Below are positions 1 through 64,000 of a stretch of 64,000 nucleotides of DNA, piece by piece; within the stretch, counting starts at the first letter, position 1; the number at the start of each line of letters is the position of its first letter. A model generated the notes under the pieces. That model did no database searches. It had not been told where the DNA came from and worked only from the letters and a program-made list of their open reading frames with translations. The position numbers and the translations under genes are program-made. The stretch spans positions 868,001 to 932,000 of the forward strand of contig CAJXVW010000001.1 of assembly GCA_913062645.1 (NCBI GenBank), written 5' to 3'. This DNA is from an uncultured Mycoplasmatota bacterium. Lineage in GTDB: Bacteria > Bacillota_I > Bacilli_A > Izemoplasmatales > Izemoplasmataceae.

Positions 1-269
1 AGTTGTTCGAGCACCGTTTCCCGATCGACGAGGTCGATCGACTGGTTGAGTTCGTCGATTTCGATGTCGAGTTCCTGGAGGCGGCGTCTGGTGTCGTTGA
101 TCCGCTGGTTGTTTTTCTTCTTGACTTCCATGTTGGCGGCGAGCACCTGGTCGACGAGGTCCTTGAGCAGATCGGATTCCCGGGCGATGTCCTTTTCGAT
201 GATCGTCGAGATGTCCTTGTTGGCTTTGCTGATGACTTTCGGCAGAGCTGACTTGGTCGATTTGGCCAT
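1..269 (-). CDS. Coiled-coil protein, N-terminal part (runs off window)
   Basis: Only the first 89 or so codons are visible; the gene continues beyond position 1. The protein begins MAKSTKSALPKVI and is then almost wholly charged and polar, with regular Leu/Ile spacing (RRRLQELDIEIDELNQ), which suggests a long helix forming a coiled coil. There is no signal peptide or membrane segment in the visible part. The start ATG at 269 has an AAAGGAGG ribosome site just upstream and lies 3 bases after the stop of the giant coiled-coil gene, so the two are probably one transcript. I do not recognise the family; a structural or partner role beside its neighbour is an inference. Confidence 0.75.
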   Translation of the reverse strand, partial: MAKSTKSALPKVISKANKDISTIIEKDIARESDLLKDLVDQVLAANMEVKKKNNQRINDTRRRLQELDIEIDELNQSIDLVDRETVLEQ

Positions 270-272
270 GAC

Positions 273-3200
273 TTACGCCTCCTTTCCAAACAGCGTCTGG
301 TTGATGTCCTGAAGCTGTTTCAAGGTGGATTGGTGCTTGGTTTTGCTAAGTTCAAAGAGCGCCTTGGAGAAGGCGACGTTGTTGGCGGTGATCTGGTCGT
401 TGGCCTGGCTGTTGTTGGTCAGGTATTCCTGTTCGATCACGCGGTATTTGTCAATGTAGGCGCGGAGGTTGTCGCGCAGTTTGTCATAGCCTTCCTGGAA
501 GGCGGAGTAGAGGGCCGTTTCGGCGGATTCGACGAGTTTCGCGTTGTTCTTGAGCAGATCTTGTTTCTGTTCGGTCTTCTCGGCAATCTGCGATTCGATC
601 TGTTTCTGGGCGTCGCCGATCGATTCCTCGAGGCGGGGACGAACGGTGAAGATGTTCTTTTCGAAGTCCTTGGTGCGAGCCTTGAGCTCCTGGGCATAAT
701 CGTCCTTGCGACGATCGCGGTCGCGTTTGGCCTGTTCGAGATCGCGCTGGTATTGCTTGAGATTGTTGAGATGGACGTTTTCGGCTTTGATGTTGGCGTC
801 GTTGAATCGTGATGTGGCGCTCTCGACGGCGATGTTGTGGATGCGGTCTTCGTAGTCGAAGATCTTTTTCGCTTCGGCGTCCTTGGCGTCAAGACGGGCA
901 TTTTGTTGGTCGAACTCACGGGCGAGGGTGGTGATCTGCTCGTCGATCTGTTCGTGACGTTTGACGATTTCCTTGTCCTCGGTCTCCTCTATGGCTTGTT
1001 TCTGCAGTGATTTCTCGTTGATGATGCGGTCTTTTTCGGCGTTGATGGCCCGGATCTGTTCGAGCGCTTCGTTTTTGAGATGGTTGATTTGCGCGCGCAA
1101 CTCGGCGATGCTGGCGTCAAGAGACGCGACGAAGGCGTCGCGATCCTGTTTGGTTTTCGCAAGAAAGGCCTCGAGTTCCTGGTCGAGGGGTTCGAACTTG
1201 CGGCGTTGTTCGTTGTCGACGAGCTGTTTCGCCTTGTCGGCGTTGACGCGGGCGTGTTCGATCAGTTCGCGATCGGTCGTCGTCAACGGTTCGTAGAGGG
1301 CCTTGATTTCGGTGCGCAGCTCGGCTTGGAGGTCGTTGATCTGATCGAACACCTTGTGGTACGATGTTTCGGCCAGTTGCACGAGCGCGTCGATCGAGTC
1401 GGGATTGGCGCGCTTCAAGTTGGCCAGTTCGGTGTCGATCAAGGCCTTGTTGATGGCGGTGTGATCGTTTTGGGTGGTTTGGATGCTCGCGGTTTGTTTG
1501 GCGTGATCGGCTTCCACCTTGGCGAGCTGCTTGTTGAGCTTTTTGATCTGGGATTGATCCGAGGTGGATGCAATCTGGTTGAGAATGTTCTGTTTTTCGA
1601 TGTCCTGCATGAACGTGACGGCGTCACGGAGAACGTCGTAGGCGCGCTGCAGGTATTTGGCGGTCTTGTCGTAGATGGTGTCGTTGTTGAGGATGATGTC
1701 GCGGACTTGCTCGAGTGTGAGTTTGTCGTCGCGGTAGGTGTTCATGCTGTCGGCGATGAAGTCGACGTAGATCGTGTTGTTGATGTCGAGTTTGCTGAGC
1801 CGTTCGTCGACGATCGCCTCGGTTTTTAGAATGTTGCGGTTGGGTTCGCGGATTTCGCGGGTGAGCGCTTCGTCGATGCGCTGGCGTTTCTTGTCAAGCT
1901 CGCTGACGGTGGTGCGTTTGCGATCTTCGATGTCCCGCCGTTTGGCGTCGATCGCGGCTTTCATGTTGCTGTCGTAAGCGGCTTTCTCGTGGTTGGCCCG
2001 GGTTGTTTCTTCCTCGAGTTTGACGAGATCCTCCTCGAGCGCCTTGTTGATCACTTCCATCTTGTAGTTGGCTTCGATCTCGACGTTCTTGATCGCGTAT
2101 TCGATTTCCTTGGACCACAAGGCATTGTGCTTGCGGACGTCGATTTCGGCCAGTTGTTTCTGTTCGAGCAGGATGCCCTGCTCGGTGTCGTATTTGCTTT
2201 TCAGAAGACGCCGTTCGAGCTTCGTGTTGTTGAGTCGGAGCTTGTAGGTCTCCTGGGCTTTGGAGTGTTTGAGTTTGGCTTTTTCAAGAGCTTTGTCGAA
2301 GACTTCCTTGTTTTTAATGTCGGCGACGTCCTTGTGGTATTCGCTCATCAGTTCGCGGGTCTTGAGTTCCTCTTCCTTGATGGCGAAGGCCAGATCGTTG
2401 TCGATCAGTTTCTGTTCGTATTCCTGTTTGGCGAATTTGATGTTGTAGCGTTCTTCGACCTCGTTGATCTCGATCGATTCGCGCAGGCGGTTGACTTCGA
2501 TCTCGCGGAGCGGTTCGGCGGTGTCGAGGAACTTGTTGATTTCGTCGATCGCATGGTTGTTGTCGGCGATCTTCTCGAGATAGGCCTGGGCCAGTTGCAC
2601 GATCGCTCGTTTGAGGTCGCTGAAGATGCGGGTGTACTGGCGGATGAACTCGGCCTTGAGTTGTTCGTGTTTGAAGAGGTAGGCGTTGTTGGCGAGTTCG
2701 AACCGGTTCAGCTCGCGTTTGAGCACCACGTTGAGATCGCGGAAGTAGTCGCCGGTTTCCTTGAGGTTGTTCTGATCGTCGAGCAAGAAGACACGGAGTT
2801 TTTCGAGATTGGTGAGTTCGTAGTCGAGCTGTTCTTGCAAAAAGGTGTGTTCGTGTTCCAACACGCGTTTTTGCTCGACGAGCAGTTTCTGTTCGTATTC
2901 GAGCGTGGTTGCCGCCCGCATTTCAAAGAGTCCAAGTTTCATTTCGATGTTCTTGCGAGCCTTCTTGTTGCTCTGGTCGTCGAGTTCGGCGAGTTGATCC
3001 TGAAGTTTCGCCAGGTTGATCTGGGTGTCGGTTTCAATCAGTTTGACGCGTTCTTCGTAGGCCACCTGAAGCTCTTCGAGGCGATGTTCGATGCGTTCGA
3101 TCTTCGGCGCGTAATGAAGTTCGAACTGTTGTTTGAGTTTGTCAACGTAGGCGTTGGCGTCGTTGATCTGGACATTGGCCTGCTTGCGGATCGTGGTGGC

Positions 3201-3866
3201 CATGTTGGCCTGCACGCGCTGCGTATCCTCGAAACGATCCTGAATGATCTTGTCGGATTCCTCTTTTTCCTGGAGGAAGGCGGCGACGCGGTTGTCAAGC
3301 TTCTCGATGGTCTCGTCGTAAAATGCCTGGATTGTCGCGATCTGGTCGTTGAGTTGCTTCTGGTAGTCGTTGATTTGTTCAAAGTGACGAACTTTGTTCT
3401 GTTCGTAGTTGTTGTTGTAGATGTCGAGTTTCTCGACGTAGGATTCGATGTTTTCCTTGTATTTGAGTTGAATCGCAGCGATTTGTTCTTGTTGTTCGAC
3501 TTTGAGTTCGGCGATGATCTGATCGATCTCCGCCTTGGCGGCGTTCGCTTCCTCGGTTCTGGCTGCGATGAAGTCGTCCAACTCGCGTTGGTAGCGGTCT
3601 TCCTTGGTTTTTAGCTTGTTCAGTTTGTTTTCGACCGCACGTTCGATGCGCTGATGTTTGAGAACGGACTTTTCACCGAGTTGATTGATTGTGTCGTTGG
3701 CTTTCTTTTCCTTTTTCAAAAAGTCCTTGTGGGCTTTCAAGGACTTGGATTCATGGGTATCATTCAATTTGTCGATGCGCTTTTCAATTGGTTCGATCTG
3801 TTTGTTGTAATCGAGCTCAATGTCGTATGAAGCGATGTCGTAAGTTTTGAGTTCGGACTCTTTCAC
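273..3866 (-). CDS. Giant cytoplasmic coiled-coil protein, function unknown
   Basis: About 1,197 residues of nearly continuous predicted helix, very rich in Glu, Lys, Gln, Asp and Asn. I see no cysteine, a single tryptophan (in NALWSKE) and only a handful of prolines (for example EPIEK, APKIE, EPLRE, EPNRN), which may mark breaks between coiled-coil rods. There is no signal peptide, membrane segment, Walker A motif or recognisable catalytic domain, so an SMC-type ATPase is unlikely. The start is either GTG at 3866 or TTG at 3869; a GGGAGGTG site lies upstream and GTG is preferred. The next gene is a second coiled-coil protein 3 bases downstream. A cytoskeletal or scaffold role is plausible in a wall-poor cell but is only an inference. 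Confidence 0.85.
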   Translation of the reverse strand: MKESELKTYDIASYDIELDYNKQIEPIEKRIDKLNDTHESKSLKAHKDFLKKEKKANDTINQLGEKSVLKHQRIERAVENKLNKLKTKEDRYQRELDDFIAARTEEANAAKAEIDQIIAELKVEQQEQIAAIQLKYKENIESYVEKLDIYNNNYEQNKVRHFEQINDYQKQLNDQIATIQAFYDETIEKLDNRVAAFLQEKEESDKIIQDRFEDTQRVQANMATTIRKQANVQINDANAYVDKLKQQFELHYAPKIERIEHRLEELQVAYEERVKLIETDTQINLAKLQDQLAELDDQSNKKARKNIEMKLGLFEMRAATTLEYEQKLLVEQKRVLEHEHTFLQEQLDYELTNLEKLRVFLLDDQNNLKETGDYFRDLNVVLKRELNRFELANNAYLFKHEQLKAEFIRQYTRIFSDLKRAIVQLAQAYLEKIADNNHAIDEINKFLDTAEPLREIEVNRLRESIEINEVEERYNIKFAKQEYEQKLIDNDLAFAIKEEELKTRELMSEYHKDVADIKNKEVFDKALEKAKLKHSKAQETYKLRLNNTKLERRLLKSKYDTEQGILLEQKQLAEIDVRKHNALWSKEIEYAIKNVEIEANYKMEVINKALEEDLVKLEEETTRANHEKAAYDSNMKAAIDAKRRDIEDRKRTTVSELDKKRQRIDEALTREIREPNRNILKTEAIVDERLSKLDINNTIYVDFIADSMNTYRDDKLTLEQVRDIILNNDTIYDKTAKYLQRAYDVLRDAVTFMQDIEKQNILNQIASTSDQSQIKKLNKQLAKVEADHAKQTASIQTTQNDHTAINKALIDTELANLKRANPDSIDALVQLAETSYHKVFDQINDLQAELRTEIKALYEPLTTTDRELIEHARVNADKAKQLVDNEQRRKFEPLDQELEAFLAKTKQDRDAFVASLDASIAELRAQINHLKNEALEQIRAINAEKDRIINEKSLQKQAIEETEDKEIVKRHEQIDEQITTLAREFDQQNARLDAKDAEAKKIFDYEDRIHNIAVESATSRFNDANIKAENVHLNNLKQYQRDLEQAKRDRDRRKDDYAQELKARTKDFEKNIFTVRPRLEESIGDAQKQIESQIAEKTEQKQDLLKNNAKLVESAETALYSAFQEGYDKLRDNLRAYIDKYRVIEQEYLTNNSQANDQITANNVAFSKALFELSKTKHQSTLKQLQDINQTLFGKEA

Positions 3867-3917
3867 CAAAACGCACCTCCCGGAATATCTATTAGGTAAG
3901 CCATTCCCCTTTAATTT

Positions 3918-3946
3918 ATTGTATCATACTCTATTTTATTATACAA
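3918..3946 (-). promoter_or_regulatory. Promoter of the coiled-coil operon
   Basis: Read on the minus strand, a TTGTAT -35 (3941-3946) and a TACAAT -10 (3918-3923) are separated by 17 bases, in an AT-rich stretch that diverges from the ruvB promoter. Confidence 0.6.
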
Positions 3947-3983
3947 TAATAAGTGTGTTAAGTTTACCGATAACAAAAATGTT

Positions 3984-4012
3984 TTGTAAAATGAGAGTAA
4001 TATGGGTATAAT
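3984..4012 (+). promoter_or_regulatory. Promoter of ruvB-queA
   Basis: TTGTAA (3984-3989) and a perfect TATAAT (4007-4012) are 17 bases apart. A GAGGTG ribosome site follows at 4019-4024, just before the ruvB ATG at 4030. Confidence 0.7.
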
Positions 4013-4029
4013 TTTTATGAGGTGTTACT

Positions 4030-5034
4030 ATGACTGAAAGTGTGTATACAAGCGACATTCTGCCCGAAGACATCGAGAACCTGTCGCTCCGTCCGAAGTT
4101 GTTGCAGGAATTCATCGGCCAGTCCGAAGTCAAAGAGATGATGGACATTTTCATTCGTGCCGCGAAGAATCGCAACGAAGCATTGGATCATGTCCTTTTG
4201 TATGGTCCTCCAGGACTAGGAAAAACGACATTAGCCAATATCATAGCGAATGAAATCGGAGTTAACATAAAGATCACAAGCGGTCCGTCAATCGAGCGAA
4301 GTGGCGACCTTGCGGTGATTTTGACGAGTCTTGAGCCCGGTGACATCCTGTTCATCGATGAGATTCATCGGTTGCCGCGGATTGTCGAAGAGATTCTGTA
4401 TCCCGCCATGGAGGATTATGTCATCGACATCATTGTCGGGCGCGATACCACCAGCAAATCGATTCGTGTCGATTTGCCGCCCTTCACGCTGGTCGGCGCA
4501 ACCACGCGGTTCGGTGATTTGAGCGCTCCCTTGCGCGATCGTTTCGGTGTCGTGCACAAGTTGAACTACTACAACGAGGCGGAACTCAAGGAGATTTGCC
4601 GCCGCACTGCGGGCATTTTCGAAACCGACATCCACGAAGACGCGACCTTTGAAATTGCTCGCCGCAGTCGTGGCACGCCGCGCATCGTCAACCGGCTGTT
4701 CCGCCGGGTCCGCGATTTCGCCGATGTCCTCAACGACGGCGTCATCGACATGAAAATGTGCCAGCTGGCCCTGAATAAATTGAACATTGACGTGATCGGT
4801 CTCGATGGCAAGGATCATGCCTATTTGCTCGGCATCATCGAGAACTTCGGTGGCGGTCCGGTCGGACTGGAAAGTCTTGCCGCCTCGATTGGCGAAGAGC
4901 CCACGACCATCGAAGACGTGTACGAACCCTATTTGCTTCAGATCGGCTTCATCAAGCGAACACCACGAGGTCGTGTGGCCACCGAAAAAGCCTATACCCA
5001 TCTCAAGAAAACCCATAACATGAGGTTGTTTTGA
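4030..5034 (+). CDS. ruvB: Holliday junction branch migration helicase RuvB
   Basis: This AAA+ motor drives Holliday junction branch migration with RuvA during recombinational repair. At 334 residues it has the normal length. Walker A GPPGLGKT lies at about residues 59-66 and Walker B DEIHR at 110-114; the sensor region [16 protein letters not shown] and the C-terminal winged-helix region (RTPRGRVAT) are intact. RuvB is usually encoded next to RuvA, but here ruvA is about 53 kb away on the other strand. The stop overlaps the queA start (TGATG), giving the common ruvB-queA pairing without tgt directly behind. Confidence 0.98.
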
Positions 5035-6065
5035 TGCGTGTCGATGATTTCGATTACCATCTTCCCGAGGAACTGATCGCCCAGACTCCGCTTGCCGACC
5101 GCGCCGCGTCGCGGTTGCTGGTTCTGAACAAAGACAGTGGCGAGGTCGTTCATGACAAATTCCGCAACCTCATTGATTACCTTCATAAAGGCGACGTGCT
5201 GGTCGTCAACGACACGTCGGTCATCCCGGCTCGCCTGATCGGGACCAAGGAAGGCACTGGAGCGACGATCGAGATCTTGTTGCTCAAGCAACTGCACGAT
5301 GACCGCTGGGAATGCCTTGTCAAAAAAGCCCGTCGAATCAAAAAAGGAACCATTCTATCGTTCGGCGACGGACGCTTGAAAGCCCGTTGTGTGGCCGTGA
5401 AGGAAGAAGGGCTACGGGATTTCGAACTGATCTATGACGGCATCCTCTATGAAGTCCTCGATGAACTTGGCGAGATGCCGCTGCCACCTTACATTCACGA
5501 AACCCTGCTGGACAACGATCGGTATCAGACGGTCTACAACAAAGAAAAAGGCAGTGCCGCCGCGCCAACGGCCGGACTGCACTTCACCGATGATCTGATT
5601 GCCGCAATCAAACGAAAAGGCGTTCATTTCGTTGCCATCACGCTCCATGTCGGGCTCGGCACATTTCGCCCGGTTTCGGTCGACAGTGTCGAAGACCATG
5701 TAATGCACAGCGAGTTCTATCGCATGAGTGCCGAAACGGCTGCGATTCTCAATGCCGCCAAACAGGACGGCCGCAAGATCATCGCCGTTGGCACGACGTC
5801 ATTGCGCACGTTGGAGACGGTTTTAAGAGATTATGATAACTTCGTTGAAACATCCGGCTGGAGTGATATATTCATATATCCAGGTTATCAATTTAAAGCA
5901 ATTGATGAGCTGATTACCAACTTCCACCTACCGAAATCGACGTTGATGATGCTCGTCAGCGCCCTGGCCGGTCGCGACCACATCATGCGCGCCTATCAGG
6001 CGGCGATTCAAGAAGGGTATCGATTCTTCAGCTTCGGCGACAGCATGTACATCCGAACCACATAA
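5034..6065 (+). CDS. queA: S-adenosylmethionine:tRNA ribosyltransferase-isomerase QueA
   Basis: QueA transfers and rearranges the ribosyl group of S-adenosylmethionine onto preQ1-modified tRNA to make epoxyqueuosine. The protein is 343 residues and begins [17 protein letters not shown], as usual for the family, with the conserved stretches [28 protein letters not shown] and TAGLHFTD. The ATG at 5034 overlaps the ruvB stop and has GAGGT at 5022-5026; the TTG three bases earlier is a less likely start. Together with tgt at 14921 and the precursor transporter at 8782-9480 it makes up the queuosine genes of the window. Confidence 0.97.
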
Positions 6066-6098
6066 AAACGACATCCCGCAAAGCGGAATGTCGTTTTG
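6066..6098. terminator. Bidirectional terminator between queA and the DUF975 gene
   Basis: A near-perfect hairpin (AACGACATCCCGC, AAA loop, GCGGAATGTCGTT, one mismatch) is flanked by A and T runs, so it can end transcripts from both converging genes. Confidence 0.8.
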
Positions 6099-6100
6099 TT

Positions 6101-6784
6101 TTACTCATAGAATGCGTCAGTGCGCGGTCCTTCATTGAAGACATCCTGCGGCGGCGCTTTCGGTGCAACCGGGGTGCCTTTCGCTTCCAGATAGAATTGC
6201 GCCATCGTCTGTGAAACATAGGGTGTGACGTAGAAGGCAGCAAGTCCGCAGGTGATGATGACCACCAGATACCAGCCGATGAAGCTGAGACCAAGGACGA
6301 AGAAGTCCATTTTGCGTCCATCCATCATTCCTTCGCTTTCCCGCAACACGTCCATGCCGCTCAGATGACTGTAGTCCTCGTCAGCGAGGATGTAGGGAGT
6401 CATCGCATAGGCAAAGGATTTGATGATAGCAATCGGGATGGTTATGATAAAAATGAACCACATAAGAATTATCACGCTCATCAGCAGCAGCGTTCCCAGC
6501 GTGCGGCCATAACGACCACCCTGGAACGAGTAGAACAGATCGCCCACTTCGGCAGGTCCGCCTTGTGCGAGTACCAGGAAGAAGCGAATGTATCCGACCT
6601 GCAGCGGCAGCAGCGCCAGACTGGCGGCGTATGAAATCAGCAGCAGTCTGTAGTTTTCGGAAAACTGAACAAACAGGCTCGGTACGCTTTGCACGATGCC
6701 GTTTAGGAGCAAAATTCCGATCGCCGCACCCCACTGTCCTGTGAGGTTGGCCTTGGCAGAGTCTTTCAAATAAGCAAAATTCAT
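6101..6784 (-). CDS. DUF975 family membrane protein
   Basis: An integral membrane protein of 227 residues. The N-terminus MNFAYLKDSAKANLTGQWG matches the LKxxAK..LxGxWG entry motif of DUF975 proteins, and about five hydrophobic segments follow (for example IGILLLNGIVQSV, LLLMSVIILMWFIFII, FVLGLSFIGWYLVVII). The start is set at 6784 because an AAGGAGG site lies directly upstream; a longer reading to 6856 would run through its own promoter. The C-terminal tail is hydrophilic. The family has no established biochemical function. Confidence 0.85.
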   Translation of the reverse strand: MNFAYLKDSAKANLTGQWGAAIGILLLNGIVQSVPSLFVQFSENYRLLLISYAASLALLPLQVGYIRFFLVLAQGGPAEVGDLFYSFQGGRYGRTLGTLLLMSVIILMWFIFIITIPIAIIKSFAYAMTPYILADEDYSHLSGMDVLRESEGMMDGRKMDFFVLGLSFIGWYLVVIITCGLAAFYVTPYVSQTMAQFYLEAKGTPVAPKAPPQDVFNEGPRTDAFYE

Positions 6785-6854
6785 GGGTGTATCCTCCTTA
6801 CGTAGTTGGGAATCTTCGTAGATGTCATGCAAACCAAACACACATCCAAGCAAC

Positions 6855-6863
6855 ATTATATCA
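6855..6863 (-). promoter_or_regulatory. Extended -10 promoter of the DUF975 gene
   Basis: The minus strand reads TGATATAAT, an extended -10 element, with no good -35. It leaves a leader of about 65 bases before the ATG at 6784. Confidence 0.5.
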
Positions 6864-6895
6864 CATTGTAATGGATTCCAAACAACGGATTTCGT

Positions 6896-6920
6896 AAAAA
6901 AAGACCGCCATGCGGTCTTT
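6896..6920 (-). terminator. Terminator of the DUF805 gene
   Basis: The hairpin AAAGACCGC-CAT-GCGGTCTTT is followed on the minus strand by a run of T, just after the stop of the DUF805 gene. Confidence 0.85.
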
Positions 6921-6926
6921 TATGTC

Positions 6927-7247
6927 CTATTTGGACGGTTGAATAGACAGATAGATGACGATGATCCAGCCGATGACCGGCAGGAACCACCACAGCAGAT
7001 TGAGCGGACTCTTCTTGATGTCGTTCATGCGGCGGAACCAAAGCGCCAAAAACGGTACGAGAATGGCCAATCCATAAATGTACGACACAAAGTTGAACAC
7101 GTTGACGATGCGGCCGAGAATCGTGAAGACGAGACCGATCAAGAAGTTGACGAGGATCGCCATCCACAGTTCGCGTACGGTGGAACGTCCGGCAAAGTCG
7201 CTCCAACGCTTCCACATTGAGACATATTCTTTGGTGAATTCTTCCAT
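6927..7247 (-). CDS. DUF805 family small membrane protein
   Basis: A 106-residue protein with the DUF805 pattern: an amphipathic start (YVSMWKRWSDFAGRST), two close hydrophobic segments (LWMAILVNFLIGLVFTIL and FVSYIYGLAILVPFLALW), the conserved basic RRMNDI motif, and a third segment (LLWWFLPVIGWIIVIYLS). The ATG at 7247 has AGGAGG just upstream. It has its own extended -10 promoter and terminator, so it is probably monocistronic. The family's role is unknown. Confidence 0.85.
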   Translation of the reverse strand: MEEFTKEYVSMWKRWSDFAGRSTVRELWMAILVNFLIGLVFTILGRIVNVFNFVSYIYGLAILVPFLALWFRRMNDIKKSPLNLLWWFLPVIGWIIVIYLSIQPSK

Positions 7248-7282
7248 TGTTTCCTCCTAAGATTGAATGTTGTGCTAGTCCT

Positions 7283-7291
7283 ATTGTATCA
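7283..7291 (-). promoter_or_regulatory. Extended -10 promoter of the DUF805 gene
   Basis: The minus strand reads TGATACAAT about 35 bases upstream of the ATG at 7247; I see no convincing -35. Confidence 0.45.
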
Positions 7292-7309
7292 CAGATGAAT
7301 GGATTTTGG

Positions 7310-8701
7310 TCACACTTTTTTAATCGGTCGCAGTCGAGCCGTGAAGTGACGCAGCACCGGTGGTTCGTACTCAAACTCCAATCCAATCAGATCGTTTCGC
7401 TGCTGGTAGGTGGCGATGACTGCATCGGCAACAACATCGAGATGGCGGTAGGTATAGGTTCGTCTTGGAATGGTTAACCGCATCAATTCCAGCGGGGCTT
7501 CCAGATTCTGATGCGAATCGGGATCACGTCCGAGCAGGAAACTGCCGATTTCAACACCTCGCACGCCGCTCTCCAGATATACTTGATTGACAACGGCCTG
7601 CGCCGGGAACTGATCGAACGGAATGTGTGGTACGAACTTCTTGCAGTCGACGAACACGGCATGTCCGCCGGTTGGATACTGAATCGGCACGCCGGCGTCG
7701 CGCAAGCGGTCGCCAAGATACCGCACCTGATCGAGCCGGTGGCGGAGGTAGTCCTCTTCGAGCGCTTCTTGAAGACCAACAGCCAAGACTTCCATGTCGC
7801 GCCCGGCAAGTCCGCCGTAAGTTGGAAATCCTTCCATCGGCACGATGTGCGTGCGACATTCATTGTAAAGGTGCGTGTCATCCCGTATCACGATCAGACC
7901 GCCGATGTTGGACAAGCCATCCTTTTTACTCGACATCAGGAAGATGTCGGCCAGATCGAAGGCTTCACGGGCGATCTCACGAATTGTTTTATGCTGATAT
8001 CCGTCTTCGCGCTGTTTGACGAAATAGGCATTTTCGGCATAACGGGCGCCATCGATCAACACGGGGATGCCGTATTTGCGGGCAATCGCGTGCACGGCCC
8101 GCATGTTGGCCATGCTGACAGGCTGTCCGCCAGCCGAGTTGTTGGTGATCGTCATGATGATACCAGCGATGTTTTCTGCGCCGCGCTCTTTGATTATGTT
8201 AACCAATCGTTCTGCATCGAAATTACCCTTGAACGGGTGATATGTTTCCGTATCCAGGACGGCATCAATGTTGCAGTCGACCGCTCTCGCACCGGCGATT
8301 TCAACATGGGCCCGGGTGGTATCGAAATGCATGTTGCTGATGAAGATCATGTGCTCATGCTTGACGAGGCGCGGCAGCAGAACCTGTTCCGCCCCGCGAC
8401 CCTGATGGGCTGGGATGACATAGGCGTAGCCGGTAATGTCCTTGACGACCTTCTCCAGCTTATAAAAGCTGCGGCTGCCAGCGTACGCTTCATCGCCCTG
8501 CATCAAAGCCGCCCATTGGAAATGACTCATCGCGCCCGTACCGCTGTCGGTCAGAAGATCGATGTAGACGTCTTCACTGCGCAATGAAAACGGGTTGTAC
8601 CCCGCTTGTTTCAGTAATGTTTCACGCTCGTCCCGCGTGGTCATCCGGATCGGTTCGACCATTTTGATGCGATAGGGTGGCGCGACGTAGTTGTTGTCCA
8701 T
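7310..8701 (-). CDS. tnaA: Tryptophanase (tryptophan indole-lyase)
   Basis: This PLP-dependent beta-eliminating lyase converts tryptophan to indole, pyruvate and ammonia. It has 463 residues. [25 protein letters not shown]-like [22 protein letters not shown] and the PLP lysine in MSSKKD (about K260) are all present. Tyrosine phenol-lyase is the close alternative. The C-terminal VLRHFTARL keeps the histidine equivalent to E. coli TnaA H463, where tyrosine phenol-lyases have phenylalanine, and [11 protein letters not shown] is also tryptophanase-like. The ATG at 8701 has GAGGTG upstream. I see no TnaC-like leader peptide and no adjacent permease. Confidence 0.93.
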
Positions 8702-8730
8702 GATATCACCTCGTTGTTTTTCCAAGGTTA

Positions 8731-8759
8731 ATTATAGCGAATAATGATAGCGTTTACAA
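8731..8759 (-). promoter_or_regulatory. Promoter of tnaA
   Basis: On the minus strand TTGTAA (8754-8759) and TATAAT (8731-8736) are separated by exactly 17 bases. The leader is short, about 23 bases, leaving no room for a tna-type attenuator. Confidence 0.7.
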
Positions 8760-8768
8760 GGGTTAATC

Positions 8769-8793
8769 AAAAAGAAACGGCCTAGGCCGTTTC
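8769..8793 (-). terminator. Terminator of the queuosine-precursor transporter
   Basis: On the minus strand GAAACGGC-CTAG-GCCGTTTC is followed by TTTTT. It overlaps the last codons of the transporter gene. Confidence 0.8.
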
Positions 8794-9480
8794 GTCGAGC
8801 GGCCGAAGCCGCTTGATAAGGTACACGAATGGGGTGTCGAGCATCGCCACGATGACCTTGATCACATATGTGGTGAGGAAGATGTCGAGGACGACGTCGT
8901 TCGGCCAGACGCCGAGGAAGGCGATCGGTACGAAGATGACGGTGTCGATCAGCTGCGAGACAATCGTGCTGCCGATGTTGCGGACATAGAGGTGCCGATG
9001 GTCGGGCAGTCTGGTCTTGATTTTGTGAAACAGGAACACGTCGAACGTCTGTGAAACGATGTAGGCAATCAGGCTGCCGGCCGCAATCCTCGGCACGAGA
9101 CTGAAGATCGTCACGAGACTGTCGTGAGCGAAGTCATCGGCATTGGGTGTGAACCACAGGCTCATCGTCATCACGATGACCGTTGCGACCAGGCTGTAGA
9201 AGCCGATGAAGACGGCCTTGCGCGCTTGTGTCTTGCCATATTTCTCACCGAGAGCGTCGGTCACGAGAAACAGCGTGCCATACATGATGTTGCCAAGCGT
9301 CGCGGCAACGACGAAGTCACCGAACTGAAAATCGATGCTCTTGGTGACCTGGATGTTGGCCAATACGGTGCCAAGGGCGATCCATCCGAACAGACCGGTC
9401 TTGCCAAACAATTTGTAAACGCCGACGATCAAGCCAAAGTTGACGAGGGCGAACAAAATCCATAACAGTTCATTGCTCAT
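8782..9480 (-). CDS. yhhQ: Queuosine precursor transporter (YhhQ/VUT family)
   Basis: A 232-residue membrane protein with about six hydrophobic segments. Members of this family (formerly DUF165) import queuosine precursors such as preQ0 or preQ1. Conserved features seen are NIQVTKSIDFQFG, the LVTDALGEKYGKTQARKAV loop and SQTFDVFLF. The ATG at 9480 sits behind a strong AGGAGG. The leader carries a probable preQ1 riboswitch, which supports the assigned substrate. The importer complements queA and tgt in this window; no preQ0 synthesis gene is visible here. Confidence 0.93.
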   Translation of the reverse strand: MSNELLWILFALVNFGLIVGVYKLFGKTGLFGWIALGTVLANIQVTKSIDFQFGDFVVAATLGNIMYGTLFLVTDALGEKYGKTQARKAVFIGFYSLVATVIVMTMSLWFTPNADDFAHDSLVTIFSLVPRIAAGSLIAYIVSQTFDVFLFHKIKTRLPDHRHLYVRNIGSTIVSQLIDTVIFVPIAFLGVWPNDVVLDIFLTTYVIKVIVAMLDTPFVYLIKRLRPLDETA

Positions 9481-9487
9481 GGGTATC

Positions 9488-9530
9488 TCCTCCTAGTTTT
9501 GATATCGCAGGATGGTTCCGAACTGCGTGA
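9488..9530 (-). ncRNA. Probable class I preQ1 riboswitch
   Basis: Read on the minus strand, a 5-bp stem CGCAG/CTGCG (9523-9527 with 9506-9510) encloses a 12-base loop rich in G, A and C. It is followed by an A-rich tail ATATCAAAACTAGG that runs into the AGGAGG ribosome site of the transporter. This is the compact stem, C-containing loop and AAAAC tail layout of class I preQ1 aptamers, and the tail resembles that of the Thermoanaerobacter aptamer. Pairing of the tail G residues with loop C residues would mask the ribosome site, so translational control is expected. The assignment was made by eye and not checked with a covariance model. Confidence 0.7.
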
Positions 9531-9538
9531 GCGTAATC

Positions 9539-9567
9539 ACTATATAACATTCCAGTGGCGATGTCAA
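9539..9567 (-). promoter_or_regulatory. Promoter of the preQ1-controlled transporter
   Basis: A perfect TTGACA (minus strand, 9562-9567) is 17 bases from TATAGT (9539-9544). Transcription would start just ahead of the riboswitch stem. Confidence 0.75.
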
Positions 9568-9658
9568 CTGATTTCAATTATAATGAAATAGACCAACACC
9601 GCAATTCAAATCAAAACGACAAGCCGGTCTTGTGATATCGTAGAGTGGGAGGTGGCAC

Positions 9659-10534
9659 ATGAAACTGGACATTCAGAAGGCGATCGACTGGATCGAGGGC
9701 AACCTCGAGGACGAGATCACCCTTGACGACATCAGCAAAGCGATTCGGTACAGTCCCTACCACACCAGTCGCACGTTCAAACGCTATACCGGCAGCACCT
9801 TGCGCAACTACATTCAGCTCCGGCGGCTGACCCGGGCGGCCCGCGACCTGCGCGACAACCAGGTGCGCATCATCGACACCGCCATCAAGTATGGCTACAA
9901 CAGTCAGGAAGCCTTCACCAAAGCCTTTGCGAACGCCTTCGGCATCACTCCCGGCGAATACGTCCGGACACGCCGGATGATTCCCTATGTGTTCAAGAAG
10001 GATGTGCTCTACCCCGACCATCTGAAAGAAGGAGTGATCATCATGGTCAAGGACCAGGACATCAAGATTACGCTCGAGGAAGTACCCGCCCACAAGTTCA
10101 TCTATCTTCATCGCACGGGAGTCGACAACTACATGGACTTCTGGGACAAAATCGATGCCGAAGACGGCATGGACTGCGATCACCTGCACGGGGTGCTCGC
10201 CAGCATCCCCGGTCGTTACGACGAAGGCTACGGTGCCTTCACCAAGGACGGCTATCTGTTCGGCAAGGATGCCGCGCTCGATTACGAAGTGGATCCCAGC
10301 TACGGTTTCACCGAAGTGACGCTCCCCGCCAAACGCTATTTGCGGTTCGAACATCCCGGATTCACCGAAGCGGAGTTCGGCGCTGCCCTGCGGCAAGTTC
10401 GCCGCATCGCCCTGGAAGAATTCGATTTTGAGATGAACGGCTACGAGATTGACGATTCGTTCGTCAAAGCGTTCGAACACAGCGGTATGGAACTGTGTTA
10501 CTATTTCATCCGCATTCCCCTGAAAAGCAAGTGA
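9659..10534 (+). CDS. AraC-family regulator with GyrI-like effector domain
   Basis: A 291-residue transcription regulator. Residues 1-105 hold two helix-turn-helix motifs of the AraC type (DDISKAIRYSPYHTSRTFKR and DTAIKYGYNSQEAFTKAFAN, followed by FGITPGEY). Residues about 130-290 form a GyrI-like small-molecule domain, as in Rob/SoxS-fused and BmrR-type sensors. The ATG at 9659 has GGGAGGTGG upstream. It diverges from the transporter gene, but nothing shows that it controls it. The stop codon lies in the loop of its own terminator. The ligand is unknown. Confidence 0.9.
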   Translation: MKLDIQKAIDWIEGNLEDEITLDDISKAIRYSPYHTSRTFKRYTGSTLRNYIQLRRLTRAARDLRDNQVRIIDTAIKYGYNSQEAFTKAFANAFGITPGEYVRTRRMIPYVFKKDVLYPDHLKEGVIIMVKDQDIKITLEEVPAHKFIYLHRTGVDNYMDFWDKIDAEDGMDCDHLHGVLASIPGRYDEGYGAFTKDGYLFGKDAALDYEVDPSYGFTEVTLPAKRYLRFEHPGFTEAEFGAALRQVRRIALEEFDFEMNGYEIDDSFVKAFEHSGMELCYYFIRIPLKSK

Positions 10535-10552
10535 TAACTTGCTTTTCTTTTT
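10523..10552 (+). terminator. Terminator of the AraC-family gene
   Basis: AAAAGCAAGT-GATA-ACTTGCTTTT is a perfect 10-bp hairpin followed by CTTTTT. The gene's TGA stop overlaps the loop. Confidence 0.9.
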
Positions 10553-10613
10553 GGCTTTCAACCCCAACAATTTAGAAAAAAGCGTTTTACATCATACTTA
10601 TTCCAATTAACCC

Positions 10614-10641
10614 TTACAAACATGCTCATTTGTAGTACAAT
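10614..10641 (+). promoter_or_regulatory. Promoter of the CoA-dehydratase activase operon
   Basis: TTACAA (10614-10619) and TACAAT (10636-10641) are spaced by 16 bases. Confidence 0.55.
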
Positions 10642-10673
10642 TATAGGTATGACAACGGCGAATGGATGATAGT

Positions 10674-13604
10674 ATGCTACAAGTCGGCATCGACATCGGG
10701 TCCACGACCATCAAGTGCGTTGTCATCGACGAAGACGCCACCATCCTCTACAAGGATTACATGCGCCACAAGAGCAGCATCACGAACTCGTTCACGAAAC
10801 TCGTGAAAGGCATTCAGGACGTCTTCAACGGACAGCGCATGCACGTCAACGTGACGGGCAGCGCCGGCATTTTCCTGGCCACGGACATCGGTCTTCAGTT
10901 CACCCAGGAAGTGATCAGCGCGACAACCGCACTGCGACACGAACACGATGATTTTGACGTATGCATCGAACTCGGCGGAGAGGATGCCAAAATCATCTTT
11001 TTCGACGGCAACAACATCGAACAACGGATGAACGGCACCTGCGCCGGCGGTACCGGGGCGTTCATCGATCAGATGGCAACCTTGCTCGACACCGACAGCG
11101 CAAACCTCAATGAACTCGCCAAAGACTACGAAAAAATCTATCCGATCGCCAGCCGTTGCGGCGTATTCGCCAAAAGCGACATCCAGCCGCTCTTGAATCA
11201 GGGGGCCAATCACCACGACATCGCCGCCAGCATCTACCAGGCAATCGTCAATCAGACCATTGCCGGGTTGTCGCAAGGTCGTCGCATCACCGGAAAAGTC
11301 GCCTTCCTCGGCGGCCCGCTGACGTTCGCGAGCGAACTGCGCAAGCGATTTGTCGAGTTTCTGGACTTGGACGACGTATACGTCCCCGAACACGGTGAAG
11401 TGTTCGTTGCCTATGGAGCCGCCCTGTCCGCCAATGAAACGGAATACACGATCGACGAACTCGTCGATCGCGTGGAAGCATACGAACACCGCGAGCATAA
11501 GACCGTCAAAAAGACGCTTGGCGCGCTGTTTGAAACGACCGCGGATCATGCCGCGTTCGTGGCCCGTCACGAACGCGCCAGCGTCCCCGAACGATCCCTC
11601 GAAGACTATGTCGGTCCCGCCTATCTCGGCATCGATGCCGGTAGCACGACCACCAAACTCGTTCTGCTCAGTGAAGACAATGCGATCCTTCACTATTATT
11701 ATTCATCCAACAAAGGCAACCCCGTTGATGTCGTCAAACAAGCGTTGCACGACATATACGAACGACTTCCCGCAAAAGTCGACATCGCCGGAGCCTACTC
11801 CACCGGGTACGGTGAAGCGCTGATCCGCGAGGCATTTCAACTTGACGGCAGCGAAGTCGAAACGATCTGTCACTACCGGGCCGCGTCGTTCTTCAATCCC
11901 GACGTCGATTTCATCATCGACATCGGCGGTCAGGACATGAAATGTTTCAAAATCGCCGACAACACGATTCGTTCGATCATCCTCAACGAAGCTTGCAGCA
12001 GCGGCTGCGGCAGTTTTTTAGAAACCTTCAGCACCTCGCTGGGGTATCCGATTCGCGATTTTGCCGAACTGGCGCTTGACGCCCGGCAACCGGTCGACCT
12101 CGGCAGCCGGTGCACGGTGTTCATGAACTCCGGTGTCAAACAAGCCCAGGCGGAAGACGCCACGACCGCCGACATCAGTGCCGGATTGGCCTACAGCGTT
12201 GTCAAGAACGCCTTGTACAAGGTCATTCGCACCGTCGATGTCCGCCGCGATCTTGGGGAACACATCGTCGTTCAGGGCGGTACGTTCTACAACGATGCGG
12301 TCCTGCGCGCCTTCGAGCGGGAAATCGGCATGAACGTCGTCCGTCCCAACATCGCCGGGTTGATGGGGGCGTTTGGCGCGGCGTTGCTGGCAAAAGAATC
12401 AGCACGCGGCAAATCAACGATGCTATCGGCCAGTGAACTCGCCGCCTTCACCTATCGGACAAGACAAGCCGTCTGCCGCAAGTGCAGCAATTATTGCGGA
12501 CTGACGATCAATTTGTTCAACAACAAAACCCACATCAGCGGCAATCGCTGCGACAAGGGGGCGGGGATTGTCAGCGACAAGGACGACCTGCCGAATCTGT
12601 ATTTGTACAAGTACGACCGACTGATGGAGTATCAATCGAATCCCAACGGAACGTACATCGGCACCGTCGGCATTCCGATGGTCCTCAACATGTATGAGAA
12701 TCTGCCGTTTTGGTGGACGTTTTTCAATGAACTCGGGTATCGCGTCGTCTACAGCGACCGCTCCAGCAAGGATCTCTACGAACTCGGCCAGGGCACGATC
12801 CCGTCCGATACGGCCTGTTATCCGGCCAAACTGGTCCATGGCCACATCGAAAATCTGATTCAGAAGGACATCGATTATCTGTTTTACCCCAACATGCCGT
12901 TCAACTTCATCGAGAAGGACTACCGCGACAACGAATACAACTGTCCGGTCGTCGCGTTCTATCCGGAAGTGATCAAGGCCAACGTCGAAGAACTGGATTT
13001 GAAGACGTTCTACAGTCCCTATGTGAGTCTCAACAAGAAAGAACCGTTCGTGAAGCAGCTCCACGCTGTGCCACGCATTCGCAAACTTGTCTCGAAACGG
13101 CAGTTGCGCGCTGCCTACGATGTTGCCATGGAGGCTTATCTGAAGTATCGATACGATGTGTTCGAAGAGGGCGAACGGGCCTTGGAATACGCCAAAGCCA
13201 ATGGTAAACATATTATTTTACTGGCGGGACGACCGTATCATGTCGACCCGGAAATCAACCACGGCATCCCCAAGCTCCTGCAACAACTTGACACCGTCGT
13301 GATCAGCGAGGACAGCGTCAATTTCAAAGCCGATCAGGACCTCGTCAAGGTCCTCAATCAATGGACCTATCACACGCGCCTGTACGACAGCGCCAAGTTC
13401 GTCACAACGCTGGACAATGCCAATCTCGTCCAGCTGATTTCGTTCGGTTGTGGCCTGGATGCGATCACCTCCGACGAAGTTCAGTCGATTCTCGAACGCC
13501 ACGACAAGATCTACACCGCGATCAAGATCGACGAAGTCAACAATCTCGGCACCGCCAACATCCGCGTACGCAGTCTCCTGGCGACGATGAAAGGGGTGGT
13601 GTGA
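10674..13604 (+). CDS. Acyl-CoA dehydratase activase, double ASKHA ATPase (BadF/BadG) plus DUF2229
   Basis: This protein of about 976 residues belongs to the ATP-driven electron activators (archerase type) of 2-hydroxyacyl-CoA dehydratases. It has two actin-like ATPase repeats: GIDIGSTTIK near residue 6 with a cluster cysteine in GTCAGGTGAF (about C123), and GIDAGSTTTK near 319 with CSSGCGSF (about C441/C445). After residue 600 comes a DUF2229 segment beginning CRKCSNYCG. The start is ATG 10674, which matches the family's short N-terminus; ATG 10662 is possible. Its stop overlaps the start of a second gene that carries the rest of what is usually one protein of about 1,400 residues. The physiological substrate is unknown. 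Confidence 0.9.
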   Translation: MLQVGIDIGSTTIKCVVIDEDATILYKDYMRHKSSITNSFTKLVKGIQDVFNGQRMHVNVTGSAGIFLATDIGLQFTQEVISATTALRHEHDDFDVCIELGGEDAKIIFFDGNNIEQRMNGTCAGGTGAFIDQMATLLDTDSANLNELAKDYEKIYPIASRCGVFAKSDIQPLLNQGANHHDIAASIYQAIVNQTIAGLSQGRRITGKVAFLGGPLTFASELRKRFVEFLDLDDVYVPEHGEVFVAYGAALSANETEYTIDELVDRVEAYEHREHKTVKKTLGALFETTADHAAFVARHERASVPERSLEDYVGPAYLGIDAGSTTTKLVLLSEDNAILHYYYSSNKGNPVDVVKQALHDIYERLPAKVDIAGAYSTGYGEALIREAFQLDGSEVETICHYRAASFFNPDVDFIIDIGGQDMKCFKIADNTIRSIILNEACSSGCGSFLETFSTSLGYPIRDFAELALDARQPVDLGSRCTVFMNSGVKQAQAEDATTADISAGLAYSVVKNALYKVIRTVDVRRDLGEHIVVQGGTFYNDAVLRAFEREIGMNVVRPNIAGLMGAFGAALLAKESARGKSTMLSASELAAFTYRTRQAVCRKCSNYCGLTINLFNNKTHISGNRCDKGAGIVSDKDDLPNLYLYKYDRLMEYQSNPNGTYIGTVGIPMVLNMYENLPFWWTFFNELGYRVVYSDRSSKDLYELGQGTIPSDTACYPAKLVHGHIENLIQKDIDYLFYPNMPFNFIEKDYRDNEYNCPVVAFYPEVIKANVEELDLKTFYSPYVSLNKKEPFVKQLHAVPRIRKLVSKRQLRAAYDVAMEAYLKYRYDVFEEGERALEYAKANGKHIILLAGRPYHVDPEINHGIPKLLQQLDTVVISEDSVNFKADQDLVKVLNQWTYHTRLYDSAKFVTTLDNANLVQLISFGCGLDAITSDEVQSILERHDKIYTAIKIDEVNNLGTANIRVRSLLATMKGVV

Positions 13605-14866
13605 TGGCCAAACTGACCTACGACGACACCGGTCGGTTGCTGTTCACCGAAGAGATGAAGCACGAATACAAGATCCTCATCCCGGCGATGGCGCCCTACC
13701 ACTTTGAATATTTCGTTCACATCCTCAAAAGCGAAGGCTATGACGCCGAAGTTCTGTCCAACAACAGTTTCGACGTCATCCATGAGGGCATGAAGTACTC
13801 CCACAACGACATCTGCGTCCCGGCGATGCTCGTCATCGGCCAGTTCATTGACGCGATGAAATCGGGTCGCTACGACGTCCACAAAGTCGCATTGATCATC
13901 ACCCAGACGGGTGGTGGCTGCCGCGCCAGCAACTACGTCAGTCTGATTCGCAAAGCGTTTGCGAAAGCCGGCTACGACTTCATCCCGATCATCAGCGTCA
14001 ACGCCGTCGGGCTGGAGAAGAACCCCGGCTTCAAGATCACCGCCAACATCCTCATGAAGCTGATCACCGGTCTCGCAATGGGCGATCTGTTGATGCAGCT
14101 GTACAACGAAGTCGCCCCGTATGAGATCAACGAAGGCGATACGGAGCGCGTGTATCAGGACGTCAACCGATTCCTCGACGAATACTTCTACAAACCGCCC
14201 TGGAAAGTATTCTATCACCCCCAAAAGCTGTTTGAACGGGTGGTGAAACGGTTCCGGGAGATCCCCGTCGACCGCAGCATCAAAAAGCCAAAAGTCGGCA
14301 TCGTCGGCGAAATCTACGTCAAATACAGTCCGCTCGGCAACAACGATCTGGAGCGTCTGTTACGGCAGGAAGGCTGCGAAGTGATCACCCCCAACATCCT
14401 CGATTTCTTCCAGTACACCTTCGATTCCAGTCGCCACGACATTCTCAAGTATGGAGGTCGCAAGATCGTCGCCATGACGTATCGGTTCTTCATCTGGTTC
14501 ATCGAATACCGCCGCAACAAGGTCCGCAAACTGTTGAAGAAAAACGGGTTCCGTCCGTTCACGTCGTACTACGAACTGCGCGAGATGGGCCACGACATGC
14601 TCGACCATGCGATGCACGTCGGCGAAGGCTGGCTGCTGACGGCCGAAATGATCGAACTGATCTCGATCGGGGCGCCCAACATCGTCTGTACGCAGCCGTT
14701 TGGATGCTTGCCCAACCACATCGCCGGCAAGGGCATGTTCAAAAAAATCAAGAACGCCTATCCGGAAAGCAACATTGTCGCCATCGACTACGACACCAGT
14801 GCGACGGAGATCAACCAGCTCAACCGCATCAAGCTGATGATCGCCAACGCCCGCCGCAATTTATGA
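13604..14866 (+). CDS. 2-hydroxyacyl-CoA dehydratase-type subunit, C-terminal half of a split activase
   Basis: A 420-residue protein starting MAKLTYDDTGRLLFTEEMKHEYK. It matches the C-terminal part of large dehydratase activase-related proteins, with HNDICVPAMLVIGQFIDA, ITQTGGGCRASNYVSL and TQPFGCLPNHIAGKGM. Conserved cysteines in these motifs are likely iron-sulfur ligands. The ATG lies in the TGATG overlap with the upstream gene and has AGGGGTGG ahead of it; an in-frame reading from 13361 would only extend into the upstream gene and is not credible. The two proteins together give about 1,400 residues, so they probably work as one complex. Confidence 0.88.
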   Translation: MAKLTYDDTGRLLFTEEMKHEYKILIPAMAPYHFEYFVHILKSEGYDAEVLSNNSFDVIHEGMKYSHNDICVPAMLVIGQFIDAMKSGRYDVHKVALIITQTGGGCRASNYVSLIRKAFAKAGYDFIPIISVNAVGLEKNPGFKITANILMKLITGLAMGDLLMQLYNEVAPYEINEGDTERVYQDVNRFLDEYFYKPPWKVFYHPQKLFERVVKRFREIPVDRSIKKPKVGIVGEIYVKYSPLGNNDLERLLRQEGCEVITPNILDFFQYTFDSSRHDILKYGGRKIVAMTYRFFIWFIEYRRNKVRKLLKKNGFRPFTSYYELREMGHDMLDHAMHVGEGWLLTAEMIELISIGAPNIVCTQPFGCLPNHIAGKGMFKKIKNAYPESNIVAIDYDTSATEINQLNRIKLMIANARRNL

Positions 14867-14868
14867 AC

Positions 14869-14899
14869 AAAATCCTTAACCATTAAGGATTTTTGTTTT
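14869..14899 (+). terminator. Terminator of the activase operon
   Basis: AAAATCCTTAA-CCA-TTAAGGATTTT is a perfect 11-bp hairpin with a TTGTTTT tail. The tgt promoter overlaps its loop and 3' arm. Confidence 0.85.
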
Positions 14900-14904
14900 A
14901 TAAT
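14876..14904 (+). promoter_or_regulatory. Promoter of tgt
   Basis: TTAACC (14876-14881) and TATAAT (14899-14904) are 17 bases apart. The -35 lies in the upstream terminator hairpin, and the tgt ATG follows only 16 bases after the -10. Confidence 0.6.
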
Positions 14905-14920
14905 GGGTGTGGTGATTTAG

Positions 14921-16033
<1,113 letters not shown>

Positions 16034-16056
16034 GCCATTTTTCTTGAAAATACATA

Positions 16057-16085
16057 TTATCATTTACCGAATATTGTGATATAAT
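16057..16085 (+). promoter_or_regulatory. Promoter of ftsZ
   Basis: TTATCA (16057-16062) and TATAAT (16080-16085) are 17 bases apart, and the -10 is extended (TGATATAAT). Confidence 0.65.
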
Positions 16086-16114
16086 AAATTAACAAGTCAA
16101 TTGGAGGCCGTATT

Positions 16115-17245
16115 ATGTTTGAATCGATGGACAACTTTAATCAAAAACCGACCATCAAGGTCATTGGCATCGGCGGTGGCGGCGGCAACGCAGTCAACCG
16201 CATGATCGAAAACGAAGTACAAGGAGTGGAATTCGTGGCCGTCAACACCGACGCCCAGGTTCTGCGTCTTTCCAAAGCAGATTCTCGCATTCAGATCGGT
16301 AAAATGCTGACACGTGGCCTCGGTGCCGGTGCCGATCCTGAAATCGGACGACGCGCTGCCATCGAAAGCGAAGACGAACTCCGTGAACTGCTTGCCGAGA
16401 CGGACATGGTATTCATCACCGCCGGCATGGGTGGCGGAACGGGTACCGGCGCAGCGCCGGTCATCGCCCGGATCGCCCGCGAAGCCGGATGTCTGACCAT
16501 CGGCATCGTGACCAAGCCGTTCAGTTTTGAAGGACGTCGTCGCGTCGCTACGGCTCTCGAAGGACTCGATGCACTCAAACCTTATGTTGATACGTTGATC
16601 GTCGTCCCCAACGACCGGCTGCTCTACATCGTCGATCGTTCGACCTCCATGTTGGAAGCCTTCCGCGAAGCCGACAAAGTCCTCCGTCAAGGGGTCCAGG
16701 GCATCGCTGAAATCATCACCGTTCCCGGTCTCATCAACGTCGACTTCGCCGACGTCAAGACCGTCATGAAAGACAAGGGTACGGCCCTGATGGGCATCGG
16801 GATCGCCAGTGGTGAAAACCGTGCCATCGAAGCCACCAAGAAAGCCATTCATTCTCCGCTGTTGGATGCCAATATCGATGGCGCCACCGACGCGGTCGTC
16901 AACATCGCCAGCGGCGTCGACATCGCACTGTGGGAAGTCAACGAAGCCGTTGAAGCGATTCAAAACTCCAGTTCCACCGAAATCAACATCATCTACGGAG
17001 CCACGGTCATCACCGAGCTCAAGGACGAGATCATCGTGACCGTCATCGCCACCGGCTTTGACGAGAACAAGAGTGTCGAGTTCAGCGAAATCGGCACAAC
17101 CGACTACGAAGATCCCGACGATGGTGAGCCCGAACCGGAGAAAGCCTCGAAAAAATCGCGCAAACGAGGTTCCAAAGAGGACGAAGAAGAGGAAGAATCC
17201 TCGAAAACAACCATACCTTCGTGGTTGAAATCACGATTTAAATAA
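16115..17245 (+). CDS. ftsZ: Cell division protein FtsZ
   Basis: This is the tubulin-like GTPase that forms the division ring. The glycine-rich [13 protein letters not shown] motif near residue 20, the tubulin signature [10 protein letters not shown] near 108 and the synergy-loop [11 protein letters not shown] near 209 are intact. The C-terminus is a long acidic/basic linker ending [11 protein letters not shown], a version of the conserved peptide that binds SepF or FtsA. The ATG at 16115 follows GGAGG at 16103-16107. No ftsA precedes it, while sepF lies downstream, so SepF is the probable membrane anchor. Confidence 0.98.
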
Positions 17246-17263
17246 GCGCCCCGGCGCTTTTTT
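17244..17263 (+). terminator. Weak terminator or attenuator after ftsZ
   Basis: AAGCGC-CCCG-GCGCTT is followed by TTTT. The stem is short and the next genes are close, so partial read-through into the ylm genes is likely. Confidence 0.6.
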
Positions 17264-17288
17264 AAATCATCCCCAGGGACGTGATCCA

Positions 17289-17486
17289 ATGCAACGCAAG
17301 TATTACAACATCATCTACGCCGCCGCGCTCGTCATCATTCTCACTTTGCTCATCGCCATTCCCAATCTCAATGATTTCTGGCAGATGCTGCTGGGTGGAA
17401 TCGCCATCATCCTGACCAGCATCTTCACCTATTCCAAACGCCATGATATTTTTCGTAAACGACGTCAAAAAGACGATCAACAATGA
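17289..17486 (+). CDS. Small two-helix membrane protein, unknown
   Basis: A 65-residue protein with two hydrophobic helices (about residues 8-25, IIYAAALVIILTLLIAIP, and 31-49) and a strongly basic then acidic tail (RKRRQKDDQQ). AGGGACGTGA precedes the ATG. Its last 44 bases overlap the start of ylmE in another frame, suggesting translational coupling. It occupies the place where ylmD or an uncharacterised ylm gene would be expected. I do not recognise the family. Confidence 0.65.
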   Translation: MQRKYYNIIYAAALVIILTLLIAIPNLNDFWQMLLGGIAIILTSIFTYSKRHDIFRKRRQKDDQQ

Positions 17487-18084
17487 CGATGTGACGATCG
17501 TCGCGGCAACCAAGTACTTCCAACCTGACGAGATGCGCCAGCTGTATGACGAAGGCATCCACGATTTTGGCGAAAATCGCGATGACGCCTTTCTGATGAA
17601 ACACGAGGCGCTGAAGGATCTCGCCATCACCTGGCATTTCATCGGAACGCTCCAGACCAAGAAAGTCAAAAAGGTCATCGACCTGGTGGATTGCCTGCAT
17701 TCGCTCGACAACATCAAACTTGCGAATGAGATCAACAAAAGAAGAAGCAAACCATTACGTTGTTTTGTGCAAGTTAACATAAGTGATGAAGACAGTAAAC
17801 ACGGACTCGCACCGGATGCCGTGATACCGTTTTTGAAGGATGTGGCAACACTGCCGAACATCGATGTCATCGGGTTCATGGGCATGGCTTCGTTCACCGA
17901 TGACATGGCCCAAATCAGCCGCGAGTTTCAAATCCTGAACGACTTGCAACAACAAGTCCGATCCGAATTGAATCTTGATCTGAACGAACTGTCGATCGGC
18001 ATGAGCAACGATTATCCGGTCGCGCTCAAGCATCATGCTACCGTTTTGCGTCTGGGTAGTGTATTATTTAGGAAAGAGGTGTAA
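17443..18084 (+). CDS. ylmE: PLP homeostasis protein, YggS/YlmE family
   Basis: A 213-residue pyridoxal-phosphate-binding protein of the alanine-racemase-like barrel fold, without known catalysis; it keeps PLP and amino-acid pools balanced. The PLP lysine is in VAATKYFQP (about K24). DFGENRDDAF (matching the GENxxQ motif), WHFIGTLQTKK and LSIGMSNDY are family signatures. The N-terminus is slightly short. No clear ribosome site is visible at ATG 17443, so translation is probably coupled to the overlapping small membrane protein. Confidence 0.92.
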   Translation: MIFFVNDVKKTINNDDVTIVAATKYFQPDEMRQLYDEGIHDFGENRDDAFLMKHEALKDLAITWHFIGTLQTKKVKKVIDLVDCLHSLDNIKLANEINKRRSKPLRCFVQVNISDEDSKHGLAPDAVIPFLKDVATLPNIDVIGFMGMASFTDDMAQISREFQILNDLQQQVRSELNLDLNELSIGMSNDYPVALKHHATVLRLGSVLFRKEV

Positions 18085-18086
18085 CC

Positions 18087-18389
18087 ATGGGATTGTTTCG
18101 AAAAAAAGGCAAACAAGCGTTTGATCGCATCGATTTCGTGCTCGTCGAACACGACACGGATGTCTTCAAACTGGCCGACCGCCTGCTGAAAGGCGTTCCC
18201 CTGATTCTCAATTTCGAGAACCTCAACGACATCGAATCCAACAAGATGATCACGTTTTTGAGTGGCGTCACGTACGCCATCGACGGCGAGATCGAAGTGA
18301 TTCGTGAAAAAATCTTTTTGTTCGCAACCAAACAGGACTACAAGGACGGGTCCCTGAGGACCTTTGTGAATGAATACAAGGAGCAGTGA
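18087..18389 (+). CDS. sepF: Cell division protein SepF
   Basis: SepF bundles FtsZ and anchors it to the membrane. The protein is compact, 100 residues, with a basic N-terminus (MGLFRKKGK) and the SepF core (GVPLILNFENLNDIESNK, FLSGVTYAIDGEIE). The usual amphipathic N-terminal helix and linker are much shorter than in Bacillus SepF (about 150 residues). It has an AAAGAGGTG ribosome site and lies 2 bases after ylmE. With ftsA absent nearby, SepF is the likely FtsZ anchor. Confidence 0.92.
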   Translation: MGLFRKKGKQAFDRIDFVLVEHDTDVFKLADRLLKGVPLILNFENLNDIESNKMITFLSGVTYAIDGEIEVIREKIFLFATKQDYKDGSLRTFVNEYKEQ

Positions 18390-18395
18390 TGGTTC

Positions 18396-18662
18396 ATGCT
18401 GGTGTCTTTACTTACGGTGGTCTATTACGCGCTACGGGTCTATTACTGGATCCTGATCGCCAGCATTCTCTTGTCGTGGATCCCCGATTTGAAACGAAGC
18501 TCGCTCGGGCGTTTCATCGACCGGCTGGCCAATCCGTACATGCGGATCTTCCGCGGTCTTTTGGTCTTCGGCATGATGGATTTCACGCCGATTCTCGGCT
18601 TCATCCTCTATCAGATCGGACTGAATTACTTCGCCCAGATGATTGTCATCATGGCCAGCTGA
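18396..18662 (+). CDS. ylmG: YggT/YlmG family membrane protein
   Basis: An 88-residue membrane protein with two hydrophobic regions and the conserved motif WIPDLKRSSLGRFIDRLANPYMRIFR split across the loop between them, typical of YggT. The ATG at 18396 has AAGGAG upstream. It lies between sepF and ylmH, the conserved position of ylmG. The family is linked to division or membrane organisation, but its mechanism is unknown. Confidence 0.92.
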   Translation: MLVSLLTVVYYALRVYYWILIASILLSWIPDLKRSSLGRFIDRLANPYMRIFRGLLVFGMMDFTPILGFILYQIGLNYFAQMIVIMAS

Positions 18663-18663
18663 C

Positions 18664-19356
18664 ATGACCTTCGAAGATCGCATTCAAACGATTCGAACCA
18701 ACCGCAGACCAACCGTTCTGCGGTTTTGCAATCTCGCGGAACAACAACTCATCCGATCATTGTTTAACACTTCAGATTATACGTTTGATGGTGGTTATCA
18801 TAATGCCGAACGGAAACGAGCGTATCTGTTCATGGATCCCCAGGACGACATTGTCTGCCTGCAAATCAATCCGATTGCGAGCGACGATGAACTGTCGCAT
18901 CCGAGCATTCTCGGCAGTCTGATGGCACTTTCCATCACCGCCGATTCGATCGGCGACATCCTTGCCGATCAGCGCGTCGTGTTCGTGACCGCCGAACTCG
19001 CTCTTGATATCGAACAATCTTTGACACAGGTCGGACATCAGGCAGTGGACGTCACCCGCATCGACGGCCGGCATGTCGTTCGCCGCCAGGCGTATGAAGA
19101 ACACACCCTCGTCGTATCATCGATGCGTCTTGACCTGATCGTGGCCCGCATCGCCAACGTTTCCCGCAGTGAAGCCACGGAATGGATTGCCAGAGAGCTC
19201 GTCAAACGCAATCAGGTGGTCGTCACCAAACCAACCGTTCCGCTGCAGGAAGGAGACATCCTGTCGATCCGCAAAGTCGGTCGTTTCCTCCTCGATGATG
19301 CGTCGCATCGTACCAAAAAAGACAAAATCCGTCTGATTTATCGGAAATTTGTTTAA
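18664..19356 (+). CDS. ylmH: S4-domain RNA-binding protein YlmH
   Basis: A 230-residue protein with a C-terminal S4 domain (SMRLDLIVARIANVSRSEATEWI...GDILSIRKVGRF) and the YlmH N-terminal region (FDGGYHNAERKRAYLF). Bacillus YlmH acts in rescue of stalled large ribosomal subunits with peptidyl-tRNA. The ATG at 18664 follows the ylmG stop by one base; no strong ribosome site is seen, so coupling is likely. DivIVA, which normally follows, is missing; the next gene is ileS. Confidence 0.92.
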   Translation: MTFEDRIQTIRTNRRPTVLRFCNLAEQQLIRSLFNTSDYTFDGGYHNAERKRAYLFMDPQDDIVCLQINPIASDDELSHPSILGSLMALSITADSIGDILADQRVVFVTAELALDIEQSLTQVGHQAVDVTRIDGRHVVRRQAYEEHTLVVSSMRLDLIVARIANVSRSEATEWIARELVKRNQVVVTKPTVPLQEGDILSIRKVGRFLLDDASHRTKKDKIRLIYRKFV

Positions 19357-19361
19357 AATGG

Positions 19362-19389
19362 TTGTAATTTAAAGGAAATTTGATACAAT
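19362..19389 (+). promoter_or_regulatory. Promoter of the ileS T-box transcript
   Basis: TTGTAA (19362-19367) and TACAAT (19384-19389) are 16 bases apart, and the -10 is extended (TGATACAAT). Confidence 0.6.
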
Positions 19390-19395
19390 ATTAAC

Positions 19396-19625
19396 TGTTA
19401 TAAACGATGACGAGGACACGTCATGACGATCGTGGTTTTTGACAGAGACCAAGGGTGCTGAGAACTTGGAAAAACACCGTCGTGATATCCCCTTCGAGTT
19501 CGCTTTCCGAATCCAGTAGGATGGCGCGTCTCTCCGCGTTAAGGAGCACGAGGGCCCGGGCAACCGGGAACCAAGGTGGTACCGCGGACTACACGTTCGT
19601 CCTTGTTTGAGGACGAGCTTTTTTT
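19396..19625 (+). ncRNA. T-box riboswitch controlling ileS
   Basis: The 5' leader has the complete T-box layout: a long stem I with GGTGCTGAGA (19454-19463), then the T-box core AAGGTGGTACCGCGG at 19573-19587, then a terminator hairpin at 19595-19625. The core UGGU would pair with the ACCA end of uncharged tRNA. An AUC triplet at 19487-19489 is a candidate isoleucine specifier, matching the downstream ileS; its exact place in the specifier loop was not modelled. Uncharged tRNA-Ile should favour read-through. Confidence 0.95.
19595..19625 (+). terminator. T-box-controlled terminator
   Basis: GTTCGTCCTT-GTTT-GAGGACGAGC is a 10-bp stem with two GU pairs, followed by seven T. It is the OFF structure of the T-box. 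Confidence 0.9.
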
Positions 19626-19647
19626 ATACCAATTAGGAGTGATACAG

Positions 19648-22383
19648 ATGGCAAATGACTACAAACAAACCCTGAACATGCCAAAAACCGATTTTCCGAT
19701 GCGGGGCAATCTCGGCAAGAATGAGCCGAAGATGCAGTTGGATTGGGAGGCGCTGAACCTCTACGAGAAGCGCCTCAAGAAGAACGAAGGGAACACCGAA
19801 TACGTGCTCCACGACGGACCGCCATACGCCAACGGCGACATCCACATCGGCCACGCGATGAACAAGATCCTCAAAGACGTCGTGCTCCGTTACAAGAGCA
19901 TGAAGGGCTTTTACACGCGCTATGTGCCGGGTTGGGATACGCACGGACTGCCGATTGAAACGGCGCTCGTCAAAACCAAGAAAGTCAATCGCAATCTGAT
20001 CGAGAAGGTCGATTTTCGCAAGATGTGCTACGACTACGCCGTCGAACAGGTCGCGATTCAGAAGGACCAGTTCAAACGCCTCGGCATTCTCGGTGAATGG
20101 GACAACCCCTACGTCACCTACCAGCCGAAGTACGAAGCTTCCCAGCTCCGTGTCTTTGCCGACATGGTCGAAAAAGGTCTGATCTTCAAGGGTCTGAAGC
20201 CGATTTTCTGGTCTCCATCCAGTGAAACCGCATTGGCCGAAGCCGAAATCGAGTACCACGACAAAACCTCGCCGTCGATCTACGCCGGCATGGAATGCGT
20301 CGACAACAAGGGCCTCGTCGATTTTGACTTCCAGTTCATGATTTGGACAACCACGCCGTGGACCATCCCCGCCAACCTGGCGATCGCCGTCGGCGACGGC
20401 ATCCTCTATTCGTTCATCAAGGTCGACGGTGAGTCCGTCTATTTGGTCGCGACCGAATTGATTCAGGAACTCAAGGCCAAACTGGGCTGGACGACCGTCG
20501 AAGAACTCAAGGACGTCAAAGGTTGGGAACTCGAAGGAATGACCTACAAACACCCGCTGTATGATCGCGTCAGCCCGATCGTACTCGGTCATCACGTACA
20601 GACCGAAGGCGGCACCGGACTCGTCCACACCGCCCCGGGACACGGGGAAGACGACTTCCTGATCGGCCAGAATTACGGCCTCGACATTCTTTGTCCGGTC
20701 GACGAACGCGGCTACATGACCGCCGAAGCAGGGCCGTACGAAGGTGAATTCATCGAAGACTGCAACGACAGCGTAATCCGTGATCTGAAGTTGGGCGGAT
20801 ACTTGCTTCTGACGGAACCCTATGTTCATAGTTACCCCCATGACTGGCGCACCAAGAAACCGGTCATCTTCCGCGCCACCGCCCAGTGGTTCGCATCAAT
20901 CGAATCACTCAAGGATGACATGATCAACGAGATCAAGAACGTCGAATGGTTCCCCAAATGGGGAGAAGTACGGATGGAAAACATGGTCAAGGACCGTCAG
21001 GCCTGGTGCATCAGCCGGCAACGCACCTGGGGCGTGCCGATTCCCGTGTTCTACAACGAAGACGGCAGTGAAATCCTCGACAAGGACGTCATTCTCCATG
21101 TCGCCGACATCGTCGAGACGGAAGGCACCAACGCCTGGTACGAAAAAGAAGCGGCGGACTTGCTTCCCGAAGGCTACACCAATCCCGCCAGTCCCAACGG
21201 CCAGTTCCGCAAGGAAACCGACATTCTCGACGTTTGGTTTGACAGCGGCACCAGTCACCAAGGCGGCATGACCGACTTCGGACTGCCCTATCCAAGCGAT
21301 CTCTATCTGGAAGGCAGCGATCAATACCGCGGTTGGTTCAACAGCAGTCTCTCGACCGGCGTCGCCCACCTCGGCAAGAGTCCTTACAAGACCTGCGTGA
21401 CACATGGCTTCGTCCTCGACGGCGATGGTCGCAAAATGTCGAAATCCCTCGGCAACGTCGTCGATCCGCTCAAAATCATCAACCAGATGGGAGCCGACAT
21501 CTTGCGTCTGTGGGTTGCGAGCGTCGACTATCAATCGGACGTCCGCATCTCCAATGACATGATGAAACAAGTCAGCGAATCGTATCGCAAGATCCGCAAC
21601 ACGATCCGCTTCATGCTCGGCAACCTGTTCGACTTCAATCCGGCTACGGACGCCGTTGCGTTCGAAGACTTGAACGAAGTGGACAAGTACGTGAGACTGA
21701 AACTGGACAATCTTGTTCGCGATGCGCTCAATCATTATGATAACTTCGAGTTTGACGCCGTATATCGAGACATAACCAATTTCGTAACGAGAGAAATGAG
21801 TGCGTTCTATCTCGATTTCACCAAAGACATCCTGTACATCGAACAGCCCGATGCGCACGATCGTCGCAGCGTCCAGACGGTCCTCTATGACGGTACGCGG
21901 ATTCTGCTGCAACTGTTAACGCCGTTCTTGCCGCACACGACGCATGAGGCATATCTCCACCTGCCGCATCATGCGGAAGACAATGTCTATCTCGAGAACA
22001 TGCCGACTCCGCTCGATGTCGACGGCGGCGATCTGCTCGCCAAGTACGACCGCTTCATGCAAGTTCGCGACAACATCAACAAGGCGCTTGAAGAAGCGCG
22101 CAACAAACAGATCATCGGCAAGAGTTTCGCCGCCAAGCTTACACTGTATCCGAACGACGACGTCCAGGAGCTGCTCGATGGCATCGACGCCAATCTCGGC
22201 CAGCTGTTCATCGTCAGCCAACTGGAAATCGCGACCGAAGGAAGCGGCGAATACGAGTTCGCCAACCTCTCGGTTGACGTTGCCAAGGCCGACGGCGACA
22301 CCTGCGACCGTTGCTGGCAGGTCGTCGATCACACCCATGACGGACTGTGTCATCGCTGCCAGGCAGTCGTGGACCAACAATAA
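19648..22383 (+). CDS. ileS: Isoleucyl-tRNA synthetase
   Basis: A class I synthetase of 911 residues that charges tRNA-Ile. HIGH is at residues 66-69 and KMSKS at about 596-600; an editing (CP1) domain lies between (WTTTPWTIPANL, GTGLVHTAPGHGEDD). A C-terminal zinc site CDRCW...CHRC begins near residue 886, so this is the bacterial type with a C-terminal zinc finger. The ATG at 19648 follows TAGGAGTGA; a longer reading from 19576 would start inside the T-box and is rejected. A terminator follows directly, so no lspA is co-transcribed. Confidence 0.98.
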   Translation: MANDYKQTLNMPKTDFPMRGNLGKNEPKMQLDWEALNLYEKRLKKNEGNTEYVLHDGPPYANGDIHIGHAMNKILKDVVLRYKSMKGFYTRYVPGWDTHGLPIETALVKTKKVNRNLIEKVDFRKMCYDYAVEQVAIQKDQFKRLGILGEWDNPYVTYQPKYEASQLRVFADMVEKGLIFKGLKPIFWSPSSETALAEAEIEYHDKTSPSIYAGMECVDNKGLVDFDFQFMIWTTTPWTIPANLAIAVGDGILYSFIKVDGESVYLVATELIQELKAKLGWTTVEELKDVKGWELEGMTYKHPLYDRVSPIVLGHHVQTEGGTGLVHTAPGHGEDDFLIGQNYGLDILCPVDERGYMTAEAGPYEGEFIEDCNDSVIRDLKLGGYLLLTEPYVHSYPHDWRTKKPVIFRATAQWFASIESLKDDMINEIKNVEWFPKWGEVRMENMVKDRQAWCISRQRTWGVPIPVFYNEDGSEILDKDVILHVADIVETEGTNAWYEKEAADLLPEGYTNPASPNGQFRKETDILDVWFDSGTSHQGGMTDFGLPYPSDLYLEGSDQYRGWFNSSLSTGVAHLGKSPYKTCVTHGFVLDGDGRKMSKSLGNVVDPLKIINQMGADILRLWVASVDYQSDVRISNDMMKQVSESYRKIRNTIRFMLGNLFDFNPATDAVAFEDLNEVDKYVRLKLDNLVRDALNHYDNFEFDAVYRDITNFVTREMSAFYLDFTKDILYIEQPDAHDRRSVQTVLYDGTRILLQLLTPFLPHTTHEAYLHLPHHAEDNVYLENMPTPLDVDGGDLLAKYDRFMQVRDNINKALEEARNKQIIGKSFAAKLTLYPNDDVQELLDGIDANLGQLFIVSQLEIATEGSGEYEFANLSVDVAKADGDTCDRCWQVVDHTHDGLCHRCQAVVDQQ

Positions 22384-22387
22384 CCGC

Positions 22388-22412
22388 AAAGACCCGGAAA
22401 CGGGTCTTTTTT
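22388..22412 (+). terminator. Terminator of ileS
   Basis: AAAGACCCG-GAAA-CGGGTCTTT followed by TTT is a strong hairpin with a GNRA loop. Confidence 0.9.
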
Positions 22413-22433
22413 GTATGTTTTCATACAAAAGCA

Positions 22434-22461
22434 TTGATTAACATGTCGGAAGTGGTACAAT
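22434..22461 (+). promoter_or_regulatory. Promoter of the YczE-deoC-deoD operon
   Basis: TTGATT (22434-22439) and TACAAT (22456-22461) are 16 bases apart, with TGG making an extended -10. Confidence 0.55.
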
Positions 22462-22497
22462 GTAATGTGATACAAATCCCCACCACGAGGTTGTTCG

Positions 22498-23172
22498 ATG
22501 AATACGAGACACATCATCCTGTCCCGGAAGAACGTCGCCTACTATCTGCTCGGATTCGTGGTTCTCGGCTTGGCCGTGAACATCATGAACACGTCCGGAT
22601 TGGGCGTTGGCGCTTGGGACACCGTGACCATCAACTTGCGTTCGTTCTTCCAGATCAAGGTCGGCTGGGAGTTTGTTTCCATCGGCATGATGTCACTGCT
22701 TGTCAGTTCGATCGTTTTCACGATCGTGATGCTCTATCGCAAGGACAAGCGCCTGGTCTTCATGCTTGTGCCGATCGCCCTGGTGGCCGTGTTCATCGAC
22801 ATCTGGTACTTTCTCCTGTTCGAACCGATCGAACTGCAGCAGATCGCCTGGCAATTGGCGTTCTACGTCACGGGATCACTGTTGTTGCCGCTCGGTCTGA
22901 CGCTGATTGTCAAATCAACGTTTCCGGCCTTCGTGTTCGACGAGTGGATGAAAGTCATTGTCGACATCACCAACGCCAACCGGATGTTGTATCCCAGATT
23001 GGCGATCGAAGCACTCGGCATCGCCATCGGCGCGGTGTTCGGATATCTTACGTTTTACGCCACCGAAGGCGATTTTGGAGCCGTTGACATCGGATCGTTC
23101 GTGTTCGCGCTGACACTCAGCCCGATCATGCACATGTGGTTCACGGTATTGAAGGTGAACCATCGTGGATAA
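22498..23172 (+). CDS. YczE/YitT-family integral membrane protein (first copy)
   Basis: A 224-residue membrane protein with about five helices. LGLAVNIMNTSGLGVGAWDTVT matches the LGVxxWD signature of YczE/YyaS-type proteins, and PAFVFDEWM is a second family-like motif. It is a divergent paralogue of the next gene, with which it overlaps by 8 bases. GAGG lies ahead of the ATG. The biochemical role is unknown; its operon with deoC and deoD might suggest transport linked to nucleosides, but that is inference. Confidence 0.85.
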   Translation: MNTRHIILSRKNVAYYLLGFVVLGLAVNIMNTSGLGVGAWDTVTINLRSFFQIKVGWEFVSIGMMSLLVSSIVFTIVMLYRKDKRLVFMLVPIALVAVFIDIWYFLLFEPIELQQIAWQLAFYVTGSLLLPLGLTLIVKSTFPAFVFDEWMKVIVDITNANRMLYPRLAIEALGIAIGAVFGYLTFYATEGDFGAVDIGSFVFALTLSPIMHMWFTVLKVNHRG

Positions 23173-23866
23173 CTTACACAACGAAGCGCTGACGCTGAAA
23201 GAGGAACTGAAACTGCTGTGGAAGGGACTGACCATCGGTCATTTGCTGTTGTACTTCCTCGGTATGGTGTTGATCGCCGCCGGCGTGGCATTGATGTTGC
23301 GCAGCAGCGTCGGTGTCAGCAGCTGGGACACGTTGCACTTCAGCTTGCAGGAACTCACCGGCATCAGTTTCGGCACGGCAATGCTGTTCACGGCCGTCAC
23401 GGCAACCGTTTTGACAATTGCACTGCAGAAGAACCTCAAATACCTGTTGATGCTGATTCCGATCGTCATGGTCGCGTTGTTCACCGATCTGTTCAACGAC
23501 AGATTGTTCGTTTCCGTCACCTTCGACACGTTGTTCGCCAACGTCGCCGGGTTCGCGCTCGGTCTGTCGATGTTGCCGCTGGGCGGCAGCATGCTGATCG
23601 TCTCGGGATTGCCTGCCGGCGTCTTCGATGAGTTCATGCTGGCGATCATGAAGGTGTTTCGGTCTAGCAATATCCCCTTGGTTCGTGCTATAATGGAACT
23701 AACCGTCGTCGTCTTGGCGATCGTACTCGGCTTTGCCGCTGGCATCGGCTTTGGCAAAGTCAGCATCGGTACCCTGATTTTCAGCCTAACGATCGGCTGG
23801 TACCTCAAAACCTATCTCAAACTGTTTGAAAGGATTGGCTGGTATGAACGTAAACAAACTGATTGA
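23165..23866 (+). CDS. YczE/YitT-family integral membrane protein (second copy)
   Basis: A 233-residue paralogue of the preceding gene, with [15 protein letters not shown] in place of GLGVGAWDTV and [10 protein letters not shown] in place of PAFVFDEWM. It starts with GTG at 23165, behind GAAGGTGA and inside the end of the first copy. The hydrophilic N-terminus ([18 protein letters not shown]) is longer than in the first copy. The 3' end overlaps deoC by 23 bases, so translation of the operon is tightly coupled. The tandem pair may form a heterodimer. Confidence 0.85.
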
Positions 23867-24503
23867 TCACACCTATCTCAAAGCCTTCGGCACAAGCGCG
23901 GAAATCGACAAACTGATCGCGGAAGCGAAGGAGTTCGACTTCAAGAGCGTCTGCGTCAACCCGACCTGGGTGGCGAAAGCCCACGCTGCGCTTCGCGACA
24001 CCGACGTGCTCGTCTGCACGGTCATCGGCTTCCCACTTGGCGCCAACACGACCGCAACCAAAGTCTTCGAGACCACCGACGCGCTCAACAACGGCGCCGA
24101 CGAGATCGACATGGTGCTCAATGTCGGACATGTCAAGGAAGGACGTTACAACGACGTCCAGGCCGAAGTCGCCGCGATCAAGCAGGCGTGTGGCAATCAC
24201 ACCCTCAAGGTCATCCTCGAAACCTGCTATCTCGACAACGATGAAATCAAAAAAGCCAGCGAAGCTTGTTACCGAGCCGGCGCGGACTTTGTAAAAACCA
24301 GTACCGGTTTCGGTACCGGTGGTGCGACCACCGAAGCGGTTAACATAATGAAGAACGTATTTCATGATCGCGAAGTCAAAGCCTCTGGCGGCGTCCGTAG
24401 CATCGACGACGTCAAGGCCATGGTAGAAGCCGGCGCAACTCGCATCGGCACATCAAGCGGCGTCAAGCTCGTGCAGGGCGAAACGTCCGACACCGACTAT
24501 TAG
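23844..24503 (+). CDS. deoC: Deoxyribose-phosphate aldolase DeoC
   Basis: DeoC cleaves 2-deoxyribose-5-phosphate to acetaldehyde and glyceraldehyde-3-phosphate, the last step of deoxynucleoside breakdown. The 219-residue protein has the Schiff-base lysine in [12 protein letters not shown] and the second active-site lysine in VKASGGVRS. The start is ATG 23844 ([14 protein letters not shown], the typical family N-terminus), inside the end of the membrane-protein gene. deoD follows 11 bases downstream. Confidence 0.97.
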
Positions 24504-24514
24504 GAGGAACCGAT

Positions 24515-25225
24515 ATGGCAACCCCACACATCGCAGCAGACGTTGGCGAAATCGCCAAAACCGTCCTCATGCCCGGTGATCCGCTACGGGCCAAATTCAT
24601 TGCCGACACCTATCTCAAGGACGTCAAACGATTCAATACCGTACGCAACATGTTCGGCTACACCGGCACCTATCACGGCAAACCAATCAGCGTCATGGGC
24701 AGTGGCATGGGCATGCCGTCGATCGGCATCTACAGCTACGAACTCTTTCAATTCTTCGGCGTCGAACGGATCGTTCGCATCGGTAGCTGCGGCGCCTACA
24801 CCGCCGACTTGAACCTCTACGACGTGGTTCTCGCCGAATACGCATGGAGCGAGTCGACCTTCGCCCAGACACAGTCGGGCAGCAGTGAACCGATTCACAT
24901 CACCCATCCGTCCGCGGAACTCAATCGCGAGCTGGAACAGATCGCATCCAAACTCGACATTCCGATTCACAAGGGTCCGATCCATTCGTCCGACGTGTTC
25001 TATCGAACCAGTCTCGATCACGTCCAGGAGATTCACGCCGCCGAGGGCTGCCTCGCCGTCGAAATGGAATCGTTCGCCCTGTTTCACAACGCCAAGACGC
25101 TTGGCAAGCAGGCCGCTTGTCTCTTGACCGTCTCGGACAATTTGATCACCATGGAAGAAACCACCAGCGAGGAGCGCCAGAACGCCTTCACCAAGATGAT
25201 GGACATCGCGCTCGGGCTCGCTTGA
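24515..25225 (+). CDS. deoD: Purine nucleoside phosphorylase DeoD
   Basis: DeoD splits purine (deoxy)nucleosides with phosphate into base and (deoxy)ribose-1-phosphate. The 236-residue length fits the hexameric DeoD family. Seen are the N-terminal MATPHIAADVGEIAKTVLMPGDPLRA, GSGMGMPSIGIY, RIGSCGA, and EMESFAL with the substrate-binding glutamates. TAGGAGG lies just before the ATG. It closes the operon and is followed by a terminator. Confidence 0.97.
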   Translation: MATPHIAADVGEIAKTVLMPGDPLRAKFIADTYLKDVKRFNTVRNMFGYTGTYHGKPISVMGSGMGMPSIGIYSYELFQFFGVERIVRIGSCGAYTADLNLYDVVLAEYAWSESTFAQTQSGSSEPIHITHPSAELNRELEQIASKLDIPIHKGPIHSSDVFYRTSLDHVQEIHAAEGCLAVEMESFALFHNAKTLGKQAACLLTVSDNLITMEETTSEERQNAFTKMMDIALGLA

Positions 25226-25248
25226 ATCCAACCGACCGCAACACTACC

Positions 25249-25271
25249 AAAAAGTGCGCGAGCACTTTTTT
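25249..25271 (+). terminator. Terminator of the deoC-deoD operon
   Basis: AAAAAGTGC-GCGA-GCACTTTTT followed by T. The peptidase genes start 13 bases later with no obvious promoter of their own, so some read-through may feed them. Confidence 0.85.
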
Positions 25272-25283
25272 AGGATGATGACG

Positions 25284-26537
25284 ATGAAGATTACCCACAG
25301 CACCCATCCCGGATACCGGCTGAATCTCGGCATGACCCCCGTATTCAAAACCGTGCGCATCCAACTCAGTTTCCTGGGTGACCTCAGTGCGGACACCGTA
25401 ACGGCCCGCGCGCTGGTTCCCTACATCCTCAAGGCAACCTGTGAGAAATACCCATCACGGCGCGCCCTGACGACCCAGCTGGAACAGATGTATGCCGCCA
25501 GTTTCGGCGCCGGCGTCAAGAAAATCGGTCTCACTCAGGAGATCGTGTTTGACTTGACAATTCTTCACAATCGGTATGCGTTGGGCTTTGACAATCTCTT
25601 GCAGGACGCATTCGAACTGTTGTCGGAACTGTTGTTCCGGCCACGCTTCAGCGATGTCATCTTCCGCGAAGAAGTGCGGTTGTTGCAGGAATACTTCGAC
25701 AGCCAGTACGACAACAAGATGCGGTATGCGATTCAATCGCTGTATGACAACATGTACGAGGACGAACCCTATCGCCTGCAACCGCTCGGACAAGCCGACG
25801 ACCTGGCATCAATCACGCTCGATGACGTCAAGCAGGCGTATCATGCGATGCTTGCCGAAGATGCCATTCACATCAACGTCGTTGGCGATGTCGATGCAGC
25901 TGAAATCAAGGATCTGATTGACACCCATTTGCCGTTTGGAGCCCGCTCCAAACCAATCACGGCGCTCGATCAATCACCGAAACCAAAGCGTGCAAACCGG
26001 CTGATCGCCGAAACGCAAGATGTCCTCCAGGGCAAGATTGCGCTCGGTTTTCAACTCCCCGTCTATTACACGACCGACGACTACTATGCCGCGGTCGTCT
26101 ACAACATGCTGCTGGGCGGTGGCTCGGAAAGCCTGCTCTTCAAACGCATTCGCGAAGAACTTAATCTCGTCTATTTCATTGGCTCCGCCTACGACCAGTA
26201 CAAGGGCTCGCTGATGATTTACGGTGGCATCGACACCGCCGCTTACGAGGAGGTACAAGTGGAAATCACAACCGTGATGGAGGCGATCGCAACCGGCGAC
26301 TTTGACGATGCGGCGCTCGCCATCACCAAGCAGGTTCTGATCAACAATCTCATCGAATCGTTTGATTCCCAGGGCGCGATGATCGGCCGCATCAATCACC
26401 TTTCAATATTCAACAAGACGTTTGACACCAAAGCCCTGATCGCTCGCGTCGAAGCGATTGACAAGGACGATGTCGCCAAGATTGCCCGGCTTGTCCAAGC
26501 CGACACCTCATTCTTCCTGAAGGGGGTAACACCATGA
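25284..26537 (+). CDS. ymfF: M16-family peptidase-like protein without catalytic motif (YmfF type)
   Basis: A 417-residue protein of the insulinase fold. The HxxEH zinc motif is absent where expected in the first half, so it is probably a non-catalytic partner of the next gene, as is usual for YmfF/YmfH pairs. GKIALGFQLPVYYTTDDYYAAVVYN and GGGSESLLFKRIREELNLVY are M16 features. The start is ATG 25284, nine bases behind AGG; ATG 25275 and 25278 are possible. The stop overlaps the start of the partner gene (ATGA). Confidence 0.9.
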   Translation: MKITHSTHPGYRLNLGMTPVFKTVRIQLSFLGDLSADTVTARALVPYILKATCEKYPSRRALTTQLEQMYAASFGAGVKKIGLTQEIVFDLTILHNRYALGFDNLLQDAFELLSELLFRPRFSDVIFREEVRLLQEYFDSQYDNKMRYAIQSLYDNMYEDEPYRLQPLGQADDLASITLDDVKQAYHAMLAEDAIHINVVGDVDAAEIKDLIDTHLPFGARSKPITALDQSPKPKRANRLIAETQDVLQGKIALGFQLPVYYTTDDYYAAVVYNMLLGGGSESLLFKRIREELNLVYFIGSAYDQYKGSLMIYGGIDTAAYEEVQVEITTVMEAIATGDFDDAALAITKQVLINNLIESFDSQGAMIGRINHLSIFNKTFDTKALIARVEAIDKDDVAKIARLVQADTSFFLKGVTP

Positions 26538-27805
26538 CGACCAAACAGTTCACATCCCTGGATGAAACGGTCCATCGCCATGTGTTCGCCAACGGATTGA
26601 CGATGTACGTCCTGCCCAAACAAGGGTTTCATCGGACCTATGTCACACTGTCGACGCCACTCGGTTCGAACGTGACCACGATTACGACCCCGGCCGGCAC
26701 CAAGACGCTGCCCGCCGGTATCGCTCATTTTCTTGAACACAAGCTCTTCGACCAGGATGGCACCGACGTGTCCGAGCGGTTCGCCACCACCGGCGCGCGG
26801 GTCAACGCGTACACGATGAACAATCGCACGACCTATTTGTTTTCGTGCACCAAGGATCTCGATCGGAATCTCGCGACGCTGCTCGATTTCGTCTTCCATC
26901 CGACCTTCACCGACGCCGGTGTCGCCAAAGAAATCGACATCATCACCCAGGAAATCAACATGTACCAAGACGACGCCAACACGATGATCTATATGGGCGC
27001 CTTGCAGAACTTGTACCATCACCATCCGGTGAAGACCGACATACTCGGCACCGCCGACTCGATTGCGACAATCACCAAGGAGCTTTTGTACGACGTTCAT
27101 GACGTGTTCTATCATCCCGACAACATGGTGTTGTTCGTCACCGGCAACATCCATCCCGATCAAGCCATCGAGATGGTCGCGAAACACCTCAAGGACTCTC
27201 CTGCCAGCGGGCGGCATTCGCTGGTGCCCGCACCCCAGGAACCGCCTTTCGTGGCCCGCGCCCACGATGATAAAACGATGGATGTCGCGATGCCCAACGC
27301 CGTGCTCGGCATCAAGCTGAATTGCACCGACGACGTTGATTTGATGCGCACCGAACTAATTTACTCGATCACCCTCGATCTGCTGTTCGGCAAAAGCACC
27401 GCCAATCATGAAACGTTGCTCGAAGCCTCGTTGATCAACGATTCGTTCGGCATCGACATCACGATCGAACGCGATTACGGTTTCGTGTTGATCGGTGGCA
27501 ACACCCGCCATCCTGAACAACTGATCGAAACGATGAAGACGATGCTCACCAAAAACGGCCTTGACACCGATCATTTCCGACGCACCAAACGGCAGATCGT
27601 CGGCAGTTTCATTCAAGCCTTGAACAGCCTCGAATACATTGCTCATCAGTTCACCAAATACCACTATCTCGATACATCGCTGTTCCGTATTCTCGACGTC
27701 GCCGCCACGATCACCGCCGAGGACGTGATCACCGCCACCGCCTGCCTGAGCGATCCCAACACCTGGACCAGTTACGTAATCCGACCCAAACAAAAAGACG
27801 ACTGA
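26534..27805 (+). CDS. ymfH: M16-family zinc peptidase (YmfH type)
   Basis: A 423-residue insulinase-family peptidase. The zinc motif HFLEH is in GIAHFLEHKLFD near residue 66, with the downstream glutamate region DIITQEINMYQDD. It forms a pair with the inactive homologue upstream through a 4-base overlap. Firmicute orthologues are thought to process peptides, but the substrate here is unknown. The TGA stop is the loop of its terminator. Confidence 0.93.
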   Translation: MTTKQFTSLDETVHRHVFANGLTMYVLPKQGFHRTYVTLSTPLGSNVTTITTPAGTKTLPAGIAHFLEHKLFDQDGTDVSERFATTGARVNAYTMNNRTTYLFSCTKDLDRNLATLLDFVFHPTFTDAGVAKEIDIITQEINMYQDDANTMIYMGALQNLYHHHPVKTDILGTADSIATITKELLYDVHDVFYHPDNMVLFVTGNIHPDQAIEMVAKHLKDSPASGRHSLVPAPQEPPFVARAHDDKTMDVAMPNAVLGIKLNCTDDVDLMRTELIYSITLDLLFGKSTANHETLLEASLINDSFGIDITIERDYGFVLIGGNTRHPEQLIETMKTMLTKNGLDTDHFRRTKRQIVGSFIQALNSLEYIAHQFTKYHYLDTSLFRILDVAATITAEDVITATACLSDPNTWTSYVIRPKQKDD

Positions 27806-27818
27806 GTCGTCTTTTTTT
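27792..27818. terminator. Bidirectional terminator between ymfH and the hydrolase
   Basis: AAAAAGACGAC-TGA-GTCGTCTTTTT is a perfect 11-bp stem with A and T runs on both sides. The stop codon TGA forms the three-base loop. Confidence 0.9.
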
Positions 27819-27831
27819 GTGATGGTTTATC

Positions 27832-28764
27832 TTAGGAGACGCTGCGGATCATCCAGTCGCCGATCGAGCGGTAGTGTGCTTCGCGTTCGATCGCGTTGAT
27901 GATTTCATGACGGGTATTGTTGAGAATCGTGTACTTGACGTTGGAATACCCGCAATCGTGATACATGTTGTATAGTTGTTTGACGTCGGCGCCGTATTTC
28001 CCGAGCCCGTCCAGCTCGCCGCTCATGAAGTAAATGGCGGTGGATGAAGCGCTTTCCTTGATGCGCTGTTTGTCCTGGATTTCCGGGAGGAACGTCAAGA
28101 TGTCCTTTTGCGCGCCGATTGTCATCGGCTTGCCGCACAGCGGATCATTCTTGAAGGCGTTGATGATCTGACGGTCCTGGCTGATCCATTCGACGCGTTC
28201 GTTGATGATCCCGTTTTTGCGCATGCTGCGGATGTGACCGTCCATGATGCGACGGTTGAAGAAGCGGCTGACGTGGTGATCGCCTTTGATTTTGGCGATG
28301 ATCGTCGCCAGCAGTCTCGCCAGTTGCAACTGCAGCGGCGAGAACAGCCCGGTGCCGCTGAAGAGCGCGGCGTCGTAGCGGCGATGATCGAAGAGAATCG
28401 CATAGCGCCCGATGAAACTACCGAGCGAGTGGGCGAACATCACGACTTTCAGATCGGGGTAGTGTTCGGCGATGAAGTCGCGGACTGTCTTGACCCCTTC
28501 GTAAACCTTGTGAAAGCCGATTGAACTGTCGAAGTAGACGGCCTCTTCGTCGACGGCGTTCTTGCCGTGTCCGAGCATGTCATTGCCGATTACGTGAAAG
28601 CCCAAAGAATTCAGATACTGCGCAAAGTGGTCATAGCGTTCCATGTACTCGCCGGCACCATGAATAATCATCACCACACCTTTCGGTTTGGTGGCGTCGG
28701 TTTCCCATAAATAGGTGTGCAGTTTGTGTTCGTACGGATCTGTGAGCGTGAATTCCTGTTTCAT
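27832..28764 (-). CDS. Alpha/beta hydrolase, monoacylglycerol lipase/lysophospholipase-like
   Basis: A 310-residue soluble serine hydrolase. HGAGEYMERYDHFAQYL (oxyanion region, residue 35 on) and the nucleophile AHSLGS (about S113) match the lysophospholipase/monoacylglycerol lipase group. The acid is probably in SGELDGLG and the histidine in NTRHEIINA. AGGAAGGTGA lies ahead of the ATG. It diverges from glycerol kinase, which could use glycerol freed from glycerides; this link is inference. Confidence 0.88.
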   Translation of the reverse strand: MKQEFTLTDPYEHKLHTYLWETDATKPKGVVMIIHGAGEYMERYDHFAQYLNSLGFHVIGNDMLGHGKNAVDEEAVYFDSSIGFHKVYEGVKTVRDFIAEHYPDLKVVMFAHSLGSFIGRYAILFDHRRYDAALFSGTGLFSPLQLQLARLLATIIAKIKGDHHVSRFFNRRIMDGHIRSMRKNGIINERVEWISQDRQIINAFKNDPLCGKPMTIGAQKDILTFLPEIQDKQRIKESASSTAIYFMSGELDGLGKYGADVKQLYNMYHDCGYSNVKYTILNNTRHEIINAIEREAHYRSIGDWMIRSVS

Positions 28765-28785
28765 GTGATCACCTTCCTAGTCAAT

Positions 28786-28794
28786 ATTATACCA
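28786..28794 (-). promoter_or_regulatory. Extended -10 promoter of the hydrolase
   Basis: The minus strand reads TGGTATAAT about 22 bases ahead of the ATG; no good -35 is seen. Confidence 0.5.
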
Positions 28795-28811
28795 CATTTT
28801 CGGGAAATCCA

Positions 28812-28840
28812 TTCAAATTCTCAAAATAATTTGATACAAT
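28812..28840 (+). promoter_or_regulatory. Promoter of glpK
   Basis: TTCAAA (28812-28817) and TACAAT (28835-28840) are 17 bases apart, with TGA extending the -10. It diverges from the hydrolase promoter. Confidence 0.55.
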
Positions 28841-28859
28841 AGAATCTAGAGGTGATTCG

Positions 28860-30350
28860 ATGAAACCGTATGTGCTGGCGATCGATCAGGGAACGACATC
28901 AAGCCGGTCGATCCTGTTTGATCAACAAGGCAACATCGTCGCGACCAGTCAACGTGAAATCGAGATGATTTACGACCACGAGAACGCCGTCGAACAGAAC
29001 GCCTACGACATCTGGAGCACGGTCCTCTCGACGATGGCCGACGCGATGTTGAAGGCCGACGTGTCGCCGGCCGAAATTCATTCGATTGGCATCACCAATC
29101 AGCGTGAAACGACAATTCTGTGGGACCGTCGCACCGGCAAGGCCGTCTACAAGGCAATCGTCTGGCAGTCCAAGCAAAGCGACGGTATCTGTCAGGAACT
29201 CAAAGCCGCCGGGCATCAGGAACTCTTCCACGAGCGTACGGGGCTGCTCATCGATCCCTATTTCAGCGCGACCAAGATCAAATGGGTGCTGGACAACGTC
29301 GATGGCGTCCGCAAACTGATGGACGACGGCAATCTGATGTTCGGCACCGTCGACACCTGGCTTTTGTACAAACTGTCCGGTCACAAGGTCCACAAGACCG
29401 ATCATACCAACGCCTCGCGGACACTGCTGTACGACATCTTCAAGCGGCAGTGGGACCAGGATATTTTGCAGGTGTTGGACATCGATCCCGCGATTCTGCC
29501 GGAAGTCTGCGACTCCAACAGCATCTTCGGTACGACCACGGCGGCCACGTTCTTCGGACACGAAGTCCCGATCGCGGGCGTGCTGGGCGACCAGCAGGCG
29601 GCGCTCTTCGGACAACTTTGTCTGGACAAAGGCGCGATCAAGAACACCTATGGCACCGGCTGTTTCATGCTGATGAACACCGGTCCGACCCCGACATTGT
29701 CCGATCAGGGCTTGCTGACGACGATCGCCTACTCGATCGACGGACAAGTCACCTATGCCCTCGAAGGCAGCGTGTTCGTCGCCGGCAGTGCCGTGCAGTG
29801 GCTGCGCGACGGACTGTCGTTCTTCGAACATTCGGAAGACAGCGAAGCCCTCGCGACCAGCGTCGACACCAATTACGGCGTCTATGTCGTCCCCGCCTTC
29901 GTCGGTCTTGGAACCCCGTATTGGGACACCGCCGCCAAAGGGGCGATGTTCGGTCTCACGCGCGGTACGACCAAGGCCCACATCACCCGCGCGACGCTCG
30001 AAAGCCTCGCTTATCAGACCAAAGACATCATCGATGTCATGGCCAGTGAATCGGGGATTCATCCCAGTTTCCTGAAAGTCGACGGCGGTGCATCCAACAA
30101 CAACTTCCTGATGCAGTTTCAGAGCGATCTCTTGGCAATCGACATCCGTCGTCCGCGGATCAGCGAATCGACGGCCCTGGGTGCCGCCTACATGAGCGGG
30201 CTGGCCACCGGATTCTACCCATCCCTGGAGTATCTCCGCCAGCACGAAGACATCGAACGGCGATTCACCCCGGCGATGACCGACGAAATGCGCCAGAAAC
30301 TCTATGGGCAATGGCAGAAGGCGGTCGCCGCCACACGCCATTTCAAGTGA
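28860..30350 (+). CDS. glpK: Glycerol kinase
   Basis: GlpK phosphorylates glycerol with ATP to glycerol-3-phosphate. The 496-residue FGGY-family protein has the N-terminal ATPase loop AIDQGTTSSRSILFD, the signature GITNQRETTILWDRRTGK, and the second-domain GTPYWDTAAKGAMFGLTRGT and KVDGGASNNNFLMQFQSD. AGAGGTGA precedes the ATG. No glycerol facilitator or glycerophosphate oxidase gene is adjacent. Confidence 0.98.
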   Translation: MKPYVLAIDQGTTSSRSILFDQQGNIVATSQREIEMIYDHENAVEQNAYDIWSTVLSTMADAMLKADVSPAEIHSIGITNQRETTILWDRRTGKAVYKAIVWQSKQSDGICQELKAAGHQELFHERTGLLIDPYFSATKIKWVLDNVDGVRKLMDDGNLMFGTVDTWLLYKLSGHKVHKTDHTNASRTLLYDIFKRQWDQDILQVLDIDPAILPEVCDSNSIFGTTTAATFFGHEVPIAGVLGDQQAALFGQLCLDKGAIKNTYGTGCFMLMNTGPTPTLSDQGLLTTIAYSIDGQVTYALEGSVFVAGSAVQWLRDGLSFFEHSEDSEALATSVDTNYGVYVVPAFVGLGTPYWDTAAKGAMFGLTRGTTKAHITRATLESLAYQTKDIIDVMASESGIHPSFLKVDGGASNNNFLMQFQSDLLAIDIRRPRISESTALGAAYMSGLATGFYPSLEYLRQHEDIERRFTPAMTDEMRQKLYGQWQKAVAATRHFK

Positions 30351-30368
30351 TCATTTTGTGAGGAAATG

Positions 30369-30397
30369 TTTTCAATTCCCCGGTTTTGGGGTATAAT
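30369..30397 (+). promoter_or_regulatory. Promoter of the DUF3137-lemA operon
   Basis: A weak TTTTCA (30369-30374) is 17 bases from a perfect TATAAT (30392-30397). Confidence 0.5.
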
Positions 30398-30416
30398 GAA
30401 TCAAGGGTGAACAAAC

Positions 30417-31283
30417 ATGGACAAATTCGAACAATACAACCGCATCAAAGTGCAAGCGGAAAACAAGGTCAAGATCGGCGGCATCGTCGCCATCATCGGT
30501 GCGTTGCTGATGATTGCCGGAATGACCGTGACGACGGTGCTCGCCGTCATCGCGATCATTGCCGGGCTGACGTATGCGATCATCGGCTTTTCCGCGTTTT
30601 CATCGCTAGGCAAACAATTCAAAGTCGAAGTGTTGACGGATCTGGTCGGCACCTTCGTCGACAACGGCCGGTTTGATCCCAATCGGGGATTGAGCCAGGG
30701 CGATGTCTACGCCACCGAGTTCCTCAAGCGCGCCGATCGGTTCCATACGGAGGATTTTCTGAGCGGTTCGATGGACGGCGTCAACTTCGAATCCTCGGAC
30801 GTCAAGCTCGAAGAGCGCCACGTCGAGCACACGAAGAACGGAACGCGGACCTATTACGAGACGTATTTCCTTGGCCGCGTGTTCATCTTCGACTTCAACA
30901 AGGCGTTTGAAGGCTATCTGCAGGTGCTCGAGAAGGGACGTCCCGTCAAGAATCGCGGCTACAACAAAGTCAAACTTGAGAGCATCGACTTCAATAAGAA
31001 GTTCAAGACCTACGCAACCAGCGATCACAGTGCGTTCTACGTGCTCACCCCGCATTTCATGGAAGCGCTCATGGACTTCGAGAAGAACAATCGTGGCAAG
31101 ATCAGTTTCTCGTTCCTCGACACCAAACTGTACATCGGCATCAACAACTTCCGCGACACCTTCGAACTGCGCATGTTCCGTCCGCTCGATCAACGCATCT
31201 TCGACGAGTTCAAGCGCGATTTGCTGGTGATCAAGGAAGTCATCACCGAACTGCGTCTGAACAACAACATATTCAAGAAATAG
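30417..31283 (+). CDS. DUF3137 family membrane protein
   Basis: A 288-residue protein with two N-terminal membrane helices close together (residues about 19-60, GGIVAIIGALLMIAGMTV and LAVIAIIAGLTYAIIGF) and a large cytoplasmic or surface domain. SGSMDGVNFESSDVKLEERH and RVFIFDFNKAF match DUF3137. It is 17 bases upstream of lemA, the common gene pair for this family. The pair's function is unknown. Confidence 0.87.
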   Translation: MDKFEQYNRIKVQAENKVKIGGIVAIIGALLMIAGMTVTTVLAVIAIIAGLTYAIIGFSAFSSLGKQFKVEVLTDLVGTFVDNGRFDPNRGLSQGDVYATEFLKRADRFHTEDFLSGSMDGVNFESSDVKLEERHVEHTKNGTRTYYETYFLGRVFIFDFNKAFEGYLQVLEKGRPVKNRGYNKVKLESIDFNKKFKTYATSDHSAFYVLTPHFMEALMDFEKNNRGKISFSFLDTKLYIGINNFRDTFELRMFRPLDQRIFDEFKRDLLVIKEVITELRLNNNIFKK

Positions 31284-31300
31284 AAAAAGGAGTGAAGTGA

Positions 31301-31864
31301 ATGAATCCCCTAGTAGTGGTATTGCTTGTCATAGTGGCCCTCGTCATAATCGTCGGCCTGTGGTACATCGGAACCATGAACTCGCTGCGTCAGCTCGAAG
31401 TCAAGGTCGACGAAGCCGAAAGCGGCATCGACGTTGCACTGACCAAGCGGTTCGACGTTCTGACGAAACTCGTCAACACCGTCAAAGGTTACGCCAAACA
31501 CGAAGCCGAAACCTTTGAAAAAGTCACCAAATGGCGTGCCGGACTGCCCAAGGACTTATCCTTGGAACAGAAGCAGGAATTCATGACTAAGATGGATGCC
31601 GTGCAATCGGGCATCAACGTCGCCGTCGAAGCCTATCCCGATCTCAAGGCCGAGAAATCGTTTCTGAACCTGCAGCAGAACATCACCGATGTCGAAGAGC
31701 ACCTGCAGGCGGCAAGACGCCTGTACAACGCCAATGTCTCGACGATCAACTCCCGCATCGTCACGTTCCCGACGTCGATCGTCGCGAACATGATCGGCAT
31801 GACCAAGAAGGAGTTCTTCGAAGCCGAAGTGTCGAAACGCGAAGACGTCGAAATCAGTTTCTGA
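31301..31864 (+). CDS. lemA: LemA family protein
   Basis: A 187-residue protein with an N-terminal membrane anchor (residues about 4-24) and an alpha-helical domain outside or inside the membrane. It carries the LemA hallmarks: SLRQLEVKVDEAESGIDVALTKRFD and a C-terminal VEEHLQAARRLYNANVSTINSRI followed by FPTSIVANM. AAAAGGAGTG precedes the ATG. The role of the family is not established. Confidence 0.95.
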   Translation: MNPLVVVLLVIVALVIIVGLWYIGTMNSLRQLEVKVDEAESGIDVALTKRFDVLTKLVNTVKGYAKHEAETFEKVTKWRAGLPKDLSLEQKQEFMTKMDAVQSGINVAVEAYPDLKAEKSFLNLQQNITDVEEHLQAARRLYNANVSTINSRIVTFPTSIVANMIGMTKKEFFEAEVSKREDVEISF

Positions 31865-31930
31865 CAATTCTTCGATACGACCGCATTTGGATACAATTAC
31901 ATCTGATTTGCATCCAAAACAAGTGCATTT

Positions 31931-31980
31931 GAACGAACAACAACGCGATGTGATACAATCGCGTTGTTTTGTTCGTTTTT
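31931..31980 (+). terminator. Strong terminator after lemA
   Basis: A long hairpin pairs GAACGAACAACAACGCGAT with ATCGCGTTG-TT-TTGTTCGTT (2-base bulge), loop GTGATACA, tail TTT. It lies about 65 bases beyond the lemA stop. Confidence 0.85.
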
Positions 31981-32017
31981 CGGCAACAAAACGCATGCGA
32001 CAACCCGCTCCTGAGTG

Positions 32018-32026
32018 TGGTATACT
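32018..32026 (+). promoter_or_regulatory. Extended -10 promoter of the ssb gene
   Basis: TGGTATACT lies 22 bases before the ssb ATG; the -35 is poor. Confidence 0.45.
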
Positions 32027-32047
32027 CCTGACACAAGGAGGTTGTTC

Positions 32048-32401
32048 ATGCTCAATCAAGTCATTCTCGTCGGTCGTCTCGTCTACGACCCGGAACTGCG
32101 CACGCTCGACGACGGGCGCAACGTCACGACCATCACGCTCGCCATTCAGCGCAACTACAAAAACGCCGAAACCGGGGAGTACGATACCGACTTCATCCGT
32201 TGCACGCTGTGGAGCGGCATCGCCGAAAGCACCGTGACGTACTGTCAGAAGGGCTCGGTGGTCGGCATCAAGGCCCGGCTCGCGCAGCGTCACTTCGAAT
32301 ACGAAGACGGCAAATCGTTCAGTTATCCGGAAGTGATCGCCGAGAAGATCACGTTCATCAACACCAAACCAGGCAACAATGGCAAAACGGAAAAAGTGTG
32401 A
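32048..32401 (+). CDS. Single-stranded DNA-binding protein, short form without acidic tail
   Basis: A 117-residue OB-fold SSB (MLNQVILVGRLVYDPELRTL, TDFIRCTLWSG, KGSVVGIKARL). It stops soon after the OB fold with NTKPGNNGKTEKV. The glycine-rich linker and acidic DDDLPF-type tail that recruit partner proteins are missing. It resembles accessory SSBs such as Bacillus SsbB, and is not in the usual rpsF-ssb-rpsR cluster. It has its own promoter and a strong AAGGAGG; a longer in-frame reading from 32015 would run through that promoter. Confidence 0.9.
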   Translation: MLNQVILVGRLVYDPELRTLDDGRNVTTITLAIQRNYKNAETGEYDTDFIRCTLWSGIAESTVTYCQKGSVVGIKARLAQRHFEYEDGKSFSYPEVIAEKITFINTKPGNNGKTEKV

Positions 32402-32414
32402 AAGCACTTTTTTT
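32391..32414 (+). terminator. Terminator of ssb
   Basis: AAAAAGTGT-GAAA-GCACTTTTT followed by TT; it overlaps the last codons of ssb. Confidence 0.85.
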
Positions 32415-32453
32415 GTTTTCTTTGCCATTTGTATTTTTATTGCAATGGTCTTT

Positions 32454-32462
32454 TGATATAAT
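32454..32462 (+). promoter_or_regulatory. Extended -10 promoter of the small membrane protein-thyA operon
   Basis: TGATATAAT; the -35 region is only T-rich. Confidence 0.45.
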
Positions 32463-32492
32463 GATGTATAGCTAGAACCCATGGGTGATCGC

Positions 32493-32813
32493 ATGGCCAA
32501 CCAACCCGACAACCGCACTCGTCTCGAGCGCTTCATGGACAGCCGCTTTGTCTTGTGGCTGAAAACCAACGTTTTCGTCAAGGAAATGTTTTTGTACATT
32601 TTGATTGCCGCGATCATCTTCTACATACCGCTGTGGATTGCGATCTATTACGCCGAGGCGACCGGCAACGACTATCTCTATGGCGTCGGCATCGCCTACA
32701 TCGCCTTCTGGGCCGGCCCATTCACGCCGACGATTCCGATCATCTTCGGCATCGCCATCTTCCTCAAACAGCTCATCAAATGGATTTTCGGAAAGCGAAG
32801 TGATGAAAAGTGA
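32493..32813 (+). CDS. Small membrane protein upstream of thyA, unknown
   Basis: A protein of about 106 residues with a basic N-terminus ([16 protein letters not shown]), two membrane helices ([23 protein letters not shown] and a region around [16 protein letters not shown]) and a charged end. ATG 32493 is chosen because GGTGAT lies just ahead; ATG 32481 is possible. Its stop overlaps the thyA GTG start by 4 bases, so it should be translated with thyA. I do not recognise the family. Confidence 0.7.
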
Positions 32814-33691
32814 AACAATACCATGACCTGTTGCAGCACATTCTCGACCATGGCACTCCCAAAGCCGACCGCACCGGTACCGGCACCATCAGCGTGTTCG
32901 GCTATCAGATGCGCTTCGATCTTCAAGATGGCTTTCCGTTGATGACGACCAAGAAAGTTCACCTCAAATCGATCATCCATGAACTGCTGTGGTTCATCGC
33001 CGGTGACACGAACATCCGCTACCTCGTCCAACACGGAGTGCGGATTTGGAATGAGTGGCCGTTCGCCCGCTATCAGAAGTCCCCTGACTATCAGGGTGAA
33101 ACCATGAAAGAGTTCATTGAAACAATCAAAGAAGACCCTGAGTTCGCCGCCAAGCATGGCGATCTTGGTCCCGTATACGGCCGCCAGTGGCGGCATTTCG
33201 AAGGTCCTGACGGACGCTTTGTCGACCAACTCCAGACGGTCATCGAGCAAATCAAAACCAATCCCGGTTCCCGGCGCCTGATTGTCAACGCCTGGAATCC
33301 GCCGTTGATCGGTGACATGGCGCTTCCGCCCTGTCACATGATGTTTCAGTTCTACATCAATGACGGCAAACTGAGCTGTCAACTGTACCAACGCAGCGCC
33401 GACACCTTTCTCGGTGTTCCGTTCAACATCGCCAGTTATGCCCTGTTGACGATGATGGTCGCGCAGGTCACCGGGCTCGCGCCCGGTGAGTTCGTGCACA
33501 CCTTGGGCGACACGCACATCTACAACGATCATCTCGACCAGGTGCGCACCCAGCTCGCCCGAACGCCGCGCGCGCTGCCGCGGATGATGCTCAACCCCGC
33601 GATTACCGACATCACGGCCTTCACCTACGACGATTTCCATCTCGAAGGGTACGATCCCTATCCGGCGATTCGCGCCAAGGTGAGCGTCTGA
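32810..33691 (+). CDS. thyA: Thymidylate synthase ThyA
   Basis: ThyA methylates dUMP to dTMP with methylene-tetrahydrofolate. The 293-residue protein has the catalytic cysteine in [11 protein letters not shown] (C175), the YGRQWR loop, [17 protein letters not shown] and THIYNDHL. It keeps the long insertion around residues 80-120 found in Lactobacillus/Staphylococcus-type ThyA. The start is GTG inside the preceding gene's stop (GTGA). The folA gene overlaps its stop (TGATG), an operon that regenerates the dihydrofolate ThyA makes. Confidence 0.97.
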
Positions 33692-34164
33692 TGATCAATC
33701 TCATCGTGGCGATCGCCAACAACGGCGTGATCGGCAACGGCAATCAGTTGCCATGGCACTATCCGGAAGACCTCGCGTATTTCAAAGAAACGACCATGGG
33801 CCAGACCGTCCTGATGGGCGAAGCAACGTTCCGCTCGATACTCGACTACCTCGGCAAGCCGTTGCCGGGGCGTCACAGCGTCGTCGCCTCGCAAAGCGGT
33901 TTCGCCTATCCCGGTGTTACCGTCACCGATGACGTCGTTTCGTATTTGGAACAGTTCCCTCAAGAAGACGACATCTTCATCATCGGCGGCAAGACGATTT
34001 ATGAGTTGACGATCGATCTCGCCGAGCGACTCTACATCACCCACATCGATCGCGATTACGATGGGGATGTGACCCTGGCTCCGATTGACTATGACAAGTA
34101 TGAGATCATTTCCGAGCGTCAATCCGGCGAACTGCGTTTCGTCGTGTACGAAAGGAGAGGATGA
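33691..34164 (+). CDS. folA: Dihydrofolate reductase
   Basis: A 157-residue dihydrofolate reductase. Seen are the N-terminal [23 protein letters not shown], the catalytic acid in YPEDLAYFK (about D26), the NADPH-binding GRHSVVAS and IIGGKTIYE. One base of overlap with thyA (TGATG) implies coupling. The usual MGRKTWESI motif is here MGEATFRSI, a mild divergence at the cofactor loop. The trimethoprim phenotype cannot be inferred. Confidence 0.95.
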   Translation: MINLIVAIANNGVIGNGNQLPWHYPEDLAYFKETTMGQTVLMGEATFRSILDYLGKPLPGRHSVVASQSGFAYPGVTVTDDVVSYLEQFPQEDDIFIIGGKTIYELTIDLAERLYITHIDRDYDGDVTLAPIDYDKYEIISERQSGELRFVVYERRG

Positions 34165-34165
34165 C

Positions 34166-34993
34166 ATGTTCATTCTCAGTTTCTATCTGTTTCTGTTCGG
34201 CTATGCAGCATTGCTGCTGTGGCTGTTTCCAGTCGGCTGGCTGGACTATGCCGATCCACTGTGGTACGTGTTCATCGCATTGTCGCTGCTGATCGGGTTC
34301 ATTGTTTCTTTTGCGACCCAATTGCTGATTCTCAAGATCGTCGGTGAGTTGCGCAAGAACAAAGGCATGAAGAACATGTTCAACCACCGCTTCGCCAACA
34401 GTCTCCTGAAACTGGGACTGCATCTCGCCCGGGTCAAGGTCATCGTCACCGGTCGCGAGAACATACCAAACAAGAATTTCATTTTGGTTTCCAATCATCA
34501 GGAGAACTATGACATCCTGATTTTGAAACCGATCTTCCAGGATCACCCGCTCAGTTTCATTGCCAAAGAAGCGCTTCGCAAACTGCCGATTTTCGGTCCG
34601 TGGATCGACTATCTGGGCAATGTGTTCATCTCCCGCGACGCCGATCGCAGTGCCGCCGAGAGCATCATCAAAGGCATTCGCAATTACAAGGACGGCATGT
34701 CCATGGGCATTTTCCCCGAAGGCAAGCGGTCATTCGGCAATGACATGATCGAGTTCAAAGCCGGTGCCTTCAAACTGGCGATGAAACCGAAAGCCGATTT
34801 GCTGATCGCCACCCAGTACGACACCTGCGCGATCTTCAAACGGTTCCCATGGCGACGTTACAAGGTCTATGTTCATGTCCATCCGATCATCCCTTACGAC
34901 CGATATAAGGATATGAACTCGCACGAACTGAGCGATTTCGTCAAAGCTGAAATCCAGGCTCAGCTCGATCGTTTCACCACGCAGTACAACTAA
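34166..34993 (+). CDS. 1-acyl-glycerol-3-phosphate acyltransferase-like (PlsC family)
   Basis: A 275-residue membrane-bound acyltransferase. Two hydrophobic helices occupy residues 1-65. The acceptor motif HX4D is HQENYD in LVSNHQENYD, and the glycerol-phosphate motif is FPEGKRS. NVFISRD and a later basic region also fit PlsC. AAAGGAGAGG precedes ATG 34166, one base after the folA stop, so it is the last gene of the thyA operon. Phosphatidic-acid synthesis is the most likely role. Confidence 0.92.
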   Translation: MFILSFYLFLFGYAALLLWLFPVGWLDYADPLWYVFIALSLLIGFIVSFATQLLILKIVGELRKNKGMKNMFNHRFANSLLKLGLHLARVKVIVTGRENIPNKNFILVSNHQENYDILILKPIFQDHPLSFIAKEALRKLPIFGPWIDYLGNVFISRDADRSAAESIIKGIRNYKDGMSMGIFPEGKRSFGNDMIEFKAGAFKLAMKPKADLLIATQYDTCAIFKRFPWRRYKVYVHVHPIIPYDRYKDMNSHELSDFVKAEIQAQLDRFTTQYN

Positions 34994-35013
34994 GAGGGTT
35001 CGCCCTCTTATTC
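34992..35013 (+). terminator. Terminator of the thyA operon
   Basis: AAGAGGG-TTCG-CCCTCTT with a poor tail (ATTC). The stop TAA supplies the first bases of the stem. Confidence 0.6.
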
Positions 35014-35026
35014 ATCTCGTCGGTTG

Positions 35027-35055
35027 TTCCCAACCACTCAAATTTGTTGTATAAT
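35027..35055 (+). promoter_or_regulatory. Promoter of pyrimidine nucleoside phosphorylase
   Basis: A weak TTCCCA (35027-35032) is 17 bases from TATAAT (35050-35055). Confidence 0.45.
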
Positions 35056-35078
35056 GATGTGTTCAAGGAGGAATTCCC

Positions 35079-36382
<1,304 letters not shown>

Positions 36383-36383
<1 letters not shown>

Positions 36384-36408
36384 GATTGCTCCCAGGCAAT
36401 CCTTTTTT
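36383..36408 (+). terminator. Terminator of pdp
   Basis: GGATTGC-TCCCAG-GCAATCC followed by TTTTTT; the stop codon's last base starts the stem. Confidence 0.85.
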
Positions 36409-36440
36409 CTTGCATAACGATATAATTTTGTATTCGAACT

Positions 36441-36449
36441 TGTTATAAT
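36441..36449 (+). promoter_or_regulatory. Extended -10 promoter of the small membrane protein
   Basis: TGTTATAAT, 22 bases before the ATG at 36472; no clear -35. Confidence 0.45.
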
Positions 36450-36471
36450 GAACGCATCGGGAGATGAGACC

Positions 36472-36834
36472 ATGGACAAACGCACCAATCGATTCAACAA
36501 ATGGGAGATCTGGCTGTTCCGCGTGCATCTGGGCATGATCGGGCTGGCGGTGGCGCTGTTTGGCATCATTCAGGTATTCAACGATCAACTGCGCGCGATC
36601 GCCGAAGCGCTGGGAGCGCTTGTGACCTTGCTTTTTTTCGTCGCGGCCATTTACATTCCGCTGACGATCATCCGGTTGATCCGCTATCTTGTCGTGTTCA
36701 AGGGCAAAGAAGGCGTGATCGGCATCAAGCGGACGGTCATCACGCTCTTCACCGGGCCGATCAGCGCCCTTGCCTACTACATACTTTTCTTCGTCATGGC
36801 GCTCGCCTTGTCATCATGTGAATTCAGTGGATAG
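36472..36834 (+). CDS. Small three-helix membrane protein, unknown
   Basis: A 120-residue protein with a basic N-terminus and three hydrophobic segments: about residues 19-36 (LGMIGLAVALFGIIQVF), 46-70 (ALGALVTLLFFVAAIYIPLTII) and 95-115 (ISALAYYILFFVMALALSS). GGGAGATGAG precedes ATG 36472. It stands alone before the TPP riboswitch. I do not recognise the family. Confidence 0.7.
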   Translation: MDKRTNRFNKWEIWLFRVHLGMIGLAVALFGIIQVFNDQLRAIAEALGALVTLLFFVAAIYIPLTIIRLIRYLVVFKGKEGVIGIKRTVITLFTGPISALAYYILFFVMALALSSCEFSG

Positions 36835-36837
36835 GAT

Positions 36838-36866
36838 TTGCCAAAGCGACCGTCTTGTGATATCAT
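36838..36866 (+). promoter_or_regulatory. Promoter of the TPP riboswitch-thiT transcript
   Basis: TTGCCA (36838-36843) and TATCAT (36861-36866) are 17 bases apart, with an extended -10 (TGATATCAT). Confidence 0.65.
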
Positions 36867-36881
36867 AAAACTACCATGAAA

Positions 36882-36966
36882 TCGGGGGAGCTCGGAGAAC
36901 CGGGCTGAGAGTATTCTTGGAACTAGAATAGACCTGACCTGATCTGGATAATGCCAGCGTAGGACG
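36882..36966 (+). ncRNA. TPP (thi-box) riboswitch
   Basis: The conserved thi-box blocks are present in order: GGGGGAGCTCGGAG, then GGGCTGAGAGT (36902-36912), a variable P3 hairpin, then ACCTGACCTGATCTGGATAA and GCCAGCGTAGGA (36953-36964). A terminator hairpin follows at 36984-37018 and then the thiamine transporter gene, so TPP binding is expected to stop transcription. Confidence 0.95.
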
Positions 36967-36983
36967 ATTGTATGCTTTCAATC

Positions 36984-37018
36984 AATTTGTCCTCGGTTTT
37001 GTGGACAAATTTTTATTT
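36984..37018 (+). terminator. TPP-controlled terminator
   Basis: AATTTGTCC pairs with GGACAAATT across a 10-base loop and is followed by TTTATTT. It lies between the aptamer and the thiT ribosome site. Confidence 0.8.
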
Positions 37019-37030
37019 GGAGGTCATCTC

Positions 37031-37579
37031 ATGCGTACCAAAGAACTGAGCGACATCGCGATTCTGATATCGGTCGCGGTTGTGCTCGAAGTATTTTTCA
37101 CCGGATTGGGAGCGTTTTTCCCGATCCTGCAGTTGCCCTATGGCGGGCGCATCTCGCTGTCGCTGTTGCCGCTGTTCATCATCACCTATCGTTACGGCAT
37201 GGCCAAGGGCGTGCTGGGCGGCGTGGTGTACGCGCTGTTCAACTTGTTGCTGGATGCCCAACTGTGGCACTGGGCGAGCCTGTTTCTCGATTACCTAGTC
37301 GCCTTTGGCGTGATCGGTCTCGGCTACGTCGGCATCACCCTCTTCGGCAAGAACAAGAAGGGCTTCGCGACGATGGTCGTGATCGGATCGTTCCTACGCT
37401 TTGTCTCACACTGGTTGAGTGGCTGGGTGCTGTTCGCCGAGTACATGCCGGAGAACTTCACCAATCCGCAACTGTATTCGCTCGTTTACAACGGCTACTA
37501 CATTCTCCCCAACACGATCCTCATCATCCTTGTCTCATTGGTTTTGTTCGACAGTGTCGTCGAACCCAAAAAGAACTGA
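37031..37579 (+). CDS. thiT: Thiamine transporter substrate-binding subunit ThiT (ECF type)
   Basis: A 182-residue membrane protein with about six helices. ThiT is the S-component that binds thiamine and works with the shared ECF energising module, which is not encoded here. GGRISLSLLPLFIITYRYG and FLRFVSHWLSGWVLFAEYMP match the thiamine-binding region of the family. The start is ATG 37031 behind TTGGAGG, after the riboswitch terminator; the longer reading from 36968 would begin before it. The TPP riboswitch supports the substrate. Confidence 0.95.
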   Translation: MRTKELSDIAILISVAVVLEVFFTGLGAFFPILQLPYGGRISLSLLPLFIITYRYGMAKGVLGGVVYALFNLLLDAQLWHWASLFLDYLVAFGVIGLGYVGITLFGKNKKGFATMVVIGSFLRFVSHWLSGWVLFAEYMPENFTNPQLYSLVYNGYYILPNTILIILVSLVLFDSVVEPKKN

Positions 37580-37605
37580 AAAAGCGCACATCGGTGCGCT
37601 TTTTT
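37579..37605 (+). terminator. Terminator of thiT
   Basis: AAAAAGCGCAC-ATCG-GTGCGCTTTTT followed by T. Confidence 0.9.
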
Positions 37606-37635
37606 AATGAAACATCTTTCACAAGGATTTTTCTT

Positions 37636-37662
37636 TTGATATCCGGTCATCTATTATATAAT
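37636..37662 (+). promoter_or_regulatory. Promoter of glgA-glgC
   Basis: TTGATA (37636-37641) is 15 bases from TATAAT (37657-37662); spacing is short, so the -35 assignment is uncertain. Confidence 0.4.
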
Positions 37663-37680
37663 GGAACTGGAGGTGGTTTC

Positions 37681-39108
37681 ATGAAAATACTTTTGGCCGG
37701 CAGCGAAGCGACGCCGTTCAGCAAGACCGGGGGTCTTGCCGACGTACTCGGATCGTTGCCCAAGGAACTCGTTCAACTCGGCATCGACGCCCGTGTCGTG
37801 CTGCCCAAACACATGTGGACCAAGGAAAAATTCAACGATTTGTTGGAACCGGTGTGTCACTTCCGCGTTCCCGTGGGACCGAAGAAGGAGTACGCCGGAG
37901 TGGAAAAGACGGTGTACGACAACGTCACGTTCTACTTCATCGACAACGAATATTACTTCGGGTACCGCAATACGCTCTACGGGCATTACGATGACGGCGA
38001 ACGCTACGGCTTTTTCAACAACGCGATCTTGATGATGCTCGAAGCGATCGATTTCTATCCCGACATCATTCATCTCAACGACTGGCAAACCGGACTGATT
38101 CCCTATTTGCTTGAGAAGAAGTATCGCTCGAACAAGAACTATCAGAACATCAAGACGATCATCACCATTCACAACATCGCCTACCAGGGCCGCTTCAGCA
38201 AGGAACTGATGCCTTATCTCGACGTCGAATACGGCAGCGAGCTGGAGTTCGATAACGTCATCAACTTCCTCAAATGCGGCATCGTCACGGCCGATTTCGT
38301 CACCACCGTCAGTCAAACCTACGCCAATGAAATTCTCCACGACTACTTCGGATACGGCATGCAGAACGTCCTGCGCTTGCGCCAGGATCGTCTCGCCGGC
38401 ATCGTCAACGGCATCGACTACGATGTCTTCAATCCGCAAGTGGATCGGAAAATCGAATACAACTACAGCTTGTACAATTATTTGAAAGGCAAACGCACCA
38501 ACAAGGCCGAACTCCGGGACTATTACAGTCTGGAAGACAACCGGCGGCCAATGATTGGCATGGTATCCCGCCTCACCGAGGCTAAGGGATTCGATCTCGT
38601 CATGGACGTCATCGAACCACTGATTGCCGATGGCGAGATTCAGTTCGTCCTGCTGGGCAGCGGCGACCAGTACATCGAAGACTGGTTCCAGGCGCTGCGC
38701 GACCGCCATCCCGACCAAGTCGGCGTCTACATCGGGTACTCCGATGAAATGGCCCGCAAAATCTATGCCGGTGTCGACATGTTCCTGATGCCGAGCCGCT
38801 TCGAACCATGCGGCCTGGCGCAACTGATCAGTCTCAAGTACGGCACCATTCCCGTCGTTCGCAAGACCGGTGGTCTGCGCGACACGATCGACATCTACAA
38901 CAAGTACACCGGTGAAGGCACCGGATTCGGTTTCGAGAACTACGACAGCGGCGACATGCTGTACGCCATCAACAACGCGCTCGAAGTCTACGGCGATCAG
39001 AAGAGCTGGAAAGAACTTGTCAAACGGGGCATGGACCAGGACTTCAGCTGGCGCACATCCGCCAAACAATACAACGAACTCTACACCAAGGTCAAGGAGG
39101 ATCTGTAA
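37681..39108 (+). CDS. glgA: Glycogen synthase GlgA
   Basis: A 475-residue GT5 glycosyltransferase that adds glucose from ADP-glucose to glycogen. The N-terminal ADP-binding KTGGLADV (near residue 15) and the C-terminal [29 protein letters not shown] region are intact. The start is ATG 37681, behind GGAGGTGG; a frame extension back to 37264 would run antisense of sense through thiT in another frame and is rejected. The stop overlaps the glgC start (TAATG). Confidence 0.97.
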
Positions 39109-40334
39109 TGGAAACATTGGCATTGATTCTCGCCGGCGGCCGCGGCAGCCGGCTTGACATCCTCACCGAAAAACGCGTCAAACCGGCGGTTCCGTTCGCC
39201 GGCAAGTTCCGGATCATCGACTACACCCTGTCCAACTGCACCAACTCGGGCATCTACAACATCGCCATCCTGACCCAGTATCTGCCCTTGTCGCTCAATG
39301 AACACATCGGTGTCGGCAAGCCTTGGGATCTCGATCGTCGCGATTCCAGTCTGACGCTGCTGCAGCCGCACAAGGAATGGTACAGCGGAACCGCTGACGC
39401 CGTCTTGCAGAACATCAACTTCATCAAACGCAAGAACCCGAAATACACGTTGATTCTGTCGGGCGACCACATCTACAAGATGGATTATCGGAAAATGATT
39501 CGGTTCCATCAGGAGAAGGGGTCGAAATGCACCATCGCCGTGCAGCCCGTGGCATGGGAAGACGCTCACCGGTTCGGGATTCTGACATCCGATGACAACA
39601 GCAAGATCACGCGTTTCGACGAGAAACCGCCGAAGCCCGAAAGCAACCTCGCATCGATGGGCATCTACGTCTTCGACACCGACGTGTTGCTCGACGCGAT
39701 CACGACCGTCGAGGATCCCAATCTCGACTTCGGCAAGCACATCATCCCGCATCTTCTCCAACAGACCGATCTGTATACCTACGTGTTCGAGGACTACTGG
39801 AAAGACGTCGGCACGTTCGATTCCTATCTGGAAGCCAACGTCGAACTGACGGCGACCGTCGACAAGATTCCCTTCGACATGTACGACCGCAACTGGCGGA
39901 TCTACACCAAAAGCGAAGAGTTGCCGTCGGTGAAGGTCGGCAGCAAGGCGATTATCAACCAGGCGCTGTTGTCCAACGGCTGCATCGTCGCCGGCACCGT
40001 CAAGCAATCCGTGCTGTCACCGGGGGTCGTCGTCCATCCCGGGGCGACGGTCATCAACTCGGTGATTCTGAACGATACCGAAATTCTTCCCGGGGCCTAC
40101 ATCGAACACGCGATCATCGACAAACGCTGCGTCATCGAAGAAAATGTGATCATCGGCGACGGGCGCGACAAGACGCCCAACAAGGACAATCCGAAGCTGA
40201 TGGCAAGCGGCATCAACGCCGTCGCGGCCAATGTCCGCGTCCCGGCCGGCACCGTCATTACCCGCAACTGCCGCATTTTCTCAACCGCCACCTTCCAAGA
40301 CAAAGTCATTGAACCCGGCAGCACGCTTCGATAA
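39108..40334 (+). CDS. glgC: Glucose-1-phosphate adenylyltransferase GlgC
   Basis: GlgC makes ADP-glucose for GlgA. The 408-residue protein has the nucleotide-binding [29 protein letters not shown] (split here at GGRGSRL and KPAVPF), [23 protein letters not shown], and a C-terminal left-handed beta-helix. AAGGAGG lies before the ATG. No GlgD-like partner, branching enzyme or phosphorylase is in the window. Confidence 0.97.
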
Positions 40335-40342
40335 GCCAAAAC

Positions 40343-40370
40343 AAAAAGGCGTAATCCTACGCCTTTTTTT
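40343..40370. terminator. Bidirectional terminator between glgC and recU
   Basis: AAAAAGGCGTA-ATCC-TACGCCTTTTT followed by TT, with an A run on the other side. Confidence 0.9.
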
Positions 40371-40938
40371 GTTCGATCAGGTAGTCGACGATGTCGAGAT
40401 AGGGGACGCGTGGTGCGAATCCTTCGGCGATGAGATAGCCATGGGTCTTGATTTCTTCAAAGGAAATCGATTTACGACCGTTCTTCGCCCGATTATGATA
40501 ACCAATCAAATGCTTTGAATCCAAGAGGTAAATCGCATCCAGTTTACGAAGGTGAAGGAGAAGAAAACTGATTCCGCCATGATCGCGGACACGCGCCAGA
40601 TGTTCAATCTGATGGGCGTGAATGTTGGACAGCGGGAAGCTCGTCTTGTTCTGGGTTTCCTTGGCTTCGAAGTCGATGTAATGACCGCGGTAGATGCCGT
40701 TGTAGTCAGTCGTCGAAGGGATTTTGTAATACGCTTCCTTGATTACTGCTCCGCTGCGGGACGGGTAGTCGACCTTGACGATTTGAATCGGGATCGGCTT
40801 CTTGAAGATCATCGCGATGTCGTGTTCCCGGTAGTACGCATTGGTTTCATTGAGCATCTCTTCGAACTTCATGCCGCGATTGGCCTGGGACTCCTTTTGT
40901 CTTGTGAAGGTCTTTTTCTGATTGGGATAATTCACCAT
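40357..40938 (-). CDS. recU: Holliday junction resolvase RecU
   Basis: A 193-residue nuclease that resolves Holliday junctions in Firmicutes. The N-terminal NRGMKFEEMLNETNAYY and the catalytic Asp/Glu cluster in DYNGIYRGHYIDFEAKET are clear. ATG 40938 follows GAGGTGAG; a reading back to 41205 would cross its promoter. Normally recU pairs with a penicillin-binding protein gene (ponA); none is present here, consistent with loss of wall synthesis. It complements the unlinked ruvA and ruvB. Confidence 0.95.
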   Translation of the reverse strand: MVNYPNQKKTFTRQKESQANRGMKFEEMLNETNAYYREHDIAMIFKKPIPIQIVKVDYPSRSGAVIKEAYYKIPSTTDYNGIYRGHYIDFEAKETQNKTSFPLSNIHAHQIEHLARVRDHGGISFLLLHLRKLDAIYLLDSKHLIGYHNRAKNGRKSISFEEIKTHGYLIAEGFAPRVPYLDIVDYLIEQKKA

Positions 40939-40956
40939 CGGACTCACCTCGATAAC

Positions 40957-40965
40957 AGTATACCA
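40957..40965 (-). promoter_or_regulatory. Extended -10 promoter of recU
   Basis: The minus strand reads TGGTATACT about 18 bases ahead of the ATG. Confidence 0.45.
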
Positions 40966-41046
40966 CAATTCCCGACGATTGCGTCGCCCGCGAGATGGAA
41001 AAATATGAAAAAATGCACCACCATGAGCGGATATCGACGAGGCATG

Positions 41047-41055
41047 TGATATAAT
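41047..41055 (+). promoter_or_regulatory. Extended -10 promoter of the RNase J gene
   Basis: TGATATAAT; no good -35. It is followed by GTGAGG before the ATG at 41087. Confidence 0.5.
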
Positions 41056-41086
41056 ATGTATGACACTACGAAAGTGAGGTATCATT

Positions 41087-42766
41087 ATGTCACGCATCAA
41101 ACTGTTCGCCCTCGGCGGACTTGGCGAAAACGGCAAGAACATGTACTGTGTCGACATCGACGACACGATCTTCATCCTGGACGCCGGACTCAAGTATCCG
41201 AGCATTGAACTCTACGGCGTCGATTCGATCATTCCCGACATCTCGTATCTCGAGAAACACAAGGATCGCATTGCCGGATTGTTTTTGTCACACGGTCATG
41301 AAGACCACATCGGAGCCGCCCCGAAACTTCTGAAAACGCTCAATGTTCCCATCTACGCATCCAACTTCACGTTGGCGCTCTTGAAAGATCTCATGGAAGA
41401 CCAGGGCATCGGCCTTGACGATTACAAGTTCTACACCATCAACGCGAAGAAGACGATGACCTTCGGCAACGTCCAGGTCGATGTCTTCAACGTCACCCAC
41501 AGCATCCCCGAAAGTCTCGGGATCGCCATCCACACCAAGGACGGCACGATCGTCTACGCTCCCGATTACAACTTCGATCAGAACGTCGGCGACGCCTACA
41601 AGACCGACTTCGAGCAACTCAGCAAAATCGCCGGTCGGCGCGTACTCGCCGTCCTCACCGAATCGCTCGGTGCCGAACGGAGCGGCTACACGCACGGCAG
41701 CAGCAATCTCGACTACGCTCTCAATCAAGGCTTTGCGAACGCGCCCAAACGGATCATCGTATCCACATTCTCGACCGATCTGGTCCGCATCCAGAAGGTC
41801 ATCGACATCGGCCTTCGTTATGGTCGCGACATCGCGATCATCGGCCGCCGCACCCAACGCACCGTCGACATCGCCGTCAACCTCGGCTATCTGAAGATCC
41901 CCGACGGCAAGCTGATCAACCTGCGCTACATCGATGATAACAACAAGAATGAACTTGAAAACGCCGTGGTACTGGTCACCGGCGAACGCCACGAACCATT
42001 CCACATGATACAGCGGATGATCAAGAAACAGGACAAATTGATCCACATCGTGCCATCGGATACGCTGATCCTGATGACGCCGCCCCTGCCGGGTACCGAA
42101 CGGATCGCCGCCAAGACGATGGACATTCTCTATCGCAACGATTGCAACATCGTCAAGATCGACAAGTCGATTCTGCCGCCCTCGCACGCCAGCAGCGAAG
42201 ACGTCAAGCTGTTGCTGAACATCCTCCAGCCCAAATACGTCGTCCCGGTGATTGGCGAATACCGACATCAGTATGCGCTACGCAACATGTTGCTCGCGAT
42301 GGGGTATGACAGCGAACGTATTCTGTTGCTCGAGAACGGTCAAATCGCCGAAATCAACAACGGCAAGGTCGTCAATCTGAGCGCCAAGGTGACCGCCGGC
42401 GACCTGCTCGTCGACGGCATCATCGAGGACGATCTCAGCGATGTCGTCCTGCGCGACCGCGAAATGCTCGCCCAGGACGGTGTCGTGCTCGTCATCGCCA
42501 ACATCGATCCCAAGCAGAAGAAACTGCTGAGCGATCCCGAAGTCGTCAGTCGCGGGTTTGTCTTCATGAAAGAGAACGAAGCGTTGATTCAAGGCATCAC
42601 CGACTTGTTCCACCAAGTCAGCAAGCAGGAGCTTTCCAACAAATACATCAACTGGCGAACCTACAAGCAAAACGTCCGTGAAAAACTCGGGCGCTACCTC
42701 TACAAAGAGACCAAGCGGCAACCGATCATCATCCCTGTTTTGATCGATACGCAACTCTCTGAATGA
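41087..42766 (+). CDS. rnj: Ribonuclease J
   Basis: A 559-residue metallo-beta-lactamase/beta-CASP nuclease with 5'-3' exonuclease and endonuclease activity in RNA turnover. The zinc motif HGHEDH is at residues 69-74, with LGGLGENGKNMY at the N-terminus and a beta-CASP region (VSTFSTDLVRIQ, PSHASSEDVKLL). Both RnjA and RnjB types share these motifs, so I leave the paralogue open. It has its own promoter and terminator. Confidence 0.96.
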   Translation: MSRIKLFALGGLGENGKNMYCVDIDDTIFILDAGLKYPSIELYGVDSIIPDISYLEKHKDRIAGLFLSHGHEDHIGAAPKLLKTLNVPIYASNFTLALLKDLMEDQGIGLDDYKFYTINAKKTMTFGNVQVDVFNVTHSIPESLGIAIHTKDGTIVYAPDYNFDQNVGDAYKTDFEQLSKIAGRRVLAVLTESLGAERSGYTHGSSNLDYALNQGFANAPKRIIVSTFSTDLVRIQKVIDIGLRYGRDIAIIGRRTQRTVDIAVNLGYLKIPDGKLINLRYIDDNNKNELENAVVLVTGERHEPFHMIQRMIKKQDKLIHIVPSDTLILMTPPLPGTERIAAKTMDILYRNDCNIVKIDKSILPPSHASSEDVKLLLNILQPKYVVPVIGEYRHQYALRNMLLAMGYDSERILLLENGQIAEINNGKVVNLSAKVTAGDLLVDGIIEDDLSDVVLRDREMLAQDGVVLVIANIDPKQKKLLSDPEVVSRGFVFMKENEALIQGITDLFHQVSKQELSNKYINWRTYKQNVREKLGRYLYKETKRQPIIIPVLIDTQLSE

Positions 42767-42769
42767 ACC

Positions 42770-42796
42770 AAAAAACGGCTAGAATAGTCGTTTTTT
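42770..42796 (+). terminator. Terminator of the RNase J gene
   Basis: AAAAAACGGCTA-GAA-TAGTCGTTTTTT, 12 pairs with one GU. Confidence 0.9.
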
Positions 42797-42845
42797 GTTA
42801 TTTGAGCGTTCGCTCATATAAAATGTAAAAATACCGTAAAAAGAC

Positions 42846-42874
42846 TTTACAATTGTGTAAAATGCACCTATAAT
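42846..42874 (+). promoter_or_regulatory. Strong promoter of the nucleoside-binding lipoprotein
   Basis: TTTACA (42846-42851) and TATAAT (42869-42874) are exactly 17 bases apart. The AT-rich upstream sequence may act as an UP element, fitting a highly expressed binding protein. Confidence 0.75.
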
Positions 42875-42909
42875 AGATGTAGCAAAACAAATAATAATAG
42901 GAGGATTTC

Positions 42910-43995
42910 ATGAAAAAATTATTGCTGTTAGTTGCTTCATTGGTTCTCGTCTTCGGCCTCGCGGCATGCGGTGGCGACGAAGTCGACACATACGAAATCG
43001 CGATGATCACCGACTCCGGCGGCATCGACGATGAATCATTCAACCAAGGTACTTGGGAAGGCATCGTAGAATTTGCAGAAGAGAACGATCTCACCTACAA
43101 ATACTACAAACCGCTCGAAGTATCGGACGATGCGTATCTCGACGCCATCGAACTGGCTGTGGAAGGCGGCGCCAAAGTCGTCGTCACCCCGGGCTTCCTG
43201 TTCGAATCCAGCATCTACGTTGCCCAGACTGAATATCCGGATGTCTATTTCATCCTGATTGACGGCGAACCGCACGATGCCGGTTGGACCACTTGGGAAA
43301 CCACCGACAACACGCAGCCGATCCTGTTCAACGAACACGAATCCGGATTCCTCGCCGGCTACGCAGCCGTCATGGACGGATACCGCAACCTCGGCTTCAC
43401 CGGCGGCATGGCCGTTCCGGCCGTTGTCAAGTTCGGTATCGGCTATATCGCTGGCGCCTACTATGCCGCCCAGGAAAATGGCTACACCCTCAACTTCGGT
43501 GACTCAACCTACACCTACTTCGGCAACTTCGACGAAAGCGACACCAACAAATCCGTCGCCGCTTCGTGGTATGAGCTCGGAACCGAAATCATCTTCTCGG
43601 CCGCCGGCGGTGCCGGTAAATCGGTCATGAGCGCAGCCTCGGACGCCGAAGCCATGATGATCGGTGTTGACATCGACCAAAGCGGACAGAGCGACACCGT
43701 TCTGACCAGCGCGCTGAAAAACCTCGGCGTAGCCGTACAGCAAGCCCTGCAAGGTTATCTTGACGGCGACTTCGAAGGCGGCGCAACCATCCGCAAAGGC
43801 GTCGAAAACGACGGCGTCTCACTCCCGATGGATACATCACGCTTCACCACCTTCACCCAGGCTCAATACGACGCCATCTATGAAGATCTCGTAGACGGCA
43901 CCGTTGTCGTCCCAGTCAACTGGGCCGAACTGGTTACCTTCCTCGGTGACGACGCTTCGAACTTCACCGAAGCTACCGTTGCCCCGACTTCGTAA
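42910..43995 (+). CDS. bmpA: BMP-family ABC transporter substrate-binding lipoprotein (nucleoside)
   Basis: A 361-residue exported lipoprotein. The signal peptide MKKLLLLVASLVLVFGLAAC ends in the lipobox LAAC at C20. The mature part is a Med/PnrA-type binding domain (DDESFNQGTWEGI, NLGFTGGMAVPAV, MMIGVDIDQSGQ). Family members bind purine and pyrimidine nucleosides. AGGAGG precedes the ATG. It has its own strong promoter and a terminator before the ATPase gene, which lets the binding protein be made in excess. Confidence 0.95.
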   Translation: MKKLLLLVASLVLVFGLAACGGDEVDTYEIAMITDSGGIDDESFNQGTWEGIVEFAEENDLTYKYYKPLEVSDDAYLDAIELAVEGGAKVVVTPGFLFESSIYVAQTEYPDVYFILIDGEPHDAGWTTWETTDNTQPILFNEHESGFLAGYAAVMDGYRNLGFTGGMAVPAVVKFGIGYIAGAYYAAQENGYTLNFGDSTYTYFGNFDESDTNKSVAASWYELGTEIIFSAAGGAGKSVMSAASDAEAMMIGVDIDQSGQSDTVLTSALKNLGVAVQQALQGYLDGDFEGGATIRKGVENDGVSLPMDTSRFTTFTQAQYDAIYEDLVDGTVVVPVNWAELVTFLGDDASNFTEATVAPTS

Positions 43996-44014
43996 TCAAG
44001 CCATTTATCAAATC

Positions 44015-44039
44015 AAGGATGCTTCGGCATCCTTTTTTT
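44015..44039 (+). terminator. Terminator after the binding lipoprotein
   Basis: AAGGATGC-TTCG-GCATCCTT followed by TTTTT; a stable UUCG tetraloop. Confidence 0.9.
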
Positions 44040-44073
44040 GTTGCACCACATGGGCGTGTAAGGGTTTTTTCTC

Positions 44074-44102
44074 TTTTCAATTGAAACAGAATATGGTATC
44101 AT
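44074..44102 (+). promoter_or_regulatory. Promoter of the nucleoside ABC transporter core genes
   Basis: A weak TTTTCA (44074-44079) is 17 bases from TATCAT (44097-44102), extended by TGG. Confidence 0.5.
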
Positions 44103-44124
44103 TTTAGAAAGAGGTGAATGCGCT

Positions 44125-45651
44125 ATGGAATACATTATCGAGATGCTCAACATTACCAAAGAATTCCCCGGCATCAAGGCCAATGACGACGTCACGCTCC
44201 AGCTGAAGAAAGGCGAAATACACGCCCTTCTCGGCGAAAATGGAGCCGGCAAGTCGACGCTCATGAGCGTGCTGTTCGGACTGTACCAACCCGAACAAGG
44301 TACAATCAAGGTTCGTGGCGAAGAAGTCATCATTGCCAATCCCAACGACGCCAATGAGCTTGGCATCGGGATGGTGCACCAGCACTTCAAGCTGGTCCAT
44401 AACTTCACGGTTGCCGAGAACATCGTGCTTGGCTATGAGGACACCAAGAATGGATTCCTCGAACTCGATGCGCCAATCAAAAAAATACAGGAACTGTCCG
44501 ATCGCTACAAACTGAAAGTCGATGTCAACGCATTGATCAGCGACATCAGCGTCGGCCAGCAACAACGCGTCGAAATTCTCAAGATGCTGTACCGCAACGC
44601 CGAAATTCTCATCTTCGACGAACCGACAGCCGTCCTGACCCCGCAAGAAATCGAAGAGCTGATGAACATCATGAAAGACCTCGTCAAAGAAGGCAAGTCG
44701 ATCATCCTCATCACCCACAAGCTCAACGAGATCAAACAGGTCGCCGACCGCTGCAGCGTGCTGCGCAAAGGCAAGTACATCGGCACCGTCGACGTCGCCA
44801 CGACGTCGGTCGAAAAAATGGCCGAAATGATGGTCGGCCGCGAAGTCAGCTTCGTCGTCGACAAGGAGGAACCGAAGATCGGCGATACGGTCTTGTCGGT
44901 CCGCAACCTGACGGTGTTCAACGAACACATCCACAAGAACGTCGTCACCGACGTTTCGTTCGACGTCCGCCGCGGCGAGATCCTGTGCATCGCCGGAATC
45001 GAAGGCAATGGCCAGACGCAGCTCGTACAGGCCATCACCGGTCTGATTCAGCCGACCGAAGGACAAATCGACATTCTCGGCGAGGACATAACCCATCAGT
45101 CGATTCGTCATCGCAATCTCGCCGGCATATCGCACATCCCCGAAGACCGTCACAAACATGGTCTCGTCCTCGATTACTCGCTCGAGGAAAACCTCGTCCT
45201 ACAAACCTACTTCGAACCACGATTTCAGAAGAACGGATTTCTCCAGTTTGATGAGGTTCGCGTCAACGCCAACGAACTGATTCAAAACTTCGACATCCGC
45301 AGCGGCAAAGGCCCTGTCACGATGGCCCGCAGCATGTCGGGCGGCAACCAGCAGAAGGCGATTGTCGCGCGTGAAATCAGCCGTGACACCGATCTTCTGA
45401 TTGCCGTGCAACCGACCCGTGGTCTCGACGTCGGCGCGATTGAATACATCCACAAACAGCTGATCCTGCAGCGCGACGCCGGCAAGGCCGTGCTGCTCAT
45501 TTCCCTCGAACTCGATGAAGTCATGAACGTCTCCGACCGCATCATCGTGATGTACGAAGGCGAAAACGTCGGCGAGTTCGATCCCGCCAAGGTCACCGAA
45601 AATGAACTCGGCCTCTACATGGCCGGCTCGAAACGGAGGAAGACAGCATGA
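44125..45651 (+). CDS. nupO: Nucleoside ABC transporter ATP-binding protein (NupO type)
   Basis: A 508-residue protein with two ABC domains. The first has Walker A GENGAGKS (about residues 36-43), the signature VGQQQRVEI and Walker B LIFDEPTAVL. The second has a degenerate Walker A (GIEGNGQTQL, lacking the GKS lysine) and the signature SGGNQQKAIVAREIS, so it is probably not a full hydrolytic site, as in related sugar/nucleoside importers. The stop overlaps the permease gene (ATGA). Confidence 0.95.
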   Translation: MEYIIEMLNITKEFPGIKANDDVTLQLKKGEIHALLGENGAGKSTLMSVLFGLYQPEQGTIKVRGEEVIIANPNDANELGIGMVHQHFKLVHNFTVAENIVLGYEDTKNGFLELDAPIKKIQELSDRYKLKVDVNALISDISVGQQQRVEILKMLYRNAEILIFDEPTAVLTPQEIEELMNIMKDLVKEGKSIILITHKLNEIKQVADRCSVLRKGKYIGTVDVATTSVEKMAEMMVGREVSFVVDKEEPKIGDTVLSVRNLTVFNEHIHKNVVTDVSFDVRRGEILCIAGIEGNGQTQLVQAITGLIQPTEGQIDILGEDITHQSIRHRNLAGISHIPEDRHKHGLVLDYSLEENLVLQTYFEPRFQKNGFLQFDEVRVNANELIQNFDIRSGKGPVTMARSMSGGNQQKAIVAREISRDTDLLIAVQPTRGLDVGAIEYIHKQLILQRDAGKAVLLISLELDEVMNVSDRIIVMYEGENVGEFDPAKVTENELGLYMAGSKRRKTA

Positions 45652-46985
45652 ATGCGATTCTCAACTATGTGAAGAAGAATTACATCGGCTTCTCCGTCAG
45701 TGTGTTGCTGTTGCTGCAAGTGTTTTTGCTCCCCACGTTGCTCGGTGAGGAAGCGGCAGGCGGCATCCTGTTCTCCATTGCCGCCGTCGGCATCGGTTAC
45801 TTCGGCTACAAGGCGTATCTCTTTCGTAAGCAAAATCCCGATTTCAAAGCAGCCGAAAGCACCACGCTCGTCAATATCTTAGGCAGTGTCATCGCGATTC
45901 TGACCGGACTGTTGTTCGGCTTCGTGCTGATGCTGATCATCAATCCGAATCAGGCCATCGATGGATTCTTCACCATTCTCGAAGGCGGATTCCGCAACAT
46001 CGAGTCGCTGGGCGACATGATTTATTTCTCCGTCCCCTTGATTCTCACCGGCTTGTCCGTCGCATTTGCCTTCCGCACCGGGCTGTTCAACATCGGAGCC
46101 TCCGGACAGCTTACGATCGGGGCCTTCGTCGCCGTCTACATCGGTGTTCGATGGGGCGCGCTCGCCGACATTCATCCCCTCTTGCACTGGTTGGCGGCCA
46201 TTCTCTTCGCAACCATCGCCGGTGGTCTATGGGGAGCCATACCCGGTCTACTCAAAGCCTATCGGAACGTCAACGAGGTCGTTGCCTCGATCATGCTCAA
46301 CTACGTGGCGATGTACATCAACACCGTGCTGATCCGCAACTTCATCTACAATCCGGACTTCGCTCGCGCCCTTGACATCAAGCCCTCGGCCGCCAGTCCG
46401 ACCTTCAATCTCGATCTGCTATTCCCGGATTCATCGATCAACGCGGGGATCATCGTGGCCCTGATCGTTGTTCTCATCCTTCACATTATTCTCAACAAGA
46501 CCACGTTCGGTTATGAGCTCAAAGCAGTCGGTCTCAATCGCGACGCCGCCAAGTATGCCGGGATGAACGCCAAGCGCAACATCGTCATCTCGATGATCAT
46601 CAGCGGTGCCGTCGCCGGTCTCGCCGGAGCCTTGCTGTTTCTCGTTCAAGGTAAGCATCTGACCCCGGTGAACACCATCCTGACCGAAGGATTCACCGGC
46701 ATCGCGATCAGCCTGCTCGGCCTCAGTTCGCCGATCGGCGTGTTACTCGCCGGGCTGTTCTATGGTTCGTTGCAGCAGGGCGGTTACTTCCTGCAACTGT
46801 ATGATTACAAACCGGAAATCATCGACATCATCATTGCCGTCATCATCTATGCCAGTGCGCTCGGACTGTTCCTGCAGAAATTCGTGCTGAAGGGGCTCAA
46901 GGCTTCCGAAATGCGCGCGGCCCGACAAGGACCGGGTGATGCGACGGGAGACACGACCGAAGCGGAAGGGAGTGACGACAAATGA
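45648..46985 (+). CDS. nupP: Nucleoside ABC transporter permease (NupP type)
   Basis: A 445-residue membrane protein of the BPD_transp_2 family with roughly ten helices. Features include FRTGLFNIGASGQLTIGAF, GALLFLVQGKH and GFTGIAISLLGLSSPIGVLLAGLFYG. The N-terminal 100 residues contain two or three extra hydrophobic segments compared with NupQ. Four-base overlaps on both sides show a coupled operon. Confidence 0.95.
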   Translation: MNAILNYVKKNYIGFSVSVLLLLQVFLLPTLLGEEAAGGILFSIAAVGIGYFGYKAYLFRKQNPDFKAAESTTLVNILGSVIAILTGLLFGFVLMLIINPNQAIDGFFTILEGGFRNIESLGDMIYFSVPLILTGLSVAFAFRTGLFNIGASGQLTIGAFVAVYIGVRWGALADIHPLLHWLAAILFATIAGGLWGAIPGLLKAYRNVNEVVASIMLNYVAMYINTVLIRNFIYNPDFARALDIKPSAASPTFNLDLLFPDSSINAGIIVALIVVLILHIILNKTTFGYELKAVGLNRDAAKYAGMNAKRNIVISMIISGAVAGLAGALLFLVQGKHLTPVNTILTEGFTGIAISLLGLSSPIGVLLAGLFYGSLQQGGYFLQLYDYKPEIIDIIIAVIIYASALGLFLQKFVLKGLKASEMRAARQGPGDATGDTTEAEGSDDK

Positions 46986-47962
46986 CAGATCTGACCTTTC
47001 TTGAGATTTTGTACTTCATCATTCCGCTGATGATCGCATCCACGATCCCGTTGATGCTGGTTGCCACCGGCGCCCTCTACAGTGAGCGCAGCGGGGTCGT
47101 CAACATCGCCCTCGAAGGGATCATGCTGATGGGCGCGTTCGTTGGCGCCGTCGTCATGAAACAACTCGAACCGACCGAACTGGGCACCCAGATGATTGCG
47201 CTCGTCGGCCTCACTGTGGGCATGATCACCGGGATCGCGTTCAGTTTCCTGCACGCCTTCGCGGCGATCAACATGCGGGCCAACCAGATCATCAGCGCCA
47301 CGGCGCTGAACATGTTCGCGCCGGCGTTCGCGATCTTCATGAACCGGACGTTCAGCGAACAGGGGACGCAGCGCGTCCTGCTCGCCCGCAACTACCGCAT
47401 CGCCAGCGTCGAGTTCCTCGGTGACATTCCATTCATCGGCGACTTGTTCTTCCAGGGCGCGTATCTGTCCACCTACATCGGCATCGTGCTGTTCGTGGTG
47501 GCCGCCGTGTTCCTGTACAAGACCAAATGGGGTCTGCGCATCCGCGCCTGCGGGGAAAACCCGCACGCCGCCGACAGCCTCGGCATCAACATCTACAAGA
47601 TTCGTTACGCCGGCGTACTCGTTTCGGGCGCGCTTGCGGGGATGGGCGGCGTCATCTTCGTCCTGTCGTTCGCAACGGCGTTCAATGCCAGCGTCGCTGG
47701 CTTCGGATTCTTGGCCCTCGCCGTGCTGATCTTCGGGAACTGGAATCCCAAACGGATCATTCTCGCCGCGTCGTTCTTCGCATTGATGCGAATCATCTCC
47801 AACACGACCGCGGTGGTGCCGTTCCTGCGGGATCTCAATCTCGATCCCGAACTGTATCAGATGCTTCCCTACATCGCCACCCTCGTCGTTCTCGCCTTCG
47901 TCTCCAAAAACAGTGCCGCTCCGCGCGCTGCCGGCGAACCGTACGATCCTGGCAAACGTTAA
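46982..47962 (+). CDS. nupQ: Nucleoside ABC transporter permease (NupQ type)
   Basis: A 326-residue permease, the partner of NupP, with about nine helices. ATGALYSERSGVVNIALEGIMLMGAF and RACGENPHAADSLGINIYKIRYAGVLVSGALAG are characteristic. It ends the importer operon. Together with bmpA and the ATPase it imports nucleosides, which deoD, pdp and deoC can then break down. Confidence 0.95.
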   Translation: MTDLTFLEILYFIIPLMIASTIPLMLVATGALYSERSGVVNIALEGIMLMGAFVGAVVMKQLEPTELGTQMIALVGLTVGMITGIAFSFLHAFAAINMRANQIISATALNMFAPAFAIFMNRTFSEQGTQRVLLARNYRIASVEFLGDIPFIGDLFFQGAYLSTYIGIVLFVVAAVFLYKTKWGLRIRACGENPHAADSLGINIYKIRYAGVLVSGALAGMGGVIFVLSFATAFNASVAGFGFLALAVLIFGNWNPKRIILAASFFALMRIISNTTAVVPFLRDLNLDPELYQMLPYIATLVVLAFVSKNSAAPRAAGEPYDPGKR

Positions 47963-47968
47963 ACACAC

Positions 47969-47994
47969 AAAAAGGCAGCCTGGCTGCCTTTTTT
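47969..47994 (+). terminator. Terminator of the nucleoside importer operon
   Basis: AAAAAGGCAGC-CTG-GCTGCCTTTTT followed by T. Confidence 0.9.
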
Positions 47995-47996
47995 CA

Positions 47997-48025
47997 TTGA
48001 CAAAAAACGGAAACTACGGTATCAT
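47997..48025 (+). promoter_or_regulatory. Promoter of the DUF134-NifX operon
   Basis: A perfect TTGACA (47997-48002) is 17 bases from TATCAT (48020-48025), starting directly after the upstream terminator. Confidence 0.8.
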
Positions 48026-48027
48026 TA

Positions 48028-48043
48028 ATGTGCATATGCACAT
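48028..48043 (+). promoter_or_regulatory. Palindromic operator at the DUF134-NifX promoter
   Basis: ATGTGCATATGCACAT is a perfect 16-bp palindrome that begins 2 bases after the -10 and covers the expected start site. A helix-turn-helix repressor bound here would block transcription. The first gene's DUF134 domain is the obvious candidate; autoregulation is inferred. Confidence 0.65.
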
Positions 48044-48055
48044 AGGAGTGATGCC

Positions 48056-48763
48056 ATGAACCAATCACGCAAAAAGCGTTATGCCCGTCGCCTGGACGCC
48101 AGCCGACATTTCAAGCCGCAAGGCGTACCGCGCAGTGAACTGCGCGTGCAACGGGTGGAACTGGATGAGTTCGAAGTGATCCGCCTGATCGACATCGAAG
48201 GACTGAACCAGATCGACGCCGCAACGGAAATGGAAGTCTCCCGAGCCACGGTTCAACGGCTGCTTGCCAGCGGACGGAAGAAGATCGCCACGGCGATTCT
48301 GGACAACTGTGCACTGGAGATCACCAATAGCATCTACAACATCAAACTAAAAGGAGAAAACAAGATGAACATCGCCGCCAAACCCACCAAGATCATCGCC
48401 TTTCCAACCAGTGACAGAACGACCATCGACGGTCATTTCGGCCACACCAAGGAGTTCGCCATCTACACCGTTGCCGACAACACCGTAAGCGACATCGGCT
48501 ACGTCACCCCACCGCCGCATGAACCCGGCGTACTGCCGCGTTTCCTCGCCGATCAGAACATCGACGTGATCGTCACCGGCGGCATGGGCCAGCGCGCCGT
48601 CAGCTTGTTCGAACGACACGGCATCGATGTCATCCTTGGCGCCAACGGACGAATCGACGTCAATCTCAACGAATATCTCGCCGGATTTCTCGATTCCACA
48701 GGCAGCAGTTGCGACCCGCACGACGGCGATCATCCGCACCATCACGAACATCACCACGAGTAG
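48056..48763 (+). CDS. Fusion of DUF134 DNA-binding domain and NifX/NifB-type domain with His-rich tail
   Basis: A 235-residue protein. Residues 1-90 are a DUF134 domain (DASRHFKPQGVPRSEL, EFEVIRLIDIEGLNQIDAATEMEVSRATVQRLLASGRKKIA contains a sigma-like helix-turn-helix). Residues about 104-215 form a dinitrogenase iron-molybdenum cofactor domain (DGHFGHTKEFAIY, VTGGMGQRAVSLFERHGIDVILG). The tail DPHDGDHPHHHEHHHE is likely metal binding. The two parts are usually separate genes. An internal AAAAGGAG at 48349-48356, 8 bases before ATG 48365, could also give the NifX domain alone. The family context suggests an iron-sulfur or molybdenum/tungsten role, not nitrogen fixation. Confidence 0.88.
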   Translation: MNQSRKKRYARRLDASRHFKPQGVPRSELRVQRVELDEFEVIRLIDIEGLNQIDAATEMEVSRATVQRLLASGRKKIATAILDNCALEITNSIYNIKLKGENKMNIAAKPTKIIAFPTSDRTTIDGHFGHTKEFAIYTVADNTVSDIGYVTPPPHEPGVLPRFLADQNIDVIVTGGMGQRAVSLFERHGIDVILGANGRIDVNLNEYLAGFLDSTGSSCDPHDGDHPHHHEHHHE

Positions 48764-48776
48764 AGGAGGAATTACC

Positions 48777-49169
48777 ATGCGCATCGCCGTCCCCACCGAA
48801 GGACAAACCAAAGAAGCACCCGTCAGCCCCCATTTCGGACGTTGCGATTACTATTGCATCTACGATTCGGAAACGTTGGCGTTTGATTTCGTCACCAATC
48901 CGTTCGTCAAGGAAAACGCAGCCGGCAACAAAGCGGCCGGTTTGTTGCACGATCATGCGGTTGATTTTGTGATTGCCCAAGAAATCGGCAGCAAGGCCCA
49001 ACAAACGCTCAACAAACTGCAGATCAAGACCTTCCACAGTAAGTCGGAGGGATCGCTGATCGATCAAATTTACAAGTTCATGGAACGAGATCTACCGGAA
49101 TTGACGAAAGGCACCAAGGACAACAAGCACGATCATGTTCATCACGAAGCACACGAGCACAATCATTAA
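48777..49169 (+). CDS. NifX/NifB-type dinitrogenase cofactor domain protein with His-rich tail
   Basis: A 130-residue single-domain protein of the dinitrogenase iron-molybdenum cofactor biosynthesis superfamily (MRIAVPTEGQTKEAPVSPHFGRCDYYCIYD, AAGLLHDHAVDFVIAQEIGSKAQQTL). The tail HDHVHHEAHEHNH is histidine rich, like that of the upstream protein. GAGGAGG precedes ATG 48777. The pair is co-transcribed from the operator-bearing promoter. These proteins bind metal-sulfur clusters in many non-diazotrophs; the exact job here is unknown. Confidence 0.9.
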   Translation: MRIAVPTEGQTKEAPVSPHFGRCDYYCIYDSETLAFDFVTNPFVKENAAGNKAAGLLHDHAVDFVIAQEIGSKAQQTLNKLQIKTFHSKSEGSLIDQIYKFMERDLPELTKGTKDNKHDHVHHEAHEHNH

Positions 49170-49236
49170 TGGTCGCAAGATATTATAAGTTGTAAAACGC
49201 TTTTATTAATTCATTTATTCTTATTTATAATGATTA

Positions 49237-49290
49237 TGATATAATATCGGTCAATTTGGTTTGAGCGGTCGTATCGACAACTTTATCATG
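49237..49290 (+). promoter_or_regulatory. Promoter-like element ahead of a terminator (possible small RNA)
   Basis: TGATATAAT at 49237-49245 faces the hairpin at 49291-49328. A transcript starting near 49252 would be about 77 bases and end in that terminator. No ORF or strong -35 is seen, so this could be a small RNA or a chance match. Confidence 0.25.
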
Positions 49291-49328
49291 AAAAAAAGGA
49301 CAAATCATCGTGACGATTTGTCCTTTTT
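49291..49328. terminator. Terminator of rarA (bidirectional)
   Basis: AAAAAGGACAAATC pairs with GATTTGTCCTTTTT across an 8-base loop, with A and T runs outside. It overlaps the last codons of rarA. Confidence 0.85.
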
Positions 49329-50558
49329 GAGTACCTTCTTGATCAATTGGTTGCGTTCGTCGAGAGCCCGCTCGTACCGACCGGTTTGCTTGGCCTGGTA
49401 ATAGATCTTGTCAAACAGTTCCTTGGGCATGTACTGTTGGTAGACGAGCGCGTCGTCGTAATCATGCGGGTATTTGTAGGGATCCTTGTCCTCAAAGTTG
49501 GCAACGTTGATGATGTGATTGGGAATTTTCGGCGTTTTACCCTCCATGACGTCCTTGAGCGCGGCATCGATGGCGGACGCGGCGCTGTTGGATTTCGGGG
49601 AGAGGCACATGTCGACGACCAGCATCGCCAGCGGAATCCGCGCTTCGGGAAAACCGACGCGTTCACAGGCATTGACGCAGGCGTCCATGCGGCTGACGAT
49701 CTGCGGGTTGGCGAGACCGACGTCCTCAAACGCGATGACGCTCATCCGGCGCAGAATCGATGGCAAATCCTCCATTGCGATCAACCGGGCCAGATAATGC
49801 AGGGCGGCGTCGACGTCGCTGCCGCGAATCGACTTCTGGAAGGCCGAGAGGATGTTATAGTAGTTGTCCTCGTCCTTGTCGAGCGCAAGCGAGGGCTGAA
49901 GCAGAAGATCCTTGGCCATGTCGCGAGTGACGGTTTCACCGGGATGGGCCATGTTGATCAGCTCGAGCTGGTTGATGGCGCTGCGAATCTCATTGTTAGC
50001 GGCGGTGGCGATGTAGTCGTACACATCCTCTTCAAGGGTTGCCGTGAGTTCGTCTTTGAACTCTGCTTCGACTTGTTTGAGTCGCATGACGATGTCGGAC
50101 GGACGAATCGGTTTCAGTTTGAGTACGTGGGTACGGGACCGAACGGCGGGATTGACACTGTGATAGGGATTGTTGGTGGTGAGGCCGATGATGATCACAT
50201 CTCCCGCCTCGACATGGGGCAACAGATAATCCTGAATGTCCTTGTTCATGCGATGAATCTCATCGACGATCAGAATCGCACCGTAGTTCTTACTTTCCTT
50301 GATGATTTCGACGAGTTCACTCTTGCGATCGGTCGATGCGTTGAACTTGTAGGTCCTCAGACCATAAACATGGCCGACCGCTTCCGCGATCGTCGTCTTG
50401 CCGATGCCGGGCGGACCGTAGAGGATGAGGCTGAACATGTTGCCGTTTTTGATCATCTTGCGGACGATGCCGTGGGGACCGACGATGTGGTCCTGGCCGA
50501 CAATCTGATCGAATGATGCGGGCCGGGCACGGTATGCGAGGGGGCGTTTGAATTCCAT
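49305..50558 (-). CDS. rarA: Replication-associated recombination protein RarA (MgsA)
   Basis: A 417-residue AAA+ ATPase of the clamp-loader type that acts at stalled replication forks. It has RPASFDQIVGQDHIVG, Walker A GPPGIGKTT, Walker B LIVDEIHRMN and the sensor TTNNPYHSVN, then the C-terminal IAFEDVGLANPQ and PLAMLVVDMCLSPKSNSA oligomerisation region. ATG 50558 follows AGGTGAT; the longer reading to 50585 would include the promoter. Confidence 0.97.
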   Translation of the reverse strand: MEFKRPLAYRARPASFDQIVGQDHIVGPHGIVRKMIKNGNMFSLILYGPPGIGKTTIAEAVGHVYGLRTYKFNASTDRKSELVEIIKESKNYGAILIVDEIHRMNKDIQDYLLPHVEAGDVIIIGLTTNNPYHSVNPAVRSRTHVLKLKPIRPSDIVMRLKQVEAEFKDELTATLEEDVYDYIATAANNEIRSAINQLELINMAHPGETVTRDMAKDLLLQPSLALDKDEDNYYNILSAFQKSIRGSDVDAALHYLARLIAMEDLPSILRRMSVIAFEDVGLANPQIVSRMDACVNACERVGFPEARIPLAMLVVDMCLSPKSNSAASAIDAALKDVMEGKTPKIPNHIINVANFEDKDPYKYPHDYDDALVYQQYMPKELFDKIYYQAKQTGRYERALDERNQLIKKVLKKDKSSR

Positions 50559-50575
50559 GGGTATCACCTGTAAAT

Positions 50576-50584
50576 ATTGTATCA
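50576..50584 (-). promoter_or_regulatory. Extended -10 promoter of rarA
   Basis: The minus strand reads TGATACAAT about 18 bases ahead of the ATG. Confidence 0.45.
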
Positions 50585-50601
50585 TAGAATGGGCCGATGT
50601 G

Positions 50602-50610
50602 TGGTATAAT
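50602..50610 (+). promoter_or_regulatory. Extended -10 promoter of the membrane protein at 50633
   Basis: TGGTATAAT, diverging from the rarA promoter; TGAGGAGTGA follows before the ATG. Confidence 0.5.
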
Positions 50611-50632
50611 ATTACATTGAGGAGTGAGTACC

Positions 50633-51196
50633 ATGAATCTGGATTTTCTAGCCATCGCCATCGTCTTTCTAATCAGCAGTTCCGGTGTACCGCTGTACGC
50701 CTTCATCACCCGCCGTCACTTCGTGCGACTGCGTTCCTACTATGCCGTACAAGCGCTGTTCTGGCTGTTTCTTGCCGTACTCAGCGTTCTGGCCATGTTT
50801 GTCAGCGTCAACACGTTCTCGATCGTTGTCAACGCGTTGCTGGCGATTGCCGGTCTGGTGTTCGGGAGCTACGGCCTGACGATGATTTTCAAGGACAACG
50901 GCGCGTACTTGCTGCCGTTTGCCAAAGACAACAACAAAGATGCGTTCATGACCTATGGCGCATCGCTGGATGTCGAGAGCATCAAGATCTCGACATTGAA
51001 CGGCGTGCGCATGGACGTCGTCCATTTCGTCAAGGTCACACCCGAACAACAACAGCAGATCATCCAGGACGTCTCCAATCATCCCGAACTGGTCGCTCCG
51101 TTCGGCACCAAAGAGGCGTTCCGCAAGTTGCTGCGCACGTTCACGTTCCCGTTCATCATCATCGCCTTCGCGATTCTGATGCAGTTCGGGATGTAA
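50633..51196 (+). CDS. Membrane protein of unknown function
   Basis: A 187-residue protein with about three N-terminal hydrophobic segments (residues 3-25, 40-60 and 64-88), a soluble stretch of about 75 residues (KDNGAYLLPFAKDNNKD to HPELVAPFGTKEAFRK) and a C-terminal helix (TFPFIIIAFAILMQFGM). The soluble part has VHFVKVTPEQQQQI, predicted mixed alpha/beta. I do not recognise the family. It has its own promoter and no close partner. Confidence 0.75.
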   Translation: MNLDFLAIAIVFLISSSGVPLYAFITRRHFVRLRSYYAVQALFWLFLAVLSVLAMFVSVNTFSIVVNALLAIAGLVFGSYGLTMIFKDNGAYLLPFAKDNNKDAFMTYGASLDVESIKISTLNGVRMDVVHFVKVTPEQQQQIIQDVSNHPELVAPFGTKEAFRKLLRTFTFPFIIIAFAILMQFGM

Positions 51197-51209
51197 GCGA
51201 GCTGAGTAG

Positions 51210-51238
51210 TTGTCCCCGCCCACCGATGGTGGTACAAT
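51210..51238 (+). promoter_or_regulatory. Promoter of nadA-nadB-PHP phosphatase
   Basis: TTGTCC (51210-51215) and TACAAT (51233-51238) are 17 bases apart, with TGG extending the -10. Confidence 0.55.
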
Positions 51239-51257
51239 GAGTATTGAGGTGAACCCC

Positions 51258-52166
51258 ATGAACCAAACCGAGATGTTCGAGGCGATCCGTCGTCTCAAAG
51301 AAGAGAAAAACGCCGTTATACTGGCGCATTATTATCAGGAAGGACCCGTTCAGGACGTTGCCGATTACACCGGCGACAGTCTTTATTTGAGCCAAGTTGC
51401 AGCGTCCACAGACGCCGACATCATCGTCTTCGCCGGCGTCCATTTTATGGCCGAAACGGCGAAGATCCTCAGTCCTGAAAAAACCGTGTTATTACCGGTT
51501 GCCGAAGCAGGCTGTCCGATGGCCGACATGGTCACCGAAGTGCGGCTCGAACAGTATCGGAAGAAGCATCCCGACCGTGTTGTCGTATGTTATGTTAACT
51601 CGACTGCAAGGGTTAAGGCACTTAGTGATGTCTGTGTCACCAGCAGCAATGCCGAGAAAATCATCAAACACTACAAAGACCAGAAACTCTTGTATGTGCC
51701 GGACAAGAATCTCGGCGCCTACATGAAATACAAATACGACCTCGACATGGATCTGTGGCCCGGCTTTTGCTGCGTCCACAACGATCTGACGATGGACGAC
51801 GTGCGGACGATGAAAGCGAAATATCCAAGCGCCCAACTGATCATTCATCCCGAGGCCAAACTCGAGCTGTTGCAAGAAGCCGATTATGTCGGGAGCACCA
51901 AGGGTCTCTTGGAATACACGATCAACAGCGACCACGACGAGTTCATCGTCGGGACCGAAGACGGCATCCTCCACACGATGAAGAAACACTCGCCCAACAA
52001 AACCTTCCACATTCTCAACTCCGGACTCAAATGTTATGACATGAAACTGACGCATCTCGAGGATGTCTATCTCGCCCTCAAGCACAACCAGTTTGAAGTG
52101 ACCGTCCCGGATGACATCCGAGAAAAGGCCTTCCAGGCGCTAGACAAGATGCTTTCCCTCAGCTAG
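51258..52166 (+). CDS. nadA: Quinolinate synthase NadA
   Basis: NadA condenses iminoaspartate with dihydroxyacetone phosphate to quinolinate. The 302-residue protein has the three likely [4Fe-4S] ligands C86 (EAGCPMAD), C171 or C172 (WPGFCCVHN) and C259 (SGLKCYDM), at the usual spacing. AHYYQ, GDSLYLSQVA and HPEAKLELLQEADYVGSTKG are conserved. ATG 51258 follows TGAGGTGA. nadB lies 11 bases downstream. Confidence 0.97.
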   Translation: MNQTEMFEAIRRLKEEKNAVILAHYYQEGPVQDVADYTGDSLYLSQVAASTDADIIVFAGVHFMAETAKILSPEKTVLLPVAEAGCPMADMVTEVRLEQYRKKHPDRVVVCYVNSTARVKALSDVCVTSSNAEKIIKHYKDQKLLYVPDKNLGAYMKYKYDLDMDLWPGFCCVHNDLTMDDVRTMKAKYPSAQLIIHPEAKLELLQEADYVGSTKGLLEYTINSDHDEFIVGTEDGILHTMKKHSPNKTFHILNSGLKCYDMKLTHLEDVYLALKHNQFEVTVPDDIREKAFQALDKMLSLS

Positions 52167-52177
52167 TAGGTGATTCG

Positions 52178-53677
52178 ATGCACCAAATCAACACCGACAT
52201 CGTCATTGTCGGTGCCGGACTTGCCGGTCTCTACACGGCGCTCAACATCGATTCGGACAAACGGATCGTGATCGTCGTCAAAGAAGACCTGTCCGACACC
52301 AACAGTCGACTCGCCCAGGGCGGCATTGCCGGCGAACTCACAATCAATCCCGACAATCTCGACGCCCACATCAAGGATACCCTCACCGCGGGATCCTTTT
52401 TGAACGACGAGAACGCCGTCCGCGTGCTGGTGAACGAGGCCGGCAAGAACATCCGTCGTCTGATGGACTTCGATGTCGCCTTCGACCGCGACGACGCGGG
52501 CAATGTCCTGTTGACGCAAGAAGGCGGCCATTCGACGCGCCGCATCCTCCATGCCGGGGGCGATTCTACCGGTCGCGACATCATGAAGGCGCTCCGCGCC
52601 GAATGCAAGAAGCGCCCAAACATTCAGGTTCTCGAAAACACGATGGCGCTCGAGCTCCTGCACCAGGACAACATCTGTTACGGCGTCAGCTGCCTGAACG
52701 GCGACAACGGGAACTTTCTCGTTTTGGCCGATCATACCGTGCTCGCCACCGGCGGCATCGGCAATCTCTATGGCGCCACGACCAATTCCACCAGCGCCAC
52801 CGGTGACGGCATTGCCATCGCATTTCGTGCGGGGGTCGCCGTCGATCACATGGAGTTCGTTCAGTTCCACCCGACGGCGTTTCACAACGAATACGCCAAA
52901 CACCGTCAGAAGTTTCTGATCAGTGAAGCGGTCCGCGGCGAAGGAGCCCATCTGATCAACTCCGAAGGCGAACGCTTCATGAACAAATACGACGAGCGGC
53001 TCGAACTCGCACCGCGCGACAAGGTGTCGCAGGCCATATATCGGGAAATGTACGATACCTGGACCGATCACGTGTATCTGGATGCCCGGCATCTCGGTGA
53101 AGCCTTTCTGAAGCAACGGTTTCCAACCATTTACGAGCATCTGGCCCACGAAGGATATCGCATGGAACACGATCTGATTCCCGTCAGTCCCGTCGAACAC
53201 TTCGGCGTTGGTGGCATTCGCACCGACATCGACGGCAAAACCACGATGAATCGCCTGTTCGCCAATGGGGAATGCGCCTCCAACGGCGTCCACGGAGCGA
53301 ATCGTCTGGCGTCCAACTCCCTCCTGGAATGCATCGTCTTCGGCGGCCGCATCGCCGATTGGATCAACCAGTCCGCGCCGGCAACGCCGTCCTTTCAACC
53401 GCAGGTGTCGATTCACACCAGCCACAACTACAACTACATCCCGATGAAAACCAAACTGGGGATGTTGATGGACGAGTACGTCGGCATCGTCCGCACCAAC
53501 GATGGACTGTTGCTCGCCAAGCAACAGATCGGTGAGATGGAATACAACCTGCTCCGTCATCCGAACAACTCGAAATATTACTTTGAAGCCCTCAACATGG
53601 TGCAAACGGCGCTCCTCATCATCCGCGGCGCGCTGGCGCGCGAAACCAGTGTCGGATGCCATTACCGGATCAACTGA
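52178..53677 (+). CDS. nadB: L-aspartate oxidase NadB
   Basis: NadB oxidises L-aspartate to iminoaspartate for NadA. The 499-residue flavoprotein has the FAD-binding IVGAGLAGLYTAL (residues 9-20), RLAQGGIAG, EGGHSTRRILHAGGDSTGRD, ATGGIG and EFVQFHPTAF motifs, and RGEGAHLIN. It is a fumarate-reductase-type fold, and the EGGHS/RR arrangement favours NadB. No nadC follows; instead a PHP-domain phosphatase starts in its stop codon (TGATG). Confidence 0.95.
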   Translation: MHQINTDIVIVGAGLAGLYTALNIDSDKRIVIVVKEDLSDTNSRLAQGGIAGELTINPDNLDAHIKDTLTAGSFLNDENAVRVLVNEAGKNIRRLMDFDVAFDRDDAGNVLLTQEGGHSTRRILHAGGDSTGRDIMKALRAECKKRPNIQVLENTMALELLHQDNICYGVSCLNGDNGNFLVLADHTVLATGGIGNLYGATTNSTSATGDGIAIAFRAGVAVDHMEFVQFHPTAFHNEYAKHRQKFLISEAVRGEGAHLINSEGERFMNKYDERLELAPRDKVSQAIYREMYDTWTDHVYLDARHLGEAFLKQRFPTIYEHLAHEGYRMEHDLIPVSPVEHFGVGGIRTDIDGKTTMNRLFANGECASNGVHGANRLASNSLLECIVFGGRIADWINQSAPATPSFQPQVSIHTSHNYNYIPMKTKLGMLMDEYVGIVRTNDGLLLAKQQIGEMEYNLLRHPNNSKYYFEALNMVQTALLIIRGALARETSVGCHYRIN

Positions 53678-54474
53678 TGAAGATCAACTACCACACTCAT
53701 CACGAGCTCTGCGGTCACGCCGGCGGCACCTGTGAGGATTACGTCAAAGAAGCGCTCGTCCAGTCCTTCACCGAACTGGGCTTCAGCGACCATGCACCGT
53801 TTGACAAATACAACCTGGGCTTCCGCATGAACGACGCCGATTTGGACGAATATCTGCGTGATATCGAGACCGTTCAAAAGACCTATGGTGACCGATTGAC
53901 CATCAAAAAAGGAATCGAAGCCGAATACTGGTACACCGAAGGTGAATATTTGCAAGAACTGCGATCAAAATTGGACTACATGATCCTTGGCCAGCACTTC
54001 ATATCGATGACATTTGACGATACCGATCTGATCAGCACCTTCGCTTTGTCAATGCCGGAACATCTTGATGTGTATGCCACCTATTTGTGTGACGCGATGC
54101 AAAGTGGTCACTATGACATGATCGCTCATCCCGACCTGTACATGCACGGTTATTTGAACTTCGACGAACATGCCAAACGAGCTGCGCACAAGATCTGCAG
54201 TTGTGCCGAAGCGACAGCTGTCATTTTGGAGTTCAACGCCAATGGGTATCGACGCGCTAGAGTCGACACCCCGCAAGGCAGAGTCCACCCATACCCGCGA
54301 ACCGAGTTCTGGGACATTGCCGAACAGTATGAAGTACGAACAATCTTGAACAGTGATTGCCATTCCCCCGGGCATCTGTACGATGACACCATCCGAGCAG
54401 CGGAAGAAGCATATCAGTTTCGAAGCATGATCAAAATTACGACATGGTCTGAAATCAATCGAAACAGCAGGTAG
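53677..54474 (+). CDS. PHP-domain phosphoesterase, histidinol-phosphatase-like
   Basis: A 265-residue metal-dependent phosphoesterase. NYHTHHELCGHAGG supplies HxH, followed by SDHAPF, KKGIEAEY, ILGQHF, MIAHPD and NSDCHSPGHL: the full PHP metal-ligand series. HisK-type histidinol phosphatases have this form, but no histidine-biosynthesis gene is nearby. Its coupling to nadB (overlapping TGATG) raises another substrate as possible. The start is ATG 53677. Confidence 0.87.
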   Translation: MKINYHTHHELCGHAGGTCEDYVKEALVQSFTELGFSDHAPFDKYNLGFRMNDADLDEYLRDIETVQKTYGDRLTIKKGIEAEYWYTEGEYLQELRSKLDYMILGQHFISMTFDDTDLISTFALSMPEHLDVYATYLCDAMQSGHYDMIAHPDLYMHGYLNFDEHAKRAAHKICSCAEATAVILEFNANGYRRARVDTPQGRVHPYPRTEFWDIAEQYEVRTILNSDCHSPGHLYDDTIRAAEEAYQFRSMIKITTWSEINRNSR

Positions 54475-54492
54475 ATGCCCTACCTGTTTTTT
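54468..54492 (+). terminator. Terminator of the nadA operon
   Basis: CAGGTAG-ATGCC-CTACCTG followed by TTTTTT; the stop TAG is part of the stem. Confidence 0.9.
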
Positions 54493-54652
54493 GATGCGAA
54501 ATTTTCGCTGTGAGCGCGTTTTGATTTCTGATGGAAAAACATGAATTTCATCAATAAAAATGGAAAATACGAGAAAAAGAACACCCCATTTTCCAGGTGT
54601 CACAAGAAGTGGATTTTAGAAAAAATAAATATAGTCATTGATTAATTATGAA

Positions 54653-54663
54653 TATGTTAACTC
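54653..54663 (+). repeat. Direct repeat copy 1 in AT-rich gap
   Basis: TATGTTAACTC; the same 11 bases recur at 54778-54788, 125 bases further. Each contains the palindrome GTTAAC. Confidence 0.5.
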
Positions 54664-54777
54664 AACAAAAGAGGGTATATTTTTATTGATTTTTGCGATA
54701 AAAAGCTGAATATAGTGCCCAACTAACCAAAAGAGAGGGGTTGATTGTGGATTGTATTAACTTCCTATAATATATAT

Positions 54778-54788
54778 TATGTTAACTC
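54778..54788 (+). repeat. Direct repeat copy 2 in AT-rich gap
   Basis: Second copy of TATGTTAACTC, just downstream of a run of TATATA that overlaps a TATAAT box. Confidence 0.5.
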
Positions 54789-55109
54789 TAATAGATGTCT
54801 AAACAAAGGCTTTATGTTCGTCTATGTGCATAATGTGGAAAATATTTTTATCAACTTCTATCAACCTCTCTTGCCTTCTCTTTCAAATTAAAATAATCGA
54901 AGGGTTCAAAAGTGATTTAAATTTTTCATTTATTCTCTTTTACTAACTCAAGAAATTAAAATTTACGTATTTTGATTATCATGGTCACAGGTAATATAAT
55001 ATTGATCGTCTAATTTTGATTGAGTTATGTATACCATGGGTGTTGGTTGGTTCGATTGGAATCGTGAACAGATATTTTACATTTTGTATACTTCTTCGCG
55101 GAAGCTTTG

Positions 55110-55118
55110 TGGTATCAT
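55110..55118 (+). promoter_or_regulatory. Extended -10 promoter of the asparaginase gene
   Basis: TGGTATCAT, 17 bases before the GTG start; no good -35. Confidence 0.45.
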
Positions 55119-55135
55119 AGGTGTGAGGTGATTTT

Positions 55136-56113
55136 GTGAACAAGGTTGTTTTGATTTTTACCGGTGGTACGATCGGCATGAAACTTGATGTGATATCGCA
55201 GGGTGTCATCCCCGCGCTCACTCCCAATGAGATTCTATACGCACTATCGGGTCTTGATGAGTTCGATAATTTGATCGTGCACGAATTTTCTGCGAAGCCA
55301 TCTCCCTACATCACCAACGCGGACATGCAGCAACTTGCCACGCTTGTCGAATCGTATCTCGCCGATGACAATGTCGACGGTGCGGTCGTCATTCACGGCA
55401 CAGATGTCCTCGAAGAGACGGCGTTCTATCTTCACTGTGTGATCGCCTCGGAAAAACCGGTCATTCTTACGGGGTCAATGAAGAATGCCAGTGAATTTGG
55501 TTACGATGGGGTCACCAATCTCGTATCCAGCATCAAGGTTGCCCAAGCTCCGGAATCAATCGGCAAAGGAACGTTGATCGTGATGAACGATACGATCAAT
55601 TCCGCCCTTGAAGTGACGAAGACCCACACAATGAGCCTCGACACCTTCAAATCGATCGAATTCGGACCGCTTGGAATCATTGACCAGGGGGAAGTCATCT
55701 ACTATCGTGACGTCACCCATTTCCGGCAATATCGACTGTTGAATAAAATCAATTCGGATACCTATCTGTTGAAGGCGTACGCCGGCATGTCGGGCGATCT
55801 GATCGATCACTTCCTCGCCCATCACGCCAAAGGCATCGTCATCGAATCACTCGGTCGCGGCAATTTGCCGCCGATCATGATGCCGGCGATTGACAAGGCG
55901 ATCGCCAACGGCGTGCACATCGTCATCGTGTCCCGGTGTTACTCGGGACGGGTGCTCGACACGTACGCTTACGAGGGGGGCGGTCGCGACCTCACCAACC
56001 GCAGGTGCATCCTCGGCGGCAACTTCAACGGTCAGAAAGCGCGGATCCTGTTGATGCTCGCGATCAGCAACAACCTCGATCACGACGCCATCACGAAACT
56101 CTTCAAACTATAA
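55136..56113 (+). CDS. ansA: Type I L-asparaginase
   Basis: A 325-residue enzyme that hydrolyses asparagine to aspartate and ammonia. The first threonine motif FTGGTIGM is at residues 8-15, and the second is HGTDVLEETAFYL; ILTGSM follows. There is no signal peptide, so it is cytoplasmic, consistent with type I. The start is GTG 55136 behind GTGAGGTGA. The aspartate made could feed NadB, but the genes are in separate transcripts. Confidence 0.93.
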   Translation: MNKVVLIFTGGTIGMKLDVISQGVIPALTPNEILYALSGLDEFDNLIVHEFSAKPSPYITNADMQQLATLVESYLADDNVDGAVVIHGTDVLEETAFYLHCVIASEKPVILTGSMKNASEFGYDGVTNLVSSIKVAQAPESIGKGTLIVMNDTINSALEVTKTHTMSLDTFKSIEFGPLGIIDQGEVIYYRDVTHFRQYRLLNKINSDTYLLKAYAGMSGDLIDHFLAHHAKGIVIESLGRGNLPPIMMPAIDKAIANGVHIVIVSRCYSGRVLDTYAYEGGGRDLTNRRCILGGNFNGQKARILLMLAISNNLDHDAITKLFKL

Positions 56114-56114
56114 A

Positions 56115-56143
56115 AAAAAGCGAACGTCAACCGTTCGCTTTTT
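56115..56143. terminator. Bidirectional terminator between ansA and the YwaF-like pair
   Basis: AAAAAGCGAACG-TCAAC-CGTTCGCTTTTT; it overlaps the 3' end of the minus-strand gene. Confidence 0.85.
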
Positions 56144-56843
56144 GTTTGCGGTGATAGATCATCCATGGTAAGTGCCACACGGTCATGATCGCGACCGACA
56201 GGGAGATCGTGCCGAGCAGGTATATCAAGTAGCTGCCGCCTTCGAACATCGTCAGCGGGGTGTCCTCCGCTTCCAGCATGAAGTTGAGGTTGGTGTTGGT
56301 GACGTTGGCGGCGATGATCAGAATCACGGTGATGATGCCAAGCGTGACACCGCTCTTTCGCCACGACCGCCAGGTCGGGTACCATTGATACACGAAGATC
56401 ATGTACAGATACATGAAAAAGAAAAACATGTGTCCGAACATGAACTGGTAGAATCGGAACCGGTCCACGCTGTAGGCGATGTCGGGAAACAGCACGCTGG
56501 CGATCGCCCCCCACGTCCAGTAATATCCGATTTCAAACAATCCAAAGCGTTTGAAGAAGATCGCAGCGATGGCAAGATAGAGCGTCAGTCCGCACAGTCC
56601 GAGCGGCAGCCCGTCGTCCCACGTCCAAATCCCGTTGCCGACTTTCCATGCGTAGAGTCCAAGTTCCCACAGCAGCGCGAAACTGGCCATGGCGATGGCG
56701 ATACGTCTTTCATTCGGGGACGAACGAATACGCTCGCGAAGCAGAAAGATCGTGACGCCACCGGCGATCACCAATACGAGCAACAAGATGTGAAGCCATC
56801 CGAAGGGAACGAATTCAAGACCGACCTGATCGCTGAAAAACAC
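56127..56843 (-). CDS. YwaF-like integral membrane protein (TIGR02206 type, second of pair)
   Basis: A 238-residue membrane protein with about seven helices. GLPLGLCGLTLYLA, GYYWTWGAIASVLFPDI and FGHMFFFFMYLYMIFVY are the conserved blocks of this family. The start is GTG 56843, 1 base after the stop of its paralogue; GAAGGCG is a weak ribosome site. Histidines and aromatic residues line the helices, but the function of the family is unknown. It is the last gene of the ruvA transcript. Confidence 0.82.
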   Translation of the reverse strand: MFFSDQVGLEFVPFGWLHILLLVLVIAGGVTIFLLRERIRSSPNERRIAIAMASFALLWELGLYAWKVGNGIWTWDDGLPLGLCGLTLYLAIAAIFFKRFGLFEIGYYWTWGAIASVLFPDIAYSVDRFRFYQFMFGHMFFFFMYLYMIFVYQWYPTWRSWRKSGVTLGIITVILIIAANVTNTNLNFMLEAEDTPLTMFEGGSYLIYLLGTISLSVAIMTVWHLPWMIYHRKQKANG

Positions 56844-56844
56844 T

Positions 56845-57579
56845 TTACGCGCCTTCTTTCAATCGATGTTTGTTGTAGAAATGAATCGGCACATACCACA
56901 GGGTTATGACAACCATCACGAGCCCGATGCATCCCACCAGATACAACACGTAATTGTCTTGCCAGAAAATCACGAACGGCGTGTCACCGGGTTCCAGGAG
57001 GTACATGTAGTTCATTTGAAACAGATTGTTGATGGGAATGACAACCGCGACCGCCAGGACGAACAAGGCGATGAAGCTTTTCTTGAAGGATCGGAACGTC
57101 AACTCGAACTCGAGCACGAACAGCATGTACATGTACATGAAGAAAAACAGGATATGGCTGAGCATGAAGTGGTAATACCGATACCGATCCGCTCCATGGA
57201 GAATGTCGGGAAACAGGATGCTGACAACTCCGGCGAGCGACCAGAAATAAGCAATTTCAAAGACGCGCGTATCCTTGGTGAACATCGTGTAGATGCCCAG
57301 ATACGACGTCAAGCGGCACAAATGAAGCGGCAGACTTTCGGCGAAATTCCACGCCCCGTACGCCATCTGCCAGATCTGGAACGATGCTTCGAGGAGGATG
57401 GCGAACGTTGCGATCCCGTAGCGCACCCATTTCTCATGTTTGTAGTTGCGCAGCTGCTCGCGATACCGATAGATAAGGAAAACGCCGATTACAATCGTAA
57501 TCAGCGGAATGATGTGACTGAGACTGAATGTCTGGAACTGCAAATCCACACTGGGATCGTACGCAAAGAATCCGTTCAT
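56845..57579 (-). CDS. YwaF-like integral membrane protein (TIGR02206 type, first of pair)
   Basis: A 244-residue paralogue of the next gene with the same helix pattern (SLPLHLCRLTSYLGIY, YFWSLAGVVSILFPDI, LSHILFFFMYMYMLFV). The start is ATG 57579 behind AAGGAGG; a longer reading from 57597 lacks a ribosome site at the right distance. It lies 21 bases behind ruvA. The duplication is old, judging from the divergence by eye. Confidence 0.82.
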   Translation of the reverse strand: MNGFFAYDPSVDLQFQTFSLSHIIPLITIVIGVFLIYRYREQLRNYKHEKWVRYGIATFAILLEASFQIWQMAYGAWNFAESLPLHLCRLTSYLGIYTMFTKDTRVFEIAYFWSLAGVVSILFPDILHGADRYRYYHFMLSHILFFFMYMYMLFVLEFELTFRSFKKSFIALFVLAVAVVIPINNLFQMNYMYLLEPGDTPFVIFWQDNYVLYLVGCIGLVMVVITLWYVPIHFYNKHRLKEGA

Positions 57580-57600
57580 GAATCCTCCTTGTGACACTCC

Positions 57601-58158
57601 TTATTTCAACATCTGGCCAAGCGCGTCCTTGACAAGCTGATCGGTCGGCTTGCTCGGATCGAGATGTTTGATCGCCTTTTTGATTTCCTTGGACTTGTAA
57701 CCCAGCGAGGACAGGGCCTCTTCCACCTCGCGGATGCTGTCGGTGCGAACGATCTTGTCGGCGTCGAGACTCAGCTTGCCCTTGAGATCGAGGATGATCT
57801 GCTGGCTCGCCTTGGGACCGATGCCGGGGAACTTGCTCAGGAACTTGACGTTGCCGATTTCGATTGCGCCGATCACGTCCTGGACATTGCCGGTCGCAAG
57901 AATCGCGATCGCGCTCTTCGGACCGATGCCCTTGACGCTGAGCAGTTTGATGAACAACTCCTTGGCTTCCTTGGTCTTGAAGCCATACAGAAGAATCGCA
58001 TCCTCGCGGACGTAGTGAAACACATACACCTTGGCTTCCTCGTTCAAATGAAACTCGTATGCGTTGGGGGTATAGACTTGATAACCGACCTGATTCACCT
58101 CAATGGTGATGTGGTCGGGATGATGTTCGGTGACGATGCCTCTTAAGTAACTGTACAT
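57601..58158 (-). CDS. ruvA: Holliday junction branch migration protein RuvA
   Basis: A 185-residue DNA-junction-binding subunit. The N-terminal OB domain (MYSYLRGIVTEHHPDHITIEVNQVGY), the helix-hairpin-helix motifs VKGIGPKSA (about residue 74) and FPGIGPKAS (about 109), and the C-terminal domain III that touches RuvB are all present. It is about 53 kb from ruvB, on the opposite strand, and heads a transcript with two unrelated membrane proteins. GGAGCGTGAT is its ribosome site. Confidence 0.96.
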   Translation of the reverse strand: MYSYLRGIVTEHHPDHITIEVNQVGYQVYTPNAYEFHLNEEAKVYVFHYVREDAILLYGFKTKEAKELFIKLLSVKGIGPKSAIAILATGNVQDVIGAIEIGNVKFLSKFPGIGPKASQQIILDLKGKLSLDADKIVRTDSIREVEEALSSLGYKSKEIKKAIKHLDPSKPTDQLVKDALGQMLK

Positions 58159-58181
58159 GATGTATCACGCTCCATAGATTC

Positions 58182-58210
58182 ATTATACCAAGTATCGGAG
58201 ATTTTGTTAA
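58182..58210 (-). promoter_or_regulatory. Promoter of ruvA
   Basis: On the minus strand TTAACA (58205-58210) and TATAAT (58182-58187) are 17 bases apart, extended by TGG. Confidence 0.7.
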
Positions 58211-58220
58211 TGGATTTTAT

Positions 58221-58237
58221 AGTTCGTAAAACGAACT
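58221..58237. repeat. Inverted repeat upstream of the ruvA promoter
   Basis: AGTTCGT-AAA-ACGAACT is a perfect 7-bp inverted repeat 11 bases upstream of the -35. It could bind a regulator. It is not the Bacillus LexA box (CGAAC-N4-GTTCG), because the half-sites are in the opposite order. Confidence 0.4.
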
Positions 58238-58257
58238 TTATGATTGATTTCAGCAAA

Positions 58258-58291
58258 TAACAAAAACCGGAATGCATGCCCGCATTCCGGT
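58258..58291 (-). terminator. Terminator of obgE
   Basis: On the minus strand ACCGGAATGC-GGGCAT-GCATTCCGGT is followed by TTTTGTT. Confidence 0.85.
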
Positions 58292-58297
58292 GGGTGA

Positions 58298-59581
58298 TCA
58301 ATCGATGAATTCAAACTCGAAATCGAAGACGCGTACGGTGTCGCCGTTTTGGACACCGAGATCGCGAAGTTTCGCATCGACACCGAGACTGCGCAAGATG
58401 CGGCTGAAGCGTTTGACGCTCTGATCCTTGGTGAAGTCGGTCATCTCGAAGATCTTGCGCAATGGTTTGCCTTTGACTTCATAGATGCCGTCGTCGCCGC
58501 GTTCGATGTAGAAGACTTCCTCGTCGGGTGTGAACGTGTACTCGACCACTTCGTCGTAGTCGGTTTCCTCGTAGAGATCGAATCGTTTGGTGCGTTCGAG
58601 CAGGTCCATCGTCTTGTATAGAAGTGTCTGAACGTTGTCTTTCGTATAGGCGCTGATGGGGACGATTTCCACGTCGTCATCGAGCTGTTCGCGGAACAGT
58701 TCCAGCTGGTCCTGGGCGTCCGGCAGATCCATCTTGTTGGCGACGATGATCTGCGGTCGTTTCAACAGGTCGTACTTGTAGGACGCCAGTTCGTTCTGGA
58801 TGACCTGATAATCCTGATACGGATCGCGGCCTTCGCTGCCGCTCATGTCGATCAGATGCAGGATCACCCGCGTCCGTTCGATGTGACGGAGAAACTGGAG
58901 ACCGAGGCCCTGACCCTGGCTCGCGCCTTCGATCAATCCGGGCAGATCGGCCATCACGAAACTCTTGTCCTGTTCCACGCGGACGACGCCGAGATTGGGT
59001 TGCAGCGTCGTGAAGTGATACGCGGCGATTTTCGGTCGCGAGTTGGACACCACGCTGATCAACGTGCTCTTGCCGACGCTCGGCAGTCCGACCAGTCCGA
59101 CATCGGCGAGGACCTTCAGTTCGCAGCGGATGCTGCGGGACAACCCGGGTTCGCCTTTTTCGGCGATCTCCGGGGCGGTGTTGCGACTCGATGTGAACTT
59201 GACGTTGCCGCGACCGCCGCGACCGCCCTTGGCCACCAACACGCGTTGCTGGTGTTCGGTGATGTCGCCGATGACCTTGTCGGTGTCGTTGTCGTAGATG
59301 GTGGTGCCGACGGGTACCTCGATGATTAGATCGTCGCCGTTGGCGCCGTTCATTTTTTTCGGCTTGCCGTTTTCACCGGGCTCGGCTTTGAGGACTTTGT
59401 TGTATTGCAGCTCGATCAAGGTCGACAAGCCTTCGTTGCCGATGAACAAGACGTCGCCGCCCTTGCCGCCGTCGCCGCCGGCGGGGCCGCCCATCGGGAC
59501 GTATTTCTCACGGCGAAAGGCGACGGTGCCGTCACCGCCCTTGCCGGAATGTACTTGTATCGTTGCGAGATCGACGAACAT
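58298..59581 (-). CDS. obg: Obg-family GTPase ObgE/CgtA
   Basis: A 427-residue ribosome-associated GTPase. The glycine-rich Obg fold covers residues 1-158 (GGPAGGDGGKGGDV, GGRGGRGN). G1 GLPSVGKST is at about 165-173, G3 DLPG follows, and G4 is NKMD. The C-terminal OCT domain (residues about 350-427) is present, as in Gram-positive Obg. AGGAGG lies ahead of the ATG. It usually follows rplU-rpmA directly; here a terminator, an acetyltransferase and a kinase-like gene come between. Confidence 0.97.
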   Translation of the reverse strand: MFVDLATIQVHSGKGGDGTVAFRREKYVPMGGPAGGDGGKGGDVLFIGNEGLSTLIELQYNKVLKAEPGENGKPKKMNGANGDDLIIEVPVGTTIYDNDTDKVIGDITEHQQRVLVAKGGRGGRGNVKFTSSRNTAPEIAEKGEPGLSRSIRCELKVLADVGLVGLPSVGKSTLISVVSNSRPKIAAYHFTTLQPNLGVVRVEQDKSFVMADLPGLIEGASQGQGLGLQFLRHIERTRVILHLIDMSGSEGRDPYQDYQVIQNELASYKYDLLKRPQIIVANKMDLPDAQDQLELFREQLDDDVEIVPISAYTKDNVQTLLYKTMDLLERTKRFDLYEETDYDEVVEYTFTPDEEVFYIERGDDGIYEVKGKPLRKIFEMTDFTKDQSVKRFSRILRSLGVDAKLRDLGVQNGDTVRVFDFEFEFID

Positions 59582-59592
59582 CGAATCTCCTC

Positions 59593-60105
59593 CTATAGCG
59601 CATCAAACCATTGATGCAGTTCGGCGCGGCTTTGGAACACGAGAATCGTCTTCTCACCGCGGAATTGATTGATTTTATAGCGGAGCCACTTGATCCGCTT
59701 CTTGTAATAGAATGCGACGTACTGCAGGAACACCTGGTCGATGCCTTCGACACATCCCTCCGCCATGTCGCTGCGCACGCGGTGCTTGTACTTGGCGGCC
59801 CGTTCGTGGATGCCTTTGAGTGACGCGTCCACTCCGTAATCGAGAAGGATCAGCGTGTCGGCCAGTTTGAGACGAAGATCGAAATGACGGTTGTTGGTGT
59901 AGTTGCCATCGATCACCCAACCATCGTGCTTGCGCAAATAGTCGACCATCCAGTGATGGAAGGCCGGCTTGTCGATGTGTTTCCAATCCTTGAGCCAGTA
60001 CACGGTGTCGAGATGCAGAATCGGCAGATGCAGTTTCTCACCGAGTCGGCGTCCGAGCGTCGTCTTGCCGGTGCCGCTCGGTCCCAGTACGAGGATTCGC
60101 TTCAT
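59593..60105 (-). CDS. P-loop kinase-like protein (adenylate-kinase/FlaR type)
   Basis: A 170-residue P-loop NTPase with Walker A GPSGTGKTT (residues 8-16), the LHLDTVYWLKDW stretch and GWVIDGNY, as in proteins annotated as DNA topology modulation protein FlaR or AAA kinase. The true substrate is unknown. GGAGG precedes the ATG. It lies 4 bases behind the acetyltransferase and 11 before obg, so it is in the obg operon. Confidence 0.85.
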   Translation of the reverse strand: MKRILVLGPSGTGKTTLGRRLGEKLHLPILHLDTVYWLKDWKHIDKPAFHHWMVDYLRKHDGWVIDGNYTNNRHFDLRLKLADTLILLDYGVDASLKGIHERAAKYKHRVRSDMAEGCVEGIDQVFLQYVAFYYKKRIKWLRYKINQFRGEKTILVFQSRAELHQWFDAL

Positions 60106-60109
60106 GATG

Positions 60110-60604
60110 TCAGTCCTCCAGAAGTCGTTCGTAGGCTTCGCGGTCGATCACGGCCAAATAGCCGATGTGCCGGAAGCCGTGTTTGCGCAGAAAGTTCCGC
60201 ATTTTGTAGTTGTCGTGGTGGGTGTCGATCTTGATCGACTTGAATCCGCCTTGCCGGGCAAGAGCGAACGCGTGGTTCATCAGCGTTGATGCGACACCGC
60301 TCCGTTCTCTGTTGGGATCGACGATCGCGCGGTGGATGACGAGGCTTTCACCATGGTTCGTCAGCCAGCCGTCAATCGTTTCATACGGTGGATCCTGTTC
60401 GGGGAGAATCGTGAACGCACCGACAATCCGGTTATTTTGTTCGTAGACGAACAAAGCCTTGTTGCGAACGTCGTTTTGATAATGTTGTTTGCGCGGATAG
60501 GCGAGCGTCCACTGCGGGATGTTCGCCGTCGCCATGTGCTCGATGACGCGGACTGCGAGAGCGTCGACGCGATCGAGATCGGCGATGGTCGCCAGTCGGA
60601 TCAT
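60110..60604 (-). CDS. GNAT-family N-acetyltransferase
   Basis: A 164-residue acetyltransferase. The acetyl-CoA-binding motif is in NRERSGVASTLMNHAFALA, preceded by the HRAIVDPN strand; FLRKHGFRHIGY closes the fold. The substrate cannot be told from sequence; it may acetylate a small molecule or a protein. It heads the transcript with the P-loop protein and obg. GCAGGTGG precedes the ATG. Confidence 0.9.
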   Translation of the reverse strand: MIRLATIADLDRVDALAVRVIEHMATANIPQWTLAYPRKQHYQNDVRNKALFVYEQNNRIVGAFTILPEQDPPYETIDGWLTNHGESLVIHRAIVDPNRERSGVASTLMNHAFALARQGGFKSIKIDTHHDNYKMRNFLRKHGFRHIGYLAVIDREAYERLLED

Positions 60605-60627
60605 CGAACCACCTGCTTTCTTTCATA

Positions 60628-60657
60628 ATTATACCAAACAACCAATGAAAATGGCAA
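60628..60657 (-). promoter_or_regulatory. Promoter of the GNAT-kinase-obg operon
   Basis: On the minus strand TTGCCA (60652-60657) and TATAAT (60628-60633) are 18 bases apart; the -10 is extended (TGG). The -35 is part of the rplU-rpmA terminator arm. Confidence 0.55.
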
Positions 60658-60679
60658 ACCACATTTGTGATTTGCCATT
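60644..60679 (-). terminator. Terminator of rplU-rpmA
   Basis: On the minus strand AATGGCAAA pairs with TTTGCCATT across a 12-base loop and is followed by TTC. It isolates the ribosomal genes from obg. Confidence 0.75.
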
Positions 60680-60691
60680 GGTGTGCGTGGA

Positions 60692-60976
60692 TTATTCGGG
60701 ATATACCGAAGCTTGTTTGCGGTCTTTCCCAACTCGTTCGTATTTCACGACGCCGTCAACTTTCGCGAACAGCGTGTCGTCGCCGCCTTTGCCGACGTTG
60801 ACACCCGGATGCACTTTCGTGCCGCGTTGACGATAGATGATAGAACCAGCTGTAATGAACTGACCGTCCGATACTTTGGCTCCCAGGCGTTTGGATTCGC
60901 TGTCGCGTCCGTTTTTGGTCGATCCGACACCTTTTTTCGAAGCCATGCACTTTTGAATACTGATTTCGAACAACAT
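60692..60976 (-). CDS. rpmA: Ribosomal protein bL27
   Basis: A 94-residue bL27 with the standard core ([30 protein letters not shown], split at G). The start chosen is ATG 60976 behind GGAGGTGA, giving an N-terminal extension [11 protein letters not shown] ahead of ASKKG. Many Firmicutes bL27 have an extension cleaved by the protease Prp at a LQxFA motif; that motif is not present here, and the Prp gene (ysxB) is missing between rplU and rpmA. An internal ATG before ASKKG could also be a start but has no ribosome site. Confidence 0.95.
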
Positions 60977-60998
60977 GTTAGTCACCTCCAAATGAATT

Positions 60999-61307
60999 CT
61001 ATCCGTTGATTCGTGTGATTGTCAATTTCGTGTAGGGTTGTCTGTGGCCTTTTTTCCGGCGATATTTCTTTTTCGGCTTCATTTTGAAGACAATGATCTT
61101 GCGATGCTTGCCCTGCTTTTCCACCTTCGCTTCGACGGTCGCACCGTCGACGTACGGATTGCCGATTTTCACCTGTTCGCCACCAACCATCAACACCTTG
61201 TCGAATGTGAACGTATCGCCGGCTTCACCATCCAGTTTTTCAACGTAGATGACACTGCCTTCCGATACTTTTACTTGCTTTCCACCGGTTTCGATGACTG
61301 CGTACAT
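60999..61307 (-). CDS. rplU: Ribosomal protein bL21
   Basis: A 102-residue bL21 ([40 protein letters not shown]). The start is ATG 61307 with AAGGAGG; a longer reading from 61394 would run through the structured leader. rpmA follows 22 bases downstream, with no room for ysxB. The leader, about 90 bases, may be an autoregulatory site. Confidence 0.97.
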
Positions 61308-61339
61308 AGAGCACCTCCTTATTATTGTGTAAGACGCGC

Positions 61340-61399
61340 CATTGAGGTGCATGCGGGGATGCTTGAAAACCTCTTCTGTGCGGTATGCCTTCATTCAGC
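61340..61399 (-). promoter_or_regulatory. Structured leader of rplU-rpmA (possible L21 autoregulatory RNA)
   Basis: The leader between the predicted start (about 61399) and the rplU ATG contains nested pairings: GAGGT (61369-61373) with ACCTC (61344-61348), and inside it GCAT with ATGC around a CCCCGC loop. L21 leaders that bind the protein are known in Bacillus; I could not confirm the conserved motif by eye. Confidence 0.4.
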
Positions 61400-61405
61400 G
61401 TAAAA

Positions 61406-61434
61406 ATGATATCAAATAAGCCCCTGTTTGTCAA
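61406..61434 (-). promoter_or_regulatory. Promoter of rplU-rpmA
   Basis: On the minus strand a perfect TTGACA (61429-61434) and TATCAT (61406-61411) are 17 bases apart, with an extended -10 (TGATATCAT). Confidence 0.8.
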
Positions 61435-61535
61435 CAAGAATTCACTTTAATCCCTTGCGCCATAACCATTATACCGAATCTCACCGAAAACGCAAGAAAT
61501 ATCCGCTTGACTATTGCCACATCCCAGGGTGCTTG

Positions 61536-61544
61536 TGGTATAAT
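61536..61544 (+). promoter_or_regulatory. Extended -10 promoter of the membrane protein at 61571
   Basis: TGGTATAAT; a possible TTGCCA -35 at 61514 is spaced 19 bases away. Confidence 0.45.
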
Positions 61545-61570
61545 GAGTTGTCACAGAAAGGGATGATCCC

Positions 61571-62275
61571 ATGAACTCCAAATACACCCTGATCCAAGTC
61601 CTGATGTTGGTTCTCGTCATCGGTGGCGCATACGCCATCGTCACCCTAATCGGAACCTTCACGTCCAACTACGGCATGGACATACCCGGCGACGATACGA
61701 GCCAGTTCACCGTCAACGAGGAAGAGACCTTCGACTTTCTCCACGACAGTTTCTTTGAGGGCGAACAGTACACCATCACGCAAGCGACCGGCTACAGCGT
61801 CGTGACCTTCCAGGACACCGACCGCATCGCCGTCCGCATCACCCATACCGAAACCGATGAGGATTACTACCTCGAAGGACTTGCCAACAATACGACGATT
61901 ACGATCAACAACCGCGCCGTCATCGGCCGGGTCACGCTTGATCCCGGCACCTACGATGTCACCATCACCGACATCGCCGGATTCCAGGCGCAGATCGACA
62001 TGTTCCGTCTCGCACCCAACGGCATCGTCATCCGCATTGTTCTGATCGGCTTCGCCGGCATGGCCGTATTCGTGGGCATCGTCGTCTTCTTCGTCTACCG
62101 CAGCCGCCACCGTCTGGCCGTCGAGCGGGAGATGGAATTCGATGGTTACACCTATCAGCCGCAGGACATCAACGAACTCTACAACGTCAACGATGCCTAT
62201 GGCGACGAATACCACGACGATGACTACCATGACAAGACCACCAAATACTACAATTATGAAGAGGAAGAAGATTAA
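61571..62275 (+). CDS. Membrane protein with central beta domain and acidic Tyr/Asp tail, unknown
   Basis: A 234-residue protein. An N-terminal hydrophobic helix (residues 8-28) precedes a domain of about 120 residues that looks beta-rich (YSVVTFQDTDRIAVRITHTET, TITINNRAVIGRVTLDPGTYDVTI). A second membrane helix follows (about 152-175), then RSRHR and a highly acidic, tyrosine-rich tail (YGDEYHDDDYHD, YYNYEEEED). This is the layout of a two-helix membrane protein with an outside domain and an inside tail. I do not recognise the family. GGGATGA precedes the ATG. Confidence 0.72.
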   Translation: MNSKYTLIQVLMLVLVIGGAYAIVTLIGTFTSNYGMDIPGDDTSQFTVNEEETFDFLHDSFFEGEQYTITQATGYSVVTFQDTDRIAVRITHTETDEDYYLEGLANNTTITINNRAVIGRVTLDPGTYDVTITDIAGFQAQIDMFRLAPNGIVIRIVLIGFAGMAVFVGIVVFFVYRSRHRLAVEREMEFDGYTYQPQDINELYNVNDAYGDEYHDDDYHDKTTKYYNYEEEED

Positions 62276-62284
62276 CAAACAAGC

Positions 62285-62312
62285 GGCGTCATCATTCAGA
62301 TGACGCCTTTTT
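62285..62312 (+). terminator. Terminator of the membrane protein at 61571
   Basis: GGCGTCATC-ATTCA-GATGACGCC followed by TTTTT. It overlaps the 3' end of the converging radC. Confidence 0.85.
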
Positions 62313-62973
62313 CTTTGAATGAAAAATAACGATCGCGCCCGATCACCACGTGATCGAGCAGGGGAATGTCCATCATCGTGCCGTTGTCGCGAATTAGTTT
62401 CGTCACTTCGACGTCATGCTGCGAAGGCGTCGGATCGCCCGACGGATGATTGTGGGCGATGACCACGCTCGCAGCACTGTTCAAGACAGCGTGCTTGAAC
62501 ACTTCGCGGGGATGGACGACACTGACGTTGAGACTGCCCACGAACAGCACTTCTTGTTTCAGCAGTTCGCCCTTGGTGTTGAGGTAAAGAGCCACCAGGT
62601 GTTCTTGTGTCTTGCGATCGTAACGATCCTTGAGAAACTGATAGATCCGTTCGGGTGAGCGGAGCGGAATCTTGTCCGGGAACGGTTCGTGGACGGTGCG
62701 GCGACCGAGTTCGAACGCCGCCTTCAATTCAATCGCCTTGGCGAACCCGATACCGGGTATCCGCATGTAATCCTCGACCCGCGCATCGGCCAGTTCCTTG
62801 AGCGAGCCATACCGATACAGCAGTTGTTTGGCCAGTTCCAGCACCGATACCTGGCGACTGCCGGTACGGAGCAGGATCGCAATCAGTTCATGGGATTGCA
62901 CGATTTCCGCTCCGTGGTGTTTGAGTCGCTCGCGGGGTCGTTCGGCGAGCGGCATTTCCTTGATCATGTACAT
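62296..62973 (-). CDS. radC: DNA repair protein RadC (JAB/MPN domain)
   Basis: A 225-residue RadC-family protein. A helix-hairpin-helix region (MRIPGIGFAKAIELKAAFELGRR, split at G) covers residues 60-92. The JAMM metal motif HNHPSGDPTPSQHD is at about residues 174-187. Although named for repair, the family's function is uncertain. ATG 62973 follows GAGGTGAT. It lies behind folC and a terminator. Confidence 0.95.
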   Translation of the reverse strand: MYMIKEMPLAERPRERLKHHGAEIVQSHELIAILLRTGSRQVSVLELAKQLLYRYGSLKELADARVEDYMRIPGIGFAKAIELKAAFELGRRTVHEPFPDKIPLRSPERIYQFLKDRYDRKTQEHLVALYLNTKGELLKQEVLFVGSLNVSVVHPREVFKHAVLNSAASVVIAHNHPSGDPTPSQHDVEVTKLIRDNGTMMDIPLLDHVVIGRDRYFSFKEKGVI

Positions 62974-63021
62974 CGTATCACCTCAATCCGATAATACGAG
63001 CAGGACAGTGGTTTTGCTCAT

Positions 63022-63051
63022 AAAAAAGAGCTGTGATTGTCACAGCTCTTT
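63022..63051 (-). terminator. Terminator of folC
   Basis: On the minus strand AAAGAGCTGTGA-CAA-TCACAGCTCTTT is followed by TTT. The folC stop lies inside the hairpin. Confidence 0.9.
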
Positions 63052-64000
63052 GCGCATCGCGCTGATGAAATAGAGGGATCCGGTGATCACGAGCAACTCG
63101 CCCGACTGCAATTGACGCAGATCGGACAGCGCCAGCAACGGATCCTTGCGGAGAAACTTCCTAGGATGATTCGATACGTCATAGAGCGCCTCAGCGTCCT
63201 CGCAACGCGGGTAATCGATTTCCGTGAAATGAAGTTCGTCGGCGAACGTTTCCAAGACGGCGATGATGTCATAGTATTCCTTGTCGGCCATCGATGTGTA
63301 GAGCACCTTGATGTAGCGATCGTGATACAACAGTTCGATGCTGTCTTTGAGTGCCTGGGCGCCGCCAATGTTGTGGGCCCCGTCGAGGATGATGTTGCCG
63401 AAGCGTTCCATCCGGCCCGGCCAATAGGTGGCGAGCAGTCCGGCTTTGAGGTTATTGTTCGTAATGCGAACTATACCGCGTTCTTCGAGTTGTCGGATGA
63501 TCTCGATCGCCAGTGCGGCATTGTACACCTGGTGCACGCCGAGCATCGCGATACGATAGGTTTCACCCTGGTATCGAAACGATGTTTCGACCCCGTAATC
63601 GATGTCGGTGACCGCAGCGCGATCGACCACGACGAGCGGGACGTCGCGCGCGTCCGTATAGGTGTGAAAGAGTTCCAGCAGATCGCTGTCATCGACGGTT
63701 GTCACCATCGGCACGCCGGGTTTGGCGATGCCCAGTTTCTGTGTGGCGATGGCCTGCAAGGTGTCGCCGAGAACTCCCATGTGGTCGTAGCTGATCGAGG
63801 TGATCGCGGTGATCAACGGCTGTACGACGTTGGTCGCGTCGAGTTTTCCGCCGAGGCCGACTTCATAGATGCAGAAATCAACGTCGCGCTCGGCAAAGAA
63901 CAAAAAGGAAATGAGCGTGATCAGTTCGAAAAACGTGATGATCTGATCGTAGTCCTCCCTGACTTGAACCGACAGGTCGTGGATGCGGTTGATGTATTCC
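63040..64000 (-). CDS. folC: Folylpolyglutamate synthase FolC, C-terminal part (runs off window)
   Basis: About 320 codons are visible; the N-terminus with the P-loop lies beyond 64000. The reading frame is open to the edge (EYINRIHDLSVQVREDYDQI). Mur-ligase-type features include CIYEVGLGGKLDATNVVQP, SYDHMGVLGDTLQAIATQKLGI and GRMERFGNIILDGAHNIGG. FolC adds glutamates to folates, and dihydrofolate synthase activity is also common. The gene pairs functionally with thyA and folA elsewhere in the window. Confidence 0.95.
   Translation of the reverse strand, partial: EYINRIHDLSVQVREDYDQIITFFELITLISFLFFAERDVDFCIYEVGLGGKLDATNVVQPLITAITSISYDHMGVLGDTLQAIATQKLGIAKPGVPMVTTVDDSDLLELFHTYTDARDVPLVVVDRAAVTDIDYGVETSFRYQGETYRIAMLGVHQVYNAALAIEIIRQLEERGIVRITNNNLKAGLLATYWPGRMERFGNIILDGAHNIGGAQALKDSIELLYHDRYIKVLYTSMADKEYYDIIAVLETFADELHFTEIDYPRCEDAEALYDVSNHPRKFLRKDPLLALSDLRQLQSGELLVITGSLYFISAMRKEL

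Follow-up and report, generated by a model that had tools for sequence, protein, structure and literature searches.

The gene at 48056..48763 on the + strand of the window, by which we mean the whole 64,000-nucleotide stretch analyzed here, encodes in a single open frame a protein of 235 aa that joins a DUF134 domain to a NifX-fold domain. On balance, we favor the reading that this protein is an autoregulatory one-component regulator responding to metal or sulfur, and that a free NifX-type protein is made from the same gene. The first-pass annotation had described two normally separate proteins that are joined here. The joined frame is indeed real, with both domains above their Pfam cut-offs, and a frame error joining two genes was ruled out by the identical joined frame in independent assemblies of the family. 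The fusion as such is not unusual, however, as we collected 75 distinct fused ORFs.

Residues 5-87 (48068..48316, +) matched PF02001 (DUF134) with 59.0 bits against a gathering cut-off of 27, and contain a helix-turn-helix resembling region 4 of sigma70. Residues 121-208 (48416..48679, +), which include an HFGH motif, matched PF02579 (Nitro_FeMo-Co) with 72.6 bits against a gathering cut-off of 26.3. Sequence and fold matches of this second domain in the PDB were TM1816, PH0822, NifX and ORP (Foldseek: 2yx6, 1o13, NifX 9ian and ORP 2wfb). The AlphaFold2 model consists of two compact domains, with the DUF134 helices at residues 36-47, 52-59 and 63-82, separated by a disordered linker (pLDDT below 50 at residues 101-108). 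A DNA-binding-type domain and a presumed sensor domain in one chain are the architecture of a one-component regulator. The proposed one-component metal-cluster sensor is upheld to this extent, together with a conserved candidate operator at the gene's own promoter (see below); that the NifX-fold domain acts as the sensor is what we infer.

The designation "NifX-type" holds as a statement about the fold, but the protein clearly missed the cut-off of the NifX equivalog TIGR02663 (22.8 versus 112 bits). The cut-off of the MrpORP equivalog NF041136 was also missed (98.8 versus 450 bits), the match being confined to the Di-Nase part. The window genome (G000; 1.99 Mb, two contigs) falls in the family of 'Candidatus Izemoplasma/Izimaplasma', the name borne by the closest loci in a public collection, and contains only two PF02579 genes, the fusion and the gene downstream of it, both in the fusion operon. 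Since the NifX cut-off was missed and just these two genes are present, we discarded a true NifX or nitrogenase role, and a nitrogenase-cofactor function of the window protein is unlikely. C86 and C219 are its only cysteines, so that a full cluster could form only in a dimer, with histidine ligands or by non-covalent binding. The N-terminal cysteines found in other DUF134 proteins are missing from the orthologs, and neither C219 nor the HFGH motif varied in the alignment examined; C219 is the one conserved cysteine of a C-terminal tail containing many histidines (48710..48760, +).

Several features of the locus go beyond the first-pass annotation, namely a sigma-70-like promoter, a 16-bp palindrome and a second NifX-fold gene downstream. 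The promoter (TTGACA-17 nt-TATCAT, 47997..48025, +; 11 of 12 matches) lies directly 3' of the terminator that ends the transporter operon upstream, and its arrangement recurs upstream of the orthologs. Directly 3' of the -10 box is the perfect palindrome ATGTGCATATGCACAT (48028..48043), our candidate operator, followed by AGGAG (48044..48048, +), the ribosome-binding site of the full-length protein as judged from its sequence. The second, separate NifX-fold gene (48777..49169, +) encodes 130 aa with a His-rich tail, has its own Shine-Dalgarno sequence (AGGAGG at 48764-48769) and presumably belongs to the same operon as the fusion gene. About ten of the ortholog loci likewise have a second NifX ORF of this kind close to the fusion.

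The first-pass annotation had also proposed an internal ribosome site. Exactly as claimed, AAAAGGAG is located within the linker codons at 48349..48356 (+), 8 nt before the in-frame ATG at 48365. This is a functional spacing for a Shine-Dalgarno sequence, and the ATG lies at the domain border. The predicted short product, starting at Met104 (48365..48763, +; supported by conservation), would be the free NifX-fold domain of 132 aa. An SD-like string precedes the border ATG in 17 of 17 orthologs. It is weakest (GGTGAG) in L064 of genome G013, whose NifX motif is also degenerate (FEELKEF for HFGHTKEF), so that in this ortholog the internal start and the sensor domain seem to be degenerating in parallel. 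Most other DUF134-NifX fusions share the string and the junction ATG, and an in-frame ATG is present at the NifX-fold start in 61 of all 75 fusions.

An SD:anti-SD duplex of -8 kcal/mol or stronger was predicted for 50 of the 61 junction ATGs versus 17 of 296 other in-frame ATGs of the same genes, counts that are indicative, as the loci are related and the sample is not random, although the effect is large. When synonymous codons were permuted within genes (2000 runs), 24 of 61 such duplexes were expected and 38 of 61 was the maximum. Separate permutation tests gave z values of -3.6 for the 17 orthologs and -6.3 for 42 other fusions, and in both groups the observed mean duplex strength was matched by 0 of 2000 permutations. 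The junction glycine codon was GGA in 15 of 17 orthologs (113 of 274 elsewhere) and in 36 of 44 other fusions (426 of 1196 elsewhere), an excess for which binomial P values were computed. The linker peptides differ among fusions (KGE, KGD, KGA, KGV, KEN, EGG), yet the DNA keeps an AAAGGAG-like string (AAAGGAG or AAGGAGG). The RNA around the internal SD and ATG is essentially unstructured (-1 kcal/mol). Codon permutation and the comparison with other ATGs both indicate that selection at the DNA level keeps the internal start conserved beyond coding needs, which bears out the proposed ribosome site. Judged by this conservation, the gene should also make the NifX-fold domain alone, from a hidden second start.

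The candidate operator is conserved as well. Exact GTGCATATGCAC occurs once in the window genome, at the fusion promoter. Its CATATG core is present at the promoter in 17 of 17 orthologs, and the exact 12-mer in 15 of them. Within 100 bp upstream, CATATG was found for 51 of 56 other fusions and 39 of 68 unfused DUF134 genes versus 26 of 559 control genes. Most other DUF134 promoters carry a sister palindrome with the consensus ATTGACATATGTCAAT; often its TTGACA is the -35 box, or it lies directly 3' of the -10 box. A protein bound at either position would block RNA polymerase, which supports repression. We predict that the palindrome is the family-wide operator of DUF134 proteins, and its conservation at DUF134 promoters points indirectly to sequence-specific DNA binding by this domain. 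In the 5' leader, the palindrome can form an RNA hairpin (computed), but since copies are also found at non-leader positions, overlapping the -35 box of other promoters, action as a DNA site is favored. The open-access papers covered by our search contained nothing relevant on the function of DUF134/UPF0251/COG1342 or on either palindrome. The palindrome ATGTGCATATGCACAT after the -10 box and its sister ATTGACATATGTCAAT are new here as predicted DUF134 operators. Elsewhere, four unfused DUF134 genes (L006, L012, L014, L023) share a TTGACATATGTCAA promoter with a divergent gene for a thioredoxin-like protein (CxxC), which is another candidate target. In Clostridia, standalone NifX-fold genes (L057, L049, L176) have GACATATG[CT]C sites upstream, which suggests a wider use of the operator.

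Targets in trans were searched for by a family-wide scan with the palindrome pattern followed by reading of the flanks. In relatives, the palindrome lies upstream of an operon encoding Mrp-type antiporter subunits, NuoH-, NuoB-, NuoC- and NuoD-like proteins and Fe-S/flavin subunits. The 12-mer with at most one mismatch was present within about 330 bp upstream in 12 of the 18 genomes having the first gene of this operon (chance expectation about 0.0006 per locus); the fusion-bearing genomes G001, G019 and G027 had no palindrome site at this operon. Co-occurrence of the operon with the fusion clade was observed in 15 of 16 genomes (Fisher P 8e-9), and at genus level both are present in the same 6 of 17 (P 8e-5); these P values are optimistic, as the loci are phylogenetically related. 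The NuoD-like large subunit (P0003) is devoid of paired CxxC nickel-ligand motifs. Their absence fits Mbx/Mbs and not a hydrogenase, and we therefore rejected a NiFe-hydrogenase and prefer to call the complex Mbx/Mbs-like. The first gene of the operon (about 300 aa; L182:326-1258, homologs L190-L208) is conserved in the 18 genomes and matched no Pfam or NCBIfam family. About 50-90 bp before it (L182-L206), there is a second conserved motif, TTCGTATACAAAATA then CTTGTATG, found even in regions that lack the CATATG palindrome; it is possibly the site of another regulator or a core promoter.

The palindrome was found once each at two further targets: a NifX-MinD-MinD-NifX operon in G003 (L099) and a gene for a CoA-disulfide-reductase-like flavoprotein in G023 (L096, P0004). 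The former (G003:C174) encodes ferredoxin-type Fe-S MinD ATPases behind a GTGCATATGCAC-like operator, in a genome where the fusion is the sole DUF134 match. A DUF134-NifX-MinD-MinD operon with the same type of ATPases occurs in G023 (L100, G023:C87). Taken with the Mbx/Mbs-like operon, these targets make sulfur or Fe-S status the probable signal. The window genome itself lacks the Mbx operon. Its palindrome matches with up to two mismatches (36) were no more common than those of the reversed control (41), and all of the dozen weak matches inspected were inside open frames, so that a regulon in this genome was dismissed. Here, the regulator probably controls its own operon only, and the wider regulon that we infer is derived from relatives.

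How the fusion arose bears on whether the internal start matters. The phylogenetic survey that had been proposed as a check yielded 17 close orthologs, the window gene included, and over 55 additional fusions from other Bacillota and Treponema. The orthologs (the window, 15 other genomes of its family and one genome from another family of the class) form one clade in the DUF134 tree with a support of 100/100. The other fusions are from the window's family, other Bacilli, Lachnospirales, Oscillospiraceae, Syntrophomonadaceae and Treponema, and the architecture is not rare. The fused state requires at least 7 changes on the DUF134 tree, or 14 by parsimony (a rough estimate from 91 columns only). 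A NifX gene directly follows an unfused DUF134 gene in 31 of 72 loci, with overlaps of 4-23 nt in about ten of them, and repeated stop-codon loss between two coupled genes is the simplest history. All this would also suit an ordinary fusion, in which the internal site is a functionless leftover and the long protein alone matters. We consider this unlikely, since the Shine-Dalgarno sequence is kept at synonymous sites over deep divergence, whereas relics do decay: in a second fusion clade of the same family (11 members), the junction ATG was kept in 2 and lost in 9, which means that a start without use can be lost. In one further locus (L111, G400:C28:14040-14315), the fusion ORF that contains the DUF134 match is interrupted by a single in-frame TAA, and this is possibly a fusion recently broken or re-split. 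That the LKGEN linker is conserved for the sake of the protein, the likeness to a Shine-Dalgarno sequence being an accident of Lys-Gly-Glu coding, appears improbable to us. The peptide I[KQ]LKGE is invariant within the 17 orthologs, and permutation tests on single genes are weak, as KGE mostly encodes an SD-like string. Nevertheless, residues 101-108 are unstructured in the model, other fusions keep the DNA motif despite other peptides, GGA is preferred over its synonymous codons, and the in-frame ATG is always present beside the motif in the ortholog clade.

The remaining alternative concerns the full-length protein, which could be mainly a carrier or store of metal or clusters, with DUF134 regulating only its own amount and no wider regulon. 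This would agree with the autoregulatory site being the only one found in the window genome and with NifX-fold relatives such as IssA and MrpORP, whose function is to store or carry Fe-S (PMC5524996, PMC6345978). Against it stand the trans operators that 12 relatives have at the Mbx/Mbs-like operon, and the near-perfect co-occurrence of this operon with the fusion clade; we rate this alternative as improbable.

In the regulator that we favor, the DUF134 helix-turn-helix, probably as a dimer, would bind ATGTGCATATGCACAT beside its own -10 box and repress the fusion-nifX operon. Sensing would fall to the C-terminal NifX-fold domain and its Cys/His tail, and binding of the ligand, most likely an iron-sulfur or metal-sulfide species, would alter DNA binding. 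Since the ligands of those NifX-fold proteins that have been studied are Fe-S, Mo-Cu-S or thioferrate species (PMC6345978, PMC5524996), a metal-sulfide ligand is our leading guess. Ribosomes would also start at Met104 via the internal Shine-Dalgarno sequence, a start backed by conservation, so that one mRNA may yield the free NifX-fold protein too; this form may be a cluster carrier or a competitor of the sensor for the cluster. The operator appears, in sister species, to have been placed also on the operon of the Mbx/Mbs-like membrane oxidoreductase. A more far-reaching proposal, which we consider possible but doubtful, is that DUF134 autoregulators read ATTGACATATGTCAAT (or TGTGCATATGCACA) and that the NifX fusions sense iron-sulfide or sulfur as a counterpart of SurR, with the internal start tuning the sensor. 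If true, the Izemoplasmataceae fusions would be the bacterial SurR counterpart that controls an Mbx/Mbs-like sulfur-respiration complex, and the free cluster-binding domain made from the internal start would tune the sensor.

A family of so far undescribed function can thereby be given a predicted role, together with a predicted DNA site and a set of candidate targets. The fusions offer a natural case, replicated many times, in which the sensor domain of a regulator appears to be produced on its own from the regulator gene. They also suggest how fermentative relatives of mollicutes may control their Fe-S/sulfur homeostasis and Mbx/Mbs-type energy metabolism.

Among known systems, the predicted DNA-binding proteins of the DUF134/UPF0251 family (PF02001, COG1342) share with the window protein the helix-turn-helix, NifX-fold neighbors and a palindrome with a CATATG core at the promoter, but the window protein is fused, lacks the typical N-terminal cysteines and uses GTGCATATGCAC in place of the typical TTGACATATGTCAA. 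In MrpORP (DVU2109, Desulfovibrio), a NifX-fold (Di-Nase) domain with an HFGH motif is likewise joined to another domain, a type of fusion reported to have several independent origins (PMC6345978). Its partner is a P-loop NTPase instead of a DNA-binding domain, and the cysteines of its CxHFGHCE motif are absent from the window protein. The thioferrate storage protein IssA/SipA of Pyrococcus belongs to the same fold family (IPR003731), has a single cysteine in its tail and is induced by sulfur in Pyrococcus/Thermococcales (PMC5524996). It is, however, a lone domain with a cationic, glycine-rich tail, while the window protein has a DNA-binding domain attached and a His-containing, acidic tail (GSSCDPHDGDHPHHHEHHHE).

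SurR of Thermococcales is autoregulatory, and its targets include Mbs/Mbx and CoA/NAD(P)H sulfur reductase (PMC12162507, PMC4463584). Autoregulation and the overlapping target types (Mbs/Mbx, sulfur-reductase-like) make a notable parallel, which would be one of function and not of homology, sulfur reduction by the Mbx/Mbs-like complex being putative in these bacteria. SurR is an unrelated protein and senses by a CxxC disulfide switch in its winged helix-turn-helix; with C86 and C219 alone, the window protein has no such CxxC in its DNA-binding domain. As in the long and short forms of SpaO and similar internal-start pairs, one gene would give a full-length and a C-terminal protein (PMC13059759), but here the long product is a predicted transcription factor, of which the short one would comprise the presumed sensor domain.
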